A stretch of DNA of 64,000 bases from assembly GCA_025499705.1 (NCBI GenBank), contig JAFMVE010000003.1:1-64000 (forward strand). Reading direction: 5' to 3'. Below, in pieces: positions 1-64,000 of this stretch (position 1 is the first letter of the stretch; every line of letters starts with the position of its first letter). The notes below the pieces were generated by a model, which saw only the letters and a list, made by a program, of their open reading frames with translations, ran no database searches and was not told the DNA's origin. A program made the translations under genes and the position numbers. The stretch comes from Carboxylicivirga caseinilyticus (GTDB taxonomy: Bacteria; Bacteroidota; Bacteroidia; Bacteroidales; Marinilabiliaceae).

Positions 1-64
1 TTTTGAGTTTAAAACCCTCGCTGTATCGCTTTACGATACCATTATTGTTATACATAATTGCTAC

Positions 65-598
65 GTGTTGTGTAGCCTTTTTTTAGGACGACTCAAATGG
101 GCAGATGATGCAATGACAGTTGATGGGATGAGTTACATAGTAGGATTGGACATTGAATTTAATATTGGTAGAAAAAATAATTGGGCTCTTGTGTCTCAAG
201 CTCATTTCTTTTCTAAAGATAAATCATGGGATGTTTCTAATAGATACTGGGAGCGAGAAGGTAGATTAAATTATCATTCAATTCGTATTCCGGTAGGTAT
301 TAGATTTAAACCCAAAATAACAGATAAAATTGGGTTGTATGTAGATGCAAATTACAGTATTGATTTCGCGCTTGATTCTTATGTTGCGATGTATACAGTA
401 CTACCTCAATCTATTAAAGAAGACAAATCAAAGATAAAGCCTACTGCTTTTCCCTTTCTTGGATGCGGAGTGTCTTATAAGAGAGTTAAATTAGGCTTAT
501 TATTTGAACCAACACGAGACATTCTTCAAATGTCTGAAACAGGTAGTGAAGATACCGACTACAACGCTTTGTCAATAAGTATATCATATAAAATCTGA
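65..598 (+). CDS. Outer-membrane beta-barrel-like protein, probably 5'-truncated
   Basis: The 177-residue product has alternating hydrophobic/polar strands with aromatic girdle residues (for example IPVGIRFKPKI, IGLYVDANYSI, ALSISISYKI). It ends in a strand-like segment typical of porin-family barrel proteins. It begins with GTG and has no signal peptide, which such a protein would need. The frame stays open to the first bases of the window, but the extra upstream residues do not look like a signal peptide or barrel strands. I therefore read it as a 5'-truncated or displaced barrel gene and not an intact one. It is followed by a 127-bp gap and then the GH26 gene. The substrate is unknown and the family assignment rests on pattern only. 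Confidence 0.45.
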   Translation: MLCSLFLGRLKWADDAMTVDGMSYIVGLDIEFNIGRKNNWALVSQAHFFSKDKSWDVSNRYWEREGRLNYHSIRIPVGIRFKPKITDKIGLYVDANYSIDFALDSYVAMYTVLPQSIKEDKSKIKPTAFPFLGCGVSYKRVKLGLLFEPTRDILQMSETGSEDTDYNALSISISYKI

Positions 599-725
599 TA
601 AAACGTTCCGTTATGTTACGAATTGATACAATCTTATTAAAGTATAATACTATTATAGCCATCTGTAATAATACAAAGTCTAATTAGGTATATTAGGACA
701 AATAAATCAGTATTATTTATCAGTT

Positions 726-1844
726 ATGAAATTCAGACATTATACAAACATTTGTTTATCAATTCTTTTTGTTACGATGCTCTCGGCATGCAGTGTCCCA
801 TGCCAACAAACAGTAAAAGTAGTAGATCAAAATGCTGACGAAAACGTAATCAAATTGTATCAGTTTTTAATGCACAGTGATACTTTGGGTATCATGTTCG
901 GGCATGAAGATACTTTTGCATATGGTATCGGTTGGAAACATGATGGTGAAGAGTATACCTCGGATGTTTATAAAATTTGCGGAGATTTTCCGGCTGTATT
1001 CGGTTGGGATCTGGGACATATCGAAACAGGATCGCCTGTAAATATTGATACAGTGAACTTTGAATCAATGAAGAAATTTATTGTGAAAGCTCATGAAATG
1101 GGTGGTATCAATACAATTAGCTGGCATCCAACGCATCCTTTAACTGGTGGGTCAACCTGGGATACCACAGTTGTTGTAAATCAGTTATTACCTGGCGGGG
1201 CTTTAAATGATAAATTCAATGGATGGATTTCGTCTGTTGGTAACTTCTTTTCTGATTTAAAAGATTCAAAAGGACAAAGTGTTCCTGTTATTTTCAGGCC
1301 TTTTCATGAGCATAATGGAAGTTGGTTCTGGTGGGGTGATGCATTGTGCTCGGTAGATGAATATACCCAGTTGTGGAAATATACAGTAAGTTATCTACGC
1401 GATACCATGAATGTGCACAATGTGCTGTATGCATATTCACCCAATATTGTAGGTTCAAAAGAAGAATATCTGGCCAAGTATCCAGGCAATGAATGGGTTG
1501 ATATAATGGGGGTTGATGTTTATGATTTTCCACATTATGGCATTAATTATGCCGAAGTATTACCCCGAAATCTTGAAATTCTGAAGTCAGTAGCTTTGGA
1601 GAAAAACAAACCATATGCCTTAACCGAAACAGGTTATTTAAATGAAAAACCGGCTCAGTGGTGGACCAATTCACTTTTGGAATATACCAAAGGGTCTGGA
1701 ATCAGATGGGCATTAATTTGGATTAATCTTGAAGCAGCTCAGTATTATTTTACTTTTCCGGGACAACCCAGTACTCCTGATTTTAAAGAGTTCTACAAAA
1801 GTGAAGAAACCTTATTTGTATCTGATTTACCAGAGATTTACTAA
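726..1844 (+). CDS. GH26 endo-beta-1,4-mannanase lipoprotein
   Basis: This 372-residue protein starts with a lipoprotein signal peptide ending in the lipobox LSAC (Cys22). The rest is one GH26 (beta/alpha)8 domain. The GH26 acid/base glutamate lies in RPFHEHNGSWFWWG (Glu195) and the nucleophile in ALTETGY (Glu301). Other family landmarks are the early GHEDTFAYG and the ISWHPTHP segment. GH26 enzymes mostly cleave internal beta-1,4-mannosidic bonds of mannan or glucomannan. The residues after the lipid Cys (SVPCQQ) lack an acidic surface-export signal, so a periplasmic location is likelier. It stands alone with its own terminator, apart from the xylan locus. Family is certain; the exact mannan substrate is inferred. 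Confidence 0.93.
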   Translation: MKFRHYTNICLSILFVTMLSACSVPCQQTVKVVDQNADENVIKLYQFLMHSDTLGIMFGHEDTFAYGIGWKHDGEEYTSDVYKICGDFPAVFGWDLGHIETGSPVNIDTVNFESMKKFIVKAHEMGGINTISWHPTHPLTGGSTWDTTVVVNQLLPGGALNDKFNGWISSVGNFFSDLKDSKGQSVPVIFRPFHEHNGSWFWWGDALCSVDEYTQLWKYTVSYLRDTMNVHNVLYAYSPNIVGSKEEYLAKYPGNEWVDIMGVDVYDFPHYGINYAEVLPRNLEILKSVALEKNKPYALTETGYLNEKPAQWWTNSLLEYTKGSGIRWALIWINLEAAQYYFTFPGQPSTPDFKEFYKSEETLFVSDLPEIY

Positions 1845-1871
1845 GAGATAAACATATTTAGATTGGCAAAC

Positions 1872-1908
1872 GGTTGTTCAGTTAATTCTGAGCAACCTTT
1901 TGTTTTTT
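1872..1908 (+). terminator. Rho-independent terminator after the GH26 gene
   Basis: A 10-bp stem (GGTTGTTCAG / CTGAGCAACC, one G-T pair) with a 6-nt loop is followed by a T-rich run. It lies 27 bp past the GH26 stop codon. Confidence 0.85.
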
Positions 1909-2008
1909 ATGATAGTAAAAAGTCAATAGCATACTAAATAATATTTGAAGAAGAAAGAAAGTTACTGTGTATAAGAGGCCTCAGTTGGTGAGCAAAAAAA
2001 CAAGGTTG

Positions 2009-2146
2009 AATTGACGATTAAAAATCGTTTTCTGTTTGAGTTGAGCGTAGTCAACGAGTTTAAACGATTTCAGTCAATTAACCGTAGTTTTTTTAGTGAG
2101 ACAGGTGCAGCCTTGATTTTCTTTGCTTCGTTTCTTGCATCAAGGC
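2009..2146. repeat. REP-like structured intergenic element with nested hairpins
   Basis: Most of the 466-bp gap between GH26 and maeB is structured non-coding sequence. Positions 2009-2079 fold as nested arms: AATTGAC/GTCAATT outside, AAATCGTTT/AAACGATTT in the middle, and GTTGA/TCAAC around a GCGTAG loop. A second hairpin with arms GCCTTGAT (2110-2117) and ATCAAGGC (2139-2146) follows. No ORF with coding character covers it. It resembles dispersed REP or MITE-type intergenic elements of Bacteroidota, but only one copy is in this window. A structured RNA is the alternative. Confidence 0.55.
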
Positions 2147-2310
2147 AAGAAATGAAGTCGGGTTTGGGCGAAGCGCCAATTTGAAAAATAATTAGGACTG
2201 AATTGGTGAAAAGTTAGCAAAACAATGGTAATTGATATATGTTATAGATTGGTGAGTTATTAATGTATAACTTGTATGTTTATTTACCCAATAACTAAAA
2301 TTCACCTGTT

Positions 2311-4596
2311 ATGGCTTCATTTACAAAGCAGGATGCCCTTGATTACCACGAAAACGGCAAGCCTGGAAAAATCGAAGTAGTACCAACCAAACCCTACAGT
2401 ACCCAACATGATTTGTCACTTGCTTATTCTCCCGGAGTAGCAGATCCGTGTCTCGAGATTGAAAAAAATCCTGATGACATTTATCGTTATACTTCTAAAG
2501 GAAATCTGGTTGCAGTGGTTTCAAATGGAACAGCAGTACTTGGTTTGGGAAATATTGGAGCTGCAGCCGGTAAGCCGGTTATGGAAGGAAAAGGATTACT
2601 TTTTAAGGTTTTTGCCGATGTTGATGTTTTCGATATAGAAGTCGACGAAACCAATGTGGATGATTTTGTAAAAGTAGTGAAAGCTATATCACCCACTTTT
2701 GGAGGCATCAATCTTGAAGATATTAAGGCTCCTGAATGTTTCGAAATAGAAAAACGCCTGCAGCAGGAATTGGATATTCCGGTTTTTCATGATGATCAGC
2801 ATGGAACGGCTATTATTTCAGCAGCTGGTTTGATTAATGCCCTTGAACTGGTAGATAAGGATATTGCAACCATTAAAGTGGTTGTTAATGGAGCCGGAGC
2901 ATCTGCCATCATGTGTACCAAGTTATACATTTCGTTAGGTGTTTTACCCAAAAACGTGTACATGCTTGATAGCAAAGGACTCCTGACAAAAAGCAGAGAC
3001 GATTTGAATAAATACAAGGTTGAATTTGCTCAGGATAGTGATTCGGTTCACCTGGAGGATGTAATTAAAGATGCAGATGTGTTTCTAGGTCTTTCAAAAG
3101 GTAATATCCTTACAAAGGAGATGGTTCGGTCGATGAACGATAATCCTATTGTGTTTGCATTAGCCAACCCGGTCCCTGAGATCAGCTACGAAGAAGCAAA
3201 AGCCGCCCGTGAAGATGTTATTATTGCCACAGGGCGATCCGATTATCCTAACCAGATAAATAATGTTCTGGGATTTCCTTTTATTTTCAGAGGGGCTTTA
3301 GATGTACGGGCTAAAGCCATTAACGAAGAAATGAAGAAGGCAGCTGTTTATGCCCTGGCTGATTTGGCTAAACAGGATGTGCCTGAAAAGGTAAATGCAG
3401 CCTACAAAAGTCAGAATCTGATCTTTGGCCGTGATTATATAATTCCTAAACCCGTTGATCCTCGTTTGATAACTGTTGTTGCTCCTGCGGTTGCTAAATC
3501 GGCAATTGAAACTGGTGTTGCACGCAAAAAAATTGATGATTGGGAAGTTTACCGCATCGAATTAATGAAGCGTATGGGCTTATACAATAAGCTGGTGCGT
3601 GATGTAACCTATAAAGCAAAGTCTGATCCGAAGAAAATTGTTTTTGCCGATGCTGATCATTTTAAAGTGTTGAAGGCAATAGATATTGTCCGTAATGAAG
3701 GAATTGCTCAGCCGGTGCTGTTAGGTGACAGGAATACCATTCTTCAATTGGCTGAAGAAAACAAAATAAGTGTTGAAGGCTTACAGATCATTGATACTAA
3801 AGAACAGGAGCAGAAGGAGAGAAAAGAAAAATATGCGCAAATGCTCTTTGAAAAGCGGATGCGTAAAGGATTGAACAAGGAAGATGCCTGTCGTTTGATG
3901 AATGATCGTAATTACTTTGGTGTTATGATGGTGGAAGCTGGCGAAGCAGATGGTTTTCTGGGAGGTTTTGCCAGTAAATATGCCGATACCATACGTCCTG
4001 CACTTCAAATTGTAGGTTCCAATAATACCTTGAATCACATTGCGGGTATGTACATTGTGATGACCAAGAAAGGGCCTTACTTCTTTGCTGATACAACGGT
4101 TAACTATCAGCCATCATCACGAACACTGGCTGATACTACTTTGCTAACAGTAAATGAGGTGAAAAAATTTAATATTGAACCGGTTGTAGCTTTGGTTTCA
4201 TACTCTAACTTCGGATCAACACGTCAGGGAAGTCCATTGAGAGTGAGAAAAGCAGTTCAATATCTTCATGAGAATTATCCGGGCTTATTGGTCGATGGAG
4301 AAATGCAGGCCAATTATGCCTTTAATGCTGAGTTAAGGATGAAGAAGTTTCCTTTTACCAAATTGGGTAGCAGAGAAGTGAATACTGTAATTTTTCCAAG
4401 CCTGAGTGCCGGTAATATTGCCTATAAAATGATGCAACAACTGGGACAGGTAGAAATCATTGGACCTGTACTTCTGGGTATACGTAAACCAATACATGTA
4501 TTGCAGATGCAAAGTTCGGTTCGCGAAATTGTGGATATGGCTACTATTACAGTGGTTGATGCACAAACAAAGGATAACGAGATAATAGAATTGTAA
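2311..4596 (+). CDS. maeB: NADP-dependent malic enzyme with C-terminal phosphotransacetylase-like domain
   Basis: This 761-residue cytosolic protein has the MaeB architecture. The malic enzyme N-domain (about 1-160) and NAD(P)-binding domain (about 165-390) are followed by a phosphate acetyl/butyryltransferase-like domain (about 430-755). It decarboxylates malate to pyruvate, reducing NADP. Visible landmarks are YSPGVA with Tyr39, KPVMEGKG with the catalytic Lys94, the metal-binding run [23 protein letters not shown] and the nucleotide-binding GAGASA. Length matches the fused bacterial form. In this class the PTA-like domain is usually regulatory (acetyl-CoA inhibition in E. coli MaeB), not a phosphotransacetylase. 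It is a housekeeping gene in its own unit, convergent with the CotH-like gene. Confidence 0.96.
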
Positions 4597-4620
4597 GAAT
4601 TCAATATGTAAATATATAAA

Positions 4621-4641
4621 AATGGGATCATCGATCCCATT
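4621..4641. terminator. Bidirectional terminator between maeB and the CotH-like gene
   Basis: A perfect 9-bp stem (AATGGGATC / GATCCCATT) with a 3-nt loop is flanked by A-rich sequence on the left and T-rich sequence on the right. It can therefore end transcripts from both convergent genes. Confidence 0.88.
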
Positions 4642-4665
4642 TTTTATATCATAAAGGTAAAGTTG

Positions 4666-6621
4666 TTACTTGGCAAATTTAAATGATTGACTTCCTAGTC
4701 TGATGATATAAACACCATTTGAAAGGTTTTTAACCGAAATAGAACCTTTACCGGAAACTTTTTCAGAAATTAATAACTTACCACTTATCTGGTACACACC
4801 CAAATCTGTTAACTGATCTGGTGCTTCATACATAATGGAAGAGCTTGTTCTATCGTACCATGCTTTAATTTCAGTCATATCTGTTATATCAACAGGTGTA
4901 CTTTCTCCATTAATAGCTGTGGTTTTTACAAAATACCATTGTTGATTTTGATTCGCATCTATTTGATTGTCATATTCTATTATCGGATTACCATTGGAAT
5001 AAGAGCCACCACTGTTATCAATAGAATAACCGCTTTGCTTATTAATGATTCCATAAACATTGCCTGTTAAAATAGGTTCGAATTCCCATAACTGAGCATC
5101 ATCATTTGTATCGGGTATAACCTGAATTAATGAATTAACCCTGCCATTTCCGCGCATGGCATAGCCTGTTTGTTTGTTTACAATCTGAAAATATTGATCA
5201 TCAACCTTATTAATTTCCCAATTCTGGGTTTCTATATTATTGTCAGATTGCCATGAAACAAGCTTTCCATTAAGGCTTTCATTGTTAACATCTATAGAAT
5301 TTTCTGTTCGCTTATTGTAGATGCGGTAATAATATTCTTCGGCTTCAAATGGTTGCGATGGCAGATTGTCAAAAGTAAATTGTGAATTCAAGAATTCAAT
5401 TCTGTCCATAACGTAGCTTCTTAAGAAATCAATTTCCTGAGCATAAGTTGGAAACCAGAATTGATTACGGTATACTTTTTCTCCCAATATATCCCACTTA
5501 ACAAAGTTCTGTTGTTGAGATGCATCCAGCAATTCTTCTGTCTGGGCAATGTAGTCCAGCAGGTATTCTTCAATTCCGCTATCAACAATGGTGTTCCAGC
5601 GTTTAATCACTTCTTCAGCAAACCAAACGTCTTTATACATTTGTTGAATCCAAAGAGTCTGACCGGAAACAAGAGTATGGGCATACTCACGCATTAATTT
5701 TTCAGTGGCGTCACCCAGCCGGTCATCGTTATTAAAGGCAATGTCAAAGTCCCATAGCGGACCGAAATAGAACTTATCCTCGTTTCTCTTTTTTGAAATA
5801 TACTGGCTCCAGAATGAGTCGGAGTTACCTGTAAGCTCACATGCTATGTACCAGTTTACAAGCGAGGCTGTATCAACCATCAACCTGTAGCTTTCATTCG
5901 GATCATCAAAAGAAGAATCAAAAAGACGGTCCTCAAATGTTTTTGTAAAATTGGTAATGTAATCCTGTTGTTGTGTGTTGATATCCTCTATTTTAGGATA
6001 TTTGATAGTGATTGGAGTTTTTCTGTTGGTTTCGAACCAATTATCTTCAGTATAGGCAAAGCCATCCAGTTCAAGAAGATAACCACCTGTTATCAGAGGC
6101 ATTTCGGTATCGTCAATGGTTAAAGTTTCAACATCCACACGATTGGTGCGAACCTCAATTTGGTCAGCAACCATATAATTACCAATGAATTCACCATTCA
6201 AAACCACATCGATATAACGGGCCGATGAGGTAAATGGCATATCAATGAAACGGCTTATTTCAAAAGCAATTCCATTTCTTATCAACGATTTATCGCTGTA
6301 ATTTGCTAATAAAACCCAACTTTTAGCTTTGGCTGGTAAGTTTAAAAAGTTGTATTTGCTCGTAAACTTCAGTCTATACGGCTTTTTCTCAAATCCCCAG
6401 GTTGAGTTACCCCTGCCTCGTATTTCTATCTCTTTATTTGTAAATTCTTCAGTGGCATCTGAACTAAGTAAAGTTGCTGTTCCCGGAACATATTCTTCTG
6501 TACTTTCAATAGGCGCAGCATTAAGTGTTTCGATATAAAGGGTTGGAATATTTGTGAGCTGCTCCTGCGAATTACCAGTAATATAAGTTAGCAATAAAAG
6601 GAAAAGTAGAAGTTTTTTCAT
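4666..6621 (-). CDS. T9SS-secreted CotH-kinase-family protein with ricin-type lectin domain
   Basis: This 651-residue protein starts with a Sec signal peptide (MKKLLLFLLLLTYITGNSQ). A CotH-like domain covers about residues 35-410. It shows the early IEIRGRGNSTW and KKPYRLKF segments, KSWVLLANYSDKSLIRN, and the late GPLWDFDIAFNND expected in the kinase active site. A ricin-B-like beta-trefoil follows (about 440-575) with repeated YRIYNKRT, FQIVNKQTGYAM and YGIINKQSGYSI units. The last ~75 residues form a type A T9SS sorting domain with LSNGVYIIRLGSQSFKFAK. CotH proteins phosphorylate protein serine or threonine in spores, but in Bacteroidota the target is unknown. The trefoil suggests carbohydrate binding. 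It is most likely cell-surface or released. Confidence 0.85.
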   Translation of the reverse strand: MKKLLLFLLLLTYITGNSQEQLTNIPTLYIETLNAAPIESTEEYVPGTATLLSSDATEEFTNKEIEIRGRGNSTWGFEKKPYRLKFTSKYNFLNLPAKAKSWVLLANYSDKSLIRNGIAFEISRFIDMPFTSSARYIDVVLNGEFIGNYMVADQIEVRTNRVDVETLTIDDTEMPLITGGYLLELDGFAYTEDNWFETNRKTPITIKYPKIEDINTQQQDYITNFTKTFEDRLFDSSFDDPNESYRLMVDTASLVNWYIACELTGNSDSFWSQYISKKRNEDKFYFGPLWDFDIAFNNDDRLGDATEKLMREYAHTLVSGQTLWIQQMYKDVWFAEEVIKRWNTIVDSGIEEYLLDYIAQTEELLDASQQQNFVKWDILGEKVYRNQFWFPTYAQEIDFLRSYVMDRIEFLNSQFTFDNLPSQPFEAEEYYYRIYNKRTENSIDVNNESLNGKLVSWQSDNNIETQNWEINKVDDQYFQIVNKQTGYAMRGNGRVNSLIQVIPDTNDDAQLWEFEPILTGNVYGIINKQSGYSIDNSGGSYSNGNPIIEYDNQIDANQNQQWYFVKTTAINGESTPVDITDMTEIKAWYDRTSSSIMYEAPDQLTDLGVYQISGKLLISEKVSGKGSISVKNLSNGVYIIRLGSQSFKFAK

Positions 6622-6884
6622 TCAGTTGGATTTATTTCTAATGTTCAATTGGAGGGTGTTTTCGAACTATAAATGTAGTAATAATTCAAGTAAATGAATG
6701 TGTTATAATCTAAGACATTAATTCATTTAGGAGTATATATTTAATAGCTGTAATTCGTTGGAAAACTATGTAAATAGCAATCATTCAATGCAATATGATT
6801 TAGTATTGTGTCTGGAAATATTGAACACTTAATTAACAAGTTGATTTTATGGTTGAAAAAGTGTCATATTATTTAAATTATGAG

Positions 6885-9800
6885 CTATGAATAATTTTCT
6901 GTTGCGTTATTTCTCACATATTCCTTGGGAGATACACCATAAAATGACTTAAATGAGCTGGAGAAATGGGATAGATTGGAATATCCCACTTCGTATGCCA
7001 CTTCACTAATATTCAGTTTTTTATTGGTAAGTATATAGGCAGCCTGCTTCATTCTGATATTCTTAATGAAATCCCGGGCAGATTGATTGGTGAGTTCTTT
7101 TAGTTTACGATGCATATGAACACGACTGATTCCGACGGCATCGGCTAACATTTCAACATTCAGTTCCCCATCCGAAAGATTTTCCTTTACTACAGCCATT
7201 ATTTTCTGCATTAATACCTCATCATGCGATTTAAGTTTAATTTCTTCAATTGGGTGATTATTTGATTTTTGTGAAAGTTGAAGGTATATTCTTCTTCTGT
7301 TTTCTATTAGATTGGCTATTGTTTTCTTTAAGAAGTCGCTGTTAAATGGTTTAACAAGGTACATATCAGCACCTGTTTCAATACCTTCGGCCCGGTCTTC
7401 GTCTTTTGATAATGCAGTTAATAGAATTACCGGTATATGACTGGTTGCTATGTTTCTTTTTATCTTTTTACAAAATGTGATACCATCCATAACGGGCATC
7501 ATTATGTCACTGATGATTAAATCAGGTTTATCCTCCTTGATAATTTCCATGGCTTGTGAACCATTTTCACATACAGTTACAACATACGATGTGCTTAATT
7601 CCTGCAAAAGATAATTTCTAATCTCATCTTCATCATCCACTACTAATATCTTGTAGTTTGTCAGATGCTTTTCGTTGTTGTTTGATTGTACTGGGATAAC
7701 TGCATCTTCAACAGGAAGAACATCTGCGGGTGTTGGGATGAAATTTTCGGATTGTAAGATATCTTTCTTGGGTAGATGACTATTGCCAAGTGGTAAAACA
7801 ACTATAAAGTTGGTTCCTTTGCCATTCGTTTTGTTTTCGGCATATAGTTTCCCTTTGTGCAATTCAACTAATGATCTTGAAAGATGGAGGCCAATGCCGG
7901 TGCCCGTATGATAAAGGTTTTCTTTGGATGATGCCTGATAAAATCGATTGAATATTTTTTCAAGATCGGATTTTTTTAAACCAATACCGGTATCTGATAC
8001 TTTTATTTCAACATGGCTGAATGTATCCTTCTTTGAATTTTTCCTGGTAATCGGGTCAATGGCAATCTCCACAGATCCTCCGGAGGGAGTATATTTGAAA
8101 GCGTTGGAAAGAAGGTTCAGAATAACTTTCTCAAAATTTAAGGGATCAATCCATACTTCCAAATCTTTGTGATTACATTCAATACGAAAATCTATTCCTT
8201 TGTTTTCAGCCAGTAATTCATAAGAGTTAGCAACTTCTTTCACTATTTCAAACAGGTTGGTTTTCTGGTATTTGATAAGTAGTTGTCCTTTATCAATTTT
8301 TCTAACATCCAATAGCTGACTAACCAAACGATGAATGCGATTGGCATTCAGGTGCATGGTTTGATACAAACGCAATGTTTCATCGTTGGTTTTCTTCTTC
8401 AAAAGTTTATCCAACGGATCAAGAATTAGAGTAAGAGGAGTTTTAATTTCATGGGATATGTTGATAAAGAATTGCATTTTATTTTCGTTGGTTCTTTCTG
8501 CCTCAACACGCAAAACTTTTTCTTTATTGAATAAGATAATTGCGTATAAAAAGAAAAATCCCAGTGCAATCCATAACACCTTTGCCCACCATGTTTTATA
8601 CCAGGGCGGATATATTATAATTGTCAGTTTACGAGGTGTGGAATATTGTTCTTTATCAACACCCCGAACATAAAAATGATAGGTTCCATGACTAAGATTG
8701 GTGTAGGTAGCTGTACGGCTTAATGAATTACTGGCATTCCAGTTGGTGTCAAATCCCTCCATTTTATATTCATAACTGATGCGGCTTTGATTGGCCAATT
8801 CAACAGAAGTAAAACTTATGGAGAATACATTGTCACGTTCAGTTAATCGGATGGTATCAGCCATTACAATGGAACGATTCAGAATGATATGTTTACCTGT
8901 TTTTTCACCAATCTCAACAGGTTTACCAAAACGATGAAACTCAGTAAGCATTACATCACGAATGTTTCTGGAATAGTTGAAATAATCTTTTTTAACTTCA
9001 GTTACACCATTTATACCACCAAAAAACAATTCATTGTTATCGGACTGATAAACTGCATTTCTCGAAAATTCATTGGACTGTAAACCATCCGATGCATAAT
9101 AGGTCGTAAAGGTGGTGTCAGAAGGATTAAAACGACTTAAACCGTTATGTGTACTTATCCAAACCTGGTTTCTCTCGTCTTCAATAATGCTGCAAATTAC
9201 ATCACTGCCTAAACCATTTTCGATAGTAAATAACTCGGAAGTGAAATTATGAGTGTTTATTCGAACCAAACCACCATAAGTGCCTGCCCAAACATTTCCA
9301 TTTGAATCTGATACAAGACTGTAAACAACATTGTGCGGAAGGAAGTTATTTTCTGTAGTAAAAATTTTTATTTCATTCTTTTCGGGTTGAGCATAAACTA
9401 ATCCATCATAAGTTCCAATCCAGAAATTATTTTCTTTGTCTATGTGAATATCATTAACCCATTTGGGAATTAATTGGTTAAGTGAGTCGGACCAGTTTAA
9501 TCCTACTTTAAATGTTCCATCATCGGCATTAAAACGGCATATTCCACCTCCTAAAGTAGCCAGCCAAAGATCATTATTCTTACCTGGTTTGATGGCTGTA
9601 ACTTTATCGTTTATTAACGAGAGCTTGTTTTCAGGATCGTTTGTGTAAGATTTTAGCTGTTTAGTTCTTGTGTTATAACGAAGTAATCCGTTAAAATAGG
9701 TTCCAATCCATAAATTATCATCTTCTGAATCATATAAACTCAATACGTTGTTTCCTTCTCTTTCGCCTTTTTTATTTCTAAGTTCAATGGGTTCAATACT

Positions 9801-10955
9801 GTTTTTTGTGCGGTCTAATTTATAAATGCCATCGCCGTCTGTTCCGATCCATAAAGTATGATCCGATCCTTCCAGTGCAGTGATGCAGTTAGACCCAATA
9901 CTGTTTGCACTAAATGCACGATATCCATAATGATTAAACATCTCAGGGGATTCAGGAAACAGGAACAATCCTTTTTGAAATATTCCTAACCAAATATTAC
10001 CAACATTATCTTCAATAATTGAGTGAATTTTACTTCTTGAGAAATCAAATGAAGAACTACCCGGATTCATTTGCTCCAGTTCATCAGTTTGATTATTTAA
10101 TCGTAATAATCCTTTCCCATCGGTCCCCACCCAAAGTCTTTTTTTTGAATCGAATAAAAGTGATTTAACCGGTAAGTTTTGTTTGTTGGCAGTTGTTATT
10201 TTCTTGAATTTACCTGTTTGCTTGTTATATCTGGTTAAACCTGCCTTCAAACTGGCAATATAAATATTACCTCGGTTATCTTCGCTAATGTCCGTTATGT
10301 CATTTCCCGGAATGTGATTGGGTTCTTTCTCTGTCTCTGAAAATTTTAAAATTTCTCCCGTCTCAGGGTTATATGAGTTTACTCCATTGTTGTCAGAACC
10401 AATCCAGATTAAACCTTCACGATCGATATGAATACATTCAAGATAAAAACTACAAAGCCGTTGATTCAATCGTGTTGAATACCTGGGGCGCTTTGATTCA
10501 TTTTCTATTTTTAACAGACCATAGCGGGATGTTGTTACCCAAATATCTCCATTTGAGGCCTCTTCAATACCACTAACATAGGGGTGAATTTGCTGATCAT
10601 TGATATAAACTTCAATTTCTTCGAATGTTTCAGTTATTGGATTGTATACCTGTAATCCATTAATCTGACCTACCCAGAGTTTTCCGGTTTTATCCTCATA
10701 AATGGCTGTGACGAAATTAGCTTTTAAGCTTTTTTGTTTTTGACTTCCATTAAACGATTTAAATTTAATACCATCAAACCGGTTTAATCCATCTTCTGTA
10801 GCCACCCATATGAATCCAAAATGATCTTGATACACTTCATTTATCAGACTATTGGATAAACCTTCGTTGAAATCGAAAAGTCTTTTTTTCTGACCTAAAG
10901 AGGATGTTGAAATTGAAATAAAAATAATTAACAGAAAGATAAAAGCTGATCGCAT
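6885..10955 (-). CDS. Hybrid two-component system (HTCS) sensor-regulator of the xylan locus
   Basis: This 1356-residue protein has the full HTCS architecture. A signal peptide (about 1-22) is followed by two-component-regulator propeller repeats (about 30-690; WVATEDGLNRFDG, WIGSDNNGVNSYNP and so on). A Y_Y_Y domain (about 700-785), one membrane helix (about 788-808) and HisKA with His835 in FINISHEIKTP come next. The rest is HATPase (NLLSNAFKYTP, DTGIGLK, GTGIGLHLS), a receiver with phospho-acceptor Asp1150 in SDIMMPVMDG, and an AraC-type HTH (about 1255-1350). The periplasmic part would sense a xylan oligosaccharide and the HTH would activate the locus. It is divergent from the GH3 operon across a 236-bp region with phased half-sites. 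The exact inducer is inferred from context. Confidence 0.96.
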   Translation of the reverse strand: MRSAFIFLLIIFISISTSSLGQKKRLFDFNEGLSNSLINEVYQDHFGFIWVATEDGLNRFDGIKFKSFNGSQKQKSLKANFVTAIYEDKTGKLWVGQINGLQVYNPITETFEEIEVYINDQQIHPYVSGIEEASNGDIWVTTSRYGLLKIENESKRPRYSTRLNQRLCSFYLECIHIDREGLIWIGSDNNGVNSYNPETGEILKFSETEKEPNHIPGNDITDISEDNRGNIYIASLKAGLTRYNKQTGKFKKITTANKQNLPVKSLLFDSKKRLWVGTDGKGLLRLNNQTDELEQMNPGSSSFDFSRSKIHSIIEDNVGNIWLGIFQKGLFLFPESPEMFNHYGYRAFSANSIGSNCITALEGSDHTLWIGTDGDGIYKLDRTKNSIEPIELRNKKGEREGNNVLSLYDSEDDNLWIGTYFNGLLRYNTRTKQLKSYTNDPENKLSLINDKVTAIKPGKNNDLWLATLGGGICRFNADDGTFKVGLNWSDSLNQLIPKWVNDIHIDKENNFWIGTYDGLVYAQPEKNEIKIFTTENNFLPHNVVYSLVSDSNGNVWAGTYGGLVRINTHNFTSELFTIENGLGSDVICSIIEDERNQVWISTHNGLSRFNPSDTTFTTYYASDGLQSNEFSRNAVYQSDNNELFFGGINGVTEVKKDYFNYSRNIRDVMLTEFHRFGKPVEIGEKTGKHIILNRSIVMADTIRLTERDNVFSISFTSVELANQSRISYEYKMEGFDTNWNASNSLSRTATYTNLSHGTYHFYVRGVDKEQYSTPRKLTIIIYPPWYKTWWAKVLWIALGFFFLYAIILFNKEKVLRVEAERTNENKMQFFINISHEIKTPLTLILDPLDKLLKKKTNDETLRLYQTMHLNANRIHRLVSQLLDVRKIDKGQLLIKYQKTNLFEIVKEVANSYELLAENKGIDFRIECNHKDLEVWIDPLNFEKVILNLLSNAFKYTPSGGSVEIAIDPITRKNSKKDTFSHVEIKVSDTGIGLKKSDLEKIFNRFYQASSKENLYHTGTGIGLHLSRSLVELHKGKLYAENKTNGKGTNFIVVLPLGNSHLPKKDILQSENFIPTPADVLPVEDAVIPVQSNNNEKHLTNYKILVVDDEDEIRNYLLQELSTSYVVTVCENGSQAMEIIKEDKPDLIISDIMMPVMDGITFCKKIKRNIATSHIPVILLTALSKDEDRAEGIETGADMYLVKPFNSDFLKKTIANLIENRRRIYLQLSQKSNNHPIEEIKLKSHDEVLMQKIMAVVKENLSDGELNVEMLADAVGISRVHMHRKLKELTNQSARDFIKNIRMKQAAYILTNKKLNISEVAYEVGYSNLSHFSSSFKSFYGVSPKEYVRNNATENYS

Positions 10956-11047
10956 AATCCATTTTTGGAAAAACTGAATTCTAAAGTAACAAAAATTAAC
11001 AATAGGAAAAGAAGGCCGTTTTTGTTTTTACAGCTATTTATAACTAA

Positions 11048-11116
11048 TGTAACGTACACTAAAATTTATGTAACGAGAGTATAAATGGCTTAACTAAATG
11101 TAAACTTGTTGTTACG
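11048..11116 (+). promoter_or_regulatory. Candidate HTCS operator: phased TGTWACS half-sites
   Basis: TGTAACG occurs at 11048-11054 and again at 11069-11075. A weaker CTTAACT follows at 11089 and TGTTACG at 11110-11116. Start-to-start spacings are 21, 20 and 21 bp, two helical turns, as expected for tandem AraC-type half-sites. The same motif pair with 21-bp spacing lies upstream of the gene at 21413. Binding by the HTCS is inference. Confidence 0.55.
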
Positions 11117-11147
11117 ATATGGAAATAGTTAATTGGTTAATTGCTGT

Positions 11148-11155
11148 TAAATTTG
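11148..11155 (+). promoter_or_regulatory. Candidate -7 promoter box of the GH3 operon
   Basis: TAAATTTG matches the Bacteroidota -7 consensus TAnnTTTG exactly. It lies 37 bp before the GH3 start codon and 38 bp after the start of the last TGTTACG half-site. No good -33 box is seen, which fits an activator-dependent promoter. Confidence 0.45.
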
Positions 11156-11191
11156 AAGTATTCAGTTTTATCAAAATTTTAAAATCCGCTT

Positions 11192-13837
11192 ATGTTAACT
11201 AAAAGGTATTTTCAATTCTGTTTTTTACTCTTACTTGTTTTATGGGGATGTAATAATTCAAATCAAAACTCAGATCATTCTGCAAGTTTTGAACAAAGAG
11301 TTGATGATTTGGTAGCTAAAATGACTTTGGAAGAAAAAGTAAGTCAATTGCAATACGAGTCTCCGGCGATACCTCATTTGAATATACCTGAATATAATTG
11401 GTGGAATGAATGTTTGCATGGTGTGGGGCGTTCAGGTTTAGCTACTGTTTTTCCTCAGGCAATTGGGATGGCTGCTATGTGGGACGATGAAATGATGTAC
11501 GAGATAGCAAATGCCGTTTCAGATGAAGCAAGGGCTAAATACCATAAATACCAGAAAGAAGGTAAAAGAGGGATTTATCATGGCTTGACATTCTGGACGC
11601 CTAATATTAATATATTTCGTGATCCGCGATGGGGAAGAGGTATGGAGACATACGGAGAAGATCCTTATTTGTCAGGAGAGCTTGGTGTGGCCTATATTAA
11701 AGGACTTCAGGGAAATGATTCTGTTTATCTTAAACTGGTGGCAACAGCCAAGCATTTTGCGGTACACAGCGGACCTGAATCTAACAGGCATAGTTTTAAT
11801 GCCATACCATCAGAATATGATTTTCTGGAGACTTATTCTCCGCAGTTTAAGAAAGCAGTTGAAGAAGCGGATGTTTATTCAGTTATGTGTGCCTATAACA
11901 GGTTGAATGGATTACCCTGTTGTGGAAATGAGCGATTGAGTAATTTGTTAAGAAATCAATGGCATTTCGATGGTTATATCGTTTCTGATTGCTGGGCTGT
12001 GGCTGATTTTTATACTCAGAATGCACATGAGGTTGTTAATACGAAAGCAGAAGCGGCAGCAATGTCGCTAAGAGCAGGAACAGATTTAAATTGTGGAAAT
12101 TCATATCCTGCTTTAGTTGAGGCAGTGGAAAAAGGATATGTGAATGAATCTGACATTGATATCTCTGTGAAGCGATTGTTTTTAGCTCGTATGAAATTAG
12201 GAATGTTTGATGATGATAGTCAAGTGCCTTATGCTTCAATTTCTGAAGATATTATTGATTCGGAACAACATCGTCTGTTAGCTCTGAATGCAGCACGGAA
12301 ATCAATGGTATTATTAAAAAATGATAATGATCTTCTGCCTTTATCCAAAAGTTTAAAGAAAATCGCAGTGATTGGACCCAATGCCGAACACCTGGAGGCT
12401 CTGTTAGGAAACTACAATGGTTATCCTGCTGAACCGATTACTCCGTTTAAAGGAATCAGTGAAAAAATGCCAGATGCTGATGTTATTTATGCGTTAGGTT
12501 GTAAACATGCAAATGAACTACCTTATTTGGAAGCTATTCCTGGTGAATTCTTGTATACAGATGAGTCTTTAACAGAAAAAGGTTTGAAAGCTGAGTATTT
12601 CAATAATTCGCTTTTTGAAGGAGAACCTGTAATTACACGAATTGATTCAAATCTGGATTTCCAATGGTGGGATAAAGGTCCCGGAGATTCGCTGAACGGT
12701 AACGAATTCAGTGCTGTCTGGACTGGTTTTCTGGTACCTGAGAAAACGTGTGAATATACAATTGGAGGACAAGGTTTTAATTCATTTAATGTATGGCTGG
12801 ATGATGAACAGATTTGTGCGCAGGAAAGTGAACATGATCCGGCAAAAAAGTACGTTCAAATGGTTTTGGAAGCAGGAAGGAAATATAAAATCAGATGTAA
12901 TTTCAGTCATAAAAACTCAGAGTACGCTTTAGCTCAGTTATTATGGGAGGCACCTAATGATAACTTACAGGCTGAAGCCTTAAAAGCTGCTGGTAATGCT
13001 GATGCTGTAATTTTATGCATGGGATTAAGCCCTCTGCTTGAAGGTGAAGAGATGAAAGTGGAAGTGGAAGGGTTTGCCGGTGGCGACAGAGTTGAAATTG
13101 GATTACCAAAGGTACAGCAAGAACTGATCAGGAAAATTGTTGCTTTGGGACGTCCTACTGTTTTAGTATTAATGAATGGCAGTGCCCTGGCTGTTAATTG
13201 GGAAAATGAAAATGTACCATCTATTCTGGAAGCATGGTATCCGGGTCAGGCTGGTGGTCAGGCTATTGCAGATATATTATTTGGTGATTACAATCCTTCA
13301 GGAAGATTACCTCTTACTTTTTATAAATCAACAGAACAGCTGCCAGATTTTGAAGATTATAATATGGAAGGAAGGACTTATCGTTATTTCAAAGGTGAGC
13401 CGCTGTATGCTTTCGGACATGGTTTAAGTTATACCACATTTGAATATTCCAATTTGTTAATGCCATCAGAGGTTTTTGCAGGCTCATCAATGACGGTTAC
13501 TGTTGATGTAACCAATACAGGTAAATACGATGGTGAAGAAGTGGTACAGTTGTATGTTTCACATCCAGATATGGAATTTAAAGCAGCTATCAGAAGTCTG
13601 AAATCATTTAAAAGAATTTATTTAAAAGCAGGTGAAACTAAAAATATATCAATGGTTCTTCAGCCTGAAGATATGGCAGTTCTGAATGATAAATATCAAT
13701 ACATTATCGAAGGTACACCCTTTAAAATAAGTGTTGGTGGATGTCAGCCATCGGAACAATCGATTATTGAAAAGAAAACAATTGAATCTGACGTAAATAT
13801 TCAGCTAATCAATAACGAAGTATTAGTTCTTAAATAA
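11192..13837 (+). CDS. GH3 beta-xylosidase-type lipoprotein with PA14 insert
   Basis: This 881-residue protein begins with a lipoprotein signal (lipobox VLWGC). The GH3 N-terminal barrel carries NEALHG-like NECLHGVGRSG, KHFAVHSGPE and the nucleophile Asp266 in GYIVSDCWAV. The GH3 C-domain is split by a PA14 domain (about 465-590; LKAEYFNNSLFEG). A fibronectin-III-like domain ends the protein (about 745-855). The sequence style (NWWNECLHG, FPQAIGMAA) matches xylan 1,4-beta-xylosidases; beta-glucosidase or arabinofuranosidase activity cannot be excluded. Residues after the lipid Cys are not acidic, so a periplasmic role on xylo-oligosaccharides is favoured. It is the first gene of the operon; the GH67 start follows 4 bp after its stop. 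Confidence 0.93.
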   Translation: MLTKRYFQFCFLLLLVLWGCNNSNQNSDHSASFEQRVDDLVAKMTLEEKVSQLQYESPAIPHLNIPEYNWWNECLHGVGRSGLATVFPQAIGMAAMWDDEMMYEIANAVSDEARAKYHKYQKEGKRGIYHGLTFWTPNINIFRDPRWGRGMETYGEDPYLSGELGVAYIKGLQGNDSVYLKLVATAKHFAVHSGPESNRHSFNAIPSEYDFLETYSPQFKKAVEEADVYSVMCAYNRLNGLPCCGNERLSNLLRNQWHFDGYIVSDCWAVADFYTQNAHEVVNTKAEAAAMSLRAGTDLNCGNSYPALVEAVEKGYVNESDIDISVKRLFLARMKLGMFDDDSQVPYASISEDIIDSEQHRLLALNAARKSMVLLKNDNDLLPLSKSLKKIAVIGPNAEHLEALLGNYNGYPAEPITPFKGISEKMPDADVIYALGCKHANELPYLEAIPGEFLYTDESLTEKGLKAEYFNNSLFEGEPVITRIDSNLDFQWWDKGPGDSLNGNEFSAVWTGFLVPEKTCEYTIGGQGFNSFNVWLDDEQICAQESEHDPAKKYVQMVLEAGRKYKIRCNFSHKNSEYALAQLLWEAPNDNLQAEALKAAGNADAVILCMGLSPLLEGEEMKVEVEGFAGGDRVEIGLPKVQQELIRKIVALGRPTVLVLMNGSALAVNWENENVPSILEAWYPGQAGGQAIADILFGDYNPSGRLPLTFYKSTEQLPDFEDYNMEGRTYRYFKGEPLYAFGHGLSYTTFEYSNLLMPSEVFAGSSMTVTVDVTNTGKYDGEEVVQLYVSHPDMEFKAAIRSLKSFKRIYLKAGETKNISMVLQPEDMAVLNDKYQYIIEGTPFKISVGGCQPSEQSIIEKKTIESDVNIQLINNEVLVLK

Positions 13838-13841
13838 CGAT

Positions 13842-15974
13842 ATGAAAAACTTTCAATTGCTACTCATAGCTCTAATATTTCAATTTTCATTGCAAGCTCA
13901 AATCGATGGAAGTGACTTATGGTTTTCAGAAAGTAGTCTGAATAGCCAGAATTATTTATTGAAACCTAAGTCTGTTGTTGTATCGGATGCGGAAGGTAGA
14001 ATTACACTTGCTTCGAATGAGCTGCTTCATGGATTAAACAGACTTTTTAAAACATCAATTAAAACTAAGCATAAAGTCAGTAAGGAGAGCGTATGGCTTT
14101 CTTTATCTGTTAATTCGGATATTAGAGAGTTGATTGATCCTAAAGAATTAGATGAATTAGGCTCCGATGGCTTTATCATTAAGTATATCGATGAAAAGAA
14201 ATCAGTTTTGATAACAGGAAACACTGAAATTGCTGTTTTGTATGGGGTATTTCATTATTTGCGATCGTTGCAAACAATACAGGTAAATAAGGATGACTTA
14301 AATATTATTGAAATACCAAAGTATAAAATCAGAATTCTTAATCACTGGGATAATCTGGATGGATCCGTTGAGCGAGGTTATGCTGGAAGATCGATCTGGA
14401 GATGGAATGAACTGCCTGAAAAAATCAGTCCGAGATACCATGAGTATGCGAAAGTAAATGCTTCAATTGGTATTAACGGAACGGTATTGAACAATGTAAA
14501 TGCCAATCCTCAGATATTATCAACTGAATATTTGCAAAAAGTCAATGCTATTGCAAAAGTGTTGAGACCATATGGAATCAAAGTTTATCTGTCGGTGAAC
14601 TTTGCATCACCTGCTGTTTTAGGCGGTTTGGAAAATGCGAGTCCAAAGAATGAGCAAGTGAAGGAATGGTGGAAGGAAAAAGTGAAGGAAATTTATGATC
14701 TGATTCCTGATTTTGGTGGTTTCCTGGTCAAGGCAAATTCAGAAGGACAGCCCGGACCGATGGATTATGGATGCACCCATGCCGATGGAGCCAATTTGCT
14801 GGCAGATGCATTGCAACCTTACGGTGGAATTGTTATGTGGCGTGCATTTGTTTATAATCCCAAAGGAAATGACAGAGCCAGACAAGCCTATGAGGAATTT
14901 TATCCTTTAGATGGTCAGTTCAGACAAAATGTGATGATTCAGGTGAAGAACGGACCTGTTGATTTCCAGCCGAGAGAACCATTCAGTCCTTTGTTCGGGG
15001 CCATGAAAACAACTCAACTAATGCCCGAACTACAGATAACACAGGAGTATCTTGGATTTTCTGATCACCTGGTTTATCTGGGTACTTTGTATCAGGAATT
15101 TTTACAGTCAGATACCTATGCAGATGGTGAAGGAGCAACTGTAGCAAGGGTAACTGAAGGTTCAATAAGTAATGATCATTTGAGTGGCATTGCCGGGGTG
15201 GCAAACATTGGTCTGGATAATAATTGGTGCGGACATCATTTTGCTCAGGCTAACTGGTATGTATTTGGGCGTTTGGCATGGAATCCTGACTTAGATGTTG
15301 AGATGATTGCAGACGAATGGACCCGTCAGACATTAACTCAGGACGATAAGGCTGTTGATGCGATTGTTAAGGTAATGATGAATTCGCGTGAGGCAACAGT
15401 CAACTATATGACTCCTTTGGGCCTGCATCATCTTATGGGCTGGGATCATCATTACGGACCTGAACCCTGGTGCGAAATTGAAGGCGCAAGGCCTGATTGG
15501 TTACCAACTTATTATCATAAAGCTGATTCCTTGGGTATTGGTTTTAATCGTTCTTCTTCAGGGAGTAATGCTGTAGAACAGTATCAGGCTCCATTAATAA
15601 GTATGTTTGATAATGTATCTACCTGTCCCGAAAAATATCTTTTATGGTTTCATCATGTACCCTGGAATTATCAGATGAAAAGCGGTCTAACTCTTTGGAA
15701 TCAACTGTGTTTGAAATACCAACAGGGTGTTGATGAGGTAAGAAGATCGCAGGAGATGTGGAATACGATGGAACCATTTATTGATGAAAAACGGTTTGCA
15801 GAGGTTGAACAAAAGATAGCAATTCAGCTAAAAGAAGCCATTTGGTGGAAAGATGCCTGTTTACTTTATTTTCAGACCTTCTCAAACCAACCATTCCCCA
15901 AAGGAGTGGAAAAACCGATTTATAAACTGGATGAATTGAAAAAACAGAAGTTTAACCTTAAACATCATAATTAA
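13842..15974 (+). CDS. aguA: GH67 alpha-glucuronidase
   Basis: This 710-residue enzyme has a Sec signal peptide (MKNFQLLLIALIFQFSLQAQ). It then has the three GH67 parts: an N-terminal alpha/beta domain, a central (beta/alpha)8 barrel and an alpha-helical C-domain. The known GH67 catalytic residues line up with their usual spacing: acid Glu301 in NSEGQPGP, bases Asp374 in GPVDFQPRE and Glu402 in TQEYLGF. GH67 removes (4-O-methyl)glucuronic acid from the non-reducing end of glucurono-xylo-oligosaccharides, so it acts after the xylanases, here in the periplasm. It lies 4 bp after the GH3 gene. Its product would feed the uxuA/SDR genes at 34.8-37.0 kb. The family is specific, so the activity call is strong. 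Confidence 0.96.
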   Translation: MKNFQLLLIALIFQFSLQAQIDGSDLWFSESSLNSQNYLLKPKSVVVSDAEGRITLASNELLHGLNRLFKTSIKTKHKVSKESVWLSLSVNSDIRELIDPKELDELGSDGFIIKYIDEKKSVLITGNTEIAVLYGVFHYLRSLQTIQVNKDDLNIIEIPKYKIRILNHWDNLDGSVERGYAGRSIWRWNELPEKISPRYHEYAKVNASIGINGTVLNNVNANPQILSTEYLQKVNAIAKVLRPYGIKVYLSVNFASPAVLGGLENASPKNEQVKEWWKEKVKEIYDLIPDFGGFLVKANSEGQPGPMDYGCTHADGANLLADALQPYGGIVMWRAFVYNPKGNDRARQAYEEFYPLDGQFRQNVMIQVKNGPVDFQPREPFSPLFGAMKTTQLMPELQITQEYLGFSDHLVYLGTLYQEFLQSDTYADGEGATVARVTEGSISNDHLSGIAGVANIGLDNNWCGHHFAQANWYVFGRLAWNPDLDVEMIADEWTRQTLTQDDKAVDAIVKVMMNSREATVNYMTPLGLHHLMGWDHHYGPEPWCEIEGARPDWLPTYYHKADSLGIGFNRSSSGSNAVEQYQAPLISMFDNVSTCPEKYLLWFHHVPWNYQMKSGLTLWNQLCLKYQQGVDEVRRSQEMWNTMEPFIDEKRFAEVEQKIAIQLKEAIWWKDACLLYFQTFSNQPFPKGVEKPIYKLDELKKQKFNLKHHN

Positions 15975-16080
15975 TTTGGCTTATTTACATAATTACATTC
16001 TTTTCTTCGATAATTATTAATTAAATCGCAATCAGAGAAACGATATTGATTGTATAAATAATTCCTAAACAACATTAGCA

Positions 16081-17550
16081 ATGAATCTGCATCAGGATAA
16101 AATCAGCAAGATTGAAAAAATTGGATATAGTTTGGGTGATTTAGCTGCCAACCTTATTTTCCAGACTTTAATGACATTTCTTGCCTTTTTCTATACAGAT
16201 GTTTATCAAATTTCACCGTCGTGGTCGTCAATTATCATTTTTGTGGGCGGTATTACCGGAAGTTTATTCAACCCCTTAATGGGAATAATTGCGGACAGAA
16301 CGCGTACTCGCTGGGGGAAATTCAGGCCTTGGTTGCTTTGGACTTCTATTCCTTTGGGAGTTGTGGGGATTCTGGCATTTAGTACTCCAGATTTTAGTGA
16401 TACAGGTAAGGTTATCTATGCCATGTCGACCTATATTTTGCTAATGGCAGTGTATGCATCCAATAATGTGCCTTACACCTCATTGAGTGGAGTGATCACC
16501 GGAAATATGTCGGAACGTAACAGCATTACATCTTATCGTTTTGTGGCGGTGATGGTTGCTCAGTTTATAATTCAGGTATTACTGCTGCCTTTGGTTTTGA
16601 TAATGGGTGATGGTGATAAAGCGCAAGGTTTTCACGAAATTTTTATTCTGTTTGCATGTGCTGGTAGTATCATGTTTTTAATTGCTTTTTTCACAACCAA
16701 AGAACGCATCGCTCCTTCTGCAAAACAGAAATCCAGCATAAAAACAGATGTTAAAGATGTATTTAAAAATAAACCATGGATTAGCATGTTGATTGCCATT
16801 GTTCTACTGTTTGTAGCAATGGGAATTCGTAATGGATCAAATGTTTATTACTTTTCTTATTATCTTGATGAGGGGCAGTTAAGTATATTTCTTAACGGAT
16901 TGGGTTTCTATGGTTTTATTGAATGGCTGGATCGTGTGTCAAAAGCTATGGGATTTATTGGTTTTAACTGGCCGGAAGATACATCTACTACAGCATTTAG
17001 CTTGTATAGTGCAGTCAGTATTTTATTTAAGTTAACCGGGATTGTTATTTCCAAACGCCTGGCAGATAAGTATGGGAAAAGGAATATTTTCGGTATAAGT
17101 CTGTTCTTTTCTGCTCTGTTTTTATCAGCCTATTATTTTTATTCGCCGAAGGCAATTGTATTGGTTTTTGTTACACAAGCTTTTTATGGTTTGAGTATTG
17201 GATTACTGATGCCTCTATTATGGGCTATGGTTGCCGATGTTGTTGATTATTCGGAATGGAAGACAAGAAGAAGAGCAACGGCGACTGTTTTTTCAATAAC
17301 ATCGTTAGGGTTTAAAGTTGGTTTGAGCATTGGTGGAAGCTTGGTAGCCGGTATTTTATTTTTATATGGTTATGATGTAGATATGGATCATTCAATGAAG
17401 GTGCAGAATGGTGTAAAAATGTTGATAAGTATATATCCGGCTTTAGCCTCCTTTATTGGTGTTATAAGTCTTTACTTTTATGAGATAAACAAAAAAATGG
17501 AGCAACAAATAGAAAACGATTTAAGATTAAGAAGACTCAATGATGAATAA
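16081..17550 (+). CDS. GPH-family sugar:cation symporter (xyloside transporter type), copy 1
   Basis: This 489-residue integral membrane protein has about 12 hydrophobic helices. It carries the glycoside-pentoside-hexuronide (GPH) signatures GYSLGDLAAN near the N-terminus, MGIIADRTRTRWGKFRPW after helix 2, and MVADVVDYSEWKTRRRA late in the sequence. GPH symporters such as MelB and XynP import small glycosides with H+ or Na+. Placed between GH67 and GH10 genes and before a cytoplasmic GH43, it probably imports xylobiose, xylose or aldouronates. It is closely related to the gene at 31361, its paralogue at the far end of the locus. Substrate is inferred from context. Confidence 0.92.
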   Translation: MNLHQDKISKIEKIGYSLGDLAANLIFQTLMTFLAFFYTDVYQISPSWSSIIIFVGGITGSLFNPLMGIIADRTRTRWGKFRPWLLWTSIPLGVVGILAFSTPDFSDTGKVIYAMSTYILLMAVYASNNVPYTSLSGVITGNMSERNSITSYRFVAVMVAQFIIQVLLLPLVLIMGDGDKAQGFHEIFILFACAGSIMFLIAFFTTKERIAPSAKQKSSIKTDVKDVFKNKPWISMLIAIVLLFVAMGIRNGSNVYYFSYYLDEGQLSIFLNGLGFYGFIEWLDRVSKAMGFIGFNWPEDTSTTAFSLYSAVSILFKLTGIVISKRLADKYGKRNIFGISLFFSALFLSAYYFYSPKAIVLVFVTQAFYGLSIGLLMPLLWAMVADVVDYSEWKTRRRATATVFSITSLGFKVGLSIGGSLVAGILFLYGYDVDMDHSMKVQNGVKMLISIYPALASFIGVISLYFYEINKKMEQQIENDLRLRRLNDE

Positions 17551-17564
17551 TAAAATCCAATAAT

Positions 17565-18698
17565 ATGAAAATGAATAAAATCCATTCCGGCTTAATTTTG
17601 ATACTTACTTTGTTTTCTGCATGTACGCAGCCACAAAAGCAAGAGCCTGGGTTGAAAGATGCATTAAAAGATAAGTTCTTTATAGGTACAGCTTTAAATA
17701 CCAATCAGATATTTGGTAAAGATACCTTGGGATTAGAATTGATAAAAAAGAATTTTAATTCTGTTGTGGCTGAGAATTGCATGAAAAGTGAAGTGATTCA
17801 CCCTAAAGAGGATGAATACAATTTTACAAAGGCCGATAAATTTGTGGAACTGGGTGAAGCCAATAATATGTTTATTATTGGTCATACTTTGATATGGCAC
17901 TCGCAGGCTCCGGCCTGGTTCTTTATCGATGACGAAGGGAATGATGTATCCCGTGAGGTTCTGATTGAACGAATGAAGAATCATATTTACACCGTTGTTG
18001 GGCGATACAAAGGAAGAGTCCAAGGTTGGGATGTTGTGAATGAAGCCATTAATGACGATGGCTCGTGGCGCGAGAGTATGTTTTATACCATTATTGGTGA
18101 AGACTATATCAAACTGGCTTTTCAGTTTGCTCATGAAGCAGATCCGGAAGCGGAGTTGTATTACAACGATTATTCGATGTTTCATAAAGGACGCCAGCAA
18201 GGTGTTGAGCGATTGGTAAAATCACTTCAAAACGAGGGAATAAGAATAGATGCTGTTGGTATGCAGGCTCACTATGGGTTGAATTATCCGTCAATTACTG
18301 AATTTGAGGATGCAGTTACCTTTTTCGCAGGATTAGGTGTAAAGGTAATGATAACAGAACTTGACCTATCGGTACTGCCATCACCTTATGAAACAATGGG
18401 AGCCAATGTTGCTGATCGTTTTGCTTATCGCGAAAGTATGGATCCATTTAAAAATGGCATGACGGATTCAATTGAAGCGCAATTTAAGCAACGATATCTT
18501 GATTTCTTCAAATTGTTTATCAAGCATCAGGATAAGATATCTCGCGTGACTCTTTGGGGTGTGACAGATAATGACACATGGAAAAACGACTGGCCTATAA
18601 AAGGACGAACTGATTACCCATTGTTGTTCGATCGAAATTATCAACCCAAAACAATTGTAAATGAAATAATCAAAGAAGTAGCAAGTCAAAATAATTAA
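17565..18698 (+). CDS. GH10 endo-beta-1,4-xylanase lipoprotein (single domain)
   Basis: This 377-residue protein has a lipoprotein signal ending in FSAC followed by a GH10 barrel with no accessory module. The acid/base Glu160 is in WDVVNEAIND and the nucleophile Glu265 in MITELDLSV. The GHTLIWHSQAP strand is also typical. GH10 cleaves beta-1,4-xylan and tolerates side chains. Residues after the Cys (TQPQKQ) lack the acidic surface-export signal, so this copy probably works in the periplasm on imported oligosaccharides, unlike the GH10 at 28882. It lies 14 bp after the symporter gene and 10 bp before GH43, in one operon. Confidence 0.96.
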   Translation: MKMNKIHSGLILILTLFSACTQPQKQEPGLKDALKDKFFIGTALNTNQIFGKDTLGLELIKKNFNSVVAENCMKSEVIHPKEDEYNFTKADKFVELGEANNMFIIGHTLIWHSQAPAWFFIDDEGNDVSREVLIERMKNHIYTVVGRYKGRVQGWDVVNEAINDDGSWRESMFYTIIGEDYIKLAFQFAHEADPEAELYYNDYSMFHKGRQQGVERLVKSLQNEGIRIDAVGMQAHYGLNYPSITEFEDAVTFFAGLGVKVMITELDLSVLPSPYETMGANVADRFAYRESMDPFKNGMTDSIEAQFKQRYLDFFKLFIKHQDKISRVTLWGVTDNDTWKNDWPIKGRTDYPLLFDRNYQPKTIVNEIIKEVASQNN

Positions 18699-18708
18699 TT
18701 CATAAAAA

Positions 18709-19680
18709 ATGAAGAATCCTAGATATCTGGTTGATCATATGCACACTGCAGATCCTGCAGTTCATGTTTTTAATGGAAAAATTTATATTTATCCCTCACA
18801 CGATATTGAATCGGGCATCCCCGAAAATGATAATGGCGATCATTTTGATATGCGCGATTATCATGTTTTTTCGATGGATGATATTGATGGTCCGGTTACC
18901 GATCATGGTAAAGTACTTGATGTTAAAGACGTGCCCTGGGCTGGTCGTCAGATGTGGGATACTGATGTGGCCTGTAAAAATGGAAAATATTATATGTATT
19001 TTCCAGTCAAAGATAAAAACGACATATTTCATATTGGTGTGGCTGTTAGTGATACACCCGAAGGTCCTTTCATTCCCAAAAGTCATCCGATGTTAGGAAG
19101 TTACAGTATCGATCCATGCGTGTTTGATAATGGAAACGGAGATTATTACATGTATTTTGGTGGGTTATGGGGCGGTCAGCTGCAACGCTATCGTGATAAT
19201 AAAGCAAAGGAGTGCGGGGCAGAACCTGCTGATGAGGAGCCTGCTTTGTGTGCAAAGGTTGTGAAACTGGCTGATGATATGCTGGAATTTGCCGAAGAAC
19301 CAAAAGATTTGGTTATACTGGATGAAAATGGAGAACGGCTTAAGGCTGGCGATCATGATCGAAGATTCTTTGAAGCTTCGTGGATGCATTATTATAATGG
19401 CAAATATTATTTTTCATATTCAACCGGAGATACTCATTTATTGTGTTATGCTACAGGTGATAATCCTTACGGACCTTTCACCTATCAGGGAGTTATTCTG
19501 ACACCCGTGGTAGGTTGGACCACACATCATTCAATTGTTGAATTCAAAGGAAAGTGGTATTTATATCATCATGATTGCGTTCCTTCAAATGGAAAAACCT
19601 GGTTGCGCAGTTTGAAAGTGGTTGAGTTGGAATATAATGAAGATGGTAGCATAAAAACCATAGAAGGGATACATAATTAG
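18709..19680 (+). CDS. GH43 beta-xylosidase / alpha-L-arabinofuranosidase, cytoplasmic
   Basis: This 323-residue protein is a single five-bladed GH43 propeller with no signal peptide. The three carboxylates expected for inverting GH43 enzymes are visible. They are Asp15 in HTADPAVHVF (base), Asp135 in SIDPCVF (pKa modulator) and Glu222 in FFEASWMH (acid). The sequence belongs to the subgroup with SHDIESG and WDTDVACKNGKYY. It probably finishes hydrolysis of xylo- or arabinoxylo-oligosaccharides in the cytoplasm after symport by the neighbouring GPH transporters. It is the last gene of the GH3-GH67-symporter-GH10 run. Whether xylose or arabinose is released cannot be decided from sequence. Confidence 0.92.
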   Translation: MKNPRYLVDHMHTADPAVHVFNGKIYIYPSHDIESGIPENDNGDHFDMRDYHVFSMDDIDGPVTDHGKVLDVKDVPWAGRQMWDTDVACKNGKYYMYFPVKDKNDIFHIGVAVSDTPEGPFIPKSHPMLGSYSIDPCVFDNGNGDYYMYFGGLWGGQLQRYRDNKAKECGAEPADEEPALCAKVVKLADDMLEFAEEPKDLVILDENGERLKAGDHDRRFFEASWMHYYNGKYYFSYSTGDTHLLCYATGDNPYGPFTYQGVILTPVVGWTTHHSIVEFKGKWYLYHHDCVPSNGKTWLRSLKVVELEYNEDGSIKTIEGIHN

Positions 19681-19692
19681 GCAATAGTATAT

Positions 19693-19732
19693 AATCAGTA
19701 GTCAGTAGCTAGTAGTCAGTAGTTAGTAGTTA
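19693..19732. repeat. Short degenerate tandem repeat (AGTAGT-type)
   Basis: About 40 bp are built of degenerate 6-8-bp units (CAGTAGT, CAGTAGCT, AGTAGT, TAGTAGT) directly downstream of GH43. The rest of this 274-bp gap shows no gene or clear terminator. Confidence 0.6.
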
Positions 19733-19954
19733 ATTATAAGGTTATTAGCTTATTTCGGAAATGTAAATATGATACAGAACAACTCGAATTATCCGGATCA
19801 ACATTATCTTATTGCTATTTTCGATTGATAATCGATATGCCTGATAGATTAATTGCTTCCATCTTCGGTACTTAATCAAATATCATACATTTGAACATCT
19901 CACATCATACATCAATTTAATGTATCTTTGAGAGTAAACTAAAACAGTTAAGTC

Positions 19955-21118
19955 ATGAATAATTTTCATTTCCATAATCCGGTGAAAATCCTTTTCGGAA
20001 AAGGTGAGTCATCCAATTTTAAAGATGAGATTCCGGTTGGTTCGAAAGTAATGATACTTTACGGCGGAGGAAGTATCAAAAAAAATGGGGTATATGAAAA
20101 AGTGCAGGAGCAATTAAAAGATTATGAAGTCATTGAATTTAGTGGAATAGAGCCCAATCCTCACTACGAAACACTCATGAAAGCAGTGGAGATTGTAAGA
20201 GAAAAGGGAATCGACTTTTTGCTGGCTGTTGGAGGTGGATCGGTTTTAGATGGAACAAAATTTGTTTCAGCGGCTGTTCATTATCCAAATGGTGATCCAT
20301 GGAATATTCTTTCGAAAGGTGATATAAAAAGTATAACCAATCCACTGCCAATTGGTGCTGTATTAACACTTCCTGCCACAGGTAGCGAAATGAATGGAAA
20401 CTCAGTAATAACCAGAAGTGAAACAAAAGACAAGTTAGGGTTCGGTACCCCTTTGGTAATGCCTAAATTTTCAGTGTTGGATCCCACAGTTATTTCTTCT
20501 TTACCCGAACGACAGGTTGCCAATGGTATTGTGGATGCTTTTGTTCATGTGATGGAGCAGTATCTGACTTACCCGGTCAATGCACCTATTCAGGATCGTT
20601 TTGCCGAAAGTATACTTTGTACTTTAATCGAAGAAGGTCCTAAAGTAATGAATGATAGTTCGGATTACGAAGCAGCGGCTAATTTTATGTGGGCAGCCAC
20701 CATGGCTCTGAATGGATTAATTTCTACAGGAGTACCTCAGGACTGGAGTACGCATATGATTGGTCATGAGTTGACAGCTCTTCATGGTATTGATCATGCA
20801 CGAACCTTAGCTATTGTATTACCCGGGGTAATGCAGGTGATGCTGCAAAATAAAAAAGATAAGCTTTTGCAATATGGGGCGAACGTGTGGAATGTTACCA
20901 ACGGAACAGAAGAAGTGAAAGTTAACACAACTATTCAAAAGACTGTTGACTTTTTCGAATCTTTAGGAATCAAAACCCGTGGATCTGAATATGGCATAAC
21001 AGAAGCAACAGTTGATGAAATTTGCAATAGATTTGAACAAAGAGGTGTTAATGCGCTTGGTGAAAAGGGTGATTTAACCATCGATAATGTAAGGCAAATA
21101 TTAAAAATGCGATTGTAG
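19955..21118 (+). CDS. Iron-containing alcohol dehydrogenase (YqhD/butanol dehydrogenase type)
   Basis: This 387-residue cytosolic protein belongs to the type III, metal-dependent alcohol dehydrogenases. It has the nucleotide-binding GGGSVLDGTKF segment, the metal ligands in IVDAFVHVMEQYLT (Asp and His) and GHELTALHGIDHARTLAIVLPG (two His). Length and the FHNPVKILFGKG start match YqhD/BDH. It reduces aldehydes with NADPH, perhaps for redox balance or for sugar-derived aldehydes. It is inside the xylan locus but has its own upstream gap and a strong terminator, so co-regulation is not proven. The start ATG at 19955 gives the full family N-terminus. Confidence 0.93.
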   Translation: MNNFHFHNPVKILFGKGESSNFKDEIPVGSKVMILYGGGSIKKNGVYEKVQEQLKDYEVIEFSGIEPNPHYETLMKAVEIVREKGIDFLLAVGGGSVLDGTKFVSAAVHYPNGDPWNILSKGDIKSITNPLPIGAVLTLPATGSEMNGNSVITRSETKDKLGFGTPLVMPKFSVLDPTVISSLPERQVANGIVDAFVHVMEQYLTYPVNAPIQDRFAESILCTLIEEGPKVMNDSSDYEAAANFMWAATMALNGLISTGVPQDWSTHMIGHELTALHGIDHARTLAIVLPGVMQVMLQNKKDKLLQYGANVWNVTNGTEEVKVNTTIQKTVDFFESLGIKTRGSEYGITEATVDEICNRFEQRGVNALGEKGDLTIDNVRQILKMRL

Positions 21119-21144
21119 CGACTTATTAAAATCATTAATACATC

Positions 21145-21181
21145 GGCGATAGGTTTTTATTTAAATCTATCGCCTTTTTTT
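21145..21181 (+). terminator. Rho-independent terminator after the alcohol dehydrogenase
   Basis: An 8-bp GC-containing stem (GGCGATAG / CTATCGCC) is extended by A-T pairs and followed by seven T. Confidence 0.9.
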
Positions 21182-21281
21182 ATGTCTGATTTCGATACTT
21201 TCAATCCCATTTTTTAGTTTGTGTTACCTTGGTTTTGCTGTTGGTATCAAAATGATAATAGAATATGTACATTTTGTTAAT

Positions 21282-21309
21282 TGTTACCTGCATTAAAAAT
21301 TTTGTAACG
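21282..21309 (+). promoter_or_regulatory. Candidate HTCS operator upstream of the SusC/SusD unit
   Basis: TGTTACC (21282) and TGTAACG (21303) are direct half-sites exactly 21 bp apart, the same motif and phasing as upstream of the GH3 operon. An imperfect -7 box (TAATTTAG, 21340) begins 37 bp after the start of the second half-site, close to the 38 bp seen at GH3. A further TGTTACC lies at 21222. Confidence 0.55.
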
Positions 21310-21412
21310 AACAGAAAAGTGTAAAACTCATTCTGATAGTAATTTAGGTGAGTTGGTTTGTTTGAGTGAAAACTTATTGATCAACATTATTAAATCCTAA
21401 AAATCTATCTTT

Positions 21413-22423
21413 ATGAAAAAACTTTTACTAATTGTTGCTTTGGCAGTAATTTCTACTGCACAATTAATGGCAGATAACTATTTAAACGTTACCAATATTC
21501 CAAATGGTACTGCCGGAGAAAGTCTTACGGTTTCTATTAAGTATACATCTGATGTAGATCGTAGTCTTATTTATTCCATTTATTCTTCTACAAGTGATGG
21601 TACAAGTGTAGATTGGGGCACCCAATGGGCGTGGGTTAATAATGAAGTTTCCATTACTGCCGGTACTGATGTTGAAACGGATATATCAATTAACCTGCCT
21701 CAACGATTAAATTCAAATGATCTGGATGATGGTATTAATTATTTGTTTGTGTTGGAATTTGGTGATTATTCAGTGGGTTCTTATAACGGAAATGTTATGA
21801 CAATAGCCGAAACAACCAATCCTTATACATGGGCTGAATTAACAGCTGATCCGCCAAGTACTATTGAACAAGGAGAAACAATAACATTAAATTACAGATA
21901 CAGAGCAGAAACTGATTCAAAATATTGTCTGAAAGTAGCATTGTCAATTTATAACGGTTATACCTATGTAGCTGATAAGATTGGACATTGGGTTGAGAAT
22001 TTTGACGGTCAACCTGCTACGGGTTACATTAATGAGCAGTTTGATCTTCAGGTACCAGGTGATTTTCCTTTATCAACAGATTTGGCTTCCGGGGAAAGAT
22101 ATGTGATTGAAGTGGGTGTATCTGGCGAGAACTGGGCCTGGATAGGAATCAGTACAAAATATGATGTAACCATTTCCGCTGCTACAAACATAAAAAGCAA
22201 GGATGCTAAAGGAATTAATCTTTACCCAAATCCTGTAAAAGATATGTTAACCATTGATGGGGTTGCACCCGGTAAAACCCTGATGATATACAGCGTAACA
22301 GGTGCATTGGTAAAAAGCGAAATCTTAAGTGACAGTAAATCTCAAACGGATGTTTCTGATTTAGCAAAAGGTATTTATTTCATAAAAACTGACAATAGGA
22401 CGATTAAGTTTATTAAAAACTAA
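21413..22423 (+). CDS. T9SS-secreted two-domain beta-sandwich protein at the head of the SusCD unit
   Basis: This 336-residue protein has a signal peptide (ends about residue 20) and two related Ig-like beta-sandwich domains. The first is about 21-135 and the second about 137-255; both contain a WAWxxI/WAWVNN-type tryptophan motif. A type A T9SS sorting domain follows (INLYPNPVKDMLTIDG to KGIYFIKTDNRTIKFIKN). I do not recognise the two domains. As the first gene after the shared operator-like sites and before SusC, it may be a secreted xylan-binding or scaffold protein. The aromatic-rich segments would suit glycan contact. A terminator-like hairpin separates it from susC, so it may be made in excess of SusC. 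Confidence 0.75.
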   Translation: MKKLLLIVALAVISTAQLMADNYLNVTNIPNGTAGESLTVSIKYTSDVDRSLIYSIYSSTSDGTSVDWGTQWAWVNNEVSITAGTDVETDISINLPQRLNSNDLDDGINYLFVLEFGDYSVGSYNGNVMTIAETTNPYTWAELTADPPSTIEQGETITLNYRYRAETDSKYCLKVALSIYNGYTYVADKIGHWVENFDGQPATGYINEQFDLQVPGDFPLSTDLASGERYVIEVGVSGENWAWIGISTKYDVTISAATNIKSKDAKGINLYPNPVKDMLTIDGVAPGKTLMIYSVTGALVKSEILSDSKSQTDVSDLAKGIYFIKTDNRTIKFIKN

Positions 22424-22443
22424 CCATTTAAGTTTCATAGTGC

Positions 22444-22481
22444 AAAAGGCTGCTGATAATAAATCAGATCGGCAGCCTTTT
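22444..22481 (+). terminator. Hairpin between the T9SS gene and the SusC-like gene
   Basis: A 10-bp stem (AAAAGGCTGC / GCAGCCTTTT) with an 18-nt loop contains its own T-run. It may partially terminate transcription before susC or stabilise the upstream mRNA. Confidence 0.7.
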
Positions 22482-22580
22482 GATCTGTTATTCCCTTGCA
22501 GCAAGCAACTAAAGCAAACGGTTTGCATGATGTGTTGCTATTGACATTTTAGACAAATCTGTTTTTAAATCTAAATATTT

Positions 22581-25500
22581 ATGAAAATAATCTATGGACG
22601 AAGGAGAAGATTTCTATTGATGCTTTTCCTGATCATTTCTGTGCCGTTATGGGCACAAAATATTACAGTTAAGGGTAAGGTGACTGATTCCGGGGGAGGA
22701 CCGTTACCTGGCGTGAATATTGTAATATTAGGCACATCACAAGGAACAATAACAGATATGGATGGTAATTATGGTTTAACTGTTCCGGTTGGAAGTCAGC
22801 TTACATTTAATTTTATTGGGTTTATTTCTCAGACAATAACAGTAACAGATCAGACTAAAATTGATGTTATTTTGCGAGACGACATGGCCAAGATTGGTGA
22901 GGTGGTGGTAGTAGGATATGGCCAGATGAAAAGAACAGACCTAACCGGTTCGGTTGTATCGGTGGCAAGTGATGCTATTGAAAAAACAGTAACTACTTCT
23001 CCTGAACAAGTACTGCAAGGACGTGCTGCTGGTGTGCAGGTTCAACAAAATAGTGGTGCGCCTGGAGGAGGTTCTTCCATCAGAATTCGGGGAATCAGTT
23101 CTTTAAACGGTTCAAACGAACCTATCATTGTAATTGACGGGGTAATAATCGATGGTAATACAGGATCGAGTGCTTCCAATGCATTGTCTTCAATCAATCC
23201 GGCAGATATCGTATCGATGGATATCTTAAAAGATGCTTCAGCAACAGCAATTTATGGTTCCAGAGCTGCCAATGGAGTAATAATTATTACAACCAGAAAA
23301 GGTGAAAAAGGAGATGCCCGAATAAGCTACGATGGATATATGGGTTGGCAGGAAATGCCAAAGAAACTCTCATTATTAAATCTGCAGCAATACGCAATTC
23401 ACAAAAATACCCGTGCTGAAATGGGTATTGTGCAATGGGATAATAATTTTGTTCGTCCTGATTTACTGGGTGCCGGTACCGACTGGCAGGAAGAATTATT
23501 TACACTGGCAATGATGCAAAGTCATAACTTGTCTGTATCAGGTGGTACAGAAAAAAGTACTTATGCCTTGGGTGCCGGTTATCTCGATCAGGATGGTATT
23601 GCCATTGGCTCAGGCTTTGAACGGTTAAACCTAAGAGGAACATTTGATTCGCAAGTGAAAGACTACCTGAAGGTAGGAATCAATTTCGCTTTTAGTAACT
23701 CAAAACAAAATACTACCGTTTCGGATGATAACCTGATTATGACAGCCTTAAAACAGACTCCTAATGTGGCAGTTCGTAATGCTGATGGTTCGTTTGACGG
23801 TCCTGATACGGATGAATACGTACAAAACAACCCTGTTGGTTTGGCAATGATTAAGGATAACCGTAATGAAAGTATGAATATTCGTGGAAACACATATGCT
23901 GAGGCTGAAATCATTGAAGGGTTGAAAATTAAAACTGAATATGCCTTTGATTACGGAGTGGGTAATACTTACACATTCAATCCATCCTATACTTTTGGTG
24001 CTATTACAAATGAAGTAAGAGAAGGCTCACGATCGAAGTCATACAGTAAATTCTGGACCTGGAGAAACATTGCAACTTATAATAAGGAATTCGGAATTCA
24101 TAATTTGAATGTGATGTTGGGTCAGGAAATGCAGGAATCTCATTGGGAGTATTTATATGGCTATCGCTCTGGCTATCTGACTAACAGTTCAACGGATTTG
24201 AATATGGGAGATGCTACAACAGCCAGAAACGGCAATAGTAGTAATACTTCTTCTATCTTTTCTTACTTCGGGCGATTGTTCTATTCGTTCAATGATAAAT
24301 ATCTGCTTACATCTACTCTCCGTTATGATGGATCGTCTAAATTTCATGAAGATAATCGATGGGGATTGTTTCCATCAGCAGCATTTGCCTGGAAAGTATC
24401 AAACGAAAGCTTTTTACAGGATAACAATGTCATCAATAATCTGAAGCTTCGCTTAGGCTGGGGTACTGTAGGTAACGAAAATATTCCAGGAACAGCTTAT
24501 GCTTATACTTCAACATACACTTCAGGAGCCACTGCCAACTGGGGAACTTCCCTTAGAGCATTAAATACAGCCAACCCTGAACTGGAATGGGAAACGACTT
24601 ATTCGAGCAATGTTGGTTTTGATATCAATCTGTTTCAGAACCGAATTGAGTTTATTGCTGATGCTTATTATAAGAAAACAGAAAACCTGTTGCTGGAACT
24701 AACTTTACCTGCTTATGTTGGTACCTCAGGACAAGGATCAACATCACCACCCTGGGTTAATATCGGATCACTTGAAAATAAAGGTATTGAACTAACCTTA
24801 AATACAGTAAACGTTGATACCCGTGGTTTTATGTGGAGATCCAACTTTGTTTATTCAATGAACCGAAATAAAGTGTTGTCGTTGAATACCGAAACCAGTA
24901 TTCTGGATGAAACAATCAGTCAGGGATCTGAAACTACCATTGTTACCCGAACAGCTGTTGGTCAGCCAATCGGACAATATTACGGTTATAAAGTGATTGG
25001 ACGTTTTGAGAGCGCGACAGATTTCTATTATAAAGATGCTTCGGGTAACATTGTGCCTACCGCTTTGCCTGAAGATATGGAGATTGGAGAAAACAGTGTG
25101 TGGATTGGCGATTATATTTTTGAGGATGTTAACGATGACGGAGTGATTAATGAAGAAGACCGCACTTATATTGGAAATCCTGAGCCTAAGTTTATTTTTG
25201 GTGTTGGTAATACATTCAGCTATAAAGGATTTGATTTAAATATCTTTTTAACCGGATCGTACGGTAACGATGTGGTAAATTATCAGCGTCGTTGGTTAGA
25301 GAATCCAAGAGAGAATACTAACCTGTCAACGGATGCCCTGGGATATGCTCAACTGGCTTTAATTGATCCGGCCGGACCCAATGATTACCGAAATGTTCAG
25401 ATTGTAGGCGGCGATCCTTATATGCCACGTATCGGAGCATCATCTGCATCTTCTACATCTAACTATCGTTACAGCGATAAGTTTGTTGAAGACGGATCCT

Positions 25501-25739
25501 ACCTGCGTATTCAGAATATTTCATTAGCCTACAACCTGCCAGCTAGTCTGCTTTCTAAAATTGGTATCGAGAGTATGAAAGTTTATACCAACCTTCAGAA
25601 TGTGTACACTTTCACAAAATATTCAGGCTACGATCCGGAAATTGGCTCGATGAATCAAAACGCATTATTAACAGGTATTGATAATGCACGATATCCGTCT
25701 CCGCGTATTTATACTTTCGGGGTTAATGTAACATTCTAA
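22581..25739 (+). CDS. SusC-like TonB-dependent outer-membrane transporter
   Basis: This 1052-residue protein has a signal peptide ending in PLWAQ and a carboxypeptidase-regulatory-like domain (about 28-100; ITVKGKVTDSGGGPLPGVNI). A TonB-box-like IGEVVVVGYG follows. The plug (about 120-235) carries the SusC signature segments GRAAGVQVQQNSGAPGG and SIRIRGISSLNG, with DILKDASATAIYGSRAANGVIIITT. A 22-strand barrel ends with the aromatic C-terminal strand RIYTFGVNVTF. SusC proteins pair with SusD lids to import oligosaccharides using TonB energy. The SusD gene follows 19 bp later. Xylo-oligosaccharides are the likely cargo, from the flanking GH10/GH67 genes. Confidence 0.97.
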   Translation: MKIIYGRRRRFLLMLFLIISVPLWAQNITVKGKVTDSGGGPLPGVNIVILGTSQGTITDMDGNYGLTVPVGSQLTFNFIGFISQTITVTDQTKIDVILRDDMAKIGEVVVVGYGQMKRTDLTGSVVSVASDAIEKTVTTSPEQVLQGRAAGVQVQQNSGAPGGGSSIRIRGISSLNGSNEPIIVIDGVIIDGNTGSSASNALSSINPADIVSMDILKDASATAIYGSRAANGVIIITTRKGEKGDARISYDGYMGWQEMPKKLSLLNLQQYAIHKNTRAEMGIVQWDNNFVRPDLLGAGTDWQEELFTLAMMQSHNLSVSGGTEKSTYALGAGYLDQDGIAIGSGFERLNLRGTFDSQVKDYLKVGINFAFSNSKQNTTVSDDNLIMTALKQTPNVAVRNADGSFDGPDTDEYVQNNPVGLAMIKDNRNESMNIRGNTYAEAEIIEGLKIKTEYAFDYGVGNTYTFNPSYTFGAITNEVREGSRSKSYSKFWTWRNIATYNKEFGIHNLNVMLGQEMQESHWEYLYGYRSGYLTNSSTDLNMGDATTARNGNSSNTSSIFSYFGRLFYSFNDKYLLTSTLRYDGSSKFHEDNRWGLFPSAAFAWKVSNESFLQDNNVINNLKLRLGWGTVGNENIPGTAYAYTSTYTSGATANWGTSLRALNTANPELEWETTYSSNVGFDINLFQNRIEFIADAYYKKTENLLLELTLPAYVGTSGQGSTSPPWVNIGSLENKGIELTLNTVNVDTRGFMWRSNFVYSMNRNKVLSLNTETSILDETISQGSETTIVTRTAVGQPIGQYYGYKVIGRFESATDFYYKDASGNIVPTALPEDMEIGENSVWIGDYIFEDVNDDGVINEEDRTYIGNPEPKFIFGVGNTFSYKGFDLNIFLTGSYGNDVVNYQRRWLENPRENTNLSTDALGYAQLALIDPAGPNDYRNVQIVGGDPYMPRIGASSASSTSNYRYSDKFVEDGSYLRIQNISLAYNLPASLLSKIGIESMKVYTNLQNVYTFTKYSGYDPEIGSMNQNALLTGIDNARYPSPRIYTFGVNVTF

Positions 25740-25758
25740 CAGAAAATAAGATAAGACT

Positions 25759-27390
25759 ATGAAAAGCAAAAATATCATATATTCAATACTGCTGGTAGTG
25801 TTTTCGTTGTTGGGAACAAGCTGTGAGGATTTTCTGGAAGTGCAACCCAATGATTTAATTACACAAGAGAATTTTTACCAGTCGGAAGAGGACTTTAAAG
25901 CTGCTACAGCTGCATTATACAATGTTGTATGGTTCGATTTTAACGATAAGTTCTATTACGGACTGGGGGATGGAAGATCGTATAATCTTTATGCTCCTTA
26001 TTCCGATTATATCTATCCTTTTTCTGATTTAACAGAGACTGGATTAACTGGACCACTGGTTTCGGCCTGGCAATCGTTTTATAATGTTATTCAACAATCA
26101 AATAAGGTAATCATTGGTATTACATCCAGCACTGTAGAAGAAGAAGTTAAATCGAAATACATTGCTGAAGCCCGCTTTATGAGAGGTACAGCATACTGGT
26201 ATCTGGCTTCGTTATGGGGTGATGTAATCCTTTGCGAAAATCCTGATGATCTGGTTGCCAATCCCATTGTCAACACCAATCCACTGGATGATGTTTATGA
26301 ATTTGTAATGCGTGATCTGGAATATGCCGCTAAATATTTACCGGCAGCAGTGGGACAGGCAGGACGTTTGACTTCTTATAGTGCATACGGAATGTTGTCA
26401 CGCATTTATTTATCGTATGCCGGATATAGCGATAATCCGAATAGCGGAACCCGTGATGCTGATTATCTGGAGCTAGCTAAAATGGCAGCTGCAAAAGTTC
26501 TTGCTGACGGACCTTATGAATTGATGGAGGATTACGCAGAATTATTTAAGATTGAGAATAATAATAATTCAGAATCGATGTTTGCCTTGCAATGGGTTCC
26601 AAATGGCGATTACGGTTATACCAATACGCAGCAGGCTTATTTTGCTGCCGGATCGGAAATAACCGGTGATGATGCAGCCTGGGGTTACTGGACAAGAGCA
26701 TCGTATGATATTCTGTTGGAGTACGAAACATCTGATGTTCGTCGTAAAGCAACCTGGATGGGTTATGGTGATTACTATCCTGAAATAAGTGTTGCCAATG
26801 GAGGATATACTTACGAGAAAACCGAGCAAGCTTTAAATGTTAAGAAAGGGGTTGTGGGTTCAACCAAGGATAATTCAAATATATCACGAATGAACTCAGC
26901 CTTAAATACCTATATGTTGCGTTTGGGAGAAGTATATCTTAATTATGCCGAAGCGGTTTTGGGAAATAATGAAAGTACAGACGATGAAGTTGCTTTGTTT
27001 TATTTCAATCAGCTTCGAATTCGCGCCGGAGTTGATACTAAGAGCTTAATTAGTTACGATGATATCATTCATGAAAGAAGGGTTGAACTCTGTATGGAAG
27101 GTCAGTACTGGTATGATTTGGTTCGTCGTTCGTATTATCAGCAACAAGAGGTTATCAATTATATTATAGGTCAGGATCGCGGTACCATTGTGCCAATTCT
27201 GTATAATACAGCAACCAATACAGTAACGGAAGATTCCGAACGCGACAGAGGTTCTCGATCCATTGGCACCATAGATGCTTCTGTATTCTTATTGCCTTAT
27301 CCCGAATCGGAAGTGGTGCAGAATCCATTGTTAAAAGCTGATCCGGTACCGTATGTGTTTACCGAAGAAAGAATTACTGACTTATTCTAA
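25759..27390 (+). CDS. SusD/RagB-family glycan-binding outer-membrane lipoprotein
   Basis: This 543-residue protein has a lipoprotein signal ending in LGTSC followed by EDF. The acidic residues after the lipid Cys fit surface export. The SusD N-terminal start LEVQPNDLITQENFYQSEEDFKAA is typical. TPR-like helices (for example AEARFMRGTAYWYLASLWGDV) and the C-terminal LNYAEAVL and IHERRVELCMEGQYWYDLVR segments define the family. It forms the lid of the SusC transporter and binds the incoming oligosaccharide. It lies 19 bp after SusC and 28 bp before the glycan-binding protein gene, in one operon. Confidence 0.97.
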   Translation: MKSKNIIYSILLVVFSLLGTSCEDFLEVQPNDLITQENFYQSEEDFKAATAALYNVVWFDFNDKFYYGLGDGRSYNLYAPYSDYIYPFSDLTETGLTGPLVSAWQSFYNVIQQSNKVIIGITSSTVEEEVKSKYIAEARFMRGTAYWYLASLWGDVILCENPDDLVANPIVNTNPLDDVYEFVMRDLEYAAKYLPAAVGQAGRLTSYSAYGMLSRIYLSYAGYSDNPNSGTRDADYLELAKMAAAKVLADGPYELMEDYAELFKIENNNNSESMFALQWVPNGDYGYTNTQQAYFAAGSEITGDDAAWGYWTRASYDILLEYETSDVRRKATWMGYGDYYPEISVANGGYTYEKTEQALNVKKGVVGSTKDNSNISRMNSALNTYMLRLGEVYLNYAEAVLGNNESTDDEVALFYFNQLRIRAGVDTKSLISYDDIIHERRVELCMEGQYWYDLVRRSYYQQQEVINYIIGQDRGTIVPILYNTATNTVTEDSERDRGSRSIGTIDASVFLLPYPESEVVQNPLLKADPVPYVFTEERITDLF

Positions 27391-27418
27391 ACTGCTAGAA
27401 TTGAAAACATCATTTGAT

Positions 27419-28831
27419 ATGAAGAATAAAAAACTAAATATAAATCGTTGGATCGCTTTAGCATTCGTTGGTGTGGCAGCACTCATGCTGTTATTCACCT
27501 CATGCGAAGAAGAGTCAACTTACAGTGGTCCGATCTCCATCAGTAAAATATATTTACAGGATGCCTCATCATCAGTGCCCGACAGGGAAGTGGAGTTTGC
27601 CCGATTAGGCCAGCTGATACGTATCGAAGGATCTGGTTTTACGGATGTAAAAAAAGTATACATTAACGGGATATCAACCTATTTTAATCCGGTAATGGTA
27701 TCAGATAATTCTATGTTGGTAAGTGTTTCACGCAGTACTCCAATAATAGAAGCTGATCCCGAGGAAAGAAATACCATTCGTTTGATGAATGATGGAAGTG
27801 AGACCTCTATTGATTTTGAAATCAGGGCAGCGGCTCCAACTATTATTTATATCTCAAATACACTTCCATTGGCAGGAGAACCAATTACAGTTTACGGAAC
27901 CGGATTATTGGAAGTGTCACGGGTAGTTTTTCCGGGAGGAGTGGAAGTTACATCGGGTATTTACTCTGATGATGAAGGAGAGTTCTTCACGGTTATAGTT
28001 CCTGAAGGAGTATCCGATGAAGGCGGTTCTTTGATGATTGAATGTGCCAATGGAGGAGCTTATTCACCGGCCTTTTTTAATTTCAAACCTGGTGTTATCC
28101 TTGATTTTGATGGTAACGGATCACAGGGATTCTGGAGTTGGAGCGAAACCGGCAGTATGATTAATGCGGATGATTTGGAATCAACTTCTGTTGGGAATTA
28201 TAATATTTCACAGGGCACCTATGTGCCTCATCGACCATCGAGACTGTTAGGATTTGAAGCGGGTAAAAATCGCTGTACAGAAGTATGGACCGCAGGGAAT
28301 GATGTGGACGACTGGCGTGGACAGCTAACATCATACATTCCGGCAGAAACTCCGTTGGATGCAGTAGGATTTCAGTTCGACATTTTTGTGCCGGAAGAAT
28401 GGGGTGGATCAGGATATCTGAAAATTTGCCTGGTAAATGGATTTAACGGTGGCGAATGGTCAGGGTATTGCTATAATTATGTTCCATGGGTAATTGAAGG
28501 TGAAGCTGTTAGTGTAAAATCGGATGGATGGTTAACGGTAACAATTCCTTTTACAAAATTCTATGGTTTTGATAATGATCGATTAGAGGAAGCAAATCAG
28601 AAAGACTGGACTTTCGAAGATCTACTGGCTGTCAGAGAAAGTGCCAGTTGGAAGAACTTTGGATTCTATTTCGAAAACTCTGATTTCAACTTAGGACAGC
28701 TTTCAGGAGATGAAGCAGATAGTGAGATAGAATTTCCTTCTTCAGCTACATCGGTTAATGTGTATACTGACAATTGGAGAGTGGTTTCCTTACTAACTCC
28801 AACGTACAGTGATTTTCCGGATGAGGAATAG
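27419..28831 (+). CDS. Surface glycan-binding lipoprotein (SGBP-B-like, IPT/TIG domains)
   Basis: I place the start at 27419 because it gives a clean lipoprotein signal (MKNKKLN..., lipobox LFTSC). The upstream in-frame extension to 27353 overlaps susD and adds no signal features. The 470-residue product continues EEES after the Cys, an acidic surface-export signal. Two IPT/TIG-like Ig domains (about 30-125 and 125-225; LIRIEGSGFTDV, ITVYGTGLLEV) lead to a C-terminal beta-sandwich (about 230-465) with exposed tryptophans (GFWSWSETG, WRGQL). This is the layout of SGBP-B proteins, whose last domain binds the polysaccharide. Here xylan is the likely ligand. No catalytic motif is visible. Confidence 0.87.
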   Translation: MKNKKLNINRWIALAFVGVAALMLLFTSCEEESTYSGPISISKIYLQDASSSVPDREVEFARLGQLIRIEGSGFTDVKKVYINGISTYFNPVMVSDNSMLVSVSRSTPIIEADPEERNTIRLMNDGSETSIDFEIRAAAPTIIYISNTLPLAGEPITVYGTGLLEVSRVVFPGGVEVTSGIYSDDEGEFFTVIVPEGVSDEGGSLMIECANGGAYSPAFFNFKPGVILDFDGNGSQGFWSWSETGSMINADDLESTSVGNYNISQGTYVPHRPSRLLGFEAGKNRCTEVWTAGNDVDDWRGQLTSYIPAETPLDAVGFQFDIFVPEEWGGSGYLKICLVNGFNGGEWSGYCYNYVPWVIEGEAVSVKSDGWLTVTIPFTKFYGFDNDRLEEANQKDWTFEDLLAVRESASWKNFGFYFENSDFNLGQLSGDEADSEIEFPSSATSVNVYTDNWRVVSLLTPTYSDFPDEE

Positions 28832-28881
28832 AAGAACAACAGAAAAAGCCAGATAAAATGGTTTGTTCAAAAAATAGAAAA

Positions 28882-31065
28882 ATGAATTATAAAAAAATAC
28901 TATCCATATTCGCCCTGTCTTCACTTCTTTTTTCATCATGTGATGATCAGAAGATGGAGTGGTACGATGATCCCACTCATGGCGATGTTACGATTGATGA
29001 GCTTCCTTTAAAGTTGGCTGAAAAAATTAGCCGCTACGATGCTCTTAAGACTTATACAGATATCACTTTAGGTGTTGGTGTCGGAATGGAATTATATATG
29101 ACTGATGATACCTATCGCACACTGGCAGAGGAAAACTTTGATGAACTCACAGTTGGCTATGCCATGAAACATGGTCCGATGGTGAATTCAAAGGGAGAAG
29201 TTGAGTTTGAAGCTGCCGATGCCTTTATGGCAAAAACACAGGAAGCCGGATTAAGTGTGTTTGGGCATACATTGGTTTGGCACTCAAATCAGAATGCCAG
29301 TTACCTCAATGGTTTAATTGCTCCAACTGTTATTCCAGGTTCGGGAGGTTCAAATTCGCTGGATATTTCAGGTTTGCAGGATGGAACATTTGCAGGATGG
29401 AATCTTGCAAATGTGAGTGATGGAATTACAGTAGTTGAGGGTGCTGGTTTATCATCAGAGGCAAAAGCTGTACAATTAATTGCATCAGCCACTGCTTCCA
29501 ATCCTTGGAATCTTCAATTGATAACTCCTGATATACCTGTTGTTTCAGGCCATAATTATGAAATATCTTTCTTTATTAAATCAGATCAGGCAGGAAAAGG
29601 AAGATTATCATTCAGCGGTTTAGTTAATAATTATCCTTGGAAAGACTGGTATGCAACGGGTGGCAGCTGGACCGAAGCTTTCGAAACATCAACACAATGG
29701 CAACAGGTTAAAATCACTGTCAATGATTTTAATGATGTTTCTTTCAAAATAGCTTTCGATTTAGGTTATCTGCCAGGTGTTACCTATTATATTGATGTTG
29801 ATAATGTTAAAGTAACAGATCTTGACGCTCCGGTTGAAGAGGTTAACTTTATTTCAAATGGAGATTTTGAATCAGCAACACTTGATCCATGGGGAGGTTG
29901 GGGAAATAGCTCCACCCGTGAAGTGTCAGCTGAAGGCGAAGGTTTTGGCGGAACAGGATATTGTATGGTTTTAACCAATCCATCGGCAGCTAATTTGTGG
30001 AGTGCACAACAGGTATACTGGTTTGATTCGGCACTGGAGCAAGATAAAGAATACACCTGTACATTTATGATAAAGGCTTCAACTGCAGCTGCAATTCAAC
30101 TACAGTTGCAAAGCGATGATTACAGTGCCAATTATTATGGAGGTATAAGTGTTGGCGCTGCATGGTCGCAGGTTTCACTGAAAATGACTCCAACAACAGC
30201 TGATCGTACTAAGTTTGTAATCGACTTTGGTGAAACAGCAGCAACATATTACATCGATGATATCGTTCTAACCGATGGATCAACAGGGACTTCCGGACCC
30301 ACAATCATTGAAAAAACAGATGAGGAAAAAGCTCAGATTATTGAGGATTCAATGACAAGCTGGATATCGCAAATGGTAGGTCATTATAAAGATGGAATAT
30401 TTGCCTGGGATGTTGTAAACGAACCTATGCGTGAAAGTGGTGAAGTAAGGGATGGTAATGTTTCTGATCCGGCCGCTGATGAATTTTACTGGCAAAAATA
30501 TATGGGTAAAGATTATGCTGTGAAGGCATTCAACCTGGCTCGTCAGTATGGTAACGCAACCGATGTATTGTTTATCAACGACTATAACCTGGAGACGAAC
30601 CATACCAAGTTGGATGGTTTAATCAGCTATGTTCAGTATATCGAACAACAGGGAGCGCAGGTTGATGGAATTGGCACCCAGATGCATATCTCTGCTGATA
30701 CAGATAAGGATATGATAGCAGGTATGTTTGAGAAGTTGGCGGCTTCGGGCAAGTTGATTAAGGTTTCGGAGTTGGATGTTCGTTTGGGAACCAAGAACCC
30801 AACAGCTGAACAGTTAGCTGCACAGGCTGAGATGTATCAATACGTGATTGATATGTTTATGCAATATATTCCGGAAGCACAGCGTTATGGCATCACCATC
30901 TGGGGTATCTCAGATAGCGAACAGGAACATGAATACTGGTTACCAGAGGAGTCGCCAAACCTGTGGGATGCAAATTACAATCGCAAGCATGCTTATAAAG
31001 GAGCAGCGGATGGATTGGCAGGAAAAGATGTAAGTGAAGATTTTTCAGGTGCATTAGATTATTAG
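28882..31065 (+). CDS. Surface GH10 endo-xylanase with tandem CBM inserted in the catalytic barrel
   Basis: I choose the ATG at 28882, which starts the lipoprotein signal MNYKKILSIFALSSLLFSSC. An in-frame ATG at 28858 only adds eight polar residues. The 727-residue protein continues DDQ after the Cys, an acidic surface-export signal. The GH10 barrel starts at about residue 45 and breaks after GHTLVWHSNQN (about 140). Two CBM4/9-like beta-sandwiches follow (about 155-315 and 317-475). The barrel then resumes with WDVVNEPM (acid/base Glu514) and KVSELDVRLG (nucleophile Glu630). This split arrangement is known from Bacteroides and Prevotella xylanases. It is the likely first enzyme to cut polymeric xylan, at the surface beside SusC/D. 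Confidence 0.95.
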   Translation: MNYKKILSIFALSSLLFSSCDDQKMEWYDDPTHGDVTIDELPLKLAEKISRYDALKTYTDITLGVGVGMELYMTDDTYRTLAEENFDELTVGYAMKHGPMVNSKGEVEFEAADAFMAKTQEAGLSVFGHTLVWHSNQNASYLNGLIAPTVIPGSGGSNSLDISGLQDGTFAGWNLANVSDGITVVEGAGLSSEAKAVQLIASATASNPWNLQLITPDIPVVSGHNYEISFFIKSDQAGKGRLSFSGLVNNYPWKDWYATGGSWTEAFETSTQWQQVKITVNDFNDVSFKIAFDLGYLPGVTYYIDVDNVKVTDLDAPVEEVNFISNGDFESATLDPWGGWGNSSTREVSAEGEGFGGTGYCMVLTNPSAANLWSAQQVYWFDSALEQDKEYTCTFMIKASTAAAIQLQLQSDDYSANYYGGISVGAAWSQVSLKMTPTTADRTKFVIDFGETAATYYIDDIVLTDGSTGTSGPTIIEKTDEEKAQIIEDSMTSWISQMVGHYKDGIFAWDVVNEPMRESGEVRDGNVSDPAADEFYWQKYMGKDYAVKAFNLARQYGNATDVLFINDYNLETNHTKLDGLISYVQYIEQQGAQVDGIGTQMHISADTDKDMIAGMFEKLAASGKLIKVSELDVRLGTKNPTAEQLAAQAEMYQYVIDMFMQYIPEAQRYGITIWGISDSEQEHEYWLPEESPNLWDANYNRKHAYKGAADGLAGKDVSEDFSGALDY

Positions 31066-31077
31066 TATCACTGTTAT

Positions 31078-31101
31078 GCTGCCGGCATTATTGTCGGCAG
31101 C
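31078..31101 (+). terminator. Hairpin terminator candidate after the SusCD-SGBP-GH10 unit
   Basis: A 7-bp GC-rich stem (GCTGCCG / CGGCAGC) with a 10-nt loop lies 13 bp after the stop codon. Only a short TTT follows, so termination may be weak. Confidence 0.6.
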
Positions 31102-31207
31102 TTTAATGATGAGCATTTGAAAAATCAGATCAGATAGAAACAGGCAAAGGAAAGTCGCAAAAATTTTTCCATTGTAGAATAATACAAAGCTAAATCGTAT
31201 TGGATAC

Positions 31208-31292
31208 ATACCCCAGGAGAATACCCCGGCGATAATCCTTTGCCTTCCTTTTGAATATAGCTGATAGATATGATTATGAATTAATTCATAAT
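31208..31292 (+). promoter_or_regulatory. Upstream region of the second symporter: ATACCCC direct repeat and 20-bp palindrome
   Basis: ATACCCC occurs twice, at 31208 and 31221. A perfect 20-bp palindrome (ATTATGAATTAATTCATAAT) lies at 31273-31292, about 70 bp before the start codon. No TGTWACS pair is seen here. Either element could be an operator for separate control; nothing in the sequence decides this. Confidence 0.35.
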
Positions 31293-31360
31293 TAGAGATG
31301 AATCACTTTAACCATGTAGAGTCAAGAGCAAATTAAAAAGCACAATAAGAAGCATATAAT

Positions 31361-32821
31361 ATGAGTACCGCATCACAAAAGATTTCGTTAGGCGAGAAGA
31401 TTGGGTATAGCTTAGGTGACCTGGCTGCCAATCTGGTTTTTCAAACCTTAATCACTTATCTGGCCTTTTTTTACACTGATATTTATGGACTGGAGAATAA
31501 TGATGCCTCGCTGATTATGCTGATTGTTGGCTTGGTGGCTGCCTTCTCTTTTAATCCTGTAATTGGTGTCTTGGCCGACAGAACAAGATCCAGATGGGGC
31601 AAGTTTAGGCCTTGGATCTTATATTCGTCTGTGCCTCTTGGTGTAATGGCACTGTTGGCATTCAGTACCCCTGATTTTGCTTACAAAGGTAAATTGATTT
31701 ATGCAGCAGTAACTTATACCTTGTTGCTCCTATTATATGCCAGCAGTAACCTTCCATATTCAGCACTAAGTGGAGTGATTACAGGTGACATGGCTGAAAG
31801 AAACAGTATCTCTTCAATTCGTTTTGTAGCGGTTATGTTCGCCCAGTTTTTTGTTCAGGTTTTTATGCTGCCCATCATTGAATATGCCGGAGGTGGTGAT
31901 AAAGCTGCCGGAATTGAGCAGGTAATTACCTGGATGGCTATTGTAGGTACCATCATGTTGTTAATTACATTTTTTACTACCAAAGAAAGAATCGTTCCTT
32001 CATCAGAACAGGAATCTTCATTAAAAAATGATCTATCCGATTTGGTAAAAAACAGGCCATGGATCATTATGCTTATCCTGACTGTTTTGGTGTTTGTAAC
32101 ACTGGCTATGAAAGGTGGTTCGTATGTTTATTATTTCAATTACTATGTTGATGAAGTTGCCTTGGCGTCTTTCATAAGTCCTATTCTCCATTTTTTTGAT
32201 AGTGTGGGAATGAATTTCTTTGGTTCTGATCCAACATCAGCAGGCTTTGGACTTTTTAATGCCGGAGGCATAATTTTTATGCTGATTGGAATAGCCTTTT
32301 CAAAGAGATTAGCCGACAGGTTTGGAAAAAGAGATGTATTTGGAATATCCTTGTTTATTTCAACTTTGTTCATCCTTGCCTTTGTTTTATTTCCACCTAA
32401 AGGAGTTGGCTGGATGTTTATTTCACAGGTTTTTCATGGATTTTTCTATGGTATTACCACTCCCTTATTATGGGCAATGATTGCTGATGTGGCTGATTAC
32501 TCAGAGTGGAAGAATAACAGAAGGGCCACAGCAATTATTTTTTCAGCCATGATGATGGGCCTAAAAGCAGGATTATCGATTGGTGGGGCATTGGTAGCAT
32601 GGATTTTAGGATTGTACGGATATGTAAATGCAGCATCATGCTTGGGTAATGAATTGATTCAGCCCGAAACTGTTTCCACTGGATCAAAAATGTTGATTAG
32701 TGTATTTGCTGCAATTCCATTCTTAATTGGTGTTATCCTCCTGTTCTTTTACAAGATAAATAAGTCAATGGAGGTGCAGATTGAACAGGAATTGGTTCAA
32801 CGAAGAAATAATGAAAAGTAG
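31361..32821 (+). CDS. GPH-family sugar:cation symporter, copy 2
   Basis: This 486-residue protein has about 12 membrane helices. It has the same GPH landmarks as the gene at 16081: GYSLGDLAANLVFQTLITY, VLADRTRSRWGKFRPW and MIADVADYSEWKNNRRA. The two are clearly paralogues, similar along their whole length. They differ most in the periplasmic loop in the middle (about residues 260-300), which often shapes substrate choice. It has its own 295-bp upstream region and a bidirectional terminator, so it may be induced separately. Probable substrates are xylosides or uronic acids such as glucuronate; the neighbouring uronate genes make the latter attractive but unproven. Confidence 0.92.
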   Translation: MSTASQKISLGEKIGYSLGDLAANLVFQTLITYLAFFYTDIYGLENNDASLIMLIVGLVAAFSFNPVIGVLADRTRSRWGKFRPWILYSSVPLGVMALLAFSTPDFAYKGKLIYAAVTYTLLLLLYASSNLPYSALSGVITGDMAERNSISSIRFVAVMFAQFFVQVFMLPIIEYAGGGDKAAGIEQVITWMAIVGTIMLLITFFTTKERIVPSSEQESSLKNDLSDLVKNRPWIIMLILTVLVFVTLAMKGGSYVYYFNYYVDEVALASFISPILHFFDSVGMNFFGSDPTSAGFGLFNAGGIIFMLIGIAFSKRLADRFGKRDVFGISLFISTLFILAFVLFPPKGVGWMFISQVFHGFFYGITTPLLWAMIADVADYSEWKNNRRATAIIFSAMMMGLKAGLSIGGALVAWILGLYGYVNAASCLGNELIQPETVSTGSKMLISVFAAIPFLIGVILLFFYKINKSMEVQIEQELVQRRNNEK

Positions 32822-32871
32822 GTTTTAAATAATGATAGTAACCACATTAGTGGTTGTGTTGGGATTAGTTG

Positions 32872-32900
32872 AAGGAGTCAGTTAATAGCTGGCTCCTTTT
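32872..32900. terminator. Bidirectional terminator between symporter 2 and the acetylesterase
   Basis: A 10-bp stem (AAGGAGTCAG / CTGGCTCCTT, one G-T pair) with a 7-nt loop is followed by TTTT-rich sequence on the plus side. A second small hairpin (AACCAC/GTGGTT) lies at 32840-32855. Confidence 0.75.
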
Positions 32901-34824
32901 ATTTGATAATAATCCTAAAAGGAACAGCTGGTAATCCTGCTGAATTATAAAGATTAGCTTTATCCGGATTGTTGGCCCATGCATATCTTACTTCAACCGG
33001 ATGAGTAACATTTTCATGCCAGATAATAACTTTATCTTCAGTAATTTCCGCATTAGCCCAAATCAGACTTCCATTTTTATCGCGAATCGAAAATCCTTCT
33101 AGCTTATCACCCTTTTTTATTGAGAGTCCGTTGGCAATATTCTTAAAGCTCAATTCAACCTTTGATCCATTAAGTTGATACCCATCTATCACCGGACCTG
33201 AAGAAATCACTTCTTTTTGATAAGCAATCTTTTCAGCAGCAAGAGCAACCCTATAACCTACATCTTTTTTATTTAATGGATGAATATCATTCCATTCACC
33301 TAAATCGATGATATTTACACTGGTACAATTGGCTTGGTTGTTTGCAACATTGAATTGAGCTTCTCTTAATTGTGCCCAATTGCTTTCATTCGGAATACTA
33401 TCTGGTTCGAGGTAATTCGCAAGCTGAATGATAATAAAAGGCAGGTCTTCATGATTAAAAACTCTTCGCCAGTTTTTAACCATAGCTGTTAATCTTTCTT
33501 CGTATTGATCAGCATTATCAACATTGGATTCTCCCTGGTACCAAACAGCCCCTTTTATAGCATAATTGGTTAGTGGTGAAATCATCCCATTGAATAATCC
33601 TGCCGGTTTCCATCGAATAAAAGTAGGTCCTTCCAATGGGTTCATAGTAGCTCCAATCTTATATTTCCATTCACCTTCCAACGAAATGGTTTCTTCTTTT
33701 ACTCTGATCTCATATGGTTTATCAGGAACAAATCCACCTTGACCAATTTGCGAGATTACCTTAACAACAATTGTGTTTTCACCTTCCTGAAGAATATTTG
33801 AAGGAATCTGATAACGGCGGGGTGGATATTGATATGAAGTAGTACCCACAAAACGACCATTTACAAACACCGAATCTGCATCAACAATTCTACCCATATC
33901 CAATTCAGCCGGTTGGTTTGCCGATTGAGGAGAAAGTTGGAATGTTTTTCTATACCAGACTGCACCATTTACATTCAATAGTTCTCCTTCATCCCAATAA
34001 CCGGGCATATGGGTAGTTTTCCAGCTATTGTCATCCACATTCAATTCTGACCAGCCACTCTTATTACCTTCATCTTTTAATGCCAGTGATGTAAACCACT
34101 CATCTGTTCTCTGCTTATCACTTGCTTCAATATTACAGATTAAGGTAGAGTCTTTGAATCTCTGGAGTTCTTTATATGCGTCTTTAAATGGTTTTAGATC
34201 TTCTTCGCTTATCCATGCTTCAACAGGCGAACCGCCCAGACTTGAATTTATTATTCCAATCGGTACCTGCTCTGATTGTTGAATTTTATTGGCAAAGAAA
34301 TAAGCAACAGCCGAAAAATCCATAATATTCTCGGGTGAAGCAGACTTCCATTGTCCACCGGTTAAGTCACATTGCTGTTTGTTGAAATCATATTTGTAAG
34401 GAACCCTGAAATGCCGAATTCCGGTGTTATTTATTTTCTTTATTTCATCACGAAACCTGGGCTCAACTCTTTTGATGGATACTTCCATGTTGGATTGTCC
34501 CGAACATAACCAAACATCACCAACCAGAATATCATTTAAAATAATTTGATTGGAACCGGTTAGCTTCATTGAAAATGGTCCACCTGGCTTTTGGGCAGGC
34601 ATTATTACCTGCCATTTGCCATTTTTATCTGCATTTGTAGTGAGAATCTTATTTTTAAATTCAATTTTAATGGATTCATCCGGTGAAGCCCATCCCCAAA
34701 GGGTGATAGGAACATCACGCTGAAGCACCATACCGTCACTTATTAATTTAGGAAGCCTGATCTGAGCTGAAACAGGCAGAAATAATAGGGTATATAAAAT
34801 TGCAATAAATAAGATTCTCTTCAT
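32899..34824 (-). CDS. SGNH/SASA-family acetylesterase (sialate-O-acetylesterase-like, probable acetylxylan esterase)
   Basis: This 641-residue protein has a signal peptide ending in VSAQ. Its SASA-type SGNH esterase fold is split by a galactose-binding-like jelly-roll (about 285-400; TFQLSPQSANQPAELDMGR). The nucleophile Ser111 is in WLCSGQSNME, an oxyanion/block III region is in GAVWYQGESNVDN, and the Asp/His pair lies in WNDIHPLN. Such enzymes were first named 9-O-acetylsialate esterases, but close relatives in xylan loci (CE20-like) deacetylate xylan. No sialic acid genes are nearby, so acetylxylan or acetylated xylo-oligosaccharide is the better guess. It begins 10 bp after uxuA and is co-transcribed. 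Confidence 0.87.
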   Translation of the reverse strand: MKRILFIAILYTLLFLPVSAQIRLPKLISDGMVLQRDVPITLWGWASPDESIKIEFKNKILTTNADKNGKWQVIMPAQKPGGPFSMKLTGSNQIILNDILVGDVWLCSGQSNMEVSIKRVEPRFRDEIKKINNTGIRHFRVPYKYDFNKQQCDLTGGQWKSASPENIMDFSAVAYFFANKIQQSEQVPIGIINSSLGGSPVEAWISEEDLKPFKDAYKELQRFKDSTLICNIEASDKQRTDEWFTSLALKDEGNKSGWSELNVDDNSWKTTHMPGYWDEGELLNVNGAVWYRKTFQLSPQSANQPAELDMGRIVDADSVFVNGRFVGTTSYQYPPRRYQIPSNILQEGENTIVVKVISQIGQGGFVPDKPYEIRVKEETISLEGEWKYKIGATMNPLEGPTFIRWKPAGLFNGMISPLTNYAIKGAVWYQGESNVDNADQYEERLTAMVKNWRRVFNHEDLPFIIIQLANYLEPDSIPNESNWAQLREAQFNVANNQANCTSVNIIDLGEWNDIHPLNKKDVGYRVALAAEKIAYQKEVISSGPVIDGYQLNGSKVELSFKNIANGLSIKKGDKLEGFSIRDKNGSLIWANAEITEDKVIIWHENVTHPVEVRYAWANNPDKANLYNSAGLPAVPFRIIIK

Positions 34825-34834
34825 CGTAACTAAA

Positions 34835-36037
34835 TTAAATAAAGTTGCTGATTCCAGCCATCAAACCATCCAGCTCCGCCAAACCTTTAAGTCTTCCAAT
34901 CAATGGATAACCCGGATTGTATTTGTTGTTGTAATCATCCAGTATTTTAATTCCATGATCAGGACGAACCGGCATTTTAGTATCTTTTCTTCCTTCACCT
35001 TCTCTTCTCTTTTGTTCTTTTAAAAGAGCTGTCATTATTTGAACCATATTCTGACTGCCTGCCAAATGTCCTGATTCATAAAAACTACCATCAGGCAGAA
35101 GCTGAGTATTACGTAAATGTACAAAATGTATCCGCTCACTACAGTGATTTATGATCTCAACAAGATTGTTTTCTTTTCGTGCAGAAAGAGACCCGGCACA
35201 AAAAGTAACACCATTGTTAGGAGATGAGTTAGCCTTAAACAACCATTCATAATCGTCTAATTGCCCAATGATACGGGGTAAGCCTAAAACAGGAAATGGT
35301 GGATCATCTGGGTGAATTGCAAGGCGAACGCCTGCTTCTTCAGCTACAGGTATTACATCATCCAGAAAAGCTTTCAGGTTTTCACGCATTTTGTTTTTAT
35401 CGTATCCCTTATAACGGTCAATAAATTCAAGAAATAATTTCTTCGGATCGGGTACGCTACCATCTATAACTCCATCAATAAATCCCTGGGTAACAACAAT
35501 AATGTTATATGCCAACTCTTCAGCTTCCTCTGTGGTCATGGAGGCATAAACCTGTTTTGCTTTTTCAATTATTTCGGCAGGATAATCTTTTTCAGCTCCC
35601 GGACGTTTTAGTATAAAGGCATCAAAGGCCACAAATGTGGGAAAATCGAAATACATTGATTCGCCTCCATTTGCTATTTTATAATGTAAATCTGTTCGGG
35701 CCCAGTCTAACACAGGCATAAAGTTATAGCAAATGGTATCGATGCCACATGCTCCCAGATTTCGGACACTTTGTTGATAGTTTTTAATCAGTCGGGCACG
35801 ATCGTCATTGCAAATTTTAATGCCTTCACTCACCGGCAAACTTTCAACAACACTCCATCTCAAACCATGACTTTCAATCAGGTTTTTTACTCTCATGATC
35901 TCATCAATCGACCATATCTCTCCGTTTGGAATATGATGTAAGGCTGTAATAACTCCTTCAACACCCATTTGAACAAGCATGTCAAGGGTGATAGGATCTT
36001 TCTCGCCAAACCATCTCCAGGTTTTTTCCAGTGCCAT
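34835..36037 (-). CDS. uxuA: Mannonate dehydratase
   Basis: This 400-residue cytosolic enzyme converts D-mannonate to 2-keto-3-deoxygluconate in the hexuronate pathway. The UxuA family is recognised by TWRWFGEKDPITL near the N-terminus, GVITALHHIPNGEIW, YNFMPVLDWARTDL, RLAIHPDDPPFP (metal and substrate binding), FCAGSLSARKEN and VHLRNTQ. Length is normal. It lies between the SDR gene upstream and the acetylesterase downstream on the same strand. With GH67 in the same locus, its substrate most likely derives from glucuronic acid side chains of xylan. The uronate isomerase needed one step earlier is not in this window. Confidence 0.97.
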   Translation of the reverse strand: MALEKTWRWFGEKDPITLDMLVQMGVEGVITALHHIPNGEIWSIDEIMRVKNLIESHGLRWSVVESLPVSEGIKICNDDRARLIKNYQQSVRNLGACGIDTICYNFMPVLDWARTDLHYKIANGGESMYFDFPTFVAFDAFILKRPGAEKDYPAEIIEKAKQVYASMTTEEAEELAYNIIVVTQGFIDGVIDGSVPDPKKLFLEFIDRYKGYDKNKMRENLKAFLDDVIPVAEEAGVRLAIHPDDPPFPVLGLPRIIGQLDDYEWLFKANSSPNNGVTFCAGSLSARKENNLVEIINHCSERIHFVHLRNTQLLPDGSFYESGHLAGSQNMVQIMTALLKEQKRREGEGRKDTKMPVRPDHGIKILDDYNNKYNPGYPLIGRLKGLAELDGLMAGISNFI

Positions 36038-36065
36038 AATATTAGTTTGTTAGTTTTTAAGTTAT

Positions 36066-36096
36066 CCCGCCACGATAGCTATCGTGGTATAGCGGG
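36066..36096. repeat. Palindromic REP-like hairpin between SDR and uxuA genes
   Basis: A perfect 16-bp palindrome (CACGATAGCTATCGTG, 36071-36086) is enclosed by CCCGC/GCGGG arms. It is GC-rich against an AT-rich background. It could set relative expression of the two genes or be a dispersed repeat. Confidence 0.65.
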
Positions 36097-36172
36097 AGGC
36101 AATCGTAATTCTAAACAGAAAATGTATTAAATTTTTACTGCTTTATCCTTCAATTAAGATTGGTGAATTTTA

Positions 36173-36979
36173 TTATACACCACTGAAAGAACTGAATCCT
36201 CCATCAACAGGTAGGATTACTCCTGTAATAAATGATGCAGCATCGGAACACAAAAACTGAACAGCTCCGTTTAATTCTTTGATATCGCCAAATCGTCTCA
36301 TAGGTGTACGTGCAATCACTTTTTGACTGCGTTCGGTATAGGTCCCATCCGGATTAATCAAAACTCTGCGATTCTGATCACCAATAAAGAAACCTGGTGC
36401 AATTGCATTAACCCTTATCTTCTCATTAAATTTCAGTGCCATTTCCATGGCCATCCATTGAGTAAAAATATTGATACCTGTTTTGGCTACCGAATATCCC
36501 GGAACTCTTGTGATGGCAGAATAGGTAGCCATTGATGATATGGTTATGATACTTCCTTCTCCCTGATCGGCCATAGCTTTTCCAAATACCAGGCTGGGGT
36601 AAACTGTACCATTTAAATTTAAATCGGTTACACGCTGAAAATCTTCAATCTTCATATCAAAAACAGTCTGGTTTTCCTCCAAAGTACCACCCGGAAGATT
36701 GCCTCCTGCTGTATTAATCAGAATATCAATACGTCCCCATTGATCCAATATTTCCTTACGAGTGTTTTTAAGAATATCCATGTCAAGAACATTCGAAACA
36801 AATCCTTTAACATCGCCGCCGATCTGTTTCAATTCTTCAACCCGATTGTTAACGTTTTCTTCCCGTATATCTAATATGGCAACTTTAACACCGGCCTCGA
36901 TTAAACTGCGGGCAATGCTTCCTCCCAAAACACCACCTCCACCTGTTACTACTGCTACTTTTCCTGATAGATCAAACAT
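36173..36979 (-). CDS. Short-chain dehydrogenase, probable D-fructuronate (mannonate) reductase
   Basis: This 268-residue protein has a classic SDR Rossmann start (VAVVTGGGGVLGGSIA), NTAGG after strand 4, and a catalytic Ser in ITISSMA followed by YSVAKTG with the Tyr and Lys. The C-terminal AAFFITGVILPVDGG-like end is typical. SDR proteins of this type encoded next to uxuA replace the long-chain UxuB, reducing fructuronate to mannonate. Here it is the first gene before uxuA and the acetylesterase. The start codon lies 11 bp downstream of an element shared with the Nudix-type regulator gene. SDR family is certain; the substrate is inferred from position. Confidence 0.87.
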   Translation of the reverse strand: MFDLSGKVAVVTGGGGVLGGSIARSLIEAGVKVAILDIREENVNNRVEELKQIGGDVKGFVSNVLDMDILKNTRKEILDQWGRIDILINTAGGNLPGGTLEENQTVFDMKIEDFQRVTDLNLNGTVYPSLVFGKAMADQGEGSIITISSMATYSAITRVPGYSVAKTGINIFTQWMAMEMALKFNEKIRVNAIAPGFFIGDQNRRVLINPDGTYTERSQKVIARTPMRRFGDIKELNGAVQFLCSDAASFITGVILPVDGGFSSFSGV

Positions 36980-36989
36980 GATTTTATTA

Positions 36990-37015
36990 TTATGCGTTAT
37001 GTGTACGTTATATAA
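36990..37015 (-). promoter_or_regulatory. Candidate operator of the uronate operon (shared with the Nudix-type regulator gene)
   Basis: This 26-bp stretch matches the one at 37680-37705 at 18 positions, including CGT-N7-TACGTTAWATAA. Each copy starts exactly 11 bp upstream of its gene's start codon. The Nudix-type regulator encoded next door is the obvious candidate to bind both. Confidence 0.55.
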
Positions 37016-37030
37016 ACAAGGTAAAATTTT

Positions 37031-37669
37031 TTAAACTGTGTTTCTCAGTCTGTAAAAAAAAGCCGGACGTTGCTGGCCACCTTTGGTTTTTTCTTGTAAT
37101 TTCTCGACCAAACCCATATTGATAACCTTCTTTCTAAAGTTACGATTGTCAATTTCTTCCTGCAATATTGTTTGATATAATTCCTGCAGTTGGTTTAATG
37201 GAAATTTTTCTGGCAATAAGTTGTGTAAAATGGGCTTACGCCATATTTCTTCTTTTAGCCAGCTTAATGATTTGTTAATCATTTTATTATGGTCGAATGG
37301 TAGTTCGCCTATCTGATCTGTTTCAAACCAGTTTACTTCTTTGGCATGCGAACCTGCCATCAATTCAAACAGTTCGGGTTTGATTAAGGCACAATATAAG
37401 ATAGAAACGATGCGACGATCAGGATAACGATCCAGTTCCCCAAAAACTTTTACCTGAGTAAGATATACCTCTTTAATACCTGTTAATTCAAATAAAATCC
37501 GTTTGGCAGCTTCGTCGATAGTTTCTTCCAGATAAACATATGATCCGGGCAGGGACCATTGATTGAGTGCGGGCTCTTTATCTCGTTTAATCAGTAATGA
37601 TTTTAGTTTACCATCTTCGTAACCGAAAATGGCACAGTCTACTGACAAGTTGATAATTTTTTCACCCAT
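37031..37669 (-). CDS. Nudix-domain transcriptional regulator (NrtR/AraR-type)
   Basis: This 212-residue protein has an N-terminal Nudix fold (about 1-135) and a C-terminal winged helix (about 145-210), the NrtR-family layout. The Nudix box is degenerate. Where GX5EX7REUXEEXGU is expected it reads GSYVYLEETIDEAAKRILFELTGI in two parts (GSYVYLEETIDEAAK, then RILFELTGI), so the RE and the first E of EE are lost. Catalysis is therefore unlikely and a sensing role likely. In Bacteroidota, relatives control sugar catabolism (arabinose in AraR). It is encoded upstream of the SDR-uxuA-esterase genes, so it probably regulates uronate use. The ligand may be a uronate-pathway intermediate; this is inference. 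Confidence 0.88.
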   Translation of the reverse strand: MGEKIINLSVDCAIFGYEDGKLKSLLIKRDKEPALNQWSLPGSYVYLEETIDEAAKRILFELTGIKEVYLTQVKVFGELDRYPDRRIVSILYCALIKPELFELMAGSHAKEVNWFETDQIGELPFDHNKMINKSLSWLKEEIWRKPILHNLLPEKFPLNQLQELYQTILQEEIDNRNFRKKVINMGLVEKLQEKTKGGQQRPAFFYRLRNTV

Positions 37670-37679
37670 GAATCTAATG

Positions 37680-37705
37680 TATTACGTCAAACATACGTTA
37701 AATAA
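37680..37705 (-). promoter_or_regulatory. Candidate operator/promoter of the Nudix-type regulator gene
   Basis: The second copy of the 26-bp element lies 11 bp before the start codon. On the minus strand it contains TATGTTTG (37688-37695), an exact TAnnTTTG -7 box. Binding here would block its own promoter, suggesting autorepression. Confidence 0.55.
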
Positions 37706-37837
37706 TAATTTCTTCCAAATTAAAGTAAATTATTTTGATTTAATATTTAAATAAAAGTATAGTAATGTTATGAAATATAGAAATTTAAATAGTTTATTCT
37801 GGAATGTTTCTAGAATGATATTTAAATAAGAACAGAC

Positions 37838-38566
37838 TTACTTCATGTTTCTTATTCTAACTTCTGTAGAGCTATCTTTTAATAAATTTACAAGAATATC
37901 AGTATCTGTTTCGCCGTAATGATATGGATATAATATAACAGGCTTGATCATTTCAACAGCTTTTGAAACCATTTCGGGCGTCATGGTGTAAGGTAAATTC
38001 ATTGGAAGGAACGCTATATCTATGTTTTTTAGCTCATTCATTTCCGGAATATTTTCAGTGTCACCTGCTACATAGACTTTTTTGCCATCAATGTTTAAAA
38101 CATATCCATTACCTTCTCCTTTTGGGTGATATGGCATATTGTTATCTCTAATGTGAACTATGTTGTAGGCTGGAACAGCCATTAATTCGCCAAATGTAGT
38201 TTGAAGTTTATCGTTGTTTTTAAGAAATGCCACTTGAGTAAATTCTTCCAATCCTTCTTTACAAACCGAGGGTGCAAATATTTGGGTGTTCTCTTTAATA
38301 ATTTCTCTAATGGCACCGGCATCCAAATGATCACGGTGCTGATGAGTTATCAAAATAAAATCAGCATCCGGTAATTGTGAGTAATCGCTCAATTTTGACC
38401 ATGGGTCAATGTGTATGATGGTTTCATTATACTCGATATAAAGTGTTCCGTGGCCAACAAAATATATAGTAAATGAACCATTTTGAGTTTTTATTTCATC
38501 CTGAGCAGAAATCATATTCAAAGAAAGTAGTAGGATCAGGGGTGTTAAAATGTTTTTCATATCCAA
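37838..38566 (-). CDS. Exported metallo-beta-lactamase-fold hydrolase (UlaG-like)
   Basis: This 242-residue protein has a signal peptide ending about ISAQ, so it acts outside the cytoplasm. The fold is the short MBL type with the metal motif THQHRDHLD (HxHxDH). Further ligands are in VAGDTENIPE (Asp) and YPYHYGETD (His). It is closest to the UlaG/YtnP-like group of MBL hydrolases; lactonase or phosphodiesterase activity is possible. It has a 168-bp gap to the Nudix-type regulator gene downstream. The substrate cannot be deduced; relation to the uronate genes is only positional. Confidence 0.82.
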   Translation of the reverse strand: MDMKNILTPLILLLSLNMISAQDEIKTQNGSFTIYFVGHGTLYIEYNETIIHIDPWSKLSDYSQLPDADFILITHQHRDHLDAGAIREIIKENTQIFAPSVCKEGLEEFTQVAFLKNNDKLQTTFGELMAVPAYNIVHIRDNNMPYHPKGEGNGYVLNIDGKKVYVAGDTENIPEMNELKNIDIAFLPMNLPYTMTPEMVSKAVEMIKPVILYPYHYGETDTDILVNLLKDSSTEVRIRNMK

Positions 38567-38631
38567 TTTGTATCAAGATGTTTTTAGAAAAACAAAAGAT
38601 AAGGTAAAAGGTTTGAAATCTTTCAATTAAG

Positions 38632-38664
38632 ATAAAAAAAGAGGCCATCTTTTGTGATGGCCTC
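38632..38664 (-). terminator. Rho-independent terminator of the T9SS protease gene
   Basis: A perfect 9-bp stem (GAGGCCATC / GATGGCCTC) with a 6-nt loop is followed on the minus strand by a seven-T run. Confidence 0.9.
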
Positions 38665-38672
38665 TGAATGAA

Positions 38673-41600
38673 TTATTTCTTAATTACTTTTATAATTTTA
38701 CTTTCCTTCTCTAATCTGAGGTTCACACAGTATAAGCCGGGTGACCAGGAAGATGAAGGTATCGAAATGGATTGTAATCCTGCCAGAGAAGCTGTTTCAT
38801 ACAGCTTTCGACCAGATAAATCAATAATTTCAATGGATTTTAAATCTGCTGTCCAGCTTAATTCCAACTCATCCGAGAATGGATTTACAACTGAAACGCC
38901 TGTTATAATATTAGAAAGTTCGTCCAAGCCTGTTGTGGTATCAGTAATGGTGATATCAGTTTCAGTGGCTGTACTTTCCAGGTTGATAACATTTTCGTTT
39001 GCATTACCTGGAGCAGAAGTGTAAGTAATATAAAGTATACCACCATCTTTCTCAATTTCGCATGTTAATGCCCAGTTCTGCTTGTCTGATGAAACAGCAA
39101 AAGGTTCTGAACAAGTAACTGATATGTTTTCAGCCAATGAAGAAGCAGCAATCTCAATTTCAGCGACAGGCTGATTACCAGTTACAGTAAATTCGCTAAG
39201 GGTTAAATTATTTGAGGCAGGAGTAATGACCGGATTACCAACTCTAACATCATCCAAAACTACACCATAAGCATATCCTCCAATGGCTTTGAAGCCAATT
39301 GTTAATTCAGAACTCTTTTCTGGTAATACAAAACTTTCAACGGTCCAATCTTTAATATCCTCCGTAAAGGATGCCATTTCGGTCCATTCATCTGAAGCTG
39401 AAATTTTGTAATATACTTTTAATTCATCCTGATCGCCTAACCAATTTTCTTGTGAGTGAGCAAATGACAGAACCGGGTTTGATAACGATGTAATATCGAA
39501 TACAGGTGTTACCAGATATGAGATATTTGAATTGTAATCTTCACTTCTGAATATCATATTAATGTCTCCATCATAGGCTTTGTCGGGGTGCTCGTTACCA
39601 ATATTTCCGCCTGTTTGGTTACTCCAGTAATACTTGCCAGATTCTTTTACTTCCGACCAGCATGAAGGGAAACCGTACTCAAAGCTTTCGATAAAAGGAA
39701 ATTCATTGATAGTAACACACTGTACATATAATTGGTAATCGATGGTAGCAAAACAGCCATTTTCATCAGTTACCAATAAGGTAATGTCAAAGTAACCAGC
39801 TTCCAGAGGTGTTCCGGCAATTTCTCCTGTTTCATTCACTATCTCAACACCTAATGGTAATTGCCCATCAACAATTTCGTAGTTTGCAAGATTGGTTGTT
39901 GTGTTGTTGACAGTTGCAAAAACAGAATATGACTGATTAAATGTTGCAACAGGTAATTCGCTGTTGTTAAAAATAAATTCAGGACAGCTGGATGCTTTTG
40001 CATTAATGTATATGTTAGAGGCCAGATTGTTAGATAAAGTTATCAAACCAGATTGATGTCCGATTGCTGTTGGAAGAAAGCGAACATATAAGGCTCCACC
40101 ATCCAACGGAAGGGTGGCAGTATTAGCCCAATTTTCATTATCCGCAGAGACCTCAAACTGTTCTTCTGACGACACTGAAATTACATCATCAAGATTATGG
40201 CCTTCAATTAAAATTTTAGTTGCACTTCCTGCAACTCCAATCACATCAGATCCTTCTAGTTCAATTGTTTTATACGGACTGCTGATACGAGGACTGGTTG
40301 GGTTGTAAGCTGTACCAGCCAATGTTTCCACTCCCAGATCCAATGGGTCAAGCCATGTTTTCATTTGGGTAGTTTCATCGCTTCCAAATTGATCCCAGTG
40401 ATACCATAATTTACCATAGTAGTTGCTACCTGCCAGATATGAGCAGGAAGAGTTTCCTCCAGTTAAGGTTCCTATGATCAGGTGATTACTATTGAATAAT
40501 GAAGAGCCTGATGAACCTCCTTCAGTTACAGAGTGACCATTGGCTGTTTCAATAAATTGTAGGTTCCAGTGTGCATCGGTTGCACCATAAACTTCTCCCG
40601 GCCATGATCCTGAAATATAGGTTTCAAAAGTTGATATCTTTTTGATGTCACCAGCAGGGTGATGGATTCCTACACCACCTCCTTCAGTTACTATGTCTCG
40701 TCGGTCCCAACCGTTGTAATAAACATCCCATTCTGCCGGAATATCCTCTGATAATTCTACCAATAAACCATCAGAACCTGCTTCGATAGGAGTTGCTACT
40801 CGCAAATAGCAACCGGTAATGGTGTGAGTCTCCAAAGGTGTAGCATCTTCACAGTCTGGTGATTCATAACCAAAGGTAAATTGCCATTTTGTTAAGTCGT
40901 TTGCTGATGCACCTTCGTAACAGTGAAAAGCTGATATAACATATGGTGTTAAGTCCTGTGCCGTATTATTAATTAGGTCACCAGAACAAACATACCATCC
41001 TGCGCCACCAGCACCACCAGAAATGTACATGGCCATTTGGCAAATACCCTTTTTCTCTGTTTGCCAGTTATCACCTTCTGTACAATTAATATTAATCATA
41101 CATGCTGATGATTCACCAATTTCTGTGTCTACATTTGATGAATTAGGAAAGCGTTTAATGATAACATTATCAAAAACGTATCCGATATTATCAATAGAAA
41201 TAACCGGTATGTTATCGAATTCTTCATTTGCTATCATAGCCTTATGGCTATAAGGTGAAGTATATTCGAGAATGATATCATCACCGGCAACCATTTCGGT
41301 TGAGAAAGATCCTGCTTTCGGGTGAGTTTCTGATGTGTATGCTCCTAAAACGTGTGTTTTATCGGCACTATAAATAAAGAGTTCTCCTGCTTCAGGAATA
41401 AAAAAATCGTCATAGGATAAAATAATAGCCAATGCATCTTTTACTTTTAGTCTAAGCTGCCACATCTCACCGCCATTCTCCAAAGCAGTCCAGGTACCTG
41501 AATTTTCCATGTCGTATGACACTGGGATAGCTTTTGCAATGCATGGTGGATTATTTGACTCCTGACGACTTAACAGGTTAGCGGCCTTTAACTGATCAAC

Positions 41601-41756
41601 ATTAATATTTACATCCACATTCGTTATCTCAGGTAATGCCTTTGCTTGTTTGAAACTAAGTGGAGTTCCCCCAAAACTGATTTGTGCATGTAAATGATTC
41701 AAAAGAGAAAATTGAACCAAAACTGCCAGAATCAGCATTTTTCTTATTCTATTCAT
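38673..41756 (-). CDS. T9SS-secreted lysyl-endopeptidase-like serine protease
   Basis: This 1027-residue protein has a signal peptide (ends HLHAQ) and a trypsin-fold domain like Achromobacter/Lysobacter lysyl endopeptidase (about 200-480). The triad is visible: His278 in ISAFHCYEG, Asp329 in GSDGLLVEL, Ser416 in TEGGSSGSSLF. Several Cys match the disulfides of that family. Downstream are an Ig-like segment (about 490-590), a putative-Ig domain (LPLGVEIVNETGEIAGTP), a MAM/anchor-J type jelly roll (FPFIESFEYGFPSCWSE) and a T9SS sorting domain. It would be a secreted protease feeding amino acids or processing surface proteins. A perfect terminator follows it. Confidence 0.9.
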   Translation of the reverse strand: MNRIRKMLILAVLVQFSLLNHLHAQISFGGTPLSFKQAKALPEITNVDVNINVDQLKAANLLSRQESNNPPCIAKAIPVSYDMENSGTWTALENGGEMWQLRLKVKDALAIILSYDDFFIPEAGELFIYSADKTHVLGAYTSETHPKAGSFSTEMVAGDDIILEYTSPYSHKAMIANEEFDNIPVISIDNIGYVFDNVIIKRFPNSSNVDTEIGESSACMININCTEGDNWQTEKKGICQMAMYISGGAGGAGWYVCSGDLINNTAQDLTPYVISAFHCYEGASANDLTKWQFTFGYESPDCEDATPLETHTITGCYLRVATPIEAGSDGLLVELSEDIPAEWDVYYNGWDRRDIVTEGGGVGIHHPAGDIKKISTFETYISGSWPGEVYGATDAHWNLQFIETANGHSVTEGGSSGSSLFNSNHLIIGTLTGGNSSCSYLAGSNYYGKLWYHWDQFGSDETTQMKTWLDPLDLGVETLAGTAYNPTSPRISSPYKTIELEGSDVIGVAGSATKILIEGHNLDDVISVSSEEQFEVSADNENWANTATLPLDGGALYVRFLPTAIGHQSGLITLSNNLASNIYINAKASSCPEFIFNNSELPVATFNQSYSVFATVNNTTTNLANYEIVDGQLPLGVEIVNETGEIAGTPLEAGYFDITLLVTDENGCFATIDYQLYVQCVTINEFPFIESFEYGFPSCWSEVKESGKYYWSNQTGGNIGNEHPDKAYDGDINMIFRSEDYNSNISYLVTPVFDITSLSNPVLSFAHSQENWLGDQDELKVYYKISASDEWTEMASFTEDIKDWTVESFVLPEKSSELTIGFKAIGGYAYGVVLDDVRVGNPVITPASNNLTLSEFTVTGNQPVAEIEIAASSLAENISVTCSEPFAVSSDKQNWALTCEIEKDGGILYITYTSAPGNANENVINLESTATETDITITDTTTGLDELSNIITGVSVVNPFSDELELSWTADLKSIEIIDLSGRKLYETASLAGLQSISIPSSSWSPGLYCVNLRLEKESKIIKVIKK

Positions 41757-41794
41757 CTAGTGTAAATTATTATCGATTAATTGGGTAAGGTTAT

Positions 41795-41830
41795 AACACC
41801 GATACTTGTTTTCAGGCAAGTATCGGTGTT
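41795..41830 (-). terminator. Strong hairpin after the giant T9SS gene
   Basis: A perfect 14-bp stem (AACACCGATACTTG / CAAGTATCGGTGTT) with an 8-nt loop lies 7 bp past the stop codon. No T-run follows, so it may act as an mRNA 3' stabiliser as much as a terminator. Confidence 0.75.
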
Positions 41831-41836
41831 GATGTT

Positions 41837-44800
41837 TTAGTAAACAATTATTTTAGTTGATAACTCTTTGTTTTCAATCGTAACAACATAAACACCTTTT
41901 GAAAGGTATCTGATTTCGTTGTTCGATATAGTAGCAAAGTCATCAATCAGACTGCCGTCAACTGCATGGATTTTTACATTCTTACCTTGCAGATCTTTAA
42001 TGGTTACCTGACCTTTACCACCGATGATCAATCCTTTTTGCATTGCATCCGGATTAATTCCGGTTGATACAAAATCAACAACTACAATGTTTGATAAGGC
42101 TGATTCACCTTTTTCGTAACTAACATTTACAGCATATGAGTATGAAGATGATGCATCAGGAGTATCAGTATATGTTGTTTCAGATACTAAAACATCATTC
42201 ACTTTTTGGTTGTTGCGGTAGATGTTGTAGCCTAAAAGATTGTACTGTAATACTTCAGCTCCGGCCGGAGTTAATGAAATGTCATCAATCATTAATGCAA
42301 AACTGGCCGAAGTATGACGGATTGCAAAGTATTTAGCATCAACTGGCAATTGAACTGAATACAGTATCCAATCGGTTGTAGTTAATTCTTTACTATCAAC
42401 TAAAATAAAATCTTCCACTGCATCTGTTGTTGAAGATGCCCAGATTTCGAATGTTTCATTTCCATAATTGATACTTGGCTGTTTTGTCCAGAAGCTAAGT
42501 TGTGAACCTGGTTTGATTTCTTTTGAAATAAGCCAGTCGTTATTCTCAGGATCAACCGGTGATTCATCAGATGCCAATACACCAGCTGAAGACCAGCTTA
42601 TGATACATTGATCTCCTGAATGAGGTGACACATACATACTGTATTCCGCTGCATTTGCATCAATATAATTCCAGATCTGGTATGCCATTGGTTCACCAGC
42701 ATTTTCGTAATCCAGACCAGTAACTACTCCGGTATATTGTCCGTCAAGGTCGACTGTTTTCCAGTTTTCGAAATTATCAATGGATAATGAAACATGATTT
42801 TCAAAACCTTCCACTTCAGGAATTATGTAATCAAGGTTGGGTTGAGTCCAGTTTAATAGTACACCTTGCTCAGACTCCATGGCGCTTAAATCACCAACCG
42901 TTGGAAGATTTTTTGCTTCAATCAGAACATTGAGTTCATTGCTTGAATTGTTAGAGGTAACCTGATCAGCACTGTAATCGATCGTTGCATTCAGATTCCA
43001 GGTATTACCAACTTCTGTTATATCTGGTGTTACCATGAAGTTAATAGTTGCTGTTTCTTCAGCAGTTAAATCCACTCCATTTTGCGTTCCAAGAAGTTGT
43101 TCGCCGTTGTAAATAGAAATGGTGTAATTACTTCCTAATACATCGTTTGAACCAATGTTCTGTATTCCAATAGCATATTCTGTTGTCTCAGTAGCTACCA
43201 TTGATTCCGGACCTGAAATACTGCTCACAGAAAGATCTTCAGGGAAGACACTGTAAATGCTGATGTTATCCAATAACATAGCCTCAGTATAACTGTTAAC
43301 ATATGCATAAATCCTTATTTTAATGTATTGAGAAGATTTATAGTCATCCAGGTTGAACGTATATGGAGTCCATCCTTCACCATCATTCAAAGGAATTTCT
43401 TCGGTAAACGATTCAAAATTGTTGTCATCAGCTGAAATCTGAAGATACATCACCGAACTTTGAGTCGCAAGTGAAGGGCTTTGATATAACCAGAAACGTA
43501 AACGATTGCTTGCAACATTCTTTTTGTACAATTCTACTTTTGGTATTTCGATATAACCGCTTCCATAACCATAAGGGTTGTAGAAGAATAACATACCTTC
43601 ATCATTATCCTGCGAAGAAACCGTTAAGCCGCCTGCTGTGTAAATGTCGCTAGTGACTGTCCAAACGCTATTTTCACTGCCTGCAATAACCCATGGAGTT
43701 GTAGACGTTGTCATTTCAGCGAATGACTCACTAAACGGTAATTTATAAGGGGTTCCTAATACCACATGACCAACAATTGGTTGTGCTTCATAATCATTTA
43801 AAACAGGACTTACAGCGTAATACAATACCTGCATTTCGCCGCTGATATTTTCCTGCATATTATAAGTGGTTTCTGTAATACCTTCAACATTCAGTACAAA
43901 TTCACCTCTGTCAAGGTCATAAGAATAAATGTTATAGGTAAGAGAGTTGTAATCGATGTACCCGTTATTCTCACCGACAGGTGCCGACCAGCTTAGAGTG
44001 GCATTTGCATTTGAGGCATCAGCTGTCAATGTTAAGCCACTTAAAGAGGTTGGAGTGTCAGGACCGACAAAAACAGAATCAATTACAGTTGCACCTTTAC
44101 CATATTCATTTTCAGCGATGAATGCATATTTAACATATCCATAAGCTACATTGCTGTCTGTCCAGCTTAATTCTTCTCCTACAGCAGGTGATTCAAAACT
44201 TTGAGAGGCAATAATATCGTTTGTTTTGTAGATATTTATCTTTGTTATTGATCCTAATGTTCCTCCGTTGTATGCTTCGCTTGGTGCATTAAAAGTAATA
44301 TTCACCTGTTTTAGTCCGTTAGCATCTGCTTGCAGAACAGTATTCTGAATTGGGCCGGGTGACTGGGTTGGTGCTTTTTTGATAACCATTATATTATCAA
44401 TTTGTATAAAGAAGTACCAGTAAGCGTCACCAGCAGTCATATGCAATGCAGGTACATAATTACCTTCATCATCCGTTGAGAATAACAAGGCTACTTTTTT
44501 AGCAGCATATTCAGGCTCAGAAGGAATGCTGTTGATAACAGTTTGGGCTTCAGTAGTTGCAGATCTTCCCAAGGTTAAATCAAAATCTCCAATACCGTAT
44601 GTTGTGTAGCTGAATGAAATTTCATAAACCATATTTCCTTCAAGCTTCAATTCAGGAAGGAATAACCATTCATCAGCAATGTTAGACCAGTTTGCACCTT
44701 CGATACATTGATAATAGTTATTATATGACCAATTGCTTGTTTCAGTAGCCAAACTAACTAATGAATAGAACTCCATTGAAGATTCATCATCAAAGGACTC

Positions 44801-47224
44801 GCTGTATGGAGCCGTGTAAACACCAATAAAGTCTCTGACAAATGCATGTTCTCCTTCACCACCTGAATTAGATGGAATAATAGTGTAAGAGTTATAACCT
44901 ACATAAGGAACGTTTTCATCTGTCCATGTAAGGTTTGTACCAGGGACTGGATTTGAAAATGTATATACACTATTGGTTAAGTCATCATTTCTGAAGATTT
45001 CAATTTGAGTAATTTCAGACAAAGATTCCCCATTCAGATTTAATGTTGGAGCAGTAAATGAAAGGGTAGCTTTCAGGTCATCCGCTGCATCAGGTGTTAG
45101 TGTCAGGTCACTAACCTTGGCCGGAGCTTCAAAAGCGCCTATTTTTTCAATATTCAGATAATCTAAATATAAACCACTACTACTGGCATCCGGAGAGTAG
45201 GCATAGAATCCAATAAAATATTTACCATCTGTTTCAACCGAAAACTCAACAGATTGATCGGTATACTCATAAAAATCTATTGAAGTATTGTTCCAAAGTT
45301 CCTGAGTGAAAGTACTGATGTCAGTTTGCGATGTTCCCAGAGACACCTTCATACTTTCAATTCCGGGAGACCATAGTGATTTTGTTGAAAAATTAAGCTT
45401 GTATTTAATACCTGCTTTTAAAGCCATTGCCGGTGAAATCAACCAATCGTCTGCATCCTTATTTTCATAGGTATTTGGCCAGTAAGCAACCACCTGATAT
45501 AATAATTGCCAGGTAGAATTATCTCCGTTGTTATTAACGATATTAAAGTATTCAAGCGCATTGTAATCTTCAAAAGGCTGGTTATATGGAGGTTCAAAAC
45601 CATCACCAAACACCAACTCCTGTGTTGAGGCTTTTACACCTGGTTTTTCTGATCCATTATAGGCAACCACCTCATATGAATAGCGAGCCATAATTGTAGG
45701 CATTGTTTCTGAAAAGGATGTTGCAGTTAAATGATCAGCTACAACAACAATATCAGGTAATCGGGTAACAGTATAGTACATTTCCGAAGTATTAATATAA
45801 CCTTCGTATATACCTTCTGTTGGAGCATCCCAGGTTAACTGACTTATGCCTTCATTAATACTAAAAGTAAGATTAGTAACCGCTTTTGGGTTGTCATTTC
45901 CAATGTATTTGGTTAATGTAGTCAGCGGACTTGTTCCTGTATTATTTGTGGTAATAACTGAGAAAGTGTGGTTTTCATTAGTCAAACTAACAGGAAGAGT
46001 AACTGTAGTTCCAACAGCTAAGTCTTGTTCGTTTGATACAATACCATCAATTTTGGTTATTACACTTAGGTTACCTGTTAAAGAACTTCCCGAAAAGGAA
46101 AGTTCAGGAACTGTAAAAGAGATATTACCTGTTAAGGCACCATCTGAATCCGGAGTGTAAGTTAAGTCTGCCACCGCAGCAGGAGCTTCATCTTTTGCTG
46201 ATGGAGTATTGGTATATAATCCTACCAATTGTTCGTTGTTTGGAAAACTGAATAGCTTAGTAGCTTCTCCGGTTGTTAGATTAACTGTATACATATGCGA
46301 GCCTGTATAGGTCAATGCACACCAAAGTAATTCGTTGGTTCGTCCGTTGTATACGGCAGATTGAGAGTAATTGGCAGGATAAACACCTGTAGCACCAATT
46401 AATGTTGGCTTTCCGTCTGCTTTGTCAAAAGTGTATAAATTACCGTTACTGCCAATTCCATAAATGGTTCCGTCAGAACTTGTTGTAAGTGCTATCGTTG
46501 AAAATGTACCAGTCCATGTGGCAAGGTTGTTAAAGGTGAATGATGCAGTATCAACAGTTGCCCAGTTAAATCCGGTTAAGTCTGCATTGTATCTTAATGC
46601 AAAAATGGTATTGGTAGTAGGATCAAAAGTCATATTGCTGGCCATGGCATCATAACCAGCCTCATCAACAATATAATTTTTCTCATCTTCCCAGGTATCG
46701 GTGTTAACTACAAAGTAGCCAACTCCTGTCATTGCGCCGAATAACGTAATTGGGTGAATACCATAAAACTTACCATTTGCATGTACCCCCGCGTTACATG
46801 CCAGACCTATATCTTCATAATGAATAGTAAAGTCGGTAGTTTCAGAAGCAGTGAATGAATATATACCATAAGGTATTTCATAAATTGCATAATCAGTCCA
46901 TGTGTCGGAGTAAACCATATTTGCATAAAGTGTTTGGTCTCCCAATTCTTCTGCAAGTTTTAATGAAACTTCCTGTTCTTCTATTCTAAATCCAATCTGT
47001 GATTTAGAAAAAGGAGAAGCAGGTACAGGTTTATAGGTTTGAAGGTAGATTTCTGAATTAAGAGGTTTGCCTTTAGCCTTTGTAGGCGAAACCGGCATCA
47101 ATTGATTCCCTTTTCGAACAGATTTGATAAGTGTCGGTGACGACTCATCTGATTTTTGTCCGAAAAAATTAAATGGCAAAATACAAATGTAAAACGCCAC
47201 CATCATAAGTAGACTCTTTCGCAT
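41837..47224 (-). CDS. Giant T9SS-secreted adhesin with FnIII and cleaved-adhesin (anchor-J) domains
   Basis: This 1795-residue protein has a signal peptide (ends NFFGQ). A propeller-like N-terminal region spans about 90-340 (TIYGIGSNGNLYTFDKADGK). At least four fibronectin-III repeats follow, marked by AAVADLTYTP, KVSDLTLTPD, TVLQADANGLK and LSGLTLTADAS. They alternate with about four jelly-roll adhesin domains beginning QPFEDYNALEYF, APYSESFDDES, LPFSESFAEMT and VEGFENHVSLS. The last ~80 residues form a T9SS sorting domain (YLSKGVYVVTIENKELSTKIIVY). The jelly-roll type is shared with gingipain haemagglutinin regions. No enzyme motif is visible, so adhesion to protein or glycan is likely. 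It follows the TPR/AraC regulator gene on the same strand. Confidence 0.85.
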   Translation of the reverse strand: MRKSLLMMVAFYICILPFNFFGQKSDESSPTLIKSVRKGNQLMPVSPTKAKGKPLNSEIYLQTYKPVPASPFSKSQIGFRIEEQEVSLKLAEELGDQTLYANMVYSDTWTDYAIYEIPYGIYSFTASETTDFTIHYEDIGLACNAGVHANGKFYGIHPITLFGAMTGVGYFVVNTDTWEDEKNYIVDEAGYDAMASNMTFDPTTNTIFALRYNADLTGFNWATVDTASFTFNNLATWTGTFSTIALTTSSDGTIYGIGSNGNLYTFDKADGKPTLIGATGVYPANYSQSAVYNGRTNELLWCALTYTGSHMYTVNLTTGEATKLFSFPNNEQLVGLYTNTPSAKDEAPAAVADLTYTPDSDGALTGNISFTVPELSFSGSSLTGNLSVITKIDGIVSNEQDLAVGTTVTLPVSLTNENHTFSVITTNNTGTSPLTTLTKYIGNDNPKAVTNLTFSINEGISQLTWDAPTEGIYEGYINTSEMYYTVTRLPDIVVVADHLTATSFSETMPTIMARYSYEVVAYNGSEKPGVKASTQELVFGDGFEPPYNQPFEDYNALEYFNIVNNNGDNSTWQLLYQVVAYWPNTYENKDADDWLISPAMALKAGIKYKLNFSTKSLWSPGIESMKVSLGTSQTDISTFTQELWNNTSIDFYEYTDQSVEFSVETDGKYFIGFYAYSPDASSSGLYLDYLNIEKIGAFEAPAKVSDLTLTPDAADDLKATLSFTAPTLNLNGESLSEITQIEIFRNDDLTNSVYTFSNPVPGTNLTWTDENVPYVGYNSYTIIPSNSGGEGEHAFVRDFIGVYTAPYSESFDDESSMEFYSLVSLATETSNWSYNNYYQCIEGANWSNIADEWLFLPELKLEGNMVYEISFSYTTYGIGDFDLTLGRSATTEAQTVINSIPSEPEYAAKKVALLFSTDDEGNYVPALHMTAGDAYWYFFIQIDNIMVIKKAPTQSPGPIQNTVLQADANGLKQVNITFNAPSEAYNGGTLGSITKINIYKTNDIIASQSFESPAVGEELSWTDSNVAYGYVKYAFIAENEYGKGATVIDSVFVGPDTPTSLSGLTLTADASNANATLSWSAPVGENNGYIDYNSLTYNIYSYDLDRGEFVLNVEGITETTYNMQENISGEMQVLYYAVSPVLNDYEAQPIVGHVVLGTPYKLPFSESFAEMTTSTTPWVIAGSENSVWTVTSDIYTAGGLTVSSQDNDEGMLFFYNPYGYGSGYIEIPKVELYKKNVASNRLRFWLYQSPSLATQSSVMYLQISADDNNFESFTEEIPLNDGEGWTPYTFNLDDYKSSQYIKIRIYAYVNSYTEAMLLDNISIYSVFPEDLSVSSISGPESMVATETTEYAIGIQNIGSNDVLGSNYTISIYNGEQLLGTQNGVDLTAEETATINFMVTPDITEVGNTWNLNATIDYSADQVTSNNSSNELNVLIEAKNLPTVGDLSAMESEQGVLLNWTQPNLDYIIPEVEGFENHVSLSIDNFENWKTVDLDGQYTGVVTGLDYENAGEPMAYQIWNYIDANAAEYSMYVSPHSGDQCIISWSSAGVLASDESPVDPENNDWLISKEIKPGSQLSFWTKQPSINYGNETFEIWASSTTDAVEDFILVDSKELTTTDWILYSVQLPVDAKYFAIRHTSASFALMIDDISLTPAGAEVLQYNLLGYNIYRNNQKVNDVLVSETTYTDTPDASSSYSYAVNVSYEKGESALSNIVVVDFVSTGINPDAMQKGLIIGGKGQVTIKDLQGKNVKIHAVDGSLIDDFATISNNEIRYLSKGVYVVTIENKELSTKIIVY

Positions 47225-47317
47225 AAATGAACGATTTAAATTGTGTAATTAATGGTATAAAGGTCGGTCTAACTTAAAAACCGAATCGTTGGCGAAAGTA
47301 GCTGTATACGGTATTTT

Positions 47318-47352
47318 ATAAAAAAACAATAGTTACTGATTCTTGAATCAGT
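47318..47352 (-). terminator. Terminator of the TPR/AraC regulator gene
   Basis: A perfect 8-bp stem (ACTGATTC / GAATCAGT) with a 2-nt loop is followed on the minus strand, after 8 nt, by a seven-T run. Confidence 0.7.
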
Positions 47353-47391
47353 GAAACAATAATACAAAATAGGGGGGTATGTTAGAAGAAT

Positions 47392-49011
47392 TTAAGATTT
47401 ATTTTCTTTTTGAGCCATATTTTGATAGATTGAAGGAGTGATTCCTGTAATTTTTCTAAAAGAAAGTATAAAGTTGGATTGAGATTTAAAACCAACACTT
47501 TCGGCAATGGCTTTTATGGTGAAATGACCGTAATTTTCAGTATCTGTTAACCTTTTCCGTGATAGCTTAACTCTGTATTCATTTATAAAGGTGCGAAAAT
47601 TTATGCCGTAAGTTTCATTGATAATCTGAGATACATATTTGGTGTTTGACTGAACCAGACTGGCCAACTCAGCAAGACTAAAATCAGGGTTGCAATAGTA
47701 ACTCTCCGATTCCATAATCTGGTTAATCTTTTTTAGCAAATCAGATCGTTGTTCCTCTTTTAATCCACTGGATTTATGTTCTTCATCGTTAATGCTTTCC
47801 TCAACGGTAAGCTCTGATATCCTTTTTTTTGCCTGTGAGTATTTTTCTTCAATTGTAATTAGTTCCTTATTACGCTCAAAAATATCATGATAGGCAAGTT
47901 GTAGTTTTCTCTTTTGAATCAATAATAGCGTTGATAAGGTTATCAGTATAACTAAAAAGGAAATAATGATGGTTAAAATGAGCTTTTGCTCTGATATAGT
48001 TGTTGTTAACTCATTTGTATAACTATTGCTTTTATCTTTTTCATATGCCGATTGTTTGTTTCTCACACGATTAAACTCACGATTATTCATCATAGAATCG
48101 GCAAGTAGTACATATTTATCCTGGTACAAAAGAGCTTTATCACGTTCATTTGCCTTATTGTAGAGTCTTGATAAAGTTTTGTAACTATCAATAATCATGT
48201 AGGTGTAATTCTCTCTTTCTGACAGAGTCTTGTATTTTTCCAAATAAAAAAGAGCCGAGTCAATTTCATTTGTCTCTTCGTATATTTTGTAAATCTCAGA
48301 ATACGAAGCAGCCAGAAATTTGGGGCTCATGCCTGGCTCTGAAGCATAATTGATAGATCTTTTATAATGAACGATGGCCTGTTGTAATTTATCTTCTGCC
48401 AGCGTTATAAAACCATTATTTAAAGAGTAATAATAGAGTTGCTTAATGGTGTCTTTTAATGGTAGTTTTTTTGCCTGGTTGTTGTATATTTTAGCTTGTT
48501 CAATGTTTTTAGTATAACAGCACATGGCAGTTAAATTATTTAAAAAGAAAGACTCAAGTTCATAATCCTTCGTTTCTCGTACATACTTTAACCCTTCATT
48601 ATAATAAATATGCGCTTTTTCGTGGTCTTCAAATACCGAATAAACATTACCGGCTGTATGATATAAATTAGACAGAAGTTCAGCATCATTATCTGTATTT
48701 TCAACAATTCTAATGCCTTTGATAGAAGCATCTAACGATTTTGTGTAATTGCCAATATCAAAATAAATTTTGGACAAGCGCATCGCAGCATACCCGCATT
48801 TTTTAGCAATGCTTGTGTTTAAATTTTGGTTGTAAATGTCCAAAACGCTGGTAAAACTCGAAATAGCAGTGGTTGTATCATTTGTTGAAGCTGCCAAATC
48901 TCCTTTTTCAATCAACGATTGAATGGTTGATAAATCAGTTTTGCCACCCTCCTGGCTTGTAATATATTGGCTACCACTGAATAGGAGTAAGAAAAATAAT
49001 ACTTTGCGCAT
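47392..49011 (-). CDS. TPR-membrane-AraC-type transcriptional regulator
   Basis: I start at 49011 because this ATG begins a signal peptide (MRKVLFFLLLFSGSQYITSQ); the upstream in-frame extension to 49080 adds a poor leader. The 539-residue protein has TPR repeats in the periplasm (about 30-320; AMRLSKIYFDIGNYTKSLDA, LYHTAGNVYSVFEDHEKAH). One membrane helix (about 350-375) is followed by a coiled segment (about 380-425) and a cytoplasmic AraC HTH (about 435-535; FSLAELASLVQSNTKYVSQ, FTIKAIAESVGFKSQSNF). Such one-component membrane regulators are common in Bacteroidota. It is divergent from the pectinesterase gene, which may be a target. Confidence 0.88.
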   Translation of the reverse strand: MRKVLFFLLLFSGSQYITSQEGGKTDLSTIQSLIEKGDLAASTNDTTTAISSFTSVLDIYNQNLNTSIAKKCGYAAMRLSKIYFDIGNYTKSLDASIKGIRIVENTDNDAELLSNLYHTAGNVYSVFEDHEKAHIYYNEGLKYVRETKDYELESFFLNNLTAMCCYTKNIEQAKIYNNQAKKLPLKDTIKQLYYYSLNNGFITLAEDKLQQAIVHYKRSINYASEPGMSPKFLAASYSEIYKIYEETNEIDSALFYLEKYKTLSERENYTYMIIDSYKTLSRLYNKANERDKALLYQDKYVLLADSMMNNREFNRVRNKQSAYEKDKSNSYTNELTTTISEQKLILTIIISFLVILITLSTLLLIQKRKLQLAYHDIFERNKELITIEEKYSQAKKRISELTVEESINDEEHKSSGLKEEQRSDLLKKINQIMESESYYCNPDFSLAELASLVQSNTKYVSQIINETYGINFRTFINEYRVKLSRKRLTDTENYGHFTIKAIAESVGFKSQSNFILSFRKITGITPSIYQNMAQKENKS

Positions 49012-49193
49012 ATTGCAAAGATAATTAATAAAGCCAATCCAAAGAAGAATAGCGTTAATACAAATTTTAGTTGCATTCAAATAAATGCAACCACCTGTTG
49101 AAAAAATTACATTGTCTTTTTATTGGGCAATGAATTTTCGTTACTGTAAAATTGAGTTATACACTCATGAAGTATGCATGCTGATGAAAAAAT

Positions 49194-49242
49194 ATAGGGG
49201 GTAAATAAACTAAAAGAGGTGGGTGATTTTAGTTTAAATCAC
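49194..49242. promoter_or_regulatory. Regulatory features in the divergent region upstream of the pectinesterase
   Basis: The 331-bp gap between the regulator and CE8 starts contains ATAGGGGGTA (49194-49203) and an inverted repeat GTGATTT-6-AAATCAC (49223-49242). A near copy of the G-tract motif (ATAGGGGGGTA) lies at 47369-47379 on the other side of the regulator gene. Nothing else gene-like is seen in the gap. Confidence 0.35.
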
Positions 49243-49342
49243 TTAAGTTGCAGATATTCAAAGGAAAGAGTGTTTTTGCCGATTTTGGAACTAAAGGTGA
49301 TTTTTATGCATATTTATATTGGAATTTCATACCGATGAAGAA

Positions 49343-50368
49343 ATGAAAGTCATTTTAAGTAGAAAACAACTAACACTTCAGCATAAAGAAAATATTAGGA
49401 AGAGTCTCTTGCTTCTTCTATTGGCTTCGTTGTTTTATTCTGCTTCAGGAAGTGAAAACAATTATGATTTTGTGGTTGCGTCAGATGGGAGTGGTGATTT
49501 TGTAAAAGTTCAGGAAGCTTTTAATGCTGTGCCGGATTTCAGGAAGAAAGTAACCACCATTTTTATAAAGAAGGGTACTTATAAAGAAAAGTTGATTCTG
49601 GCAGCTTCAAAAGTTAATGTCACATTAATTGGTGAAAATAAAGAACAGACAATCATAACTTATGATGATTATGCGTCAAAAAAGAATCGTTTCGGTGAAG
49701 AAATGGGCACAACGGGTTCGTCAGGTTTCTTTGTTTTTGGAAATGACTTTACAGTGCGAAATCTAACCTTTGAGAATTCTGCAGGACCTGTCGGGCAGGC
49801 AGTGGCTGTTAGAGTGGAGGGAGATCGGGTTGTTTTTGATAATTGCAGATTTCTTGGTTATCAGGATACTCTATATCCTCACGGGAAAGGAAGTCGTCAG
49901 TATTATAGAAACTGTTACATCGAAGGGACGGTGGATTTTATTTTTGGCTGGTCAGTTGCAGTGTTTGATCAATGCGAGATTTTTTGCAAAGAGGAGGGAT
50001 ATGTTACGGCTGCTTCGACAGAAAAAGATCAGGAATTTGGTTTTGTTTTTCTGAATTGTAAAATAACAGGCGATGCAGAAGAAGGTACCTTCTATTTAGG
50101 CCGGCCATGGAGACCTTACGCAAAAACGGTGTTTATTAATTGTTATCTCGATAAACAAATTAAGCCCGAAGGTTGGCATAATTGGGGAAGTTCAGAAAAA
50201 GAGAAGACTGCTTATTATGCCGAATATAATTCGAAAGGGCCAGGTGCATCAAGAGAGAATCGGGTTGAATGGTCTTTTCAACTATCAGATAAGGAAATGC
50301 AAAAATATACTCCTGATACTATCTTAAAAGGAGATGACGAGTGGGATTATAAAGCGCGTATAGAGTAA
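49343..50368 (+). CDS. Pectin methylesterase (CE8)
   Basis: I take the ATG at 49343 instead of the upstream in-frame TTG. The 341-residue product has a signal-like hydrophobic stretch at about 19-33 (SLLLLLLASLFYSASG) after an unusually long polar leader. The rest is a right-handed beta-helix. CE8 landmarks are present: Asp175 in GYQDTLYP, Asp198 in GTVDFIFG (the two catalytic aspartates) and Arg254 in YLGRPWRPYAK. It demethylates homogalacturonan, preparing it for the polygalacturonase encoded 31 bp downstream. The signal has no Cys, so a soluble periplasmic enzyme is expected. Confidence 0.95.
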   Translation: MKVILSRKQLTLQHKENIRKSLLLLLLASLFYSASGSENNYDFVVASDGSGDFVKVQEAFNAVPDFRKKVTTIFIKKGTYKEKLILAASKVNVTLIGENKEQTIITYDDYASKKNRFGEEMGTTGSSGFFVFGNDFTVRNLTFENSAGPVGQAVAVRVEGDRVVFDNCRFLGYQDTLYPHGKGSRQYYRNCYIEGTVDFIFGWSVAVFDQCEIFCKEEGYVTAASTEKDQEFGFVFLNCKITGDAEEGTFYLGRPWRPYAKTVFINCYLDKQIKPEGWHNWGSSEKEKTAYYAEYNSKGPGASRENRVEWSFQLSDKEMQKYTPDTILKGDDEWDYKARIE

Positions 50369-50399
50369 AATACAAAAAAAGAACAATAAAAAATCAGAT

Positions 50400-52118
50400 A
50401 TGAGATCGCATAGGATACAAATTAGGATACCACTGTTAATAGTAGCTGTAGGCTTTCTATTGGCAGGTTTTAGTAGCTGTTGTACCGATAAGGAGGAGAC
50501 AACTGCTGATGTTGAACCCCATATTTACCAGAATGTTGAGTTTGATATGCCAAAGGTGGCAGAGCCAACTTTTCCGGACTATTCTGTAAATATTAAGGAT
50601 TTTGGTGCCATTGCTGACGGTGTAACGGATAATACAAAAGCGTTTGCTGAAGCAATTGAGAACGTGTCGGGCAAAGGAGGTGGTAAAGTAATTGTACCGC
50701 GAGGAATTTTTATTACAGGCCCTATTATCATGAAGAGTAATATAAATCTTCATGTTGAGGATGGAGCGGTTATTCGTTTTAGTACAGATTTTGACAAATA
50801 TCCGATTATAGAAACCAGTTTCGAAGGACTGAATACCTATCGCTGCATTTCTCCGATATATGCAAAAGATTTAGTGAATATTGCATTTACTGGGAATGGT
50901 ACATTTGATGGAAATGGCGATGCATGGCGTCCAGTGAAGAAAAGTAAGATGACTGATGCTCAGTGGAAGAAATTACTTAAGTCAGGAGGTGTATTAAGCG
51001 ATGATGAAAGAATCTGGTATCCTACAGCAAAATCAAAGGCAGGTGATGCGCGCGATAATTTTAATGTTAAAAACTACGATACCATGGAGGAGTACGAAGC
51101 TGTTAAGGATTTTCTTCGTCCGGTAATGGTTAGTATTATCAGTTGTAAAAAGGTTTTACTGGATGGTCCCACCTTTCAGAATTCACCAGCGTGGAACCTT
51201 CATCCGTTAATGTGTGAAGATGTGATCCTGAGAAATCTGAGCGTACGAAATCCCTGGTACTCTCAAAATGGCGATGGATTGGATTTGGAATCTTGTAAAA
51301 ATGTGTTGATCTATAACAATAGTTTTGATGTGGGTGATGATGCTATCTGTATTAAATCAGGTAAGGATCAGGATGGTCGTGATCGAGCCATGCCAACAGA
51401 AAATGTGATTATTAAAAACAACATCGTTTATCATGGACATGGAGGTTTTGTGGTTGGAAGTGAGATGTCGGGAGGTGTAAAAAATATTCATGTATCCGAC
51501 TGTGTATTTATGGGAACTGATATTGGTCTTCGCTTTAAAAGCAACCGAGGTAGAGGTGGAGTAGTGGAAGATGTGTATATCTCAAATATTGATATGATTG
51601 ATATTCCGGCTGAACCCATTCGCTTTAATTTGTTTTATGGAGGAATGTCGCCAATACCTGATGATGAAAACAAAAAGGTAAGTAAAGAAGATCAGCCTGA
51701 AATAGTTCCGGTTAGTGAAGAAACGCCTTCGTTCAAAAATGTGTTTATGGAGAATATCACTGCCAATGGTTTTGGAAATGCTGCTTTCTTTATGGGATTA
51801 CCCGAAATGAATCTGAAGAATGTGCACCTGAAAAATGCTGTTTTAAGAGGCCGAAAAGGTATTGCCATAGTTGATGCTGACGGAATGGTGTTTGAAAATG
51901 TAAAAGTAATTGCTGATCAGGGAAATGCATTGTCTGTTTATAATGGCAAGTCAATAACTATGGAAGGATTTGATTTTAATCAGAATGGTGATGTGGCGAT
52001 CAGTATAATGGGAGAATTAACTGATAAGGTTAGTATTAATGTAACCAATGGCCAAGAGGTGAAGACGGTTACAGAGATAGAAGCAGATGTTAATGCTGAA
52101 GGTGTGTTTTTGAAATAA
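50400..52118 (+). CDS. GH28 polygalacturonase lipoprotein
   Basis: This 572-residue protein has a lipoprotein signal ending FSSCC followed by TDKEE, an acidic stretch that may direct it to the surface. The pectate-lyase-like beta-helix begins with INIKDFGA-type VNIKDFGAIADGVTDNT. GH28 catalytic residues are Asp292 in QNGDGLD, Asp313 and Asp314 in VGDDAICIK, His347 in HGHGGF and Arg378/Lys380 in LRFKSN. The insertions resemble exo-acting bacterial GH28 enzymes. It hydrolyses de-esterified pectin and lies in an operon with CE8, closed by a strong terminator. No SusC/D pair is next to these two genes. Confidence 0.95.
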   Translation: MRSHRIQIRIPLLIVAVGFLLAGFSSCCTDKEETTADVEPHIYQNVEFDMPKVAEPTFPDYSVNIKDFGAIADGVTDNTKAFAEAIENVSGKGGGKVIVPRGIFITGPIIMKSNINLHVEDGAVIRFSTDFDKYPIIETSFEGLNTYRCISPIYAKDLVNIAFTGNGTFDGNGDAWRPVKKSKMTDAQWKKLLKSGGVLSDDERIWYPTAKSKAGDARDNFNVKNYDTMEEYEAVKDFLRPVMVSIISCKKVLLDGPTFQNSPAWNLHPLMCEDVILRNLSVRNPWYSQNGDGLDLESCKNVLIYNNSFDVGDDAICIKSGKDQDGRDRAMPTENVIIKNNIVYHGHGGFVVGSEMSGGVKNIHVSDCVFMGTDIGLRFKSNRGRGGVVEDVYISNIDMIDIPAEPIRFNLFYGGMSPIPDDENKKVSKEDQPEIVPVSEETPSFKNVFMENITANGFGNAAFFMGLPEMNLKNVHLKNAVLRGRKGIAIVDADGMVFENVKVIADQGNALSVYNGKSITMEGFDFNQNGDVAISIMGELTDKVSINVTNGQEVKTVTEIEADVNAEGVFLK

Positions 52119-52142
52119 TTTTTATTTTATATTTAGCTTTCT

Positions 52143-52186
52143 AACAGAGGCTGTCCGATATTTTCGTGACAGCCTCTGTTTTTTTA
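52143..52186 (+). terminator. Strong Rho-independent terminator after GH28
   Basis: A 13-bp stem (AACAGAGGCTGTC / GACAGCCTCTGTT) with a 12-nt loop is followed by a T-run. The remaining ~270 bp before the sensor kinase is AT-rich with nothing further identified. Confidence 0.92.
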
Positions 52187-52511
52187 TTGTTTATAGCGGT
52201 TAATGTTTATCATTTTAATCAGATTAAAGCGAATTAATACTTTAGTTTATCTGCAACACAAACATTGCATTTGTATTAATAGAATATTCTGTTGTAGATA
52301 AGAGGCTTTTAAATGGTATTTAATAATTTCTGTTTAAGCCGTATATTCTTTTATTAGACAAAGTAATATTGTTCTCATTTTAAAATTAAATCATACAGAA
52401 AGATGTAACAAAAGGGATAAAAAATGGTATACAAAACGATTAAGTATAACTTGAGCATTGTTGATTGGTAGCATTTGCTTTGAAGGGTTTAATTGTTTGG
52501 TAATTAATGTG

Positions 52512-55500
52512 ATGAATAGTAGATATTACCTTTTAAGTTTAATATTTTATATCGTTGTTTCTTTAAATGATGGTTTAGCACAAAATAGTTTAGAATCATA
52601 TCATTTAACAGCTCCAGACAATGTCATTTTAATTTCTGCAGAAACCAATTATCCACCTTTCTCATATGTAAATGAAAACGGAGAGGCAGCCGGTTTTGCT
52701 ATCGATATCTTTAAGGCTGCTGCTAATGCTGTAAATTTACAGGTAAAAGTTGAACTAGGACTTTGGTCTGATAATATGGAGAGTCTTTCCAGTGGCAGAA
52801 TTGATGCTATCCCAATAATGGCAATTACCTCTGAAAGGCAAAAAAAATATGATTTTTCATTTCCATACATTACATTAAGAGGCGCAGCATTTGTACGAAG
52901 ATTTGATAATACAATACTCAAGTATAGTGATCTGCGGGGCAAACAATTACTTGTTATGTCTAATGATAATGCACATGAGTATGTAAGAAGAGAAAAACTT
53001 TCGGATTATATTATCACAACTATTTCTCAACAAGAAGCTTTCCGTATTTTAGATAGTGGACGATGTGATGCCGTAATTACTCAGCAAATAACAGGACAAA
53101 GTGTATTAAAAGAACTGGAACTAACCGATATAAAACCTGTTAAATTTAGTTTGCCTAATTATACTGATGATTTTGGTTTTGCCGTCCAAAAAGGGAATCA
53201 TTTTCTTTTGAGTGCATTGAACGAAGGATTGGAAAAAATTGTAAGAAATGGAGAATATGATATTATACATTCTAAATGGTTTGAAACTAAAGATAAGCCT
53301 TTAATAAACTATAATGATATTAAAAGTGCTATATTTTATTTTATTACACCCATACTTTTAATTATTGGAATTCTCGCTATTTATATTTTAAACAAACAGG
53401 TAATTAAAAAGAATGGACTTCTTAAAAAAGAAATAGATCAACATAAAAAGACACTTCATAATCTTCAATACAAAAATAGTTTACTTGAAATCACAGAAAA
53501 CGTTACTCAAATCGGAGGATGGTATTATAATCCAAACAATGAAAAATTTTCAATAACAAATGGGATTTATCAAATATTTGGACTTGATTTTAAAACAGAT
53601 ATTCTTAACAGTTATGATTTGTTTCTCTCTTTATTTATGAGCGAAGATCAAAATTGTTTAAAAGAAGAATTGCATAATCTTTTTGAATTTGGTGGTATTT
53701 ATACCACAGAATTGGAAATAGTTGATAGATCCAACAATCGTAAATGGCTAAAATTGGTTGCTAAAGCAGATCGAAACCAAGATTATACCCGTAGTATTTA
53801 CGGAAATTTAATGGATTTATCTGATTTGAAAAAAGTCCGAAAGGATTTGGATATTAAGGAAAAACAGTATCAGAGCTTGTTTGAGACGATGTCAAAGGGA
53901 GTTATTTACCTGAATTCTCGAGAGGAAGTGATTGATATTAATCAGGCTGCCCTGCAAATGTTAAGTCTGTCGAAAGACAGGATCAATGATAATACTTTTT
54001 CAAAAATTAAATGGTATCCGGTAGTTGATAAAGGTCAAGTGGGAGATGAAATTCAGAATCCTGTTAATATAACCTTTAAAACGGGCTTGTCGCTTAATAA
54101 TAAATTGTTTGGTGTTAAGGTTCCACATGTCGAAGGATTTACCTGGATTTTAGTGGACGTAAAACCTGAACTTCTGAATGCAGATAATAAAGTTAAGAAT
54201 GTAGTAATTACTTTAGCAGATGTTACCCGTATAAAAGAAACTGAAGATAGATTGAAAAAAAGTGAGGAAATGCATCGCCTCTTATTCGAGTACAATCCTT
54301 TGCCAATGTGTTTGTATGATCCATTTAAGATGAAATTGATTAATGTAAATGAAACTGCATGTATAAAGTTTGGTTATTCAAAAGAAGAGTTTTTAACTAT
54401 ACCTTTAAACTCCTTATTTCCTGAGGACGAGTTTGGTAACGTTGAAGATGATATAACAAAAGCACAAAACAAGGTTTATAATTACGTAGAAAATAGAAGG
54501 TATCAATTAAAAAATGGTGATATTGTTTATATTGATTCCTACTCACAAAATTTTAATATCGGAAATCAGCAAGCAAGAATTGTTGCCTTTAACGATGTCA
54601 CAGCAAAGGAAAGAGCTAACCAACAAATTAAAATTAGCGAAGAAAAACTAAGCTTTGCCCAGGTTACTGCAAAAATGGGTAGTTGGAGTAAAGATTTGGT
54701 GACCGGAAAATTTAATCTGTCTGATAATTGTATTAAATTATTAGGAATTGATAATTCTCAGATACCACAATCATTGGATGAGATCTTTATTCATGTTCAT
54801 GAAGAGGATAAAGTACTCTTTAAAAACTTTAGTTGGAAAAACATCAATTATTTTGATTACTCCATACAATTCAGATATATCTTACCAGATAATTCACAAA
54901 TTTGGCTTCAGTCTGATATTGCTATCAGATATCAGGGTAAAAACATGGTTGAAGTTTCAGGTGTTTTCATTAATATTTCAGAGAAGAAAGATGTTGAATC
55001 AAAATTAATACAGCAAAATGAAAAGTTATCTGCTATTATAAGTTCAATACCTGATAAACTTTTCGTACATGATGAAGAAGGTAATTTCTTAGAAGCATAT
55101 ACAACCAAGTCAAATGATTTCATAAAGCCGATGTCTGAATTTATTGGCACAAATCTTATTGATGTTTTTGGTCAAGAACTTGGAGAAGTAAATATCAAAA
55201 AAATAAGGGAAGCAATTAGTAAACAGGAATTAGTTACTCATGTTTTTTCTCCGGTTATTAATAATAAAATAGTGAACCTTGAAGTTCGTACTGTTCCTTT
55301 TATTAAAAACAAAGTAATCAGGTTCGTACGAGATATAACAGATCAAATTAATAATGAAAATGAAATTCGTAAATTAAATCATGCAGTACAGCAAAGTCCG
55401 GTTTCTGTTGTTATTACTGATCTGGATTCAAAAATTACCTATGTTAATAAAGCTTTTTCTATTATTACTGGTTATGATGATAAGGAAATTATAGGAATTA

Positions 55501-57680
55501 AACCAAACGTCTTGAAGTCAGGTAAACAAAGTGATGAGTTTTATAAAAATCTTTGGAAAACGATAAATTCCGGACACTCATGGGAAGGTGATTTAATAAA
55601 TAAAAAGAAGAATGGAACATTATTCTGGGAGCATATGATAATAACTCCTGTAAAAAATGAGAATGATATTATCACAAATTTTATTGCCATAAAACAGGAT
55701 ATTACCGAACGAAAAAAGACGGAACAAAAAATTCTAGAATTAAATGAAAAACTGGAGCAAAAAGTGGAGGAACGAACTTTAACTCTGAAATCATTAAATA
55801 TTAAACTAAAGGATGAAATAAATGAACGTTTGCAAATTGAAGAGGCACTGAGAGACAAATCTGAAGAATTGGAAAACTTTTTTAGTATTTCATTGGATTT
55901 TTTATGTATTGGATCAATTGAAGGTGAGTTTATTAAAGTGAATAATTCATGGGAGAACATATTAGGGTATGAAAAAAATGAGATTTTACATACGAATGTG
56001 TTAAACTATATTCATCCCGATGATAAGTTAACTACAAAAAATGCTTTGTTTCAGTTACAACAGGGTCAATTACTTGGTGGATTTATAAATCGTTTCAGAG
56101 CTAAAAACGGAGAGTATCTTTACCTCGATTGGCATGTTGTGCCATTTAATAATTTATTATATGCAGCAGCTCGTGATATAACCGCACAGAAAAACTATGA
56201 ATCAATATTAGTAAATGCCCAGGAAGAAGCATTTAGGGCTAATAATGCTAAAAGTGAATTTTTAGCCAACATGAGCCATGAGATTAGAACACCAATGAAT
56301 GCCATTTTAGGCTATTCAAATCTGTTAAATAATTATATCAAAAATGAAAGAGAGAAAGAGTTTTTGAATTCCATCATTACCAGTGGTAATTCACTTCTGA
56401 ACCTAATAAACGATATTCTGGATCTTTCTAAAGTAGAAGCAGGTAAAATTGATTTAAAACCTGAGTTCATAGAAGTATTTTCATTTTTTAAAGAATTTGA
56501 TAAAATATTTTATTTAGCGGCTTCTGAAAAGGGCTTAAAATTCGAGATAAAGATTAAAGCTCAAAAAGGCATTTCTATCCATATTGATGCTTCCCGATTA
56601 CGTCAAGTGATCATTAATCTGATCGGTAATGCAATTAAATTTACCGAAACAGGATCTGTTAGATTAGTAGCCAGTGTTATTAACAGAAAGAATCAAAATA
56701 CATCAAATAAAGGTATCGTTGATGTAATTATTGAAGTAATCGATACAGGAATTGGAATACCTGATGATTTTAAGAATAATATTTTTAAATCGTTTGTTCA
56801 ACTCAGAGAGTTTCACACAAAGGGAGGAACCGGATTGGGACTTGCCATCAGCAAGCAATTAATTAATCTGATGAATGGTGATATCCAGGTTGCTTCAGAA
56901 TTAGGTAAGGGTAGTAAGTTTTGTGTTACAATTAAAAATGTACAGTTTAAAATGCATCATCAATATGAAGATGAAGTACTACCCATTAATCCATCCAATA
57001 TTGAATTTGATAGAGCCAGGATAATGGTTGTTGATGATATCAGGGAGAATCGACAATTTATAAAGGATATACTATATGATACAAAAATTGAAATTGTAGA
57101 AGCAGATAGTGCAATTACAGCGTTTGCTAAATTAGAAGATTATACTCCAGATTTATTTATCATTGATATAATGATGCCGGAAGTTAGCGGACATGAATTG
57201 ATTATTCAATTAAAAAATAACGATAAATTTAAACACATTCCTGTTTATGCCTACTCCGCATCGGTGATGTTAGAACAAGAAAAAAAGATAAAGAATAATG
57301 GTTTTGCAGGTGTTTTGATGAAGCCACTTCAAATTCAGGATCTATATTTCGTGCTTATGAAACACTTGCCAAATAAAATTATAGCAATAGAAGAATCTAA
57401 AAATAAGGTACTTTCCTCAACTCTTGATATTAAGAATAAAGAAGTTTTAGTCACAACCTTAAACAATGATTTTGCCAAACGATATGAAGCTTTCAGTTTA
57501 AGACAGCCAATTGATAAAATTAGAGATTTTGGAAATGATTTAGTTGAATTAGCACAGCTTCATAATTTTGAAGAATTAAAAATTCTTGGTAATGAGCTGG
57601 TTATAGCTGCAGAATGTTTTAACATTGAAAAAATACTTCTTCATCTAAAAAATTACAAATCTATAATAGACCAACTTTAG
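52512..57680 (+). CDS. Giant hybrid sensor kinase: SBP_bac_3, seven PAS domains, HisKA, HATPase, receiver
   Basis: I start at 52512 (MNSRYYLLSLIFYIVVSLNDG...), which gives a signal peptide; the TTG at 52458 adds an unlikely leader. The 1722-residue protein has a periplasmic amino-acid-type solute-binding domain (about 36-255; LISAETNYPPFSYVNENGEAAG) and one membrane helix (about 268-292). Seven PAS domains fill about 330-1220. HisKA has His1256 in NMSHEIRTP. The HATPase shows NLIGNAIKFTE, DTGIGIP and GGTGLGLAIS. The receiver has Asp1552 in IIDIMMPEVSG. A helical tail (about 1620-1722) follows. The binding domain resembles BvgS/EvgS-type sensing of small ligands. No DNA-binding domain is present, so the signal goes to another protein, probably the adjacent receiver-kinase. 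Confidence 0.93.
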   Translation: MNSRYYLLSLIFYIVVSLNDGLAQNSLESYHLTAPDNVILISAETNYPPFSYVNENGEAAGFAIDIFKAAANAVNLQVKVELGLWSDNMESLSSGRIDAIPIMAITSERQKKYDFSFPYITLRGAAFVRRFDNTILKYSDLRGKQLLVMSNDNAHEYVRREKLSDYIITTISQQEAFRILDSGRCDAVITQQITGQSVLKELELTDIKPVKFSLPNYTDDFGFAVQKGNHFLLSALNEGLEKIVRNGEYDIIHSKWFETKDKPLINYNDIKSAIFYFITPILLIIGILAIYILNKQVIKKNGLLKKEIDQHKKTLHNLQYKNSLLEITENVTQIGGWYYNPNNEKFSITNGIYQIFGLDFKTDILNSYDLFLSLFMSEDQNCLKEELHNLFEFGGIYTTELEIVDRSNNRKWLKLVAKADRNQDYTRSIYGNLMDLSDLKKVRKDLDIKEKQYQSLFETMSKGVIYLNSREEVIDINQAALQMLSLSKDRINDNTFSKIKWYPVVDKGQVGDEIQNPVNITFKTGLSLNNKLFGVKVPHVEGFTWILVDVKPELLNADNKVKNVVITLADVTRIKETEDRLKKSEEMHRLLFEYNPLPMCLYDPFKMKLINVNETACIKFGYSKEEFLTIPLNSLFPEDEFGNVEDDITKAQNKVYNYVENRRYQLKNGDIVYIDSYSQNFNIGNQQARIVAFNDVTAKERANQQIKISEEKLSFAQVTAKMGSWSKDLVTGKFNLSDNCIKLLGIDNSQIPQSLDEIFIHVHEEDKVLFKNFSWKNINYFDYSIQFRYILPDNSQIWLQSDIAIRYQGKNMVEVSGVFINISEKKDVESKLIQQNEKLSAIISSIPDKLFVHDEEGNFLEAYTTKSNDFIKPMSEFIGTNLIDVFGQELGEVNIKKIREAISKQELVTHVFSPVINNKIVNLEVRTVPFIKNKVIRFVRDITDQINNENEIRKLNHAVQQSPVSVVITDLDSKITYVNKAFSIITGYDDKEIIGIKPNVLKSGKQSDEFYKNLWKTINSGHSWEGDLINKKKNGTLFWEHMIITPVKNENDIITNFIAIKQDITERKKTEQKILELNEKLEQKVEERTLTLKSLNIKLKDEINERLQIEEALRDKSEELENFFSISLDFLCIGSIEGEFIKVNNSWENILGYEKNEILHTNVLNYIHPDDKLTTKNALFQLQQGQLLGGFINRFRAKNGEYLYLDWHVVPFNNLLYAAARDITAQKNYESILVNAQEEAFRANNAKSEFLANMSHEIRTPMNAILGYSNLLNNYIKNEREKEFLNSIITSGNSLLNLINDILDLSKVEAGKIDLKPEFIEVFSFFKEFDKIFYLAASEKGLKFEIKIKAQKGISIHIDASRLRQVIINLIGNAIKFTETGSVRLVASVINRKNQNTSNKGIVDVIIEVIDTGIGIPDDFKNNIFKSFVQLREFHTKGGTGLGLAISKQLINLMNGDIQVASELGKGSKFCVTIKNVQFKMHHQYEDEVLPINPSNIEFDRARIMVVDDIRENRQFIKDILYDTKIEIVEADSAITAFAKLEDYTPDLFIIDIMMPEVSGHELIIQLKNNDKFKHIPVYAYSASVMLEQEKKIKNNGFAGVLMKPLQIQDLYFVLMKHLPNKIIAIEESKNKVLSSTLDIKNKEVLVTTLNNDFAKRYEAFSLRQPIDKIRDFGNDLVELAQLHNFEELKILGNELVIAAECFNIEKILLHLKNYKSIIDQL

Positions 57681-57685
57681 ACCAT

Positions 57686-57690
57686 GGAGG
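57686..57690 (+). promoter_or_regulatory. Shine-Dalgarno-like GGAGG before the receiver-kinase gene
   Basis: GGAGG lies 10 nt before the ATG at 57701. Clear SD sites are rare in this window, and this one supports the chosen start and translation within the kinase operon. Confidence 0.5.
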
Positions 57691-57700
57691 ACGAAATCAG

Positions 57701-58876
57701 ATGAGTATAACATTAGCTAAGCCAATAAAGAATGGTCGTATTCTAATTGTTGATGATAATCCACGAAATATTCAGGTATTGGGTAATATTCTTAAAGAGA
57801 ACCAATATCTTGTAGAATTTGCAACCTCCGGGGCAGGAGCTTTGGAATGGATTGGAGTACAGTGTTTTGATCTTATATTGTTAGATATTGTTTTGCCTGA
57901 TATGAATGGTTTTCAAGTCTGCGAAAAAATAAGAGCAAAATATGATTTGGATAGTCTGCCGGTTATTTTTCTTTCAGCGCATAACGATACCAATAACGTT
58001 CACTATGGTTTTAAAATAGGCGCTCAGGATTTTATAACCAAACCATTTAACCGAGGCGATTTACTAATGAGAGTAAGAACTCATATATTGCTGAAGAAAA
58101 ACATTGATAAATTAAAGTATCTTAATGAAACCCTTGAACAAAAAGTTGAAGAACGAACCAGGGCGCTCAATCTGGCAAAAGAAGCAGCTGAAAGAAATGA
58201 TCGGCTAAAAACAATCTTCCTTCAAAATTTATCTCATGAAATAAGAACTCCTCTCAATGGCATTTTTGGGTTTACACAACTGTTGAAACTTAATTTAGAA
58301 GAAAAGGAAAACTATATTCATTATATAGAAATGATTGAGCATTCAGGTGAGCATATGTTATCGATGATTAATGATCTTGTTATTCTTTCTAAGATAGAAT
58401 CAGGGCAAAATATCGACATATGTATTGAAGAGGTAGATCTTAATGAAATGCTGGATGAAATCATTTTAACATTTCAACCTAGGATTAAAGATAAAGGATT
58501 AAAGCTTTTCAAAAGAGTTAAAATACCTGACGGGTTTATGTTCGAAACCGATAAAGAAAAAATATTTCAGGTGTTTATGAATTTAATTAATAATGCCATC
58601 AAGTATACACCATCCGGTTATATTGAAATTAAGATATGTTATTTTGATTCTAAAATTGAGTTTTCTGTAAAAGACACAGGGGTTGGAATACCAAAGAATA
58701 TGCATAAAGTTATTTTTGAACGATTTGTGCAAGGCAAAACATATCATAACCGTCCATTTGAAGGATCGGGTGTAGGCTTGTCGATTTCAAAAGCTTTGAT
58801 TGAGGCTCTTGGTGGTGAAATATGGGTTGAAAGTGAACCAGAAAAAGGAGCCATATTTAAATTTTCATTATCTTAA
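57701..58876 (+). CDS. Receiver-histidine kinase (REC-HisKA-HATPase)
   Basis: This 391-residue cytosolic protein has an N-terminal receiver (about 12-130) with the phospho-acceptor Asp in LILLDIVLPDMNG and the Lys in FITKPFNRG. A coiled-coil linker (about 135-170; LNETLEQKVEERTRALNLAKEA) joins HisKA, with its His in QNLSHEIRTPLNG. The HATPase shows NLINNAIKYTP, DTGVGIP and GSGVGLSIS. It starts 20 bp after the giant hybrid kinase and is surely co-transcribed. It likely receives phosphate from that kinase or shares its partner and passes it on. No output domain is encoded in either gene, so the final target lies elsewhere. Confidence 0.93.
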   Translation: MSITLAKPIKNGRILIVDDNPRNIQVLGNILKENQYLVEFATSGAGALEWIGVQCFDLILLDIVLPDMNGFQVCEKIRAKYDLDSLPVIFLSAHNDTNNVHYGFKIGAQDFITKPFNRGDLLMRVRTHILLKKNIDKLKYLNETLEQKVEERTRALNLAKEAAERNDRLKTIFLQNLSHEIRTPLNGIFGFTQLLKLNLEEKENYIHYIEMIEHSGEHMLSMINDLVILSKIESGQNIDICIEEVDLNEMLDEIILTFQPRIKDKGLKLFKRVKIPDGFMFETDKEKIFQVFMNLINNAIKYTPSGYIEIKICYFDSKIEFSVKDTGVGIPKNMHKVIFERFVQGKTYHNRPFEGSGVGLSISKALIEALGGEIWVESEPEKGAIFKFSLS

Positions 58877-58943
58877 TTGAGATACAGGAATGAGGGTTTG
58901 AATTGTTCGCCAAATAAAGAGAACGATATACGCTTAAAGATAT

Positions 58944-59375
58944 TTACATTTCTTTATAAGCAACAAGTAAACCACTGCATTCTCTAACCCGATCATTAAA
59001 GTACGAAGGAGCAGAGACTTCAATAACCAAGTTAATTGTGGATTGAACACTTATTGATTTTGTTTTCTGAAAATTATTAATCGCATTGTCATAAAGAATT
59101 TTTCTTTCTTCGTCGTTTTCAAATATTCGTAAGTGTATATTTCCTAGAGCCTTTTTACCATCTACCGAAAGAAAATAGATTCTATCAGCATATAGTGTTA
59201 ATTTTACATAGATTGTTTGTTTTTTACGTAACGAAAAGGACTTTGAAAGTGAACTTATCTTATATTCTTTGGGAGGAGATGGGCATTTCTTTTCAAATTC
59301 ACGACAGTTTTGGGCTGTAGTGTTGCAACTAATCAGTATTATAATCAGTAACTGTATGTATTTAAATGTTTTCAT
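58944..59375 (-). CDS. Small secreted protein of unknown function
   Basis: I start at 59375, which gives the signal peptide MKTFKYIQLLIIILISC; the in-frame ATG at 59414 would overlap the next gene and put a polar stretch before the signal. The 143-residue product could be a lipoprotein (LISC) or be cut after TTAQ. The mature part has Cys residues near each end (NCREFEKKC and RECSG) and a beta-rich middle with LYADRIYFLSVDGKKALG. I do not recognise the family. It lies 4 bp after the 289-residue gene, and both are downstream of the PKD-repeat adhesin gene on the minus strand, so a shared role at the cell surface is plausible. Confidence 0.7.
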   Translation of the reverse strand: MKTFKYIQLLIIILISCNTTAQNCREFEKKCPSPPKEYKISSLSKSFSLRKKQTIYVKLTLYADRIYFLSVDGKKALGNIHLRIFENDEERKILYDNAINNFQKTKSISVQSTINLVIEVSAPSYFNDRVRECSGLLVAYKEM

Positions 59376-59379
59376 GTTG

Positions 59380-60249
59380 CTATGGATTAAGCCAATTGTT
59401 TCTAATGATATCAATCTTTCTTTTTAAGTTGTATAATAATTCCACATCAACGTCTTCTTTTTGATCAGTTCCAATGATAAGAATATTATTTTCATCAGAT
59501 ATTGTTGTTTGACTCTTTTTTAATACCATTTCTTTGTATGCATTTATTATGGGTGAAACCTGCTTCTTTATTTCTGTTATCTCACTATCAGTTAAATAAG
59601 AATTCAACATATCCTCAAGATTGAAGATGAGATTTTGCTGTTCAACAATACGTTGCCGTATTGTTGCAGAGGCTGAATTAAGATTGCTGGAATTAAAAAT
59701 TAAATAAAGACTTTCAATAATGCTTCCCATGGTTACTAATGCATAGGTCTGGTAGCGTTCTGTTTCTAACAAATAATCTTTTGTGAGTTTGTAAATATCA
59801 TTTGATATGTATTTTAAAGAATCGATATTGCCACTATTGCCAATTAATCTGTCTTTTACATTATATGAAATGTAAGGAAATAGTGATTGACTCTTGGAAA
59901 TATCATCTATGGTATCGAAATAGAGGATACTCTTAGCCGGTTGATCTAACCAGATACAATATGCAAGATCAGCCAGGAAAATACCAACAAGTATGTTTTG
60001 CCTGTCATCGGTAAGATATTGGTCTGATTCTTTAGGATTACTTAAGATTGATTCGTTAAAATCAAATTTATTATCTATTATATATGTCATTATTTCGTCC
60101 GGATTAGGGAAAGAATATATCTCTGTTTTTGTAGAATCCTGTTCATTATTGATGTATGATGAATTAATTTCTATTGGTTTGCTTTCGATATGTAAGCTAA
60201 ACAGGATTAAAACAAGAAATAAAGCATGAGGTTTAATTAATATATTCAT
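59380..60249 (-). CDS. Secreted helical protein of unknown function
   Basis: This 289-residue protein has a signal peptide (hydrophobic core about 9-20, ends IESKP). The mature protein is mostly alpha-helical, for example QYLTDDRQNILVGIFLADLA and TYALVTMGSIIESLYLIFNS. It has a long charged C-terminal helix region (LLYNLKRKIDIIRNNW). No catalytic motif or known domain is visible to me. It sits 22 bp after the PKD-repeat protein gene and 4 bp before the small secreted protein gene, so the three form one operon. Such trios may assemble a surface or envelope structure, but nothing in the sequence proves this. Confidence 0.72.
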   Translation of the reverse strand: MNILIKPHALFLVLILFSLHIESKPIEINSSYINNEQDSTKTEIYSFPNPDEIMTYIIDNKFDFNESILSNPKESDQYLTDDRQNILVGIFLADLAYCIWLDQPAKSILYFDTIDDISKSQSLFPYISYNVKDRLIGNSGNIDSLKYISNDIYKLTKDYLLETERYQTYALVTMGSIIESLYLIFNSSNLNSASATIRQRIVEQQNLIFNLEDMLNSYLTDSEITEIKKQVSPIINAYKEMVLKKSQTTISDENNILIIGTDQKEDVDVELLYNLKRKIDIIRNNWLNP

Positions 60250-60271
60250 ATATAGATAATTAAGTTCTGGT

Positions 60272-63200
60272 TTAATGTATGATCTTAATATTTCCTGATT
60301 TTGAAATTATCTCATTGTTATATGTGACTGCTTTTACAATGTACTGGTAGGTTTCGTTGGGTAATATCTTACCTTTATAAGTGCCATCCCATCCTTGATC
60401 AATATTAACAGATTGGTATACTAACTCTCCAAAGCGATTAAAAATTTTAAATTCAATTAATTTCTCTAAGCCCCAGCCACGCACAAATAAAAGATCGTTA
60501 ATCCCGTCGCCATTAGGTGTAAATGCTGAAGGCAGATCGATGGAATATTTTTTCTCTACATTAATTAAATATGAATAATCTACAGTAAAACAACTGCTTG
60601 TATCTGTTATCCAGACTTTATATTCTGTGGTCTCAAGGGGTTTAAACTCATTGTTAAAACAATTCGTACAGTTAATTCCGTCCATTAGTTCCCACTCTGC
60701 CGATAACAAACCGTCATGAGAAATTTGAATAAATACAGTTTCACCTATTATAATTGTTGTATCTGGTATCGATAGAGTTGGAATCTGTTGTACTGTAATA
60801 AAAAGTGAATCAATGGCTGAACACTGATGGATATCGGTTACCAGTACTTTGTAAAGAGTTGAACTGTCAGGTTGAGCTAATGGATTATTTATTGTTTCAT
60901 CATCCAACGATGAAGAAGGCTCCCATAGATATTTTATTCCACCGTAAGCATTAATAATTATCTGATCACCAACACAAATAAGTGTGTCGTTACTGGTTGT
61001 AATGGTTGGTGGAGGATAGGCTACAATAGTTTTTATATCACTGGTGTCAATGCAGCCATATTTTGTGTTCTGTGCAATAAGTTGAATAGTGTTTAATCCT
61101 GATTCATCAATAGTAAAAGAGTAAGTTGAATTTTCTGTTTGTAAAGTATCATTAATAAGCCAGATAATATTACCGGCATTAATTGATTGATTATTAAGAT
61201 TTATCTCAAGAGGTATACAACCTGATTCAGGCAGTAAATCTGTTAAGAAATCTGCTTTAAAATCAATAGCTCTAATTGTATCTCTGATTATTACATTGCA
61301 TGTTCCAATACTATCAGATTGAATGATGAGAGAGGGATAGAGTTCTCCTGCAGTTTTATAAGTATGAATGGCGTTCAAATTATTAATGATATTGCCATCT
61401 CCAAGATCCCATGCAATTTTATAAATGTCGGAAGTGTCTATTGCCGACAATGTTACCGGGCTGTTAATACAAATTGTATCATTAACAACCGGTTTAGCAT
61501 ATGGACCTTTTACTTCAATATAATTCTTTCTTACAAGAGTGTCAGAGCATCCATAAGTTGTAGAACTAATCAGGGTAACATCATATTTTCCTGGTTTAGA
61601 ATAGATAAACGATGGGTTTTGTACAATTGATTTATTTGATTCCTGATTAAATAACCAATACCATGATCCCGGATAGTCAGTTACCGATTTATCCTGAAAT
61701 TTGACTAAAAATGGATAGCAATCAGAATAAGTACTGGATGATTCAAAATAGGTTTGAGGAGGCTCTTGAATATGAATATAGTTTTCTTTTGTTTTGCTTG
61801 CCTCGCAACCATGTTCATCAATAATATCAAGTCTGATTGTATAGTAACCAGAGTCATTAAAGTTGAGCGTTGGTTGAGCAATTTCAGATAAGATTTCTTC
61901 ATTCAGAAACCATTTGTAGGAAGAGATGATACTTGTAGTATTTTCGGATAAGGTAATATCCTGACTGACACAACCCGTTGTGTCATCAGCAATAAAAGAT
62001 GCATCAGGAAAGATAGCCTGGATATCTTCATTTTTTTTCAATGTAGAAATACATCCTTCTGCATCTTGAACTGTAAGGCTTACATTGTAATTACCAAAAC
62101 TATCATATTCATGATCAGGCGATGGTTCTTCTGATGTTTGACCATCACCAAAATTCCATTGCCAACTGGTTAAAAGCGTATCTGAGACAGATTGGTCATT
62201 AAAACTAAAGGTTACAGGCATGCAACCTAATTTATAATTGCTTTCAAAGTTAACTTCAGGCTTAAAAATTTGAACTGTTTTGGTTAAGGTGTCAATACAT
62301 TGATTGATGTCGTGTACAATCAGACTAACCGTATGTGCCCCTTTGTTATTAAAACTGTAGGTAAGTGTAGTGTCTGTAATTAATTCCTTATTATCAATTA
62401 AATAGAGATAGTTTGTGGTTATGTTGTTTTGTTTAAACGGAAAATTATCTTTTGTAATTCTTCCGTCAAATACTATTGGATTTTTGGGACATCTTTTATC
62501 AGTAGTTATATTAAAATCAGCTCTTAGGTCACGTGCTTTAATTGATCTTCTTGTAAGAAAAGTACATCCATTAGTGTTGTTTGATGCATTGATTTCAACA
62601 ATATAATCTCCAGAAACACTATAACTGTGGCTAGGGGAATTTGTGTTTTCAAGCACGCCACTACCATCACCGAAGTCCCATGTGAAGTGATCTGCACCTT
62701 TTATTTCGCCCAAAAATTTATAATCCAAAGGCAGATTACAATCATTCACTAAACTTAAATCAATATAGGGTCCGTTAATATAAATAGCATTTGTTTTAGT
62801 AATGGAACTCTTGCATCCAAAGTTTATAACTTCAAATGTTATATCCATATAACCGGTGTCTTCGAATTGATGAGGAATAATGTCAGCTGGTAAAATTACA
62901 CTACCATCTCCCAAGTCCCATGAAACGTTATACTTTTTATCTGGCTCTTCAACCTTTCCGGATAACATTACAACTTCTGACGCGCAAACCGGACCTTCTG
63001 GTTGTATGGTAAAATATGGTGTTAATTGCTCACCTGCACTTACTGTTAATTCAGATGTATGCAAACATCCCAAATTTGTTTCGACCTGATAAATAATTTT
63101 TTGGTTGCCAATATCAGATTGATAATGTGTATAATTCTCATTATCTGATACAACTATGTTGTTAACTAACCATTGTACTGATTTGATATGATCGTTAGGT

Positions 63201-64000
63201 GTATCGTAATGAACATTTGCATGGAGGTTTGTTTCAAAAGGTACACAACCAGTTAAGTTAGAATTGTCTAAAATAATTTCTGGAATTCTTATCTTAATGT
63301 TGTTATTTGCAATCTTCTTACTTTTACAATTGTGTTTGCTTTTAACTTCAAGAGTATCGGAGTAGGTTATAAAATAATTTTCTTCCAGTATTTTTGAGCT
63401 TTCTATATAAATCTGGGGATTTGGGCTATTCGAAGTTACTCCATTGCCAAATTTCCAATTCCATTCAACTGCATTTACAGATCTGTCAAAATATCGCAAA
63501 TTTTGATTCGCCTCGCATAAAAAGGTATCTATGGGTATAAAATCTGCTTCTACATATTCAATGTTGATGATGGTTGATGTGTCTGATTTACAATTGTTGT
63601 TTTCGGCAGTTAAAGTTACTGTTACATTACCATAGTTATTAAAAGCTTTGGTTACATCTTTATTGTTTAGTTGAGTGCCGTCACTAAATGTCCATTTATA
63701 CTGATTTGCATCGGAGCTTGTGTTTATAAAAGCAAGTGGCTCATTTATACATATTGTATCTTTATTGGTTGAAAATGAAGCTTTAACCTTTTCAATTCGA
63801 ATCAATTCGCTTACATCAATTGAATCAGAGCATCCCAATTCATCGGTTATTTTTAAGGCAACATCATATAAACCCTTATTGTTGTATTTATGAAAGGGAG
63901 AATTTAGATCAGATTGCTCATTATCGCCGAACGACCAAATGCTTGAGAAATTTAAAATGCTTTCAGAAAGATTGTTGAAATTTACTTCTATTTCACCGTT
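60272..64000 (-). CDS. Large PKD-repeat surface protein with gliding-motility-type C-terminal domain (partial)
   Basis: The frame is open to the window edge, so this is the C-terminal part (1242 residues). The internal TTG at 63838 is not the real start: the codons before it encode another PKD repeat (WSFGDNEQS, YDVALKITDELGC). The protein consists of a dozen or so PKD-like repeats with WxFGDG and Cys-containing turns, such as WDLGDGSV, WDFGDGSG, WQWNFGDGQT and WDLGDGNI. It ends with the type B T9SS domain (SAFTPNGDGINDLLFV, FKIFNRFGELVYQS, GWDGTYKG, YIVKAVTY). Such proteins, SprB-like in build, are large surface adhesins exported by T9SS. The regular Cys pairs suggest disulfides within repeats. 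Confidence 0.92.
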   Translation of the reverse strand, partial: NGEIEVNFNNLSESILNFSSIWSFGDNEQSDLNSPFHKYNNKGLYDVALKITDELGCSDSIDVSELIRIEKVKASFSTNKDTICINEPLAFINTSSDANQYKWTFSDGTQLNNKDVTKAFNNYGNVTVTLTAENNNCKSDTSTIINIEYVEADFIPIDTFLCEANQNLRYFDRSVNAVEWNWKFGNGVTSNSPNPQIYIESSKILEENYFITYSDTLEVKSKHNCKSKKIANNNIKIRIPEIILDNSNLTGCVPFETNLHANVHYDTPNDHIKSVQWLVNNIVVSDNENYTHYQSDIGNQKIIYQVETNLGCLHTSELTVSAGEQLTPYFTIQPEGPVCASEVVMLSGKVEEPDKKYNVSWDLGDGSVILPADIIPHQFEDTGYMDITFEVINFGCKSSITKTNAIYINGPYIDLSLVNDCNLPLDYKFLGEIKGADHFTWDFGDGSGVLENTNSPSHSYSVSGDYIVEINASNNTNGCTFLTRRSIKARDLRADFNITTDKRCPKNPIVFDGRITKDNFPFKQNNITTNYLYLIDNKELITDTTLTYSFNNKGAHTVSLIVHDINQCIDTLTKTVQIFKPEVNFESNYKLGCMPVTFSFNDQSVSDTLLTSWQWNFGDGQTSEEPSPDHEYDSFGNYNVSLTVQDAEGCISTLKKNEDIQAIFPDASFIADDTTGCVSQDITLSENTTSIISSYKWFLNEEILSEIAQPTLNFNDSGYYTIRLDIIDEHGCEASKTKENYIHIQEPPQTYFESSSTYSDCYPFLVKFQDKSVTDYPGSWYWLFNQESNKSIVQNPSFIYSKPGKYDVTLISSTTYGCSDTLVRKNYIEVKGPYAKPVVNDTICINSPVTLSAIDTSDIYKIAWDLGDGNIINNLNAIHTYKTAGELYPSLIIQSDSIGTCNVIIRDTIRAIDFKADFLTDLLPESGCIPLEINLNNQSINAGNIIWLINDTLQTENSTYSFTIDESGLNTIQLIAQNTKYGCIDTSDIKTIVAYPPPTITTSNDTLICVGDQIIINAYGGIKYLWEPSSSLDDETINNPLAQPDSSTLYKVLVTDIHQCSAIDSLFITVQQIPTLSIPDTTIIIGETVFIQISHDGLLSAEWELMDGINCTNCFNNEFKPLETTEYKVWITDTSSCFTVDYSYLINVEKKYSIDLPSAFTPNGDGINDLLFVRGWGLEKLIEFKIFNRFGELVYQSVNIDQGWDGTYKGKILPNETYQYIVKAVTYNNEIISKSGNIKIIH

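Follow-up and report, generated by a model that had tools for sequence, protein, structure and literature searches.

A 26-bp element occurs twice in the stretch of Carboxylicivirga caseinilyticus DNA analyzed here (the window, 64,000 nucleotides), once before the gene of a Nudix-type regulator and once before the SDR gene that follows it. Is this element the operator of the regulator, as the initial annotation proposed, and if so, which residues of the protein select it and what signal might release it? The features that bear on these questions are listed from upstream to downstream.

37716 to 37719, minus strand: -33 box TTTG, 20 nt upstream of the -7 box, read from the sequence
37688 to 37695, minus strand: -7 box TATGTTTG (TAnnTTTG) inside O1, read from the sequence
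37684 to 37698, minus strand: core of predicted operator O1, ACGT-N7-ACGT, upstream of the regulator gene; in 11 of 11 orthologous loci
37031 to 37669, minus strand: NrtR-family regulator of the AraR type, degenerate Nudix domain plus winged helix (Pfam NUDIX, NrtR_WHD and AraR_C; BtAraR 5bs6)
36994 to 37008, minus strand: core of predicted operator O2, ACGT-N7-ACGC, within the 51 bp that separate regulator and SDR; present at all 11 orthologous loci
36173 to 36979, minus strand: SDR, D-mannonate oxidoreductase (fructuronate reductase step; NF006132, 365.6 bits against a cut-off of 281)
34835 to 36037, minus strand: uxuA, mannonate dehydratase (PF03786 and TIGR00695 above cut-off)
32899 to 34824, minus strand: SASA-domain esterase (PF03629), starting 10 bp after uxuA

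The esterase is possibly the last gene of the regulator-SDR-uxuA operon. A xylan locus lies on the opposite strand, with GH3, GH67 alpha-glucuronidase, two GH10 and GH43 genes, SusC/SusD-like genes and a gene for a glycan-binding protein, and is adjoined by a hybrid two-component regulator. The likely substrate of such a set of genes is glucuronoxylan, and the glucuronate freed from it would be handled by the small operon. Two GPH-type transporters of the xylan locus (31361-32821 and 16081-17550; TIGR00792 above cut-off) are candidates for the uptake of uronate or oligosaccharide; there is no match to the strict operator pattern given below upstream of either. The gap between SDR and uxuA contains a strong hairpin (window 36064-36098) around CCCGCCACGATAGCTATCGTGG (36066-36087). 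The minus strand of 36038-36172 folds with a z of -2.87, and a scan of the window with Rfam gave nothing at gathering score. The 22-mer of the hairpin occurs 5 times in the genome at up to two mismatches and its reversed control not once, and it looks like a small dispersed repeat.

Both copies of the element sit where the initial annotation had put them, at 36990-37015 and 37680-37705 on the minus strand. On recount they agree at 17 of 26 positions rather than the 18 claimed, and the distance from element to ATG is 10 bp in both copies, not 11 bp. This equality of distance holds in the present genome and is a coincidence when 11 genomes are compared, since the interval from core to ATG varies from 13 to 21 bp at the regulator and from 9 to 17 bp at the SDR. 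When the two upstream regions were shuffled with preservation of dinucleotides, an equally good 26-mer match arose in 92 of 1000 shuffles at any offset, and in 5 of 1000 where the same offset was required. By itself the resemblance between the copies is thus modest and weak evidence; the reality of the element comes from conservation, which reveals its form as a half-palindromic ACGT-N7-ACG(T/C).

A search for the regulator in the 71 genomes of the family (the present one included) gave five further orthologs with 68-79% identity. Searching with an alignment of the six regulators added five more, from Labilibaculum and a Marinifilaceae MAG; the records L094, L095 and L100 were left out of the count, their lengths being those of contigs counted already. 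The initial annotation had tied its proposal to conservation of the element before orthologous genes, and this is what we find, with both sites present in 11 of 11 genomes. The site in each region was chosen as the best fit to ACGT-N7-ACGT in the upstream 90 bp or in the gap. All 22 sites keep CGTA-N6-ACG, preceded by A in 20 of them and by G in the other 2. The order regulator, SDR, uxuA is the same in all 11 genomes, with a gap of 47-54 bp between regulator and SDR that holds the second site; in L006/L100 uxuA begins about 600 bp after the SDR. Four distant relatives of the regulator (27-32% identity), also found by the alignment search, are without such a site.

Does the element belong to the regulator, or to the enzyme genes? 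The SDR protein has 31 matches (E up to 1e-80), one each in 31 of the 71 genomes, and the 30 with loci served as a control. A site precedes the SDR at all 6 loci where the regulator is its neighbor, as against 1 of the 24 where it is not; the lone exception reads GCGT-N7-ACGG and is 168 bp upstream. The conclusion that emerges from this co-occurrence is that the element tracks the regulator gene rather than the SDR or uxuA gene.

The strict pattern WWACGTANNNNNNACGYWW, drawn up from sites that include O1 and O2, has 3 matches on both strands of the 5,647,717-bp genome, of which two are O1 and O2, and 10 matches when reversed as a control. The third strict match falls within a coding ORF, which we take to be that of elongation factor Tu; the third exact match of the 16-mer falls within a 673-aa ORF. 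Elsewhere in the genome the strict pattern is thus all but missing, which suggests a regulon of this single operon. With one mismatch allowed there are 98 matches, against 328 for the reversed control, and therefore no further targets are claimed from the looser pattern. UxaC is the first enzyme of the pathway and might be a target as well; its gene lies on another contig (C60), and no site within one mismatch is listed before it. The initial annotation had also suggested cross-control of GH3 from a shared 10-mer at 11050. The 10-mer does occur at that position, and apart from the SDR copy the window has no further exact match, but what it forms is a lone half-site, ACGT-N7-AATT, with the second half-site missing, so that control of GH3 is unsupported. 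The same GH3 upstream region contains TAACG twice, 21 bp apart (window 11050-11075), a pair at which the hybrid two-component regulator close by, and not the NrtR-type regulator, might bind.

Might the pair of elements be a chance resemblance in AT-rich DNA? For the two sequences alone the any-offset shuffles make this a fair question, and it is answered by the retention of the site in all 11 genomes and its near absence where the regulator gene is missing; we count chance as already refuted and give it a vanishingly small probability. It is also highly improbable that the elements serve a different protein, for example a Crp-like global regulator or a two-component one, with the NrtR-type regulator merely nearby. 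A Crp-like palindrome does co-occur with AraR and XylR operons in Bacteroides, as described in a study of that genus (PMC3878776), but the Crp motif as given there differs in sequence from ours. Moreover, the site follows the regulator gene, and a global factor fits poorly with a strict pattern that is almost missing from the remainder of the genome. Conservation, co-occurrence with the regulator gene and an AraR-like protein architecture together support the original designation of the element as the operator of the Nudix-type regulator.

The position of O1 suggests how it may act. The initial annotation had noted a -7 box overlapping the copy at 37680, and TATGTTTG does lie within O1; we take it to be a -7 box from the presumed Bacteroidota promoter consensus TAnnTTTG. 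The promoter comparison covered nine of the eleven ortholog sequences. TAnnTTTG is kept in L002 and L003, with TTTG or ATTG 20 and 19 nt upstream, while L004, L005 and L006 have near matches to the -7 box and TTTG or ATTG 20-21 nt upstream. An upstream box at a fitting distance is present in one of the three Labilibaculum sequences compared. No promoter was identified at O2 when one was looked for there. Because O1 covers the -7 box, repression is the natural reading.

The domain models place the protein in the NrtR family (Pfam NUDIX 42.3 bits, cut-off 21.1; NrtR_WHD 84.8, cut-off 27). BtAraR (5bs6) is the closest solved relative, with an E value of 4.4e-50 over residues 7-209; the match to the NAD-type NrtR 3gz5 is weaker (E 1.3e-19), and the score with the model of the ADP-ribose-responsive repressor NtrR, NF050029, is 126.8 bits, below its cut-off of 400. 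The Nudix box has the motif GX5EX7REUXEEXGU (PMC4666351). That of the regulator is degenerate, as first observed in the initial annotation, and has the form S43-X5-E49-X7-R57-I-L-F-E61-L-T-G64-I; Ile and Leu stand in place of two of the four glutamates, and Ser in place of the first Gly. In AraR, L-arabinose is held by Arg34, Arg86 and His131, and Phe36 belongs to the hydrophobic environment around C4 and C5, as the structure paper describes (PMC4666351). The first three positions are kept in the regulator. At position 36 all 11 orthologs have Lys, and the paralog beside araA has Phe. A lysine close to C5 would be a good partner for the carboxylate of a hexuronate. Lys36 is also found in relatives that are not beside SDR-uxuA (L069, L070, L075, L076 and L080), and therefore it is by itself no mark of a uronate pocket. 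A structure prediction of the regulator from six sequences reached a mean pLDDT of only 45.5 and was set aside as poor. That the regulator senses a uronate intermediate, as had been suggested, is plausible, and the ligand would be a hexuronate or ketohexuronate.

Two further alternatives concern the action and the signal of the regulator rather than its site. Activation from O1 and O2 seems quite improbable to us, as the cover of the -7 box by O1 is a position that fits repression. A different ligand, such as ADP-ribose or a phosphorylated sugar, by which the regulator would bind both sites and link uronate use to another signal, is unlikely, if less so than activation. Lys36 could bind phosphate, and is present also in L075, where the gene that follows is presumably one for phosphoribosyl pyrophosphate synthetase, read by eye. 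It also speaks for another ligand that the regulator belongs to the NrtR family, whose NAD-type members respond to ADP-ribose (PMC4666351). The same paper reports that AraR is released by its own sugar, which speaks against activation too. Against another ligand stand the linkage of the regulator to SDR-uxuA in 11 of 11 genomes, the rank of AraR above 3gz5 among solved relatives and the score far under the cut-off of the NCBIfam ADP-ribose model. We thus prefer a repressor that answers to a uronate.

How, then, would the protein distinguish its operator from those of its relatives? A search with the regulator counts eight matches in this genome; among the five listed, the fifth spans the Nudix part alone. 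The four full-length NrtR-type regulators among those listed have four different half-sites, those of the three paralogs being as follows, with the residue pair at positions 179-180 in AraR numbering.

Paralog L109, beside araA: Thr-Gly, TAGT-N7-ACTA
Paralog beside galT-galK: Pro-Gly, AAGT-N7-ACTT
Paralog beside a GPH transporter with a GH94 gene: Lys-Arg, GTGT-N7-ACAC

Near some of these genes there are also NNNN-N7 palindromes of a less regular kind. L109 has Arg34 and Phe36 as in AraR, yet its Thr-Gly pair and TAGT operator are unlike those of Bacteroides AraR; evolution of the pocket may be independent of that of DNA specificity.

The crystal structure of AraR with DNA contains the operator GTGT-N7-ACAC, and residues touching it include Lys179, Arg180, Asn181, Lys184 and Ser163 (PMC4666351). 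Positions 179 and 163 of AraR correspond to residues 175 and 159 of the present regulator. Across 243 related regulators the half-site follows residue 179, with Lys or Arg mostly accompanied by TGT and Asn by CGT. The first set comprised 85 regulators and then 135 representatives (<90% identity) out of 185, and all 256 tetramers were scanned as X-N7-X' in some 220 bp upstream. GTGT was found in 41 of 61 regulators with Lys179-Arg180 and in 6 of 11 with Arg179-Arg180, AAGT in 16 of 26 with Pro-Gly, ACGT in 8 of 11 with Asn-Arg and TAGT in 4 of 4 with Thr-Gly, the shuffled expectation being no greater than 0.2 for each class.

The prediction that Asn179 goes with ACGT was written down before the second set was fetched, which consisted of 131 further loci with 136 regulators, 108 of them new at the 90% level. 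CGT-N7-ACG is present in 14 of 15 Asn-Arg regulators of this set as against 0 of 49 Lys-Arg regulators, 30 of which have TGT-N7-ACA (Fisher p 2.7e-11, taken over regulators with one site type only and ignoring kinship). The written prediction was only partly right: of the 15 new Asn179-Arg180 regulators 7 have a perfect palindrome, 2 with ACGT and 5 with GCGT. The CGT form of the rule was worded after part of the second set had been seen, and for this form the second set is not blind. The prediction for Lys held, with GTGT in 25 of 45 new DKRN regulators and ACGT or GCGT in none; 18 of the others are without an NNGT palindrome and 2 have another one. That for Arg-Arg held less well (8 new regulators: 2 GTGT, 1 GCGT, 5 none). 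Pairs at 179-180 that had not been predicted gave an AGT site in 5 of 14 Lys-Pro and 4 of 10 Lys-Ser regulators and a TTGT palindrome in 3 of 4 with Lys-Gly, and Lys-Ala showed no clear site.

With both sets taken together, 24 of 26 Asn179-Arg180 regulators have a CGT site at spacer 7, and none at spacers 4, 5, 6, 8, 9 or 10; controls gave 0.55 in shuffles and 0 inside the gene. The Lys signal is also greatest at spacer 7 (80 of 110, shuffles 8.45), with 27 at spacer 9 and no more than 10 at others. No TGT site is seen in 30 of the 110 Lys-Arg regulators, and a CGT site stands beside a TGT site in 1 of 110 Lys-Arg and 1 of 20 Arg-Arg regulators. Two Asn179 regulators, L039 and L242, lack a CGT site; L039 belongs to a third branch, and none is present in its 3.6-kb locus. 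Among the 107 regulators with Arg180, Asn, Lys or Arg at 179 and one site type, CGT accompanies Asn in 22 of 22 and TGT accompanies Lys or Arg in 85 of 85. When alignment columns were scored over 122 one-type regulators in AraR numbering, column 179 separated the operator types completely and column 163 was second best at 97.5%, against 80.3% without any column, a residue seen only once counting as correct by construction. Both columns touch DNA in AraR. Within the Asn/Ser179 class the first base is A in 25 of 28 half-sites with Asn163 and G in 18 of 26 with Arg163, a pattern that was noticed afterwards in the same data.

On a tree from which the recognition-helix columns were left out, the residue changes four times and so does the operator (107 regulators counted). 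There are three supported independent pairs, all concordant, for which a sign test gives p 0.25, the minimum possible with three pairs. The association between residue and base thus rests on few independent events. L277 is placed within the second Asn clade (support 82-88) but carries Lys together with a TGT operator, as would be expected of a reversion. In L205 1-1365 (minus strand), a second-lineage regulator with Asn179 and an ACGT operator lies beside a gene of the mannitol dehydrogenase family whose best models are D-arabinitol 4-dehydrogenase and fructuronate reductase, both below cut-off. Its genome, G046, also has a uxu-type regulator (L005), and the two could share operators.

We consider it probable, with some reserve, that the NrtR-type sugar regulators of Bacteroidota follow a recognition code in which the frame NNGT-N7-ACNN is fixed, residues 179-180 would set base 2 and residue 163 would help to set base 1, such that operators could be predicted and paralogs coexist. 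The assignments that this code would comprise are T for Lys/Arg-Arg, C for Asn-Arg and A for Pro/Thr-Gly at base 2, and, within the Asn179 class, A for Asn163 and G for Arg163 at base 1.

For binding, repression, the role of O2 and the ligand we infer the following. A dimer of the regulator would bind ACGT-N7-ACG(T/C). At O1 it would cover the -7 box of its own promoter and so repress the regulator and the SDR-uxuA genes behind it, while at O2, in the gap between regulator and SDR, it would block read-through or an internal promoter and thereby tighten expression of the enzymes separately from that of the regulator. The dead Nudix pocket would bind a pathway uronate, with D-glucuronate or D-fructuronate as the likeliest, and the DNA would then be freed, in parallel with the release of AraR by L-arabinose. 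Asn179, and probably also Asn163, would give the half-site ACGT instead of the GTGT of AraR, and this would keep the regulator apart from three NrtR-type sugar paralogs of the same genome. Taken as a whole, we regard as very likely the explanation that the adjacent AraR-type NrtR regulator represses through O1 and O2, that a uronate releases it and that residues 179 and 163 set the half-site.

This would add a uronate branch to a family of regulators reported for NAD, arabinose and xylose. The residue-base association makes recognition testable by changes of one residue and two bases. If the code is true, operators could be assigned from protein sequence to unstudied NrtR-type sugar regulators of Bacteroidota, and the uronate, galactose, arabinose and oligosaccharide paralogs would coexist as each reads a different half-site. 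The literature searched contained no publication on an NrtR-type uronate regulator or on such a recognition code. PMC5045206, citing a 2009 structure paper, states that correlations between protein and site had been studied in the NrtR family, and for NAD-type NrtR a part of such a code may thus have been published before.

Several known systems resemble the one described here. XylR of Bacteroides (BT0791) is also an NrtR-type sugar regulator, and is compared here through relatives with Asn179. L235, L239, L267, L285 and their relatives are XylR-like regulators; the gene that follows was read by eye in these four and is presumably that of xylulokinase in 4 of 4. CGT operators occur in that lineage too, and several of its regulators have TTAGCGTATTTTTTACGCTAA-type operators followed by AAGTTTG. 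The lineage is nevertheless separate on the tree, with Arg163 in most members and a first base that is often G. The NrtR of NAD metabolism (Shewanella oneidensis; PDB 3gz5) has the same family and domain order as the regulator, but it responds to ADP-ribose (PMC4666351) and its match is weaker than that of AraR. UxuR, UxaR and KdgR of Bacteroides also control the use of glucuronate and galacturonate, as described in PMC3878776, but they belong to another protein family, that of LacI.

The nearest known system is AraR of Bacteroides thetaiotaomicron (BT0354; PDB 5bs6, 5dd4, 5ddg and 5deq), of the NrtR family, which has the same two-domain architecture over the whole length. The two have in common the degenerate Nudix box and a half-palindromic operator with 4-bp half-sites and a 7-bp spacer, and Asp178, Arg180, Asn181, Arg183 and Lys184 of AraR are kept in the regulator. 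AraR orthologs are described as conserving the DNA contacts Lys179, Arg180, Asn181, Lys184, Lys204 and Arg205 (PMC4666351), whereas in the regulator residue 179 is Asn and residue 204 is Gln, and the half-site is ACGT rather than GTGT. In the pocket, Phe36 of AraR is replaced by Lys and Gly48-Phe49 by Ser-Tyr. The gene context differs likewise, since the regulator adjoins the uronate genes SDR-uxuA in 11 of 11 genomes rather than arabinose genes, and the neighbor of araA is a different paralog, L109. As judged from its sequence and setting, the regulator is a probable uronate variant of the AraR-type NrtR regulators.
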